Origin: a virus
DNA: 30,901 nucleotides
Virus record (IMG/VR): IMGVR_UViG_3300035698_006161
Coordinates: 1-30,901 of that record
Direction: 5' to 3' (one strand)
Positions 1 through 30,901 of this stretch are shown here, one piece after another. The notes below the pieces were generated by a model, which was given only the letters and a program-made list of their open reading frames with translations, was not told the origin of the DNA and searched no databases. Numbering within the stretch: position 1 is the stretch's first letter; each line of letters starts with the position of its first letter. The position numbers and the translations under genes were made by a program.

Positions 1-117
1 GAAATTATATTTGCTGACAGTGTATCTCCTGGAGAGTTCCCGGAGGTTGAAGAAAGAGCAAAGTGGATGTTTCGTGTTTTAACAGAAGCAATGGGAGCAA
101 ATAACGGAGGAGGTTAA
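1..117 (+). CDS. C-terminal end of an unidentified phage gene (partial)
   Basis: The reading frame is open from the first base and closes with TAA at 115-117, giving 38 residues. It contains the amphipathic stretch PEVEERAKWMFRVLTEAMGA and ends in a short Gly run. It continues off the left edge, so its start and length are unknown. It sits upstream of, and in the same direction as, several small genes with strong ribosome binding sites, so it is probably the last part of a longer gene in a rightward early region. I do not recognise the family. Confidence 0.6.
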   Translation, partial: EIIFADSVSPGEFPEVEERAKWMFRVLTEAMGANNGGG

Positions 118-140
118 CGCTTTTAAAACAAGGGAGGATT

Positions 141-350
141 ATGAAAAACAAAACAGGAGATATTTGTCCAGACTGCAAAAATGGCAACATAGCTTTAATG
201 TCGGCATACGTTACAGAGGCAATCAGCGACGAAGAGCCGTATAAATCAGGAGAATACCAAGACAGAGAAGTTTACTTCGTGAATCTAGGAACAATCAATA
301 TGGAAGCATGTGAGAGTTGTGGAAAAGTATATCGTAAATGGTTTGAATAA
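141..350 (+). CDS. Small zinc-ribbon-like protein
   Basis: This 69-residue protein has two CxxC pairs, CPDC at residues 10-13 and CESC at about 57-60. They are separated by a charged segment, as in small treble-clef or rubredoxin-like zinc knuckles. The pairs are seen directly; zinc binding is inferred from the spacing. The ATG is preceded at the correct distance by AGGGAGG. It belongs to a series of tiny rightward genes. Proteins of this kind in phages often bind host proteins or nucleic acid, but no specific function can be assigned. Confidence 0.75.
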   Translation: MKNKTGDICPDCKNGNIALMSAYVTEAISDEEPYKSGEYQDREVYFVNLGTINMEACESCGKVYRKWFE

Positions 351-367
351 AATAAGGGAGGATGGAT

Positions 368-463
368 ATGCAATTAATTACAGCAGTATTAAGCATTATG
401 TTGGGTTCGTTTATTTTTACAGCAGGAGTTATTAATTTAGTTAAATATGTTTTTAATCTTTAA
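368..463 (+). CDS. Very small membrane protein (31 aa)
   Basis: A short gene starting at the third of three in-frame ATG codons (362, 365 and 368). The last is preferred because it is correctly spaced from GGGAGG. The product is almost entirely one hydrophobic helix (residues about 3-28, with the core LGSFIFTAGVINLVKYVF) and is expected to span the inner membrane. It lies between two zinc-ribbon-type genes in an apparent small-gene operon. No function is recognised. Confidence 0.55.
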   Translation: MQLITAVLSIMLGSFIFTAGVINLVKYVFNL

Positions 464-493
464 TAAACACCTAACACAATACGGAGGGATAAA

Positions 494-730
494 ATGCCAA
501 ATTGAAAAATAATAATATGCTTATTAAATTGGAGTAGCGATAAACGTAATGTAAACGGACATCAATGGGACGCAGATAAGACATATTGCTTTCGTTGCGG
601 ACTAACCAAAGATAGACGTAAGATAAATATGTGGAACAATCCTGATCCGATGTGCGTTAAAGCCAGAAAGTGGCTCTGCTTTTGGATAGTGTGTTTGGTC
701 GTTGCACTAATAATTAAATATTTATTTTAA
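494..730 (+). pseudogene. Small zinc-ribbon plus transmembrane protein interrupted by TGA at codon 4
   Basis: A strong site (GGAGGG) precedes ATG at 494, but codon 4 (503-505) is TGA. The same frame then stays open to TAA at 728-730. The continuation looks genuine. It has a WDADKTYCFRCGLTKDRR segment with one CxxC pair, a later lone Cys, and a C-terminal hydrophobic helix (residues about 60-78, WLCFWIVCLVVALIIKYLF). No other in-frame ATG lies near the start, so translation from this site needs UGA read-through or a repaired base (TGG would give Trp). It may be a nonsense mutation, a sequencing error or true recoding. Other genes here use TGA as a normal stop. Confidence 0.6.
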
Positions 731-743
731 TAGGAGGTATAAA

Positions 744-863
744 TTGGAATGTTTCACTTCATTTTATCACATCACAAGCGTAGGAGTAGGCTTTATTGTT
801 GGATTAGTTTTAGGGTTAGGTTTGAGATTTGATTTAAATAAAAATAAACATGAAAGCCAGTAA
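744..863 (+). CDS. Small membrane protein with TTG start (39 aa)
   Basis: A TTG codon at 744 follows an excellent AGGAGG about six bases upstream, and the frame runs to TAA at 861-863. The product has one glycine-rich hydrophobic helix (SVGVGFIVGLVLGLGLRF) followed by a polar, Lys/Asn-rich tail. It is the last of the rightward small genes. Its 3' end overlaps the end of the converging leftward gene by about 97 bases, so one of the two coding ends may be shorter in reality. Function unknown; the single-helix layout resembles many small phage membrane proteins. Confidence 0.5.
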   Translation: MECFTSFYHITSVGVGFIVGLVLGLGLRFDLNKNKHESQ

Positions 864-1090
864 CGTATTGGTCTGTAACCCATTAAAACATTAGGATTTT
901 CAGTCCTAAGAATTACAGCTAATTTATAGTCAGCTAAGGGGTCTTTTTTCTCAAGGTCAATATCATGTTGAGCAAAAGCCGAGTCCATCCAGTCAATCGG
1001 TAAAGGACAGTTATCACCTTTACATTTGTTATAAGCCCCTCCATAGTTTCCATACGAGGGGTGAGGAATTTTTCTTACCCAACCCCACAT
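767..1090 (-). CDS. Phospholipase A2-like protein, end of late operon
   Basis: The 107-residue product contains YGNYGGAYNKCKGD (residues about 13-26), then PIDWMDSAFAQHDIDL (about 31-46). This order, a glycine-rich loop followed by P-x-D-x-x-D-x-x-x-x-x-H-D, matches the calcium-loop and catalytic His-Asp layout of secreted and parvoviral phospholipase A2 domains. The motif is seen; the enzymatic role in the host membrane is inferred. A helix with YK and LAVILR follows, as expected for this fold. The last 30 residues are antisense to a rightward gene and may not be original. It lies next to small envelope genes, which suggests a part in lysis or envelope disruption. Confidence 0.5.
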   Translation of the reverse strand: MWGWVRKIPHPSYGNYGGAYNKCKGDNCPLPIDWMDSAFAQHDIDLEKKDPLADYKLAVILRTENPNVLMGYRPIRYWLSCLFLFKSNLKPNPKTNPTIKPTPTLVM

Positions 1091-1275
1091 TATCGAAACA
1101 CCTTGAATTCAGGAAGCCACGTCTTACCTTCGATTGATGATTCATCAGCAAAAACAACCTTTCCAGATCCTTTTATAGATATCGTGTTTCCGTCAGCACT
1201 TTTTTTCCCTACCGTAGCACAACCCATCAGCCCCGATACCGCCAGGCACATCATCAGTAACAATATTTTCTTCAT
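1090..1275 (-). CDS. Small lipoprotein, possible outer-membrane spanin subunit
   Basis: The 61-residue product has a lipoprotein signal: two Lys, a hydrophobic core (ILLLMMCLAVSG) and the lipobox LMGC, with the modified Cys at residue 19. The mature part is only about 43 residues. Its start lies inside the preceding gene in another frame, with GGAG upstream of the ATG. A short lipoprotein whose start is embedded in an upstream gene recalls the o-spanin (Rz1) arrangement. The usual proline-rich stretch is absent and the upstream embedded gene has no membrane anchor, so the spanin label is only a suggestion. Its end overlaps the phospholipase-like gene by one base. Confidence 0.6.
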   Translation of the reverse strand: MKKILLLMMCLAVSGLMGCATVGKKSADGNTISIKGSGKVVFADESSIEGKTWLPEFKVFR

Positions 1276-1435
1276 CTGTTTTTCTCCTATCTGTTAGTGT
1301 TTGTGAATGTTCTTCAAACAATTCTGTTAAATCTTTTATTACTAAATGCGCCCTCGATAATAAAACATGCGCTCTATTATTGTAGTCATGTTCTTTACGG
1401 TCAGGAAAAGGATGTGGGTCGAATTTTTCACTCAT
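1193..1435 (-). CDS. Small soluble charged protein
   Basis: An 80-residue hydrophilic protein beginning MSEKFDPHPFPDRKEHDY, with a central helix (NNRAHVLLSRAHLVIKDLTELFEEHSQ). Its last 25 residues are encoded by bases that also carry the lipoprotein start in another frame. It overlaps the upstream membrane-anchored gene by eight bases, so the cluster is translationally coupled. It has no signal peptide and no membrane segment. I do not recognise the family. Its position between a one-helix membrane protein and a lipoprotein suggests a lysis-related or envelope-related group. Confidence 0.55.
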   Translation of the reverse strand: MSEKFDPHPFPDRKEHDYNNRAHVLLSRAHLVIKDLTELFEEHSQTLTDRRKTDEENIVTDDVPGGIGADGLCYGREKKC

Positions 1436-1664
1436 GATGTTTCTCGAACTTATTTTTTAAATCTGCAATGCTTTTACCATTGTTGTGAACCTTTGTTATC
1501 AGTCCAGGCTTATCAAAATCCCCTAGTAACGCATCTCTTATTTGGTTTAAAGGATGGGTAACACTACCCGGGACTTTTAAAACCATAGTGAGAAGAACGA
1601 AAAATCCAGTCGTGCATATTCCTCCGACCCATAAAACTATTTTCAGCAAATCTGAATTATTCAT
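1428..1664 (-). CDS. Single-helix membrane protein, holin- or i-spanin-like
   Basis: The 78-residue product has a short polar N-terminus, one hydrophobic helix at residues about 7-31 (LKIVLWVGGICTTGFFVLLT) and a soluble C-terminal part of about 45 residues with a helical, charged end (KSIADLKNKFEKHHE). A single N-terminal anchor plus a helical outer domain suits an inner-membrane spanin or a small class III-type holin. No specific motif separates them. It starts within the end of the zinc-ribbon-like gene (overlap 1657-1664). It is preceded by a TATAAGGAGAAAAAG sequence, which supplies a good ribosome binding site. Confidence 0.6.
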   Translation of the reverse strand: MNNSDLLKIVLWVGGICTTGFFVLLTMVLKVPGSVTHPLNQIRDALLGDFDKPGLITKVHNNGKSIADLKNKFEKHHE

Positions 1665-1803
1665 TCTTTTTCTCCTTATAGTGTTTGCACTTAGCTATAT
1701 ATTTACAATAAGCCTCTGTCGGTTTGTTTTGGCATGTTTGACAGTTGCTTTTGGATTCCATTCCATCCGAAATTTTGAGTCCAGCTTTCAATTTTTCTGT
1801 CAT
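1657..1803 (-). CDS. Small cysteine-rich zinc-binding-like protein (48 aa)
   Basis: A short gene whose ATG at 1803-1801 follows GAGG at good spacing. The product carries CQTC (about residues 21-24) and then CKYIAKC with a nearby His (about 33-41), a Cys4/His pattern typical of a small zinc knuckle. It stops with TAA at 1657-1659, inside the start of the next gene. It overlaps the 3' end of the upstream lectin-like gene by about 100 bases in another frame. Such a long overlap is rare here and may mean that the lectin-like gene has lost its original stop. The cysteine spacing argues that this small frame is real. Confidence 0.55.
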   Translation of the reverse strand: MTEKLKAGLKISDGMESKSNCQTCQNKPTEAYCKYIAKCKHYKEKKNE

Positions 1804-2632
1804 ATCCGCCTCGCTTTAATGGAGTAAAGATTTTCTTGACTATATGAAACCTGTTTCTTGTTGAGGCTACTGAGTACGCAACTGTTGGAGGAGTGAAGCT
1901 ACTGGTATTGCTTGTAGGGTCTACTGAGAAATAGTTTTCTTGTGTTATTCTAACTTCATCTATGTTACCATCTAAATCCGCAGCATCATTAAAAGTTCCA
2001 CCATCTCCAATATTTAAATTACCAGTAAAGTTAATAACTAGATCATCCATGCTATCTGTTCCTTTCCACACTCCGTCTAAATATAATCCTAAATCATCGT
2101 CTACTTTAATTAAGCAAATATGATACCATGTATCCACATTCATTAATGTTCCACTTATAATTAGATAGTTGTTAGTTCCATCATAGGAATTAAATTTAAA
2201 CCCGTCAGGAATTCCTAACGGCCAATAATATAGCCACCAATAATTTAAACCACCTCCAGTATGACCAATAAATGTTTGTACCCTATTATTAACATCTAAT
2301 CTAACCCAAGCGTCAACAGTCTGCTCTGTTGTCTTATCTCCTAGAATATCCCAGTCGTCAGAATCAGATGCTTGAGCTAAATCGTTTGTCCCATCTAAAA
2401 GCAGTGAATTACCAAAATCACTTCCTTTAACTATCCCACTATCTGTCTGTGCATTACCTGAAAGTGTTATTGAATGAGGGGCATCACCGCCAGTTGCAAT
2501 ATCTGTTGTCGTTGTTGCGCCGTCTACTTCGTCAAACTCTAGCATTAAGACAGTTAGCGTAGGATTAATGCCTTGAGAAAAACAAACACTCGCCACAAAG
2601 ATAAAACAAATTGTTAATAATAACTTTTTCAT
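1703..2632 (-). CDS. Sec-exported LamG/concanavalin-like lectin protein
   Basis: The 309-residue protein starts with a signal peptide (MKKLLLTICFIFVASVCFSQG). Residues about 30-235 form a LamG-type beta-sandwich. Landmarks are NSLLLDGTNDLAQA near the front, TVDAWVRLDVNNRVQTFIGH in the middle, DTWYHICLIKVDDDLGLYLDG (about residues 168-188), and DLDGNIDEVRITQENY at the end. This order is characteristic of the laminin-G-3/concanavalin fold used to bind sugars. The last 45 residues are Lys/Arg-rich, unlike the rest, and overlap another gene in a different frame, so the true end may differ. An exported lectin in a phage late operon suggests a surface-binding or surface-masking role (inference). 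Confidence 0.75.
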   Translation of the reverse strand: MKKLLLTICFIFVASVCFSQGINPTLTVLMLEFDEVDGATTTTDIATGGDAPHSITLSGNAQTDSGIVKGSDFGNSLLLDGTNDLAQASDSDDWDILGDKTTEQTVDAWVRLDVNNRVQTFIGHTGGGLNYWWLYYWPLGIPDGFKFNSYDGTNNYLIISGTLMNVDTWYHICLIKVDDDLGLYLDGVWKGTDSMDDLVINFTGNLNIGDGGTFNDAADLDGNIDEVRITQENYFSVDPTSNTSSFTPPTVAYSVASTRNRFHIVKKIFTPLKRGGYDRKIESWTQNFGWNGIQKQLSNMPKQTDRGLL

Positions 2633-2937
2633 TTATCAATATCTTCCCATGTCTGATTAATAAAAGTATACGCTTCAATTTGTACTGTCTTTATAGCTAA
2701 TAACTTTGTTCTTAGAATTTCCATATTAGCTGCATCATCTTCAACCTGACCTGTTGCTATGATATCTTCAATCTTCTGACGTTTTTTATCTAATGCTATT
2801 CCGTCGCTATAAATACTACTTTTTATCGAAGCAATTATTTGTCCTGCACTTGCTTGGATTTTGATTGACTTAACTCCTGCAAATGCCACACTTGCTACAA
2901 ATATAGTTAATACTAAAAATGCAAATATTTTTTTCAT
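2629..2937 (-). CDS. Small exported helical protein
   Basis: The 102-residue protein begins with a clear signal peptide (MKKIFAFLVLTIFVASVAFAG, with cleavage likely after AFA). The mature part is about 82 residues and mostly helical, with heptad-like stretches (ALDKKRQKIEDIIATG and NMEILRTKLLAIKTVQIEA). It overlaps the following lectin-like gene by four bases (ATGA), so the two exported proteins are translationally coupled and may act together at the cell surface. No family is recognised. Confidence 0.65.
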   Translation of the reverse strand: MKKIFAFLVLTIFVASVAFAGVKSIKIQASAGQIIASIKSSIYSDGIALDKKRQKIEDIIATGQVEDDAANMEILRTKLLAIKTVQIEAYTFINQTWEDIDK

Positions 2938-2939
2938 CT

Positions 2940-3191
2940 TTAATCCTCCGTAAAATAGGTTCTATTTTTAACTTCTGGTTTATAATCCAGAACCATTAAC
3001 TTTAAATTATTAAAAAATAAGTCAAGGTCATTGATTTGTTTTTTAACCTCCTGTTTAGGTGCGACTTTTGGCAAACTAACTAAAACCCCGTCGAATTTAA
3101 ATGTGCCACCCTTTGCTTTTTGTTCTTGATACTTCTCCGACGAGAATCCCGATAAAACTAAAACCATAAATAATAAAATTAATATTCTCAT
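2940..3191 (-). CDS. Small exported or membrane-anchored protein
   Basis: The 83-residue product has a strongly hydrophobic N-terminus (MRILILLFMVLVLSGFSSE), consistent with a signal peptide or anchor. The LSGFS segment resembles a lipobox in which the Cys is missing, so it is not a standard lipoprotein. The rest is lysine-rich and helical, ending in PEVKNRTYFTED. It is two bases from the next exported gene and belongs to a run of small exported proteins downstream of the fibre genes. Function unknown. Confidence 0.6.
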   Translation of the reverse strand: MRILILLFMVLVLSGFSSEKYQEQKAKGGTFKFDGVLVSLPKVAPKQEVKKQINDLDLFFNNLKLMVLDYKPEVKNRTYFTED

Positions 3192-3199
3192 GTTGCTCC

Positions 3200-3484
3200 T
3201 TAATTGTCGTTATAATCAAAATGACCTGTTGTTGTCACTGATGAAACTGTACCACTTGATACTCCATAATATACTTTTATCCAATCATATTGGTCTATCG
3301 TAGGATTACTAAAAGACCCATCTAATAATACATTGCCCGTCGGCAAGGATAGTAAAGTGGTATCTATTGAAATACAGTTTTGCCCTGTATTGTCGCACTC
3401 TCTGATGTCTACTTCCTGTGAGGTTCCACTTTCAATTATTGAATTCATCCTTGTCATGGTTATATCAGCAGGACTTTCAAACAA
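3200..3484 (-). CDS. C-terminal module of the exported fibre gene, after in-frame TGA
   Basis: The frame continues directly from the upstream fibre gene (3530-4609) after one TGA codon. Its open part starts right after that stop (FSIILEEPAVTDTFF) and reaches the TTG at 3484 that could act as a weak start. The module contains ADITMTRMNSIIESGTSQEV, DIRECDNTGQNC and DWIKVYYGVSSGTVSSVTTT. This arrangement is a beta-rich C-terminal module found on phage and surface fibre proteins, in my recollection of the family. No good ribosome binding site stands before 3484. I therefore think it was, or is, the end of the longer fibre rather than a separate gene. Confidence 0.6.
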   Translation of the reverse strand: MFESPADITMTRMNSIIESGTSQEVDIRECDNTGQNCISIDTTLLSLPTGNVLLDGSFSNPTIDQYDWIKVYYGVSSGTVSSVTTTGHFDYNDN

Positions 3485-3529
3485 AAAAAATGTATCTGTA
3501 ACCGCTGGTTCTTCTAATATTATAGAAAA

Positions 3530-4609
3530 TCAATCTTTATAAAAAACTATCTTTGCCCCACTTCCATTATAAATAGTTCCCGTTACTTCCAATGTTCCAG
3601 CAACCGATAAATCTCCAACTACTAAATCCTCTCCGCTTATAGTGCTAGTGATTGATTCGAAAGTTAATGCCCCTGCCCCATTCGTCACTAAAACTTCATC
3701 TGCGTTCCCGTCACCTACTGGGAAAACATAATCATTTGCTATTGTTCCTACCGCTACTAACCCTCGTAAATAAGTCCTTCCTCCGACTGTTAGGGTATCA
3801 CCAATAGTAATATCGTCGTCTACCCCTACTGTACCACTTATAAGGGCATCTCCTGTAACGTCTAAATCCCCGTCAGCCATTAACGAACCCGTTGTATGGG
3901 TATCACCAACCACATCTAATTCAAAAGCGGGGCTATCCGTTCCTAATCCAAGTAGGGTATGGTTTGTACCCCCCTCACGATCAATGGTTACTAATTTTGT
4001 TATAACACTACCGTCACCAGTAAAACTATCTTCTTGTCCTAAAACTATTGAATCATTGTCATCTACTAATATATATGAATCATCGCCACCGGGATTCCCC
4101 ATCTTAATAAATCTGTCGTCATTTCCAAGCCGTACACCTATCCATCCGTCAGTAGCGGTGCTTCCTGTATCTGCAACAAGAATTTGACTTGGTGTTGTTG
4201 TGCCTATCCCGATACGGTCTTCAATAAAAGCGTCTATTGCGTATATCGTTGACCCTACGTCTAAGGTTCCGGCTAAAGAAACATTGTCGCTCACTCGGAA
4301 TACTGTGCCATCTAGTTCAAGGTTTGTTCCAGGAGCGTAGAGAGTGTCTGTACTAGCTCCCGAAATACAATTCTCATAAGCCCCACCATCTTCAGAGCAT
4401 AATAATTTTCCAGTTATAGGGTCAAAATACGAATAAGCAGCACCAATTGGGGAAACAGGTGGGCTCGTAAGTACACCTTGATACTGTACTATTGCTAAAT
4501 CAGCAACACATACACCGTCAAGATGCACCTCACACATACCTTCAGCATAAGCAAAGCTAGTTAAAAACAGTAAACTAATCGCCAGACAATTTTTCAATTT
4601 ATTTTTCAA
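3530..4609 (-). CDS. Sec-exported fibre-like protein, ended early by TGA
   Basis: The 359-residue protein has a signal peptide (KNCLAISLLFLTSFAYAEG). It then has a short Cys-containing N-terminal region (GMCEVHLDGVC; residues about 24-90) and a long repetitive beta region. Repeats of the type GTLDVGSTIYA, RIGIGTTTPSQIL, GDLDVTGDALISGTVGVDDD and GDLSVAGTLEVTGTIYNG are typical of trimeric beta-helical fibre shafts; GIGTTTP is common just before endosialidase-type tips. The frame closes with TGA at 3530-3532, but the same frame goes on with a plausible C-terminal module. The N-terminal secretion signal is unusual for a virion fibre and suggests display on the infected cell (inference). Confidence 0.8.
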   Translation of the reverse strand: MKNKLKNCLAISLLFLTSFAYAEGMCEVHLDGVCVADLAIVQYQGVLTSPPVSPIGAAYSYFDPITGKLLCSEDGGAYENCISGASTDTLYAPGTNLELDGTVFRVSDNVSLAGTLDVGSTIYAIDAFIEDRIGIGTTTPSQILVADTGSTATDGWIGVRLGNDDRFIKMGNPGGDDSYILVDDNDSIVLGQEDSFTGDGSVITKLVTIDREGGTNHTLLGLGTDSPAFELDVVGDTHTTGSLMADGDLDVTGDALISGTVGVDDDITIGDTLTVGGRTYLRGLVAVGTIANDYVFPVGDGNADEVLVTNGAGALTFESITSTISGEDLVVGDLSVAGTLEVTGTIYNGSGAKIVFYKD

Positions 4610-5456
4610 TGTTATTTCTCCTTATCAACTCTTGAACTTTAATTTCCTTTAGTTTTAATTCATTCTCAGCATCATGTAATCCTTCTATTTGACTATCAAT
4701 TTCATTCTGCTTTTTTTCATTAGCGTCAGATAAAACTTTTTCTTTTGCTATTTTTTCATCTAACGCTTTTTCTTTAATTGCAATAGCTTCTTCTTTTTGT
4801 TCGCAATCCAGTTTAATTGCCTTTAAATCTGAAGCTAATTTCTTCTCTTTATTATCAAAATCAGATTGTAATGCTTCAAGTTTCTTTTCAGAAAGAGAAA
4901 TATCTTCTTTTAAACTAGACTCTTTTTCTTCTAATTGGCTTATATTATTATCTAGTTTCCTTTTTTCTATTTTAAACTCGTTTGATTTTTCGGTTTTTTT
5001 ATTTTTAATATAACTAAAAAATTTTTCATTAGATGCAATGCTAAATTTTAAAGAATTTAAAACAGAGTCTAGGCTGTTTTTATTCTGCCTTGACTCAGAA
5101 ACATCTGATTTTAATTTTGCACCTTGATTAGTTAAACTATTTATTTTTGTATTAAGATCATCTATGGTTTTATCATTATGAAATTCTTGCTTTTGAAACG
5201 CTTCTTTACCACCTTTAATATTATCTTCAATTTTATTTTTTTCTTCAGATAAAAATTTTATATCATCAGATAAAATAGATTGTTTTGTTTCTAACTCAAA
5301 CACCACGTCTTTCATGCCGATTTCTTGTTTCTCTAAACCTTTTACAGAAGCCTCCAACTTCTTTATTCCAGCATTAAGATTCATATTAGCCGAAGCTAAC
5401 GAAGCATTTAATATCTCTGCCTTCTTTACTTCTTCTAAAATATTTAACTCACCCAT
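4599..5456 (-). CDS. Long coiled-coil protein in the tail-fibre region
   Basis: The 285-residue protein is almost all charged heptad repeats rich in Lys, Glu, Asn and Ser, with no signal peptide. Examples are KLEASVKGLEKQEIGMKDVV near the start and KNKIEDNIKGGKEAFQKQE further on. This predicts a long rod-like coiled coil. It starts 13 bases inside the end of the preceding gene and overlaps the exported fibre gene by 11 bases, so all are coupled. Between two fibre-related genes it could be a fibre stalk, a chaperone or a tape-like spacer; the sequence does not decide. Similarity searches with coiled coils are unreliable, so I give no family. Confidence 0.7.
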   Translation of the reverse strand: MGELNILEEVKKAEILNASLASANMNLNAGIKKLEASVKGLEKQEIGMKDVVFELETKQSILSDDIKFLSEEKNKIEDNIKGGKEAFQKQEFHNDKTIDDLNTKINSLTNQGAKLKSDVSESRQNKNSLDSVLNSLKFSIASNEKFFSYIKNKKTEKSNEFKIEKRKLDNNISQLEEKESSLKEDISLSEKKLEALQSDFDNKEKKLASDLKAIKLDCEQKEEAIAIKEKALDEKIAKEKVLSDANEKKQNEIDSQIEGLHDAENELKLKEIKVQELIRRNNIEK

Positions 5457-5794
5457 GTTAATCCCCCCTCCATAAACGCTGTCATACCAACAGTAGTTGC
5501 TCCACCTGAGGTTATGCCTACTAAAAGAATATCGCCTTTTCTAAAATATATTTTTCTGGCTGGCTGATAAGTAAAATAAGTTGCTCCTCCTAACGCTTGT
5601 GTTTTTAATACAGCATCATAAGCAGCCCCATCTAAATTATCTCTAGTTACTGTAAGAGTTTGACTACAAGCACCTGAAAACTTAAACTCAATATTATCTA
5701 AATAACCGTCTTTTAAAAACTCATATGAATATGCTAATGCTGCTGCCCCTAATGCTTGTGTTGCTGTTTCTGTTATTTTAGTTTGATAACGCAT
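5444..5794 (-). CDS. Small beta-rich structural-type protein
   Basis: The 116-residue protein has no signal peptide and is rich in Thr, Ala, Gly and aromatic residues. It has beta-strand patterns such as FKFSGACSQTLTVTRDN, TYFTYQPARKIYFRKGD and ILLVGITSGGATTVGMTAFM. Composition and location just after the tail fibre indicate a small virion or fibre-tip accessory protein. It overlaps the preceding gene by 17 bases. The pattern (polarity, displaced mean, high-Gly end) is common in small proteins beside phage fibres, but I cannot name a family. Confidence 0.65.
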   Translation of the reverse strand: MRYQTKITETATQALGAAALAYSYEFLKDGYLDNIEFKFSGACSQTLTVTRDNLDGAAYDAVLKTQALGGATYFTYQPARKIYFRKGDILLVGITSGGATTVGMTAFMEGGLTWVS

Positions 5795-6116
5795 TTCGAT
5801 CCTCCTGTTTAATTAAATCTTCCTTTGAATCAAGTTTGCCTTCAGTTTTTAAATCTTTGATAGCATCTTTCCTTTGTTTATCTTTTATCTTACTTGAGAT
5901 TAATTTTTCTTTCTTTTCAACATCTTTTTCTATCTGTGTTTTAGAATTTTCTATAATAAGTATTAATTCAGCTTTACTTACAACCTTCTCTTCAATTTCA
6001 TTTTCAACATATCCAGAATTTATAGCATTAATAATTAATGTCCCATACTTTGCTGTATCATTTGATTGTGATTCTATAAATTTATTATCTGATTTTCTTA
6101 TACATACTCTTGGCAT
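5778..6116 (-). CDS. Small protein following the tail fibre
   Basis: A 112-residue protein in two parts. An N-terminal domain (residues 1-50; MPRVCIRKSDNKFIESQSND, then GTLIINAINSGY) resembles short phage proteins placed right after tail fibres. A highly charged, Lys/Glu-rich helix fills residues 50-112. A GGAG-type site precedes the ATG. The N-terminal pattern is familiar from other phages, where its role is not known. A fibre-associated or chaperone role is plausible from position only. Confidence 0.65.
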   Translation of the reverse strand: MPRVCIRKSDNKFIESQSNDTAKYGTLIINAINSGYVENEIEEKVVSKAELILIIENSKTQIEKDVEKKEKLISSKIKDKQRKDAIKDLKTEGKLDSKEDLIKQEDRNALSN

Positions 6117-6126
6117 AATTTTTCTC

Positions 6127-7374
6127 CTATTTTAAAGCTATAAAATGACAGACAACACTTCCTGTAGGCGCACCAGCTTTTGTCCATCCTAATGTAAATC
6201 CATCAGAATCCATGCTATTTACAACGGCATAATTATAAGTTCCATCAGAAATTATAAAATCAAGAAATCTGTTATCTACTGAAACAATTTTTGTTATATC
6301 CCCATCCAGTGAACAAATAAGACCGTCTGATGTTCCAACTGCAAGTCCTATAGAAAAAGTTTGACCCCCAGGGCTAGCTAAAGCTCCCATTATAATTAAA
6401 GTAGTAGGCTGAAACCCAATACCAGTAACTGCCTGTGTTCCAGTTACAGTCGAAATATCTCTAGTAAAAGTACCTCTGTATGAGCTTAATCCTGAATCAT
6501 CCACATACTTTTTATTAGCAACTTCATAATCCGCATCAGGAGCTGACTCTGGAGTCGTTGGGAAAGTTCCAAAAGCTAAATCTGCCTCTAGTTTTGCTGA
6601 GGTAACATTAGCGTCTTTTATTTTTAAAGTTTCAACCGCATCAGTCACTAGTTGCGTAGCACCAACCCCACCATCTTTAATATGAAAATCAGTAGTTTTT
6701 TCTAAAGTAACATCATCAACATCAAGAGAACTCGCAGCTGTTTCTGCATCATCTTTGAATCCTTCAGCTAATCCTTGTGCAGTTTCAGCATTAGTTTCTG
6801 CTAACTCCGCAGCCGTTTGAGCTGTTTCTGCATCTGTTACCGCATCTGTTAAAGTATCTCCGGAATAAGGTACAGCAATCATGTCCCCGTCAGTACCATC
6901 CCATTGATTAACATAACCATCTACAGGCTCAGGAAGAACTGGTGTAGCAGAAGAGGTAACTGCTATTTTTATCGACCTGTCAATCTCTTCTTGTTGTTGC
7001 TGGTCAATCATTATCTGTTTATCAAATTCATCTTCAACAGATTCACGATAAAACGCACCGCCATTTCTAATATCAGTATTTTGAACCAAGCCCCGCACTC
7101 GTCTAATAACTAAAGTCCATCCAGTTTCAAGAAAACTATTTGTGTCAATCCAATCCTGCCCGTCATCTACGAGAACTATTGTCCCACCATCTATTGAGCC
7201 TACACCCGTCACAGTATAATCAGTAGTTATCGTCAATGTAGTTTCAGCTCCATCAGAATCTTTAACTGTTAAAACTAAATCTGTCTGTGCAAATATCTTT
7301 GCAGTATAAGAATATATAGCTGTCGTTCCGTTCCCTAAATTTGTCCATTTATTTATTGATGATACTAATGTCAT
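6127..7374 (-). CDS. Tail fibre protein (T7 gp17-type N-terminus)
   Basis: The 415-residue protein shows the standard three parts. Residues 1-140 match the T7-type fibre attachment domain: YTVTGVGSIDGGTIVLVDDG, LVIRRVRGLVQNTDIRNGG, then QIMIDQQQQEEIDRSIKIAV. An Ala/Thr/Glu-rich coiled region with DAETAQTAAELAETNAETAQ spans about 180-215. A beta-rich C-terminal domain fills about 300-415 (GTQAVTGIGFQPTTLIIMGA, QTFSIGLAVG, then GFTLGWTKAGAPTGSVVCHF). The N-terminus docks on the tail and the C-terminus should bind the host surface. A GGAGGACAG site lies upstream of the ATG. It directly follows the ejection proteins, the usual order in these phages. Confidence 0.85.
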   Translation of the reverse strand: MTLVSSINKWTNLGNGTTAIYSYTAKIFAQTDLVLTVKDSDGAETTLTITTDYTVTGVGSIDGGTIVLVDDGQDWIDTNSFLETGWTLVIRRVRGLVQNTDIRNGGAFYRESVEDEFDKQIMIDQQQQEEIDRSIKIAVTSSATPVLPEPVDGYVNQWDGTDGDMIAVPYSGDTLTDAVTDAETAQTAAELAETNAETAQGLAEGFKDDAETAASSLDVDDVTLEKTTDFHIKDGGVGATQLVTDAVETLKIKDANVTSAKLEADLAFGTFPTTPESAPDADYEVANKKYVDDSGLSSYRGTFTRDISTVTGTQAVTGIGFQPTTLIIMGALASPGGQTFSIGLAVGTSDGLICSLDGDITKIVSVDNRFLDFIISDGTYNYAVVNSMDSDGFTLGWTKAGAPTGSVVCHFIALK

Positions 7375-7402
7375 TTTCCTGTCCTCCTATTTATATTATA
7401 TT

Positions 7403-10400
7403 CTATTTCTGTTTTTTTGCATCTAATAATAATTTTTTTTCTCTTAAAATTGTTTGTCCCGGTAATCCTAGCTCTGTTTCTAAAAGTATTGCAGAAATAG
7501 TTAAATAATCCATCATTGTAATATTTTCTTTTTTCTTATTTATTGCCTGAATACCTTTTTCTAAATCATCAAACATGTTATGACTCAATGCATTATAAGC
7601 GTTTCTTCCAGTCTGCCTTCTTATTGTATAAGCTACTGCGTCTTTTATATAAGGAATAGCAGATACTTGTGAAATAGCCATATCTATTAAAACATTTTCT
7701 CCTATGGTTTTTAAATCATCATCAGTCTGCTCTTCTCTTCTTCTTCCTGTAAATGCTCTTCCAACAGCATAAAAGCCTTCTTTTGCTGCAAGAGTTACAA
7801 GAGAAACTAATAATGCCTGTATGAATCCATATATAAGAAATGTTTTAGCAAGTTGAACAGCGTCTATATCTCCATGCTTATAACTAATATAAGCATCACC
7901 CATATTTCTAGTATGTTGACTTATAGTATTTGCAAAAGCAAGAGACCCTTTAATTAAAGGATTTTTATTTTTCTGCCATTTAGACCGACTTAATTCAAAC
8001 GGAGATTGTTGATGTCTAGCAGTTGCTTTTAAGAAAATGTCTTCTGCTTCTTTTTTTGGCGTACCTTTATCAAGTTCAGATTGATATAAAGGATAGCCTC
8101 CATATATAATAGCAGTAATATCAGACATTCTTGTTCCAGAGGTTAAACCTGTTGCAAACAAATCTATATTAGATTTTATCTCAGAAGAACCCTTAATAGC
8201 TTCTTCCAATGCTTCATTAAACCCCATCATAAATCTAGCTTCTAAATATGGTATTTCTTTCCACATATATTCAAAAGTTTTTCTAGGATTTTTTAATCCT
8301 TGTTTATAATATTTAACCCATTCAAAAACATTCATTTGCTCTATAAAATTTAATTGTGAAAGTTGCTGTTTTATAGGAGAAGTAATATTTGGAATCGCTA
8401 TTTTTGCTATAACCCAATTTGAAATTCTTTTTCCAAAAAATTTACTAATACTATCTATTCTCTGTATAGGCTTATATAAAGCTAAATCTTCAATATGATT
8501 CATCATTGAATCATAAATACTTTCACCGTATTTACTTTTTATCTCAGTAACTAAAGTCGGGTTATCAAACATTCTTCTAAGTTTAGCATATTTAGGACTA
8601 ATATGTTTTAGATGTTCACCTACATAAACATGTTTTTCAAAAACATCTTTAGCATTTTTTATAACAGGAATTACATCTTCACTTGCAGTTCTTGGTTTAA
8701 TAGCAGTAGGACTTTCACTTTGGTTTCTATAATCATCTAAAATATCTTTTTCAGATTCAGATGCTCCCGGCCAGTAATTCTCAACAACGCCATTATCAAT
8801 TCCACGAGTATTGATGCTATGTTGATTATATATATCTTGATACGGTTTAATATCTTCCATATAAGTATCAGCATGAAGTTTCTCAGCATCAGTAAGATTT
8901 GTTAATAATTCAAATATCTGTTCACTACCAAAAGCATTAAAATATTGCGCCCTTGTTTTGTCATTTTTAATGGCATTGTAAATACTCATAAGATCAAACT
9001 TATTTAATTCATCATGCTCTCTACCATTTTTATCAGTTAAATATAAATCTTCCATTAACATATTATATTCAATTTTAATCAGATCTGTTTTATTAAAGAC
9101 TTTATCAATAGCTGTTTGGTCTTTAACATCATAAATTTTCATTACTTTTTCATTGGTTTTTTTAATCTGAACTCTAGTACCTGTTCTTTGATGTATTTGA
9201 TTTATTTGACCGTCATGTTTTTCAGCAAATTTTTGTCCAAATAACCAATTAAAATGAGAATAAAGAATACCAAATCCTTCAACATAAGTATTACCTATAT
9301 TTGTTTTTACTTTATTAATAAATTTTGTTTTACCTTTTTTATTAGAGTGCTTTTCGGGTTTAAATTTATGAAGTAATTCTCTTGCCTCTTCAATGTTTTC
9401 AGACCCCTCAACCCGCTTAAACATATCCTCTTCACTCTTAGCCAACTTCCCTTGTTGCTTTAAAAGTTTTATATCAGCCAAAACCTGTTCGTATATTGCA
9501 ACGGATGCTTCTTTACCATTAGCTTTCAAAGATAAAATACGCTGTTTAATCAAATCCAGTTCGGTAAGATTCTCCGTCGGAGAAATAGACAACGCTTCCA
9601 TAGCAGTAGCTTTTGTCATTTTCTGTATATCTCTTAACTCATCAAAAATTTTATTGCTTTCGTAATCGTACTTGCCTTTAGTTTTTACAGGCTTAGTAAA
9701 CTTCAACTCTTTTGTTATTGCAGTTTCAGCTTTTACTTTTGCCAAATTATCTTCATAATTTTTAACAATATCATCAAGTTTTGCCTCGGCACGTTGTAAG
9801 GTAACTTCATCAACAATAGAATCTATAACAGTCATTATTTGTTTAGGAATATCACCGGGCAATTCTTTTCTAACTCTTTGCTTTAAATCTTTGCGGAGGT
9901 CTTTAATCTCACTAATCTTTTCCAACTTACCAGCTTTAAAATCAGCAAGCCTTTGCTTTAAACTTGCAACTTCAGACTTGACTATTTTCTTTTGGGTTTC
10001 TTCAACAATAGCAGTTTGAGTTTCTGATATATCATTTTTTACTTGCTCTTGTAATAAAATCATGTCAGATAAAAAATTATTAACTTCTTCATTAAAAGGA
10101 ATAATGCCTTTATTATTTTTATTTTCTTTATACTTTGCTGGTAATTTATTGTATTCTTCTAATAATTTCTCATCAGTTGGTTTTATTAAAGCATTATTAT
10201 ATGAGGATAAATCTTCAGATATCCCTTTTGAAGCATCTTGCAATTCAACTTTTGATTTTTTTAAGTCTTGCCTCGTTTTCTTAATCTCCTGAATCCGTGT
10301 AACCATCTCATCAAATTTTTGTTTTCGGGTTTGTTTTGGCTTGGGTTTTGGTTTAACAACTTTACTTTCATGCGCTTTGTTGTAGATGTCGGTTAGCTGT

Positions 10401-12283
10401 TGCTTAATTTCTGGAGAATATGGTCTTTTAACAAAGGAATTTAATATACGCTTATCTAGTATTTTTTCAACCTTTGCATCTTTTATAACCACTTCCCAAG
10501 GGTCTTGATTCCACTCTTGATTTTGTGTTCTTTCACCACTAATTAAAATTAATTGCTCTTCTCCATATCTACTTATTTGATCATATACCTCTTCTAATGT
10601 GATTTCATGACTATTTATCGGAACTTCCGTCGCTGAAACATTACCTGATTCTGTTTTAGTAGGGCGCATATTAGATGTATCTCCATCTACAATTTCCCAT
10701 TCTTTAGAAGATGGAACAAAGTCCCCTTCTTTCAGTAGTTTACTGCCCTCTGGCAATACCCGTAACCACACCTCTCCCTCATTTTCCTCATTGTAATCTT
10801 TTAATGTTTTTGTAAATTTATTCTTCTGCTCAGTCACAAACTCCTCAACAGTATCAAACCCCTTAGCTTGTTCGGTTAGGTCAGGTTCAGCAACAGTCAA
10901 CTCCCCTATGGTTTCTTCCGCATTAACCTCAAAAGGCACTTCTTCATTTTGAACAGGTTTCCAAGTAACGCCATCATTACTTTGTTCCCATCTTTTTCCA
11001 TCTCTCATTTTATATATTGTTTCCGTAACTTTTTTTGCTTTTGAATCTATTAATTTACCTTTAGAATTATATGTTTTTCCTATTTCTAATTTTGCTCCTA
11101 CCTTTTGAGATGGAGTCTTTAACTGCTCAGTAATAGGTGTAGGTGTTTTTAACATTTCTGTTGTTTCAATTGCTATTAAAACATCTACTGGGTCTGCCCC
11201 CTTCTTTATTAGGTCAAAAAATGGTAAAAGTTTTTCCGCTTTCTTAGGGTCTTTCCTTACCATATCTGAAAGGTATTTAGATAAAATTTCCTCCCGCCCC
11301 CTTATACTTCTCTCATTTATTACATCTCTCAACACTTTTTCAGAAACGCCAAGCCTACTTGATTTTACCTTAATATCTTCTAATGCAACCTTTCGCTTTA
11401 ATTCATAATTCGCTTTTTGTAACTCTGGAGATAAAGATTCTGGATTTATTCCTGATTTTTTTAAGACAGCTTTTGCTTCTGGATAATTTAATGTTTTTCC
11501 TGCAATCTTACTAGCATCTCTAATAATAGCCCTTTTTAGCGCAGGGGCTTCAACGAGCATATGTAATAATCCCATCTGAACAGCTGCAAACCCCCCATTT
11601 GCTAATGCTTTTTCAACATCTACCTTTTCCTCGGAAATCGCCTGATTTACTAATGTTTCAGTTATAGCGTTTGCACCTGCACCAGAAGATCGCATTATTG
11701 CTCTTCCCCACAATGTAGGCACTACTGATGCATTTTGAAATATTTTGCCTGTTATTCCTTGTACAATTCCAGTAACTGCTACCTGTCCAATACTCTTTGC
11801 TGTTGATAAAGAGTCATTAAAATTTTTAGAAGCATCTTCTGCTATATCTGCCGTTTTGCTTAATGCCCCTGCCGCTCCGAACCCTACTGGTAAACCTACC
11901 CCCGGAATTGCTAAAATACCAATTATGCTTGTAAGCCCTCCCAACATACTTCCTGCACCTGATGTAATAGGATATTTGGCAGCTAACTCTTTTTCATGTT
12001 TTGTCATAAAAGGTTCTTGAGTAAGAAGTCTTTTACCTATGCCATAAGGAGTTTCTTTTAAAGTAGAAGCAGAAAAGGCTGCACCTCTTTTTGAAACAAA
12101 ACCTGTTAGCGCATCGCCTACCGAACTTGTTAACGCTCTTTCTACAAAATTTAAATCATCCCTTGGATCAGGCATTGTCTGTCGTTCGTCAGCTATAAAT
12201 TCAAACTCATCAATAGAAACAACATTTTCATTTCTATTAGGAGCAGCTTTTTCAAAACTATCTATTGTTACAATTTCTCCCAT
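7403..12283 (-). CDS. Large internal virion (ejection) protein, T7 gp16-like position
   Basis: At 1626 residues this is the largest gene. As the third of three ejection-type genes it holds the place of T7 gp16 (about 1318 residues), which enters the host envelope with the DNA. It has a Gly-rich hydrophobic segment near residues 110-155 (GSMLGGLTSIIGILAIPGVG), a long Lys/Glu-rich helical middle (about 650-1000), and a hydrophobic segment near the C-terminus (TFLIYGFIQALLVSLVTLAA). I see no lytic transglycosylase signature at the N-terminus, unlike T7 gp16. The start overlaps the stop of the previous gene (TAATG). The family is assigned by size, order and composition, not by a clear motif. Confidence 0.75.
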   Translation of the reverse strand: MGEIVTIDSFEKAAPNRNENVVSIDEFEFIADERQTMPDPRDDLNFVERALTSSVGDALTGFVSKRGAAFSASTLKETPYGIGKRLLTQEPFMTKHEKELAAKYPITSGAGSMLGGLTSIIGILAIPGVGLPVGFGAAGALSKTADIAEDASKNFNDSLSTAKSIGQVAVTGIVQGITGKIFQNASVVPTLWGRAIMRSSGAGANAITETLVNQAISEEKVDVEKALANGGFAAVQMGLLHMLVEAPALKRAIIRDASKIAGKTLNYPEAKAVLKKSGINPESLSPELQKANYELKRKVALEDIKVKSSRLGVSEKVLRDVINERSIRGREEILSKYLSDMVRKDPKKAEKLLPFFDLIKKGADPVDVLIAIETTEMLKTPTPITEQLKTPSQKVGAKLEIGKTYNSKGKLIDSKAKKVTETIYKMRDGKRWEQSNDGVTWKPVQNEEVPFEVNAEETIGELTVAEPDLTEQAKGFDTVEEFVTEQKNKFTKTLKDYNEENEGEVWLRVLPEGSKLLKEGDFVPSSKEWEIVDGDTSNMRPTKTESGNVSATEVPINSHEITLEEVYDQISRYGEEQLILISGERTQNQEWNQDPWEVVIKDAKVEKILDKRILNSFVKRPYSPEIKQQLTDIYNKAHESKVVKPKPKPKQTRKQKFDEMVTRIQEIKKTRQDLKKSKVELQDASKGISEDLSSYNNALIKPTDEKLLEEYNKLPAKYKENKNNKGIIPFNEEVNNFLSDMILLQEQVKNDISETQTAIVEETQKKIVKSEVASLKQRLADFKAGKLEKISEIKDLRKDLKQRVRKELPGDIPKQIMTVIDSIVDEVTLQRAEAKLDDIVKNYEDNLAKVKAETAITKELKFTKPVKTKGKYDYESNKIFDELRDIQKMTKATAMEALSISPTENLTELDLIKQRILSLKANGKEASVAIYEQVLADIKLLKQQGKLAKSEEDMFKRVEGSENIEEARELLHKFKPEKHSNKKGKTKFINKVKTNIGNTYVEGFGILYSHFNWLFGQKFAEKHDGQINQIHQRTGTRVQIKKTNEKVMKIYDVKDQTAIDKVFNKTDLIKIEYNMLMEDLYLTDKNGREHDELNKFDLMSIYNAIKNDKTRAQYFNAFGSEQIFELLTNLTDAEKLHADTYMEDIKPYQDIYNQHSINTRGIDNGVVENYWPGASESEKDILDDYRNQSESPTAIKPRTASEDVIPVIKNAKDVFEKHVYVGEHLKHISPKYAKLRRMFDNPTLVTEIKSKYGESIYDSMMNHIEDLALYKPIQRIDSISKFFGKRISNWVIAKIAIPNITSPIKQQLSQLNFIEQMNVFEWVKYYKQGLKNPRKTFEYMWKEIPYLEARFMMGFNEALEEAIKGSSEIKSNIDLFATGLTSGTRMSDITAIIYGGYPLYQSELDKGTPKKEAEDIFLKATARHQQSPFELSRSKWQKNKNPLIKGSLAFANTISQHTRNMGDAYISYKHGDIDAVQLAKTFLIYGFIQALLVSLVTLAAKEGFYAVGRAFTGRRREEQTDDDLKTIGENVLIDMAISQVSAIPYIKDAVAYTIRRQTGRNAYNALSHNMFDDLEKGIQAINKKKENITMMDYLTISAILLETELGLPGQTILREKKLLLDAKKQK

Positions 12284-13779
12284 TAGTCTATATACTCCAA
12301 AGCTATGCTTCCATTAACTTGTCTAATAGCTTTTGCTTTTCTTCCACTTTGATTAGTGTACTCTTCGCCTATTATATATTTAGCTTCTTTAGGATTCCTT
12401 CTTATTTGTTCTTCCCTAATAATCTCATCAGCAACCTTCATTAAAGCCTCTGGGTCTTTATTACCTCTAGCGGCATAATTAATTAGTTTGCTTAATCCTG
12501 AAGCAAGACTTTCATCATTTATTTTACCTAATTTTATCTTTGTCTTTTCATCTTCAGGCACACCACTAAAAAGAGGAAAATTCAGGTAAGGTAAATTCTC
12601 TTTTACATAATTAATCCCATTCCTTATATCCCAAGTCCATCTTTTATTTTCTTCTCTAACATCTCTAATAATATCAAAAGCATTTTCAATATCAGTCTTA
12701 GCTTCATCTTTATAATAATTTTTATCATACTTATCAACTATAAATTGTTTTACAGCAAACCTATCTTTATCATTACCAGCTATTTTATCAACCATTTCTA
12801 CAAATCCAGAATAATCAGAATTTAACTCTTTGTCCAATATTTCAGTAATCCCATCTTCTTGAGATTTTTCTATTGATTTTTTTAATGCTATTGCTCTTTG
12901 AGAGCCAATACCGCCCTGCTCAATAGGTTTATTTGCTGCATTAACTTCATCCATAGCTTCTACATATTTTTTTTGACTTATTTTATCAAAAATACTATCC
13001 TGAAGTCCTTCTGAATTATGTTTCTGATAAGCCTTGATATTCTTATCAAGTTTATACTTATTCATATTAGTCTGATTAATTTCCGCCTTATTAGCATCAA
13101 AATATGTTTCAGCAGCATCAGAATCAACAGTTACTAAATTCTGAATAACACCTATGTGCATAGAACTTAACTCGTCGTGTTTCTTAGCCGCTACCAGCTC
13201 ATCACTCCAGCCTTGACTTTTACCTAAAGTATCTATTGTAGCAACTATTGTGCTTTTACTTTTACCTATAACAAGAGGGTCAGTAAAATTATCTATTGCA
13301 TAATTTTTTTCATTCTGTATAACTGCCTGATTGTTTTTATTTGTAAGATTAAACTGTTCAACAGCGACGTGACTTTGTATCTGAGCGTCAGTATCAAGAT
13401 AAACTGATTGTGCTAAGTTGTCATATGAAGCAATTTGCCTAGCATTTAATCCTTGCTTAATTTCATTGTTTATTTCGGTAAACGCTTTATTCATATCTTC
13501 AGGCAAAGTCTGAGCATTTTCACCTTTTAAAGTTTTTGCATTTGCAACATATGCATTTCTCCAAGTAGTTAAATCTGCAAATTTACCTTTTACGATAGCT
13601 TCATCAGCCTTTTTCCTCTCGTCTAAAACAATACCTTGCAGAGTATCAGAAATTTTATTAACTTCTTTATTCACTTTAGTATCACCACCAAAAGTTCCTT
13701 GAGGAGTTTGTGTATTAACTCTTACTCCTGGAGAACCTTGACTTTGTACTCTATTTCCTATTCTTGGTACTGTTGGCAT
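12283..13779 (-). CDS. Internal virion (ejection) protein, T7 gp15-like position
   Basis: The 498-residue protein is predicted to be almost all helix and rich in Lys, Asn, Asp and Gln. It has a Pro/Gly/Gln-rich N-terminal arm (TVPRIGNRVQSQGSPGVRVN) and no cysteine-rich or membrane segment. Its place between a small Ala/Gly-rich core protein and a very large ejection protein matches gp15 of T7-like phages, which forms part of the internal core and ejection tunnel. T7 gp15 is longer (about 747 residues). Its stop overlaps the start of the next gene, so the two are coupled. The assignment rests on order and composition. Confidence 0.75.
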   Translation of the reverse strand: MPTVPRIGNRVQSQGSPGVRVNTQTPQGTFGGDTKVNKEVNKISDTLQGIVLDERKKADEAIVKGKFADLTTWRNAYVANAKTLKGENAQTLPEDMNKAFTEINNEIKQGLNARQIASYDNLAQSVYLDTDAQIQSHVAVEQFNLTNKNNQAVIQNEKNYAIDNFTDPLVIGKSKSTIVATIDTLGKSQGWSDELVAAKKHDELSSMHIGVIQNLVTVDSDAAETYFDANKAEINQTNMNKYKLDKNIKAYQKHNSEGLQDSIFDKISQKKYVEAMDEVNAANKPIEQGGIGSQRAIALKKSIEKSQEDGITEILDKELNSDYSGFVEMVDKIAGNDKDRFAVKQFIVDKYDKNYYKDEAKTDIENAFDIIRDVREENKRWTWDIRNGINYVKENLPYLNFPLFSGVPEDEKTKIKLGKINDESLASGLSKLINYAARGNKDPEALMKVADEIIREEQIRRNPKEAKYIIGEEYTNQSGRKAKAIRQVNGSIALEYID

Positions 13780-13790
13780 AATTTTCCTTC

Positions 13791-14354
13791 CTAATTAAAA
13801 GATATTCTACTTCCTTTATATCCTGCAGGAGTTGTTCCCTGAACATTAGAGCCTCCATTAGAGCCACCAGCTGCAGCATAAGTCTGAAAACCCTGATTAA
13901 TAGCAGACAAGCCTCCACTAATTAAAGTATTTCTTGCGTTAGATTCACCAGCAACTCGTGTAAATTCAGCTTGACCAGTATATCCTGCTGCTTCAATTCT
14001 GTACCCTGCAGCCTCTCTAAAAGCATTATTTCTTATTGTTAGAGCATCTAATGCACCCAATTCAGCAGTTTCAACCTGTATATCTAAAGCTGAACCCGAA
14101 CTAATATCTATTCCTTGAGCTGCCATCGAAGCTCTTTGACTTCCTATTAATTGCTTTATTTGTGTTTTATAATTCTGAGCATTTTCTTTTCCAACTCGTT
14201 CCGTGCTTCTAGCATTCAAATCTGCTAACTTAGAATTAAACTCTAACTGCTGAGCCTCATAAGATGCCTTAGATTTAATAGCTCCTGATTCCGTTATAGA
14301 GCCACTTATGCTTGATACCGCACTTATTCCACCTAATACTGCTAATGCACCCAT
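13791..14354 (-). CDS. Internal virion (core) protein, T7 gp14-like
   Basis: A 187-residue protein, close to the 196 residues of T7 gp14. It has a small hydrophobic N-terminus (MGALAVLGGISAVSSISGSI), a helical Ala/Gln/Glu-rich middle with YEAQQLEFNSKLADLNARS, and the segment GSQRASMAAQGIDISSGSAL (about residues 75-94). That segment is characteristic of this core protein family in short-tailed phages. The C-terminus is Gly/Ala/Ser-rich. In this family the protein is ejected first and forms an outer-membrane pore. It follows the tail nozzle gene by eight bases. Confidence 0.8.
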   Translation of the reverse strand: MGALAVLGGISAVSSISGSITESGAIKSKASYEAQQLEFNSKLADLNARSTERVGKENAQNYKTQIKQLIGSQRASMAAQGIDISSGSALDIQVETAELGALDALTIRNNAFREAAGYRIEAAGYTGQAEFTRVAGESNARNTLISGGLSAINQGFQTYAAAGGSNGGSNVQGTTPAGYKGSRISFN

Positions 14355-14362
14355 GTTTTATC

Positions 14363-16828
14363 CTATTTTTGATATGGTACAAATCCCGAAGGAATTAAAG
14401 CTAAAATAGACGATGGACTAGGGTCTACTTGCCTTATAAAAACCGATCCGTTATTGTCCCACTTTGATTGTACGTTTATTGAAATTACACCAGAAGCTAA
14501 TGGTATAGGCGAATCTGTCTCTCCTAAATCATCATATTTGTATTCATATAAACCTTCTAATGGATCATCAGTATCATCACTCGGAGATCTACTTCCAGCG
14601 AAAATTCCTTTTGATTCATTTACAAAGGCATGAACCCTAGTAATAAGTTTTTTATTATCAGCCAAAGATTCACCACTTGGCGTATCAATATCTAAAGTTT
14701 GTAAATCAGAAATATAAGGAAGCCCTGCATGAATAACGGTATAATATTCTCCTAATACTGCTGCACCACTAGCTACTGTAATCGTATCATAAGCTACATT
14801 ATTAGGACTAGCCTCAACATATCCATCTCCAAAAACCGCTATATCTTTAGCTTCTAAGTGATCTAATCCACTAATAGAATTAACAGCTTTTCCCCAAGTA
14901 GTAATTGCAACGCTTCTCATTGAAACAGGAACTGTAATATTTGGAGTAACTGAAACAACCGTAGTGCTTGTATATGCTGTGACCCTACATCTTACTATAT
15001 CACCAGCTGAACCCGTTAAATGAATTTCTTTATCAACATCTCCAGCAACAAAATATCCTGCACTTGCTGTAAGTGTTAATGTTTCAGTATATAACCAGTC
15101 TACCCCACCAGATAACGTCATCGTCGTTGTACCCGTATGCCTACCGTCATAAGTCAAAGCACTATCCATAAATATAGCATCTTTAATATCACTAATAACT
15201 CTAGTATTCATTCGTTCATGATATCTTACAGTATTACCGTCGATAGTTCGATTAACAACAGCATATAAAATGTCCTCATTATCTTCAGGAATAACACATA
15301 CATTTTCAAAAGAACCGTCCGTATCGTGCCTATGCCAAGCAAACATTTTATGCTGTCTTACATAAGTGAATCCTAATAACGCCCCGTCGCTCATAACTAC
15401 CCAAAGAATAGAATTAGGTACTTGCTGATATGCCCAATCTACAATAGTACGCCCCTCAAATAAATGTGTTGAAAATATAGTTAAATCATCACTTGAATAC
15501 CCTTCGACCACATCATTTATTAAATCTCTAATAATAGAACTACGAGCTTGAACAAACAAAGCAGATGACCCAATAGTTATTGGTCTTAAATCACTACTAC
15601 CATAATATGAAATAGGTTTTGGATAAACTTCGCCCGGAGTAATTACCCCTCCCGTGCCTCCTTGAATAGCCCATTCTCCACCTGATGTTAATATCATAAG
15701 TTCTTGTAACGCTACCATATGTTTAACTTGATTTACTTGACCACTAACCAGACTAAAAGAAATAGCGTCATTATCTTGTATAGGTGAACTTTTTGTATAA
15801 TTTTTATAATTACCAGACCGACTCATCTCAACACCTTCAGGATTATCAGTTGTAGCAGCGTAATTATGTCTTTGTTGATAGTAAGAGCTTGTTGAAGGAT
15901 AATTACCAGCACCAGAAAAAGGATTTCTTATAGCTGGAGGTGTATCAGTAGCATCAGCCTCAATGCCAGTATCAATAAATGAAGTTCCTTCAGCTATACC
16001 TATATACCCATAAACACCATTAGTTTTTTTATAAACATTATATTTAGATGCCCCAGATGCAAGTGTCCATGAAAGCGTTCTAGGTGATCCTGACGACGCA
16101 ACTACATCAACTCCTACGGCTGTAGGTGACAAAGATTCTTCAAAGCTTTCATCATTAATAGCAGTTACTACCCAATAATCAACAGTTCCAGCAGCTCCTG
16201 AAGCAGCTAAATTTGTAGGTGCTACTTGTGCTGGAACAAAAGATACATCTGCAAGAGTCCATGTTGTATGCCCTGTCCTTGATAATTCACTTGTAGGATA
16301 TGAGGGATGTGTTAAAGTAACCACATCAGCGGATTGATCATAATTTAAAGTAGCTAAATCAGCTTCGAGGAAGTCGGTAGGGATTTCGTAAATATTCCCG
16401 GTCAAGGCATACCAATAAGTTACATTTGCAGGTTGATGTCCTGTGTGTCCTAAAATACAATAATAATTAACACCACCATCAACAACTAAATCTCCTATTA
16501 CATAAGCAGTTCCTACTAGCCACGCAGAAACTCCACTTACTTCAACGGGTGCAGCATTACGAATAATTCGCATATACTGATCGCCAAATTCTAAATTATA
16601 AGTTTGGTCTGCATTAAAAATAAATGGGATGGATCTTACTTTTTTTGAAGAGTCTTTCGTCGAACTTATATAATAAAGTCCGGGACGGTTCTGAGTCCCA
16701 CCGTGACGCATTACTATATTATTGCGTAAAGTTTTTACTGCAGATATATATTTTTTAATATCAGTCCTAGCGTATAAGCTAGGTGAAATTTCTCCTCCTG
16801 CAAATGATTTTTGAGCTATTGCTGTCAT
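14363..16828 (-). CDS. Tail nozzle / tail tubular protein B-like with added domains
   Basis: The 821-residue protein begins with the segment AQKSFAGGEISPSLYARTD, and then NNIVMRHGGTQNRPGLYYIS. This is the conserved start of nozzle (tail tubular protein B) proteins that close the lower tail of podoviruses. Two extra modules seem inserted: residues about 102-139, with WLVGTAYVIGDLVVDGGVNY and HTGHQP, resemble a small carbohydrate-binding module. Residues about 202-297 (APTNLAASGAAGTVDYWVV to SKYNVYKKTNGVYGYIG) look like a fibronectin type III domain. The rest continues the nozzle core. The gene lies between the adaptor and the ejection proteins, as expected. Confidence 0.85.
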   Translation of the reverse strand: MTAIAQKSFAGGEISPSLYARTDIKKYISAVKTLRNNIVMRHGGTQNRPGLYYISSTKDSSKKVRSIPFIFNADQTYNLEFGDQYMRIIRNAAPVEVSGVSAWLVGTAYVIGDLVVDGGVNYYCILGHTGHQPANVTYWYALTGNIYEIPTDFLEADLATLNYDQSADVVTLTHPSYPTSELSRTGHTTWTLADVSFVPAQVAPTNLAASGAAGTVDYWVVTAINDESFEESLSPTAVGVDVVASSGSPRTLSWTLASGASKYNVYKKTNGVYGYIGIAEGTSFIDTGIEADATDTPPAIRNPFSGAGNYPSTSSYYQQRHNYAATTDNPEGVEMSRSGNYKNYTKSSPIQDNDAISFSLVSGQVNQVKHMVALQELMILTSGGEWAIQGGTGGVITPGEVYPKPISYYGSSDLRPITIGSSALFVQARSSIIRDLINDVVEGYSSDDLTIFSTHLFEGRTIVDWAYQQVPNSILWVVMSDGALLGFTYVRQHKMFAWHRHDTDGSFENVCVIPEDNEDILYAVVNRTIDGNTVRYHERMNTRVISDIKDAIFMDSALTYDGRHTGTTTMTLSGGVDWLYTETLTLTASAGYFVAGDVDKEIHLTGSAGDIVRCRVTAYTSTTVVSVTPNITVPVSMRSVAITTWGKAVNSISGLDHLEAKDIAVFGDGYVEASPNNVAYDTITVASGAAVLGEYYTVIHAGLPYISDLQTLDIDTPSGESLADNKKLITRVHAFVNESKGIFAGSRSPSDDTDDPLEGLYEYKYDDLGETDSPIPLASGVISINVQSKWDNNGSVFIRQVDPSPSSILALIPSGFVPYQK

Positions 16829-16855
16829 TAATCCCCATATAATTTAGATGCTTTA

Positions 16856-17458
16856 TTATTCCCTATCCCTAATAAATTCTGATTCAGAAGGCTCTTCATC
16901 TTGCTGTTCATTAACAGCATTAGCTTCAGCCTTTGCTTTAGATAAAACATATGCTTTATACGCCCTATCTCCTAATTTAAACGGATCACCAGCTGTCAAT
17001 CTAGGGGCTGAATAAAACGCTAATAAAAATGATATTGCCATCGCTGCGTCAGTTGGAAAAATATTTACTTCTGTTACTTTAAGAGTATATTCAGAGTAAG
17101 CACTTTCCATATCTGTATAAATTAATTTGTCGCTACCATCATTAACTATTTTATAAGGAATTAATGATTGACGACTATCATTTCTTATCCCACTTAATAT
17201 CTTTATAAGATTAGAACATTCAGACGGGTATCTATAAGAATATCCCCATTCAGTAGTAGGATTTTCTTCAACCAATTCTAAAGCTAAAGTTGTATTAAGA
17301 ATAGGAAAATTAAAATCCCGTACAAATTCATTAACTACCGGGTCAAAAAATCTCCTACAAGTAGCAGCTTCTACTGAACGTTCAGTTTCAACATTAGAAA
17401 TTTCAACACTTATACCGATATGAGATATAGCAATATTACATAAAGCTGTTTTATCCAT
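16856..17458 (-). CDS. Head-to-tail adaptor (tail tubular protein A-like)
   Basis: The 200-residue protein opens with ALCNIAISHIGISVEISNVE and EAATCRRFFDPVVNEFVRDF, the helix pattern typical of the adaptor (gp11/tubular protein A) that docks under the portal. A middle WGYSYRYPSECSNLIKIL strand matches the family, and residues 140-185 form the second helix pair (AISFLLAFYSAPRLTAGDPF). Its length fits gp11-type adaptors (about 196-200). The start overlaps the stop of the upstream gene (TAATG). Position before the nozzle supports the assignment. Confidence 0.85.
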   Translation of the reverse strand: MDKTALCNIAISHIGISVEISNVETERSVEAATCRRFFDPVVNEFVRDFNFPILNTTLALELVEENPTTEWGYSYRYPSECSNLIKILSGIRNDSRQSLIPYKIVNDGSDKLIYTDMESAYSEYTLKVTEVNIFPTDAAMAISFLLAFYSAPRLTAGDPFKLGDRAYKAYVLSKAKAEANAVNEQQDEEPSESEFIRDRE

Positions 17459-17739
17459 TAGATAACCTCTTTAGACCCCGTTGGAGTTTCTTTCTTATCT
17501 ACTTGCTTTTCTTCAGGCTTCGGAGCATCTTCAAAAGACTCATTAACTTTAGCTGCTTGAGATAAAGGAACAGGCTTAACTACTTTTTCTACTTTAACTT
17601 TTGTTTTTTCTTTAGAATCTTTTTCAAGTTTTTCCATCCAGTTTTTTGAAAATAATTTTTCATCTTCAAGAACAATAACTTCGTCTTCTTTAACTCTACG
17701 ATTAAACATATAACCCATCTTTGTAATTTTTACTTTCAT
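17458..17739 (-). CDS. Small charged structural-region protein
   Basis: The 93-residue protein has a compact N-terminal part (MKVKITKMGYMFNRRVKEDE, then LFSKNWMEKLE near residue 35). A long Lys/Glu/Val-rich and Pro-rich tail follows that is probably disordered. Genes of this size and form lie between cement and adaptor genes in BPP-1-like phages. Its exact role is not known to me. A GGAGAG site precedes the ATG. A strong RNA hairpin lies in the gap between it and the cement gene upstream. Confidence 0.65.
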   Translation of the reverse strand: MKVKITKMGYMFNRRVKEDEVIVLEDEKLFSKNWMEKLEKDSKEKTKVKVEKVVKPVPLSQAAKVNESFEDAPKPEEKQVDKKETPTGSKEVI

Positions 17740-17755
17740 ATCTCTCCTTTATTAC

Positions 17756-17787
17756 AGGGGAAGAGAGCCGCAAAACCCCCCTCCCCT
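17756..17787 (-). promoter_or_regulatory. Strong RNA hairpin between cement gene and next gene
   Basis: On the transcribed (minus) strand the sequence reads AGGGGAGGGGGG, an 8-base loop TTTTGCGG, then CTCTCTTCCCCT. This gives a 12-pair stem, nine Watson-Crick and three G-U. On the plus strand the G-U pairs become A-C mismatches, so only the leftward transcript folds well. No U-run follows, so it is not a standard intrinsic terminator for this direction. It sits right after the highly expressed capsid and cement genes. It may stabilise the 3' end of a processed message or reduce read-through. Confidence 0.55.
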
Positions 17788-17800
17788 ATTTTTAAACTAC

Positions 17801-18232
17801 TTACGAAATAGTAATGTTATTATCATAAGCAATATATTTATCAATATCATGTGTGATAAATGCTGTTACTGAACCAGTAGTTAAATTACCATCTGCCATA
17901 GTATAATACAAACGAATATATCGATCGTTAGCCCCACCAGGCTGAATACGAGCAATATATTTTGTTCCAATAGCCGCATTTGCCGCAATCGTAAACAAAG
18001 TCTGACCAGTTACTACTGTACCAAAGGCTGAATCAGAATCTGTTTGCAAAATAACCGCAACAGTTGAATCACTTCCACTATCAGTTAAAGCTACATCAAC
18101 AGTCAAAACAACATATAGATTTTCGCCAGTACCAATATCCCTAGCGATACCTAAATCTACATAATTTTCTGAAGCAGCTGCAACTGTAAGAGCCTGCGCA
18201 TCTGAAAATAATAATTGAGCATCTAAATACAT
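17801..18232 (-). CDS. Capsid cement protein (Bbp16-like)
   Basis: The 143-residue protein begins MYLDAQLLFSDAQALTVAA and has YVDLGIARDIGTGENLYVVL (about residues 24-43). That order is typical of the Bbp16 family, first known as the cement (decoration) protein of Bordetella phage BPP-1. The rest is beta-rich with Thr, Ala and Gly (DSTVAVILQTDSDSAFGTVV, then RYIRLYYTMADG). It is placed directly after the major capsid gene, as in BPP-1. It probably binds the capsid shell at the subunit interfaces (family knowledge). Confidence 0.8.
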   Translation of the reverse strand: MYLDAQLLFSDAQALTVAAASENYVDLGIARDIGTGENLYVVLTVDVALTDSGSDSTVAVILQTDSDSAFGTVVTGQTLFTIAANAAIGTKYIARIQPGGANDRYIRLYYTMADGNLTTGSVTAFITHDIDKYIAYDNNITIS

Positions 18233-18276
18233 ATTTATCTCCTTTTTATATTTTTAAACATTTATATTAATTTTAA

Positions 18277-19278
18277 TTACGTTACTCTTGATTCATTTTC
18301 AACCAATGAATCACAAGTACGAATTGGAACTCCCCTAAAAGAAAAAATAACCTTACCATCAACATTTTCATAAGTAAGACCACCACCAGCTGAAACGGAA
18401 TCTTTTCTTTGAATATCCAGCATCTGAATCATTGTTCTATTCATATAAAATGCTGCATTACCCATATTAAGACTTCCGATTCTATGCATCGCCTTAATCA
18501 TGTTTTTAGTAATATCTGCAGCACTTGACTCAGCAACTAAATTACTTATGTCAATGTTACAAATACGAACAGCTTGTCGCCAATCTTTAACAATAACTCC
18601 AGCTTTCCAATTCCATTTTTCCTGATAAACTCTCATCCTAGTTCCAGCGACTCCTGTAGAGCCTTGAACAGTCTGCAGACCTAAGTTTTCATGGTCTAGT
18701 CCTGCCGTAGAACCTTTAGGGAAAGTACCAAAAATACCATTCTCATCCCAAACTACTAACCAAATAGACGAATTATCAGAACTTTCTCCACCAGCATCAA
18801 TAATATTCTGTGCATTAGCAGCTGATTTATCAGCATATCTTACAGAAAGACCATTGAACTCTTCAGGTGAAACTGAACTATTACCATAAAACAAAGTACT
18901 AGCCATTTCCTGATTCAATGCTTCAAGAAAAGCCTGAGCTTCACTATATCTTACTGCGTCAGGATTTCCACCAAGCTCAGCAACCTCTTTATCAAGCTCA
19001 GCCCATGCTTCCATCATTCCACAAGTCTCAGTTATCTGAGCAGTTGAACTTTTAGAAGTCTGAACAGCTTGATTTAACAATCTCCAGTAAACTGAAGGCA
19101 AACCAGTTCTAACTGTAGTCCTATGACCAATCTCTAAATTTCCCTGAACCCATATGATATCATCAAGCATATCATTTCGTTGAGATAATAATTCCGCAAT
19201 AATTGCTACTTTTCCTTCAGGGTCTAATATTTTAGCCCAATCTAGCAATGTAAATGCATTCGTTGATAAAGCACCCAT
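18277..19278 (-). CDS. Major capsid protein (BPP-1 Bbp17-like)
   Basis: The 333-residue protein starts at an ATG with an excellent AAGGAG site. Landmarks are LDWAKILDPEGKVAIIAELL, the segment WVQGNLEIGHRTTVRTGLP (about residues 43-61), and EALNQEMASTLFYGNSSVSP in the middle. Later come WNWKAGVIVKDWRQAVRICN and FRGVPIRTCDSLVENESRVT. This matches the BPP-1-type major capsid family (HK97/Johnson fold), whose members are near 330 residues. The gene follows the scaffold and precedes the cement protein, the standard head order. It assembles the icosahedral shell. Confidence 0.88.
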   Translation of the reverse strand: MGALSTNAFTLLDWAKILDPEGKVAIIAELLSQRNDMLDDIIWVQGNLEIGHRTTVRTGLPSVYWRLLNQAVQTSKSSTAQITETCGMMEAWAELDKEVAELGGNPDAVRYSEAQAFLEALNQEMASTLFYGNSSVSPEEFNGLSVRYADKSAANAQNIIDAGGESSDNSSIWLVVWDENGIFGTFPKGSTAGLDHENLGLQTVQGSTGVAGTRMRVYQEKWNWKAGVIVKDWRQAVRICNIDISNLVAESSAADITKNMIKAMHRIGSLNMGNAAFYMNRTMIQMLDIQRKDSVSAGGGLTYENVDGKVIFSFRGVPIRTCDSLVENESRVT

Positions 19279-19281
19279 ATT

Positions 19282-20055
19282 TTACTCCTTCTTTTTGTCA
19301 CCGCCATATAAAATATCGACAGGACTTTTTTTAGTATTAATTTCATTTTTACCATGAATAAGAGTATCATCACTCATATCTCTTCCTACCCGTGACCAAG
19401 CTCTTATATTTTCAGGATGATTACCATATCCTGATTCATTAAGAATCTCATTGAACTTATCCGAACCGTATTTTTTGAATGCTCGTTTCGCAAATTCAAC
19501 ATTTTCTTTGAATTTTTCCCCACCTATTTCTGCGTCATTCTTTGTTTCTTCTATCCATACAACATCTGCTAAATTATCAAGATGTGCTTTAGCATTTGCT
19601 GCGTATTGACCTACTGCGTCCTGTTCTCTATCTACCATCATTTGTGCGGTATCTTGTGACAATCCTTGCTCTTTGGCTATTGTAGCAATCTCGTCAATTC
19701 GCTCTTGAAGTAATAAAGAATTTTCAGGCATTTTTAAAACTATATCTTCCGGTTTATCTTCTTTTTTTCCTACTTTTTTCTCATCATCCGCTTTCTTTTC
19801 ATCGGCTTCTTTCTTTTCATCATCTACTTTCTTATCTTCAGACTTCTCGTCATCCTTCTTGTCTTCCGGATTGTCCTCCTTCTTATCCTCTGATTTTTCA
19901 TCTTCTTTTTTATCCTCTAGTTTATCTTCAGACTTATCTTCAGGTTTTTCGTCATCCTTATAAAGTGCTTTTTCAGGTGATTCTACTGCGTCTACTTTTT
20001 TTTCTTCAGGCGTGTCATTGGTTTTTTGTACGCCTTCATCAATTAATTCTGTCAT
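19282..20055 (-). CDS. Scaffolding protein with acidic repeat region
   Basis: The 257-residue protein has a low-complexity, highly charged N-terminal third (residues about 25-105). It is made of repeats built on EDK, KEDEKSEDKK and DDEKK. A helical region follows (ERIDEIATIAKEQGLSQDTA, then MVDREQDAVGQYAANAKAHL), and a C-terminal part with FKENVEFAKRAFKKYGSDKF and YGNHPENIRAWSRVGRDM. The C-terminal YGNHP...RxGR pattern is common in podovirus scaffolds. It sits directly before the capsid gene. The EDK repeats could vary in length by slippage. Confidence 0.85.
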   Translation of the reverse strand: MTELIDEGVQKTNDTPEEKKVDAVESPEKALYKDDEKPEDKSEDKLEDKKEDEKSEDKKEDNPEDKKDDEKSEDKKVDDEKKEADEKKADDEKKVGKKEDKPEDIVLKMPENSLLLQERIDEIATIAKEQGLSQDTAQMMVDREQDAVGQYAANAKAHLDNLADVVWIEETKNDAEIGGEKFKENVEFAKRAFKKYGSDKFNEILNESGYGNHPENIRAWSRVGRDMSDDTLIHGKNEINTKKSPVDILYGGDKKKE

Positions 20056-20393
20056 TTTTTATCTCCTTTTAAAAAGTCCCAGTTTTCTTTTTCTAATAAT
20101 TGATACTGCTCTATAGATGTTTCAATACAATCAGATTTAACTAATCTTCCTATATTTCTTTCACCTAAACTTTTATATGTTATTGAACCCGAATGATTAA
20201 AGTCATCAGAATCATAATGACACAAATAATTAACTAGCCTATATAAGAATCTTCTGCCTTCTAGCGTTGACATAACCATAGCAATATCATTTAATTCTCT
20301 CTCTCTTGCATCTACTTCTTTATTACCAGCATTGTTTACTTGCTCTTTATCTGCTACATTTTTTACTAATACTTTTTTATTATAATCTACCAT
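20052..20393 (-). CDS. Bbp19-like small head protein
   Basis: The 113-residue protein has a charged N-terminus and the core motif VMSTLEGRRFLYRLVNYLCH (about residues 39-58). GSITYKSLGERNIGRLVKS follows. The (M/S)xxxGRRFL...R...GERN(V/I)G layout is that of the Bbp19 family, found between portal and scaffold in BPP-1-like phages. Its molecular role is not established to my knowledge. The start overlaps the portal stop (TAATG) and its end overlaps the scaffold start by four bases, so it is translated with the head genes. Confidence 0.75.
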   Translation of the reverse strand: MVDYNKKVLVKNVADKEQVNNAGNKEVDARERELNDIAMVMSTLEGRRFLYRLVNYLCHYDSDDFNHSGSITYKSLGERNIGRLVKSDCIETSIEQYQLLEKENWDFLKGDKK

Positions 20394-22114
20394 TATTGAT
20401 TGCCACCTATACCTTCAACAACTTTTTTTAAAGCATTATTGCCTTTTAAATCAGACTTAGCTAAATCTTTTGCAGCACTTGCACCTTGTGTTATTTGATC
20501 CATAGTGGCTTGCTCCTGAGCTGCCTTAGCCTCCTGCTCTCTTATAACCTGAACATCTTCATCTGTCTTAATTAAATCAACATCAATTCCCATTCGTTCA
20601 CCATATACATCAACAGCTTGGTCAAAATCAATTTTCTGTAACATTTGAAAATTCTGTGACTGTACAGCAGTATTAATAACAAATCCAAAAAACCTTTCAA
20701 TATTTGCTATCCCTGCTAACTTCTGAGCTTGAGCCATTATACTTACATATTCAACCTTTAAAGGCATACCAGATAATTCAGGAGGAGGAGGTAAAAATCT
20801 TCCTTGCTCTTCACCAAATGCAAACTGATTATCAATTAACGGGTCTAACAAATCTTCATTCAATCCTTCAAGAACCGGCCCGAGCATAAGTAATTTTTCT
20901 TCATGTCTTTCATCAACCTCTCTAGCTGTGATTTCTCGTCTATCGCTCTGTGATAACATCAAAAATAAATTTTCATAATACGCCCTACTGATTCTTCGTT
21001 CCTGCTTTTCTATTTTCATTTCAATGCTTGCTATATCAGGTTTAACCTCGTGAACGGGTTTGAATCCTTGCTGTCCTTCTCTTAAATCTAAATACGTCAT
21101 ATCTCCTGGCAATATAGAAGCCTTCTTGTTTCTTAAAATAGATGGCCCTGTCATTGGAGGATTAACAAGCTTTTCAATTGCCTGAGCTTCTCTTTTCTCC
21201 ATAGTCTGTAAAGACTTATTATCTCCAAAAGCTGTCATCCCCGGGCAGTCAGTACCATAAACATCTTCCCCTGTTTTTTCCCATCTAGGTGCTAATACAG
21301 GGAAATAAGTATATCCTTTTTCACTTAAATATTTATCCATATCAGCTTTATCATTATTGCCAGTTCCTTTTTCATAATAAATACTTGAATATTTTTTATA
21401 TTTAGAAAGTAGCTTATTAGGATCATAACTTATATTCGGAATAACAATATGACACATATCTATCCAAGTTTCATATTGACTTCTATTATATAAGTTTTTT
21501 ACTTGCGAACTTATATTTGACCAATCATAACTTCCCGTAGCATCTTTTCTTCCAAACTTCTCTACTATTTGCCTAACCGTAAACCTAAACTCTCTATAAA
21601 AAATCTTTACTTTTAATCTCTCATCATTAGCAATCCAATAACTTCCAATAGGAAAAACATAAAACCTTGAAACGGTTTCAAAATCTTCTTCCATGAAAAT
21701 ACAACCCGTAGCAAAATTACCTAAATCTCCATACAACGTAGGTAATATATTATATAAATTACTTACTAAAAATTGTGACCGCATTTCATTTTCAGTATTT
21801 TGCAACCAATACTTCACAGGGCCATACTCCATTAAATCTCTATCTTTTATTGCTAACTTATACCACGGACGTGCAGGAGATGTTATTCCAGCCACCATAC
21901 CTGACCTTAAAGTTCTTGACGCTAATACGGCTGTAGAATTAATTATCTTTTGGTTTCTTCTGTCTCCCCTATTAGTTCTACTTAAAGTAAACCTAGCTCT
22001 AGACGGTAAAGTATAATCAGATATACTCCTCCATTGAGATTCAAACGATTGACGCTCCCGCTTTAACTCTTTCGTAAGAGTATCTAAAATCTGTCTTTTA
22101 GTTAATTGTGACAT
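20393..22114 (-). CDS. Portal protein (podovirus head-tail connector)
   Basis: The 573-residue protein carries the landmarks of the short-tailed-phage connector family. These are ESQWRSISDYTLPSRARFT (about residues 25-43), SGMVAGITSPARPWYKLAI (about 71-89), and GDLGNFATGCIFMEEDFETV (about 128-147). Later come MEKREAQAIEKLVNPPMTGP and SDRREITAREVDERHEEKLL. The dodecameric portal forms the DNA gate at one capsid vertex and binds the adaptor and terminase. Its length is in the usual range (500-600). It is coupled to both neighbours by TAATG overlaps. Confidence 0.9.
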   Translation of the reverse strand: MSQLTKRQILDTLTKELKRERQSFESQWRSISDYTLPSRARFTLSRTNRGDRRNQKIINSTAVLASRTLRSGMVAGITSPARPWYKLAIKDRDLMEYGPVKYWLQNTENEMRSQFLVSNLYNILPTLYGDLGNFATGCIFMEEDFETVSRFYVFPIGSYWIANDERLKVKIFYREFRFTVRQIVEKFGRKDATGSYDWSNISSQVKNLYNRSQYETWIDMCHIVIPNISYDPNKLLSKYKKYSSIYYEKGTGNNDKADMDKYLSEKGYTYFPVLAPRWEKTGEDVYGTDCPGMTAFGDNKSLQTMEKREAQAIEKLVNPPMTGPSILRNKKASILPGDMTYLDLREGQQGFKPVHEVKPDIASIEMKIEKQERRISRAYYENLFLMLSQSDRREITAREVDERHEEKLLMLGPVLEGLNEDLLDPLIDNQFAFGEEQGRFLPPPPELSGMPLKVEYVSIMAQAQKLAGIANIERFFGFVINTAVQSQNFQMLQKIDFDQAVDVYGERMGIDVDLIKTDEDVQVIREQEAKAAQEQATMDQITQGASAAKDLAKSDLKGNNALKKVVEGIGGNQ

Positions 22115-22500
22115 TAAGTCCCTAATAGCGTTTTTCGCTGACCAGTTGCTGCATCACCAGCTACTCCTAAAGGAGTTGTTAATATTGTATTTCGTCGTCC
22201 TGTTGCAGCTGCTGCTGATCGCTGTTGTTTTAACTTTGCTGCATCTCTTGTAGCTGTTTTCTCTGCACTTAAATTAGCTTCATTTTCTAATGCTTCAGCC
22301 TTCTCTAATTCTTGTCCTTGAAGATATGCTTGATGACCAGCTGCTTTTTTAGCCGCTGTTTTTTGAGCTGATGCACTATAAACAGATGTTCCTATGGCAG
22401 TTCCTGCGGCAGCTACAGCTACTCCACCTGCTACAGCAGCTGCTGTTCCAGCCCCTCCAACACCTAATGCAGTTCCTATTGGTATCAATATAGCTGGCAT
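22114..22500 (-). CDS. Small Ala/Gly-rich structural protein before the portal
   Basis: The 128-residue protein has an Ala/Gly-rich hydrophobic first part (residues 1-45; PAILIPIGTALGVGGAGTAA), a charged helix (about 60-100) and a short C-terminal motif RNTILTTPLGVAG...RKTLLG. That tail is familiar from small proteins next to the portal in BPP-1/T7-like phages. Their role is not defined; virion-associated is the usual prediction. It is coupled to the portal gene by the TAATG overlap and its start overlaps the previous gene's end. Confidence 0.7.
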   Translation of the reverse strand: MPAILIPIGTALGVGGAGTAAAVAGGVAVAAAGTAIGTSVYSASAQKTAAKKAAGHQAYLQGQELEKAEALENEANLSAEKTATRDAAKLKQQRSAAAATGRRNTILTTPLGVAGDAATGQRKTLLGT

Positions 22501-22898
22501 TACCTAACCCCCTTAAAACAAACAAACCTAGACATATCCTGATTTAGCCATGATATAGTTCTAGGTTTTTTATCTTTTATAATTTGTTTTATACCTTTCA
22601 AAATCAACTTAGGTTCACGAGTAGCTACCCCGAAAAAATGCATGTTATCGCCTTTCATTTCTTCTATCTTTTTAAACTCCTCAACGCTTGCTAATATTAA
22701 TGGTTTATCTCTGATTAAACTTAGAGCATCATCATTTAACCAGAGATAAACTGCCACTCCAATTATTTCATCGTCTTTACTGGCATATATAATTCTTTCA
22801 AAAAAATAGTCTACAAAACCATACAGCTCTTTAATCGTCTTTACAATTTCAAAATGCTGAAAAATATAAAGAGCAAGTTTCTTCTTAATTTGGGTCAT
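22500..22898 (-). CDS. Acyltransferase (GNAT)-like head-region protein
   Basis: A frame of 145 codons is open from 22937. The internal ATG at 22898 is preferred because it overlaps the previous stop less, giving 132 residues. The sequence shows a GNAT-like pattern: an N-terminal helix pair, a core strand ERIIYASKDDEIIGVAVYLW, then NMHFFGVATREPKLILKGIK, and a conserved C-terminal SWLNQDMSRFVCFK strand. Genes with this terminal strand are usual next to the portal of such phages. I see no clear acetyl-CoA loop (RxxGxG/A), so the activity is uncertain. Confidence 0.6.
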   Translation of the reverse strand: MTQIKKKLALYIFQHFEIVKTIKELYGFVDYFFERIIYASKDDEIIGVAVYLWLNDDALSLIRDKPLILASVEEFKKIEEMKGDNMHFFGVATREPKLILKGIKQIIKDKKPRTISWLNQDMSRFVCFKGVR

Positions 22899-23289
22899 CA
22901 AATGTTTGAATCCATCTATCTGTCCCATTAATATCAACTAGAATTGCTCCAGTTTTAGTAGCATTAGTAGATGTATAAGTAGAATTACAATTCATATTGC
23001 CTTCAGTACAGGTGAATTTTAAAAATGGCTGGTCAACATCAGACTGTGAAAGCTCTAAAACTTCAACCGCACCACTCGTATCTGCCTGATAAAGAGAACT
23101 TAAATCAATAGTTGCAGTAGGCCCAACAATAGCTGTATCATCAGCACCAAGAACATTTAATATCGAAAAATGACCAGCGTTAGCACTATCAACTTGTAGC
23201 TGAACTGCAGATGCAGGTAAAGCTATTAAACCTAATACAACAATTAACAATATAATTTTTTTAAACATATTTATTTTATGTCTTTTCAT
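22885..23289 (-). CDS. Sec-exported fibre-like protein coupled to the O-antigen gene
   Basis: The 134-residue product has a signal peptide (MFKKIILLIVVLGLIALPASA). The mature part has two beta segments, QVDSANAGHFSILNVLGADD and, at the end, QPFLKFTCTEGN with VDINGTDRWIQTFDDP. The DQPFLKF plus INGT-x-(R/K)-W-I ending is one I know from the tips of phage fibre and structural proteins, where it has no signal peptide. Its ATG overlaps the stop of the O-antigen-type gene (ATGA), and a GGAG lies upstream. The pair therefore seems to be one inserted, co-translated unit acting at the cell surface. Confidence 0.7.
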   Translation of the reverse strand: MKRHKINMFKKIILLIVVLGLIALPASAVQLQVDSANAGHFSILNVLGADDTAIVGPTATIDLSSLYQADTSGAVEVLELSQSDVDQPFLKFTCTEGNMNCNSTYTSTNATKTGAILVDINGTDRWIQTFDDPN

Positions 23290-24521
23290 CCTTTTTTCTC
23301 CTTGTTAATGTAGTTTAAAATTATTCCTAACATAATACATATATAAAACCTATGCGGTTCTAACTGCCACATAAAATGAATTAGGTTTCCAAAACATACT
23401 GCAAAAAAACAAACAACCGCAGCGAATCTGTACCTATCTATTATATTAATCATAAAAATTTTTTTAATCAACATAAAAAGTGAAAATATTAATAATGTAA
23501 ATCCTATGATTCCAGCAACACAAAAAAACTCTAAATATTCATTGTGTAATTCTATAAACCCCGACAAGGATAAATTTTTCTGTATAAATTCATAAGACCC
23601 GAATCCATATCCAGTTAAAAAGAAATTTTTTATTTCAGGGAACGGAGAATGAATTACTTGCATAAATGCATCTTTCCATACCCCAATCCTTCCTGAACTT
23701 TCATGCCTTATTATTTCCAAATATTTATATGGATGAAGTGAAAATAAATATATCATTAATCCTTTAATTGCATATATTACACATCTAACATATATCCCAC
23801 CTCGAACCATCAAATATAATAACACCACCACTCCAACCATTAAAAAAGCCGTTAAACTATTCGTCAAGAAAATTGCAAATAAACATATTGGTATCATCCA
23901 TATCTTTCTATTGCAAATTAAAAACGGAATCGTCAACGCTAAAAACGTACCAGCAAAAGTTGACTGACCAAGAAAACTCGTCAAGGTCGGATTAGTTTGT
24001 GATAGTACACTTTGATAATATATAACATTCTGCCATTGGTCTACCGCCATGAATTGAATAAGAATATATAATGAACATAAAAAACTTATCCAACAAATTA
24101 CTTCATACAGTTTCCGTAATGAATTTTTTCCCCAATCTATCGACGACACTATCATTACCATTATATAAAATAAAAATAAATCATTGAACTCTCGTGCTAT
24201 CCAAATTCCAGAAACATTTTCTCCAAGCAACTTAATATTATATTGAGGAGTTACCAGCATATGTATTGACAAATAAAATAATAATATAGACGCTGATTTA
24301 AAATTATTTCTTGGAATACCTTTACTATACAATCCATAAAACACAATCATACAACAAAACAAATGAGCCATGACTGCTTTTACTACTTGAATGTTTTCTA
24401 TTGGGCCTGCTATGATTGGTCTTAAATCGAGGTAAAATATAAATGGTAAGATTATTACTGCAGTAGTTATTATTGACTTTAAAACATCATCCTCTTTTTT
24501 CATCGTACGGATCATAGTCAT
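23286..24521 (-). CDS. O-antigen polymerase/ligase-like membrane protein (Wzy/WaaL type)
   Basis: The product is about 411 residues from the ATG at 24521 (AAGGA ten bases upstream; an in-frame GTG at 24554 and ATGs at 24515 and 24503 are other options). It has around ten membrane helices. Near residues 270-340 lies the signature of the O-antigen ligase/polymerase family. It comprises GRIGVWKDAFMQVIHSP, then FFLTGYGFGSYEFI, then IELHNEYLEFFCVAGIIG, with the conserved Arg, the G-x-G region and the H-N-x-Y-L motif. Such proteins join or transfer polysaccharide units on the periplasmic side. It overlaps the terminase end and is coupled to the exported gene. Phage homologues elsewhere alter host O-antigen and block superinfection. 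Confidence 0.8.
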   Translation of the reverse strand: MTMIRTMKKEDDVLKSIITTAVIILPFIFYLDLRPIIAGPIENIQVVKAVMAHLFCCMIVFYGLYSKGIPRNNFKSASILLFYLSIHMLVTPQYNIKLLGENVSGIWIAREFNDLFLFYIMVMIVSSIDWGKNSLRKLYEVICWISFLCSLYILIQFMAVDQWQNVIYYQSVLSQTNPTLTSFLGQSTFAGTFLALTIPFLICNRKIWMIPICLFAIFLTNSLTAFLMVGVVVLLYLMVRGGIYVRCVIYAIKGLMIYLFSLHPYKYLEIIRHESSGRIGVWKDAFMQVIHSPFPEIKNFFLTGYGFGSYEFIQKNLSLSGFIELHNEYLEFFCVAGIIGFTLLIFSLFMLIKKIFMINIIDRYRFAAVVCFFAVCFGNLIHFMWQLEPHRFYICIMLGIILNYINKEKKG

Positions 24522-25605
24522 GCAATATTTGTCCTTTCTTATAAGGGTCGCCACCTAATAAACTTTCAAGCGTAGCATTTCCCGACGGCATTTCTGGTAA
24601 AGCGAAAGTTAAAGCCAAACCATCTCCCTTGTTAGGAGAAAAACCTAATCTTTTTTTAACCTGTTCTTTTTCCTCTAACATAAACTTTCCCTTAACAAAT
24701 GTATATGTAGGAGTAGTAAGCTCTTTTATTAATCCTGAATCATTAGGTAATGCTCCTCCCTTCTTAACCCACTCTGCCATATTAAACCACATCTCAGACC
24801 GTTTATTCACATATCTTGAATCCATCGCCTTACCGTTAAAATGTACCTCAAACGGTGAATGACCTGCCTGTACCATTGCATCAACAGCTCCCGATGCAAA
24901 CCCACCTGTACCATCAAAAAATTCTAGCTCGCTTCCCCACTTTGCTTTTGCATACGCTACCCTAGCAGCCACATCTTCACTTCTTGGATTTCTCATCTCT
25001 ATAAATTTAAACGCTGCTAAACCCTGTCTTGGAAAAATACACCACGGATCACTTCCCCAACGAGCTGCATCAATTCCTAACCTCTTCTGTGCAAATGAAT
25101 ACTCATCTAATCTTAAATGACGTTTCATTGCAGCTTCAACCTCTGCAGGCCCTAGCAATGTATTAATTGAACTAGGTGGAAACTTCCCTAATATATATGA
25201 CATTACCCACGGATTGTCTATTCCATAATTATTTATTTGTTCTCTAGCCCAATCTATATCTATTCTTGGTGAACGCTTAGGATCATCAGGGTCGCCAGTT
25301 ATATTTATTACATGCCACTTATCTCTCAGCTTTGTTGCTGCTGCATACAACATTCCATCCAATGAAGTAGGATTACCAGCTTGTAAAATTTTGCCCCACT
25401 TACAACTCGTTAATCCCTGTTCGGCAGAACGAAGAACGGGAATAGGTATATCGCCAGACTCGTCTATTAAGTATAATACATAATCACTATGTAGCCCCGA
25501 TAAAGTTCTTCCCTGTTCCTCTTCGTCTGCCGACTTACTCCAACTTCTAGCTGACATAAACCATGTTTTATAATACTTGTAGCAAATATACGGGTCTTTG
25601 TCCAT
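24487..25605 (-). CDS. terL: Large terminase, C-terminal part (Walker B and nuclease), frame-shifted
   Basis: This frame carries the rest of the large terminase. It has TWFMSARSWSKSADEEEQGR, then Walker B YVLYLIDESGD (about residue 45), the coupling segment GLTSCKWGKILQAGNPTS, and a nuclease domain. Nuclease motifs are RLGIDAARWGSD (about 166-177), ELEFFDGTGGF and the C-terminal LGFSPNKGDGLALTFALPE. Acidic residues in these motifs would hold metal. Its ATG at 25605 lies inside the ATPase half, so this is not a natural start. The two halves are joined by a one-base change between about 25581 and 25565. The stop overlaps the O-antigen gene. Confidence 0.85.
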   Translation of the reverse strand: MDKDPYICYKYYKTWFMSARSWSKSADEEEQGRTLSGLHSDYVLYLIDESGDIPIPVLRSAEQGLTSCKWGKILQAGNPTSLDGMLYAAATKLRDKWHVINITGDPDDPKRSPRIDIDWAREQINNYGIDNPWVMSYILGKFPPSSINTLLGPAEVEAAMKRHLRLDEYSFAQKRLGIDAARWGSDPWCIFPRQGLAAFKFIEMRNPRSEDVAARVAYAKAKWGSELEFFDGTGGFASGAVDAMVQAGHSPFEVHFNGKAMDSRYVNKRSEMWFNMAEWVKKGGALPNDSGLIKELTTPTYTFVKGKFMLEEKEQVKKRLGFSPNKGDGLALTFALPEMPSGNATLESLLGGDPYKKGQILHDYDPYDEKRG

Positions 25606-25961
25606 GTAAACATAGACCTTAACATATCGCTTCTATTCATCCACTTAGCTATCTCTGGCCATAAATTATCTTTTAAATTATCCTGCGTGATTGATACTGC
25701 AGCTCCTTTAGGATGGTTTCCTTCGTCGGCATAACATGTAAGAAAATTTAATGCACACCATGCAAGCAATGCCGTTTTCCCTGGCCCTGCACACGCTTGC
25801 ATACTAATTCTCATCTTATTAGGATCTCTTGACCCAAACGCATCTAATACATCTTTCTGCCACGGATCAGGCTCAATGTTAAAATGGTCATAAACAAACT
25901 TACACGGATTAGAACGCCATGTCTGGATGTTCTGTGCCGCTTGCGATAACGGGTTGCTCAT
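25467..25961 (-). CDS. terL: Large terminase, N-terminal ATPase part, frame-shifted
   Basis: The 164-residue frame begins MSNPLSQAAQNIQTWRSNPC and has the adenine-binding region FNIEPDPWQKDVLDAF. The Walker A motif is ACAGPGKTALLAWCALNFL (about residues 56-74), and a later stretch reads SITQDNLKDNLWPEIAKWM. It keeps family sequence to FTWTKTRIFA, then departs (SIIKHGLCQLEV) because the true continuation is one base back (-1) in another frame. No canonical slippery heptamer is seen at the crossover. A single lost base (mutation or assembly error) is most likely. The start overlaps the small terminase by 53 bases. Confidence 0.85.
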   Translation of the reverse strand: MSNPLSQAAQNIQTWRSNPCKFVYDHFNIEPDPWQKDVLDAFGSRDPNKMRISMQACAGPGKTALLAWCALNFLTCYADEGNHPKGAAVSITQDNLKDNLWPEIAKWMNRSDMLRSMFTWTKTRIFATSIIKHGLCQLEVGVSRQTKRNREELYRGYIVIMYYT

Positions 25962-26520
25962 CTACTGACTCCTCCTTTTCAGGTGTTACATCTATAGTTT
26001 CACGAGTATCTGATTTTAAATCTGCTGGCATACTAGAAGCTACTAACGCTTCAAGAGATATCTGTCCACTATGCTCAACCTTATTTGAAAACATTGATAC
26101 TTCTTTTCCCATCAGCTCCAATGCTTTTATTTTATCATTTACCTTAATCTCTACGCCACCGAGCGTTTTTTTGATGCTTCCTATTGCCGCAGCTATCTCG
26201 TCAGGCCATTCACTTATAGGAAGAACATTTCCTTCTTCATCATACACTAGTCTCAAATCAGCTAAACCAATATACTTCAGCTCGTCGATTATCCTTGAAG
26301 ATAAATAATCTTTCTTCTGCTCAAGTGACCTCTGGTATAACTCGTTCCTATCCTCATCAGCCATTATCCATTTATATAAATCAGAGTATCTTATACCCCA
26401 AACTTTAGATAACTCCGTCAACGATCCACCGTTAACTATATTATCACAAACCACCATGATTAACTTAGGATCAGCAAGAACATAATCTTCGAGCTTCTTT
26501 AAACTTGTCCCTTCGCTCAT
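25909..26520 (-). CDS. terS: Small terminase subunit
   Basis: The 203-residue protein has an N-terminal helix-turn-helix-like part. VVCDNIVNGGSLTELSKVWG and IRYSDLYKWIMADEDRNELY are the DNA-recognition helices. A central DLRLVYDEEGNVLPISEWPDE (about residues 88-108) leads to IKVNDKIKALELMGKEVSMF, and the C-terminus is acidic. This layout is the common small-terminase family that recognises packaging sites. A GGGGG site precedes the ATG. It is directly before the large subunit. Confidence 0.85.
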   Translation of the reverse strand: MSEGTSLKKLEDYVLADPKLIMVVCDNIVNGGSLTELSKVWGIRYSDLYKWIMADEDRNELYQRSLEQKKDYLSSRIIDELKYIGLADLRLVYDEEGNVLPISEWPDEIAAAIGSIKKTLGGVEIKVNDKIKALELMGKEVSMFSNKVEHSGQISLEALVASSMPADLKSDTRETIDVTPEKEESVDEQPVIASGTEHPDMAF

Positions 26521-26662
26521 TTTTATTCCCCCTTATAAACATGATTTTTAGTTTGCGATAAAAATTCTTAAAGTCCTTATCTGATAATCTATACTTCATC
26601 TTAATTTCAACCCAGTCCCTCAAGGCTACCTTCCTTATTGCTTTAGCTACTATCTTTCGCAT
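26471..26662 (-). CDS. Small basic protein before the terminase
   Basis: A 63-residue, strongly basic protein with a good GGAGGAG site before its ATG. It is Lys/Arg-rich from end to end (MRKIVAKAIRKVALRDWVEI, then KIMFIRGNKNERRDKFKEAR), so a nucleic-acid contact is plausible. Its last 50 bases overlap the small terminase start in another frame. Similar short basic proteins precede terminases in other phages. No family is recognised. Confidence 0.6.
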   Translation of the reverse strand: MRKIVAKAIRKVALRDWVEIKMKYRLSDKDFKNFYRKLKIMFIRGNKNERRDKFKEARRLCSC

Positions 26663-26680
26663 TATAACACTCCTCCGTTA

Positions 26681-26700
26681 AAAATATAGAACCCATTTAT
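26681..26700. repeat. Left inverted repeat beside the Acb2-like gene
   Basis: The 20 bases at 26681-26700 are the reverse complement of 27128-27147 with two mismatches (18 of 20). The pair brackets one gene exactly. It starts one base after the downstream stop of that gene. Confidence 0.7.
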
Positions 26701-26702
26701 TT

Positions 26703-27110
26703 TTATTTTTCACTTGTTCCTTCTACTCCCCTTTTTACTCTATCTTTTTTACGCCTATCTAACCACATTAAAGCCTCTTCCAACTTCGTGATAGCTAACG
26801 AGTTTTCTCGGCAGGGAAACTGTTTATTTAGCCCTTCGATAATAACTTTAGCAGTTTCAATAACGGTATCAACTTGACAACCATTAACTCCTACTTCTTT
26901 TATCGATCCTTTCTGAATAGTAAAAGATAAACTATTTTTATCATTACGGACATAGATAAAATTCTTTGGTCTGATATCAGCCTCAAACCATTTATAATCC
27001 ATTGATCCGCTTTCATTGAACTTCTCAGGAAATTTCTCCCTCAAGTCGTCCATTACTACTACATCAAATCCACCAACTTCTTTTACACCTTTTAATGTTT
27101 CTAATGCCAT
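26703..27110 (-). CDS. Acb2/Tad1-hairpin-like protein, putative anti-CBASS/anti-Thoeris sponge
   Basis: The 135-residue protein has an N-terminal region of unknown fold (to about residue 50). It then has SLSFTIQKGSIKEVGVNGCQ (about 60-79) and the C-terminal helical hairpin FPCRENSLAITKLEEALMWL (about 98-117), with RKKDRVKRGVEGT after it. The C-R-E-N-x-L-A-I-T-K-L-(E/D)-E-A-x-x-W-L core followed by R..RGVEGT is that of the Acb2/Tad1 hairpin family. Members of it bind cyclic nucleotides and block CBASS or Thoeris signalling. Not every member with this hairpin has been tested, so the activity is an inference. It lies alone between two inverted repeats. Confidence 0.7.
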   Translation of the reverse strand: MALETLKGVKEVGGFDVVVMDDLREKFPEKFNESGSMDYKWFEADIRPKNFIYVRNDKNSLSFTIQKGSIKEVGVNGCQVDTVIETAKVIIEGLNKQFPCRENSLAITKLEEALMWLDRRKKDRVKRGVEGTSEK

Positions 27111-27127
27111 TATTTTCTCCTTTTTTT

Positions 27128-27147
27128 ATAAATGGATTCTATATTTA
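27128..27147. repeat. Right inverted repeat beside the Acb2-like gene
   Basis: This is the partner of 26681-26700 in the opposite orientation, with 18 of 20 positions complementary. It lies just upstream of the anti-defence-type gene's ribosome binding site. Confidence 0.7.
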
Positions 27148-27176
27148 TACATAATCTTTATTTATACATAATCTTT
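27143..27176. repeat. Two perfect 17-base tandem copies
   Basis: The unit ATTTATACATAATCTTT occurs twice without a gap (27143-27159 and 27160-27176). It spans the 3' end of the next gene and touches the right inverted repeat. The duplication changes the terminal residues of that gene. Confidence 0.85.
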
Positions 27177-27443
27177 ATTACCCCTCAAGTAATCCACGTC
27201 CATCATTTTCTTGCGGTATATCCAAGTCTTTTCACTCATCTTTGTTACTTTGTTATACACGCTTGAATACTCCCACCCGTTCTTCCTCAGCACATGACAC
27301 ACATACCTTCGCAACCTCATGTGAATCCGATCTTTCACTATCCCTATATCTAAACATACATCATCAACTCGAACTTTTTCCTTGTCTCTAAGTACCTCTT
27401 CAATATCTACTTCTAATTCTGCGAACTCTTTATAGTTGCTCAT
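27162..27443 (-). CDS. Small basic protein, early-type
   Basis: A 93-residue protein with acidic N-terminus (YKEFAELEVDIEEVLRDKEK) and a basic helical middle (IVKDRIHMRLRRYVCHVLRK), ending in YRKKMMDVDYLRGNKDYV. The mixed-charge helices suggest a nucleic-acid contact, perhaps a winged-helix-like fold (VRVDDVCLDIGI..RIHMRLRRYV). No family is recognised. Its ATG falls 14 bases inside the upstream gene and is therefore coupled. Its last codons lie in the tandem 17-base repeat. Confidence 0.65.
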   Translation of the reverse strand: MSNYKEFAELEVDIEEVLRDKEKVRVDDVCLDIGIVKDRIHMRLRRYVCHVLRKNGWEYSSVYNKVTKMSEKTWIYRKKMMDVDYLRGNKDYV

Positions 27444-27633
27444 TTTGTTTCCTTTCCTTTTTAATAATCTCCCATCTACTTACCCACACAGAATACCTCT
27501 CGCCATTATTCCAATATGCAACTCGATACGTTACTCCCATACATCCTATACTTATCTCTTCAATACGAGCTGGCAGTTTTAATGCCACCAGCGATACCTC
27601 TTCATCAACTTCGTAATCTATATTATAGTTCAT
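27430..27633 (-). CDS. Small protein with SH3-like segment
   Basis: The 67-residue protein has an acidic N-terminus and the strand-rich core EISIGCMGVTYRVAYWNNGE followed by RYSVWVSRWEI. The GVTYRVAYWNNGERYSVWV layout is one of short phage proteins often placed in early or terminase-proximal clusters; no role is established. The start overlaps the upstream stop (ATGA), so it is translationally coupled. Confidence 0.65.
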   Translation of the reverse strand: MNYNIDYEVDEEVSLVALKLPARIEEISIGCMGVTYRVAYWNNGERYSVWVSRWEIIKKERKQNEQL

Positions 27634-27776
27634 TCCATCACCTCCTTTTCATAACTCCATGGTTTCTTAATCTTCCCCATACGAAACGAACTATTTTTTC
27701 CTTTCCTGCTCCTTGCCTTCATACGCTTATCATACCTCGACTGTGCCGTTTCTTTCTCAGTCTGATCCGTTTTCAT
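27630..27776 (-). CDS. Very small basic protein (48 aa)
   Basis: A short frame whose ATG at 27776-27774 overlaps the stop of the upstream gene (ATGA), with GGAGGT upstream. Its stop TGA overlaps the next start in the same manner. The product is lysine/arginine-rich (RYDKRMKARSRKGKNSSFRM, ending in YEKEVME). The final codons contain AAGGAGGTG, the ribosome binding site of the following gene. The chain of overlaps strongly supports this frame. Function unknown. Confidence 0.6.
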   Translation of the reverse strand: MKTDQTEKETAQSRYDKRMKARSRKGKNSSFRMGKIKKPWSYEKEVME

Positions 27777-28126
27777 TTGAATACCTCCATTACCTTAGCT
27801 TTAAGGTCTTTCCAACTAGACACACTCCTCACTCCTTTTTCAAACGCTGCTGATACCTTCTCCTTATAATGCTCATTAGATATCTCTGTTAATTGCTCCC
27901 ATGGAGTAATCGTATGTTCTTCTATTCTTTCTTTAAACTTCTCAAGCAATTCATTCCTTACCTTCTCAAACCAATACCCAGCATAAACGTATGCTCTCAA
28001 AGTGCCCCTATCAAATATTACATCCCCCATTCGTATCTGCTTCCCTTCCATTAACTCCAATTCCCGTATCTCAAACTCTTCTCCAGCTTTGATTCCCGGC
28101 ATGTTTCTAAGTGCTTTGATTTTCAT
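27773..28126 (-). CDS. Early-type protein of 117 residues
   Basis: The protein opens with a small beta domain (IKALRNMPGIKAGEEFEIRE, then MGDVIFDRGTLRAYVYAGYW, residues about 1-55). A charged helix follows (VRNELLEKFKERIEEHTIT), then a further helical part. AAGGGG lies upstream of the ATG. Its stop overlaps the next gene. I do not recognise a family. The beta part recalls small KOW/SH3-like domains, without proof. Confidence 0.6.
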   Translation of the reverse strand: MKIKALRNMPGIKAGEEFEIRELELMEGKQIRMGDVIFDRGTLRAYVYAGYWFEKVRNELLEKFKERIEEHTITPWEQLTEISNEHYKEKVSAAFEKGVRSVSSWKDLKAKVMEVFK

Positions 28127-28138
28127 ACTTCCCCTTTA

Positions 28139-28285
28139 CTATTTATCCATCATTATTAAATATCCCAACCCTATTGCAAGCGTAATCCAAAATGCACAAT
28201 AGAACGGCTCAACCTTCCCTGTAAACATAGACCCACCAAGCGCTGATACCCATATAACCATTATTACTATTCCTGTGTTATTCAT
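28139..28285 (-). CDS. Small two-helix membrane protein (48 aa)
   Basis: A short gene with ATG at 28285-28283 and TAG at 28139-28141. The product has two hydrophobic segments (IVIMVIWVSALGGSMF and FWITLAIGLGYLIM), joined by TGKVEPFYCA. A G-rich stretch (GGGGG) lies four bases before the ATG. Two short helices with a tight loop resemble a small holin-like or pore-like membrane protein, but the gene is in the early-type block rather than in the lysis cassette. Function not assigned. Confidence 0.5.
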   Translation of the reverse strand: MNNTGIVIMVIWVSALGGSMFTGKVEPFYCAFWITLAIGLGYLIMMDK

Positions 28286-28301
28286 TCATCCCCCAACCCT
28301 T

Positions 28302-28430
28302 TCATAATCCCCAAATTAAATAACCCACTAATAACCCCACAATTATCCCTATAGGATATCCAAATTTTCCCCACCATATCCATTGCCTATCCTTCCTCAT
28401 CTTCGCACGCCACTCTCTGTCTGTTTGCAT
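28302..28430 (-). CDS. Small single-helix membrane protein (42 aa)
   Basis: Start ATG at 28430-28428 is preceded by GGAGGAGG at good spacing; stop TGA is at 28302-28304. The N-terminal half is charged (MQTDREWRAKMRKDRQWIWW). The C-terminal half is one membrane helix (YPIGIIVGLLVGYLIWGL). It overlaps the end of the gene upstream. It is one of two neighbouring small membrane proteins near the leftward promoter; role unknown. Confidence 0.6.
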   Translation of the reverse strand: MQTDREWRAKMRKDRQWIWWGKFGYPIGIIVGLLVGYLIWGL

Positions 28431-28500
28431 TTATTTCCTCCTCCTTTTTTATCCCGCTTATCCACCTCACCCAATCTAACTCCCGTGTATCTCGTTTCAT
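28387..28500 (-). CDS. Possible first gene of the leftward operon (37 aa)
   Basis: A frame is open from 28605, but its first ATG lies inside the promoter, upstream of the expected transcript start (about 28587). The likely start is therefore the internal ATG at 28500-28498, with GGAGGA about 12 bases before it (wider than ideal). The product is short and charged (MKRDTRELDWVRWISGIKKE), ending in VACEDEEG. It overlaps the next gene, which has a better site. Coding is uncertain. Confidence 0.35.
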   Translation of the reverse strand: MKRDTRELDWVRWISGIKKEEEINANRQRVACEDEEG

Positions 28501-28583
28501 TCTCGCCACCACTCCTCCGCCTGTACTTTTGGTATCAGATACCCCAGCCTTAACATCTTCAACATCCGTAGTATTCGTGTATC

Positions 28584-28696
28584 CATAGTTACTAATATAC
28601 CACATTCCTTACATAGTGTCAAGTCTTTTCCCACCAAATTAGAAAAAAAATATATCACCATAGTTCATGGTAACGCTTTCCTCATTGGTAACTATT
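28584..28696. promoter_or_regulatory. Repeated operator-like motif around the leftward promoter
   Basis: The motif ATAGTTA(C)CA occurs three times close to the promoter. The copies are CATAGTTACTA (28584-28594), ACCATAGTTCATGGT (28657-28671, a perfect 5+5 inverted repeat with five middle bases), and, on the other strand, AATAGTTACCAA (28696-28685). This looks like repressor sites, one overlapping the promoter's -10 edge. No repressor gene is identified in the window. Confidence 0.5.
28594..28622 (-). promoter_or_regulatory. Strong leftward sigma-70-type promoter
   Basis: On the minus strand TTGACA (28622-28617) is a perfect -35. A 17-base spacer and TATATT (28599-28594, five of six) follow, with TGG just before it (extended -10). 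The transcript should start near 28587 and run into the long leftward block. Confidence 0.8.
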
Positions 28697-29792
28697 CCTT
28701 TCGCTGGAATTTGGTAGGGCATTCGGTGTGGGTTCCTATATACATTACATTCCGCAAAACCCCGACCCGTGCCTCTCGCCTGGGGAAAGCATGCTTAATG
28801 TTTTGAAAGCTCACAAGGCATACGTATGTATGGTATAAGTCATTGGCGGGGATAGCTTGTTGATAGATCAGACGGACATACCTGCTACCACACACCACAC
28901 CGGGACACGGCTGGACACAGCTGATCTGCTGATCTGCGTTGATTGATACGGTTGCTACTCTATATATCCAGAGCCAAACACAGCACACAAACACGGCACA
29001 CAAACACACGCACTACTATATTATCGTTTAACAGGATCAATCCTCAGGCACTAAAAAACGGGCAAACTTTGATAATTAGCAGATTATAGGCTCAGGGTCG
29101 TGAAATTGTAATAATTACGCTGTCCAGGCACTACTATAATTACTATAAACGTCAATATTTATTGTAACCTCAACAATACCAATAACTTACAAACTCTGTT
29201 TTGTCAACAATTACAGTTACTTAAACAGTATTGCCTACTATAAGGCTAACCTATTGAACCGCAACGACTTACAACATTTCTTATTAACTACTATAATCAC
29301 TCGGCAGTACCACCAAAAAACAGGGTCTCAGACTGCGGAGTTTCAGAGTTGTTTTTGGGCTCTGTTTGTAGCCTAAAAATACGACTCAATCTAATGGCCC
29401 ATATTGACACCATACACCTTCACCACCAAATACAGTAACTTTAATATATATAACTACTAGGTTGACATAAAATGATAAATTAAATTGTTATAAACGTAGT
29501 AATTGCACGTAGTTACTGATAGTAATAACTCGATAAAATAACGTTACTCGATTGACCAAACTAATAGGCAGACAAAACCAAAAAGAAATGTATCTTTATT
29601 TAACATAGCAAATACATAGTACTCGCTCCCCACGTAGGGGCAACACGTTTTGTCTATAACTACTATGTGGTAATATTTGATTAAAAACAATTGATTTTGA
29701 GTTAACAGCGACGAGGATTTAAAGTGCTGTAATAAATTGAATAGTGTCAATTGAATCTATGTATAATAATTGAGGAAACGCAATAAAAACGC
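28623..29792. other. Non-coding control hub of about 1.2 kb
   Basis: No reading frame in this stretch has a good ribosome binding site and a protein-like composition. Its first third (about 28700-29000) is less AT-rich than the genes. It holds two 12-base direct repeats (GCACACAAACAC at 28983-28994 and 28996-29007) and a doubled CTGATCTG near 28920-28937. The rest is AT-rich with recurring ACTACTATA motifs and a small CCCC-ACGTA-GGGG hairpin near 29629-29641. The two transcripts diverge from its edges. It could be an origin and control region. I see no tRNA or other RNA gene. Confidence 0.55.
29011..29667 (+). repeat. Dispersed ACTACTATA iteron-like motif
   Basis: Copies of ACTACTATA or near versions occur on one strand at 29012-29020, 29130-29140 (with a second ATTACTATAA directly after), 29235-29243, 29287-29296, 29453-29459 (shorter) and 29659-29667. 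The tight core and shared orientation recall iterons or a repeated regulator site. The spacing is irregular, so chance in AT-rich DNA cannot be fully excluded. Confidence 0.45.
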
Positions 29793-29821
29793 TTGACAAA
29801 AGGATTAAAAAAGTACATACT
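29793..29821 (+). promoter_or_regulatory. Rightward sigma-70-type promoter
   Basis: TTGACA at 29793-29798 is a perfect -35, followed by a 17-base spacer and CATACT (29816-29821; four of six). About 40 bases later GGAGG and the ATG at 29875 follow. A perfect TATAAT at 29762-29767, with a weak TTGAAT 19 bases before it, may be a second start just upstream. Confidence 0.65.
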
Positions 29822-29874
29822 TTAAATAACGATAACCGCCGCACACCGGCACAACAAAAACGGAGGATGAAAAA

Positions 29875-30186
29875 ATGAACAATGAACAAACAAAAAACCT
29901 AGAAATTGCAATCGCAACAACATTAATTAACAACCCAGACAAATGGGGTTCGTCAGATTGGGAGCTAGTTATATTTGCCGATCTATCAGTAGATATATAC
30001 CACAGCACAGATGGTAAAACCGGATTGAGTCTGTACGGGTTGGATTTAGACGGTTGGTTTGATACAGATGAGGCCAGGGAAATATATATTTTTTGTTGTC
30101 CTAAATCTGAGGCGATATATAATCTGATTACCCAGGGGATATCTGCTAGTTTTATTAACGATTTTTTAGCAGAGGAGAAAAAATGA
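29875..30186 (+). CDS. First rightward early gene, unknown (103 aa)
   Basis: An ATG with GGAGGATG-type site upstream, directly behind a promoter. The acidic 103-residue product shows DWELVIFADLSVDIYHSTDG (residues about 29-48) and LDGWFDTDEAREIYIFCCPK, an alpha/beta pattern without known motif. High expression right after infection is likely from the promoter. Its stop overlaps the next gene. Small acidic early proteins often interfere with host enzymes, but nothing specific can be said. Confidence 0.7.
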   Translation: MNNEQTKNLEIAIATTLINNPDKWGSSDWELVIFADLSVDIYHSTDGKTGLSLYGLDLDGWFDTDEAREIYIFCCPKSEAIYNLITQGISASFINDFLAEEKK

Positions 30187-30419
30187 AAACCACACTAAAA
30201 ACAGAGGAGTTAAAAAAAATCAGCTTAGATCACAATGAGGGATTATTTTACACCCCATGTGATGATGATTACGTGATTAGTAATTGTCACCCACCGTCCG
30301 CATTGTGTATCTGCTGCAATGAAATCCATGAGAGCGTATTGGTTGATGATTTGACTCAAGATATTGATATTGACGGCTGTATTAATGAGTTTTTGGGCGA
30401 GTATGAGGCGGCAAAATGA
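30183..30419 (+). CDS. Small acidic, cysteine-containing early protein (78 aa)
   Basis: The ATG overlaps the previous stop (ATGA) and its own stop overlaps the next ATG. The product has PPSALCICCNEIHESVLVDD in the middle, with a CxCC group and one His, and a second Cys-containing segment near the end (DIDIDGCINEFLGEYEAAK). The cysteines could bind metal. No family is recognised. It forms one operon with its neighbours. Confidence 0.65.
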   Translation: MKTTLKTEELKKISLDHNEGLFYTPCDDDYVISNCHPPSALCICCNEIHESVLVDDLTQDIDIDGCINEFLGEYEAAK

Positions 30420-30592
30420 CATACTTCACTCTGGAACTGGAATTTGCCAACATAGGCGCACGAAAAACGATCTACTGCTGGCACGCACGGACAAAATACA
30501 AAAATGACATATTACAAGCATGGGGAAATACACCAACACAGGCAATTGATGATCTGTTTTTAGCTTGTGAGGAGGAAAAACACAATGTATAA
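30416..30592 (+). CDS. Small early protein (58 aa)
   Basis: This frame starts at ATG 30416, overlapping the previous stop (ATGA), and ends with TAA at 30590-30592, overlapping the next start. The product begins MTYFTLELEFANIGARKTIY, continues CWHARTKYKND, and ends acidic (LFLACEEEKHNV). The GAGGAGG used by the next gene lies inside its last codons. No family is recognised; overlap structure supports it. Confidence 0.6.
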   Translation: MTYFTLELEFANIGARKTIYCWHARTKYKNDILQAWGNTPTQAIDDLFLACEEEKHNV

Positions 30593-30758
30593 AACATATC
30601 ACCAATTAAAACGAATGAGCAAACAGGACGCATGGGATTACGGCGTAAAACATAACGAAATCAGTCAGAATTATCAAGAGATGGGATGTTGGTATTTTAC
30701 AAAAAGCGTTATGTTCCCCACACAGGTGGGGATGAACCGGATTTGCAGAGGTATCTAA
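30585..30758 (+). CDS. Early gene interrupted by a CRISPR repeat
   Basis: The ATG at 30585 has GAGGAGG upstream (an in-frame GTG at 30567 is less likely). The product starts MYKTYHQLKRMSKQDAWDYG and continues to CWYFTKSV at 30710, giving 42 residues that look like phage protein. From 30711 the frame runs into the CRISPR repeat and stops at 30758. The last 15 residues (MFPTQVGMNRICRGI) are thus repeat-encoded and not original. The true C-terminus is missing. Confidence 0.6.
   Translation: MYKTYHQLKRMSKQDAWDYGVKHNEISQNYQEMGCWYFTKSVMFPTQVGMNRICRGI
30711..30739 (+). CRISPR. Single type I-E CRISPR repeat, no array
   Basis: These 29 bases fit the type I-E repeat exactly in length and pattern. They have G-T-T then CCCC near the start, a six-pair stem CCCCAC-ACAG-GTGGGG with a four-base loop, and the ending GATGAACCG. 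No second copy lies 32 bases to either side. Bases 30676-30678 are AAG, the canonical type I-E PAM, and the 32 bases between it and the repeat are the exact length of a type I-E spacer. Confidence 0.85.
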
Positions 30759-30828
30759 ACAAGCGTCAATAGGAGATAAAGAAGCAAGGGCAAACGCTCA
30801 ACTAATAGCCTCAGCTCCTAATTTTTAA
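30740..30828 (+). CDS. C-terminal fragment of a phage protein (no start)
   Basis: Directly after the repeat an open frame reads FAEVSKQASIGDKEARANAQ and LIASAPNF, ending at TAA 30826-30828. The ANAQLIA-x-AP ending is common in small phage and prophage proteins, where it usually continues LLEAL or similar. There is no start codon or binding site because the left end is the CRISPR repeat. The first 32 bases would be the spacer if the repeat belonged to an array. Confidence 0.5.
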
Positions 30829-30901
30829 CAAATTACAAGAGTCCTGAAGATTTATTAGGCGAAGGTGGAATTTTAAAAAGCTTAAATAAAGCTTTATTAG
30901 A
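30822..30901 (+). mobile_element. N-terminal part of an IS256-type transposase (partial)
   Basis: In the next frame, open after a stop at 30819-30821, the last 80 bases read FLTNYKSPEDLLGEGGILK and SLNKALL. The (Y/K)-x-S-P-E-D-L-L-G-E-x-G-(L/I)-L-K-x-L-x-K-A-L pattern is the N-terminal signature of IS256 (mutator) transposases. There is no ATG and no visible terminal repeat, and the window ends here, so whether the element is whole is unknown. A frame junction with the phage fragment falls at the T-run 30822-30826. Confidence 0.55.

What the first reader, a model, noticed from the sequence alone, without database searches (positions are those of the whole stretch)
30679..30771. Lone type I-E CRISPR repeat flanked on both sides by phage-like sequence, with an AAG PAM exactly 32 bases upstream
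Seen: one perfect 29-base type I-E-type repeat (30711-30739) inside a phage early gene, with no second copy. The 32 bases to its left (30679-30710) are phage coding sequence and are preceded by AAG (30676-30678), the canonical PAM of type I-E. The 32 bases to its right begin a second, different phage-like frame. Known: type I-E spacers are 32-33 bases and are taken next to AAG. Inference: the piece reads as spacer A - repeat - spacer B in which both spacers match phage DNA, so an assembler may have joined two phage loci through a host array. If so, the repeat links this phage to its host and marks two protospacers. The alternative is a real single repeat in a phage, which could disturb host crRNA processing or spacer acquisition.
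Basis: partly seen in the sequence, partly recalled or inferred. Interest (0 to 1): 0.9.

Follow-up and report, generated by a model that had tools for sequence, protein, structure and literature searches.

The report
Phage contig fused to CRISPR array
The lone CRISPR repeat at the end of this phage contig is almost certainly a sequencing or assembly join between the phage and a bacterium's immune memory array; it is not a phage gene feature, but it points to a Desulfobulbaceae-type bacterium as the host.

Summary
In detail: 30711-30739 is a perfect 29-base type I-E repeat, present once, with AAG exactly 32 bases upstream. The window is a whole 30,901-base linear IMG/VR record, so the repeat lies 162 bases from a contig end. 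Among 84,980 species genomes the same 29-mer occurs only in Desulfobulbaceae MAG127, 74 exact copies in an array with 32-base spacers next to a complete I-E cas operon. One MAG127 spacer matches window 30679-30710 at 21/32 bases, same strand and register, coding MGHWYLKETL against MGCWYFTKSV. This is the best of all spacer-versus-window peptide comparisons, so 30679-30710 is a real I-E protospacer with its AAG PAM. To the right lie a fragment of a common phage gene family (phrog_1273) and then an IS256-type transposase lacking its first ~10 codons. The record thus changes source three times in its last 190 bases. The rival, a real solitary repeat unit (RNA anti-CRISPR), fits poorly. Residual value: it links this epsilon15/phiV10-like podovirus to a Desulfobulbaceae-type I-E host, and warns catalogues of viral solitary repeats.

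The parts
30586..30710 (+). 5' part of a small phage early gene (MYKTYHQLKRMSKQDAWDYGVKHNEISQNYQEMGCWYFTKSV...), broken at 30710 where the repeat begins
   Evidence: no relatives in the collections searched
30676..30678 (+). AAG, the canonical type I-E PAM, in the phage sequence
   Evidence: local AAG frequency 0.5-1.2%
30679..30710 (+). protospacer / spacer A (32 nt); the last stretch of true phage sequence
   Evidence: 21/32 identity and same reading frame as MAG127 spacer 210912-210943; top-scoring spacer-window peptide pair of all compared
30711..30739 (+). type I-E CRISPR repeat, identical to the Desulfobulbaceae MAG127 repeat; host sequence
30740..30771 (+). putative spacer B (32 nt) of the host array
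   Evidence: position and length only; the following sequence is not a repeat; frame F-A-E-V-S-K-Q-A-S-I continues beyond it
30742..30818 (+). fragment of a second phage gene (FAEVSKQASIGDKEARANAQLIASAP, phrog_1273-like), a different locus from the left gene
   Evidence: phrog_1273 E 0.0011 and 0.0025; the motif ANAxLIAxAP also occurs in the viral contig L030
30822..30901 (+). IS256-family transposase fragment starting near codon 11, with no start codon and no IS end; third source
   Evidence: 72% identity over 25 aa to an annotated IS256 transposase, match begins at residue 11 of it; DNA similarity from 30819; homologues in order-level relatives of MAG127

Best explanation
The last ~190 bases of the record are a chimera, not a phage locus. 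A host array in the same sample holds repeat - spacer A - repeat - spacer B. Spacer A is a copy of the phage's own protospacer 30679-30710, which sits next to AAG. The 32-33 bases shared by phage and array let an assembler with a small k-mer, or a PCR/amplification template switch, step from the phage genome into the array at the end of spacer A. It ran through the repeat into spacer B, stepped out again into another phage-like locus, and ended in a transposase fragment. Shown: the repeat's identity to a complete Desulfobulbaceae I-E locus, the protospacer register, the PAM, and the truncated genes on both sides. Inferred: that the step was made by software or library preparation and not in the cell, and that B is a spacer.
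For: Exact 29-mer in only one of 84,980 species genomes, the MAG127 array, whose regular spacers are all 32 nt and which adjoins cas3e-cas8e-cas11e-cas7e-cas5e-cas6e-cas1e-cas2e. A MAG127 spacer aligns to 30679-30710 from first to last base: 21/32 identical, P about 1e-4 by shuffles and 8e-4 by other window positions. In the gene's frame it gives MGHWYLKETL/MGCWYFTKSV, BLOSUM62 28 against 13 for the next best of 444 spacer frames; the best spacer-window pair overall starts exactly at 30679. PAM AAG present where it is rare. The repeat lies 162 bases from the record's end. The left gene is cut at 30710 and the tail changes source again at about 30819 into codon ~11 of an IS256 transposase, which a real IS insertion would not give. 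Chimeric contigs are a described outcome of assembling CRISPR arrays from short reads (PMC6617893).
Against: No array with A and B adjacent was found; spacer A itself is not in MAG127 (best 21/32). No intact copy of the left gene was found to show how it continues. Reads are not available. A step over only 32-33 shared bases needs a small k-mer or a chimeric molecule, and two such steps are needed.
Confidence: 0.92

Rival explanations
1. A real solitary repeat unit (SRU) in the phage, transcribed as an RNA anti-CRISPR (Racr) that binds Cas6e/Cas7e of the host and blocks Cascade assembly.
For: It is a single repeat in a virus and folds into the repeat hairpin (-12.7 kcal/mol); SRUs occur in IMG/VR viruses of many types (PMC10651486).
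Against: It cuts an early gene instead of lying between genes downstream of a promoter; the nearest promoter-like matches on its strand are about 590 bases or more upstream and no more frequent than in shuffles. It is preceded by exactly one PAM + 32-nt protospacer whose homologue is a host spacer in the same register, which an SRU does not predict. It lies at a contig end beside a second unnatural junction. No acr-like neighbour was found.
Confidence: 0.03
2. A real recombination in the cell: the phage recombined with the host array through the 32-bp spacer A/protospacer identity and carried off repeat + spacer B, or the array bridged two phages.
For: Gives the same junctions as the chimera.
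Against: Needs two or three recent events within 190 bases at the very end of a contig, breaks a gene, and leaves the third junction to the transposase unexplained.
Confidence: 0.03
3. A viral mini-array (repeat with two spacers) carried by the phage for inter-phage competition.
For: Repeat and 32-base units of the right size.
Against: Only one repeat, no leader, no closing repeat on either side; the left 'spacer' is contiguous with its own phage gene and PAM, so it would target the phage itself.
Confidence: 0.01

Closest known systems
Type I-E CRISPR-Cas array of Desulfobulbaceae bacterium MAG127 (JAHLLM010000002.1, 206918-211741)
   Same: identical 29-nt repeat; 32-nt spacers; one spacer homologous to window 30679-30710 in the same register and orientation
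   Different: spacer A itself and spacer B are absent from it; the window holds one repeat, not an array, and no cas genes
Solitary repeat units / Racrs (Camara-Wilpert et al. 2023, PMC10651486)
   Same: one CRISPR repeat in a viral record, matching a plausible host's subtype
   Different: inside a gene, flanked by PAM + protospacer, at a contig end, beside further foreign joins
epsilon15/phiV10-like podoviruses (Enterobacter phages BUCT554 and Tyrion, Escherichia phage phiV10)
   Same: major head protein 52-53% identical over its full length; tail, internal virion, protease and head-tail adaptor families match PHROGs
   Different: low overall identity; the early region has no detectable relatives
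Short-read chimeric contigs caused by CRISPR arrays (PMC6617893)
   Same: wrong joins in and around repeat arrays
   Different: here the join runs between a phage contig and the array through a shared spacer/protospacer; I did not find this exact case described in the passages read

Membership tests
Type I-E CRISPR array (as source of the repeat) | repeat sequence identical to a repeat in a cas-linked I-E array | tested here: met
   complete I-E cas operon just upstream of that array
Type I-E CRISPR array (as source of the repeat) | at least two repeats separated by 32-33-nt spacers in the record | tested here: not met
   only one copy within 3 mismatches
Type I-E protospacer (30679-30710) | 32 nt following AAG, on the strand that gives spacer orientation | tested here: met
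Type I-E protospacer (30679-30710) | a spacer in an array with the same repeat corresponds to it | tested here: met
   homologous, not identical: 21/32, same register, same frame
Solitary repeat unit / Racr | intergenic, downstream of a promoter | tested here: not met
   truncates the ORF starting at 30586; no near promoter-like match on its strand
Solitary repeat unit / Racr | expressed as a small RNA and inhibits CRISPR interference | not testable with these tools
   needs RNA sequencing and an assay
Chimeric contig | abrupt change of source at shared short sequence, with truncated genes at the joins | tested here: met
   joins at 30710/30711 and about 30819
Chimeric contig | split read pairs or a coverage step at the join | not testable with these tools
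   reads are not held
epsilon15/phiV10-like podovirus | homologous capsid, head-tail adaptor and tail proteins | tested here: met

The most novel reading that the evidence does not exclude
The junction exists in real phage DNA: the phage recombined with its host's CRISPR array through spacer/protospacer identity and captured a repeat (and spacer B), which could act as an RNA anti-CRISPR or link two phage genomes.
Probability: 0.05. Interest if true: 0.7.

Novelty: not a real feature. Interest (0 to 1): 0.22.

Why it matters
As phage biology the lone repeat is very probably not real. As evidence it is useful: it ties an uncultivated epsilon15/phiV10-like podovirus to a Desulfobulbaceae-type I-E host, because the repeat is known only from one such genome and that genome's array carries a spacer against the same gene position in a related phage. 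It also shows how a viral-metagenome record can gain a false 'solitary repeat'. Surveys of viral solitary repeats that use IMG/VR should discard repeats that have a PAM one spacer length upstream and lie near a contig end.

Tried and rejected
Exact scans of viral contigs for the repeat, for parts of A and B, for the MAG127 spacer and for a degenerate pattern of the tail protein: no match. Protein searches for relatives of the truncated gene in viral contigs, phages, 146 order-level genomes and nine related viral records: none. Relatives of the neighbouring 78-aa ORF: none. Two short DNA matches to the tail in order-level relatives were read and judged chance. No repeat in 21 other family-level genomes. 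Other MAG127 spacers against the window: only A-rich or AT-rich matches without AAG, and none against the related viral contigs within 8 mismatches. A natural IS256 insertion as the cause of the tail was rejected: the transposase starts at about codon 11 with a stop just before it, with no IS end. Pfam found nothing for the early ORFs or tail fragments.

Full report
OBSERVATION. The window is a complete virus record of 30,901 bases, classed linear. At 30711-30739 it reads ATGTTCCCCACACAGGTGGGGATGAACCG, with AAG at 30676-30678 and exactly 32 bases between. There is no second copy within 3 mismatches, and chance would give 5e-15 exact copies. The repeat is 162 bases from the record's end.

SOURCE OF THE REPEAT. 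A scan of 84,980 bacterial and archaeal species genomes found the 29-mer in one only, Desulfobulbaceae bacterium MAG127. It has 76 repeats there (74 exact and two with one mismatch), with 74 regular spacers, all 32 nt. Just upstream lie cas3e, cas8e, cas11e, cas7e, cas5e, cas6e, cas1e and cas2e. None of 21 other genomes of that family carries the repeat core within 1 mismatch.

THE LEFT SIDE IS A PROTOSPACER. If 30679-30710 is a spacer of such a host, a related array could hold a related spacer. One MAG127 spacer (contig 210912-210943) matches it at 21 of 32 bases in the same orientation from first base to last. Shuffles of the sequence reach this in 1 of 10,000 cases; other positions of the window reach it in 8 of 10,000, most of them A-rich. 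In the frame of the phage gene, A reads MGCWYFTKSV and the spacer reads MGHWYLKETL: BLOSUM62 score 28, against 13 for the next best of 444 spacer frames. In the comparison of peptides in all frames of the window with the spacers (read in their forward frames), the best pair starts exactly at 30679. So the AAG and the 32-base length are not coincidence: the site is an I-E protospacer, targeted in a relative of this phage by a relative of its host.

THE RIGHT SIDE. The bases from 30742 to about 30818 encode FAEVSKQASIGDKEARANAQLIASAP, a fragment like phrog_1273 (E 0.0011; 0.0025). The related motif in viral contig L030 is ANASLIAAAPDLLEA. At 30819-30821 there is a stop in the transposase frame, and then FLTNYKSPEDLLGEGGILKSLNKALL, a piece of an IS256-family transposase (72% over 25 aa) that begins at residue 11 of the annotated protein. 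Similar transposases occur in 10 of 146 order-level relatives of MAG127. A real IS insertion would bring the IS end and the start codon, so this is a further unnatural join. Three sources besides the phage (array, second phage-like gene, transposase) therefore follow one another within 190 bases at a contig end.

THE PHAGE. The rest of the record is a podovirus: head-tail adaptor, protease, major head protein, tail protein, internal virion protein, endolysin and tail fibre families. The major head protein is 52-53% identical to those of epsilon15/phiV10-like phages. Its early genes have no relatives in the collections searched.

MECHANISM. Most likely the phage and a host array share spacer A (32 bases, plus the G that ends both the PAM and the repeat). 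A small-k assembly step, or a template switch in the library, left the phage there, ran through the repeat into spacer B, and left the array for another locus. That CRISPR arrays yield chimeric contigs from short reads is stated in the literature (PMC6617893). Which of the two artefacts it was cannot be told without reads.

RIVALS. Solitary repeat units that act as RNA anti-CRISPRs are real (PMC10651486), but that study's search was limited to intergenic regions and such units are often just downstream of a promoter. This one cuts a gene, has no near promoter-like match on its strand, and carries exactly the spacer geometry of an array join. A true recombination in the cell would look the same in sequence and is not excluded, but it needs several events at the very end of a contig.

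VERDICT. As a phage feature it is not real; as host evidence it is useful.

Noticed in passing
L031:16415-18631 (MAG127 contig 28, 203415-205631): The MAG127 I-E operon has a Fic-family gene (SoFic) and a PDC-S23 candidate defence gene inserted between cas6e and cas1e.
   Followed up: no
24487-25961, - strand: The terminase-like gene is split into two overlapping ORFs that match consecutive parts of phrog_5902, which suggests a frameshift or a sequence error.
   Followed up: no
29012-29667, + strand: ACTACTATA occurs exactly three times, plus three one-mismatch copies, all on the + strand of the non-coding stretch before the early genes; the only exact copies in the window. It could be an early promoter or binding motif.
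   Followed up: partly
MAG127 contig JAHLLM010000002.1, 211217-211468: The array is interrupted by 252 bases of non-repeat sequence between two perfect repeats near its far end.
   Followed up: no
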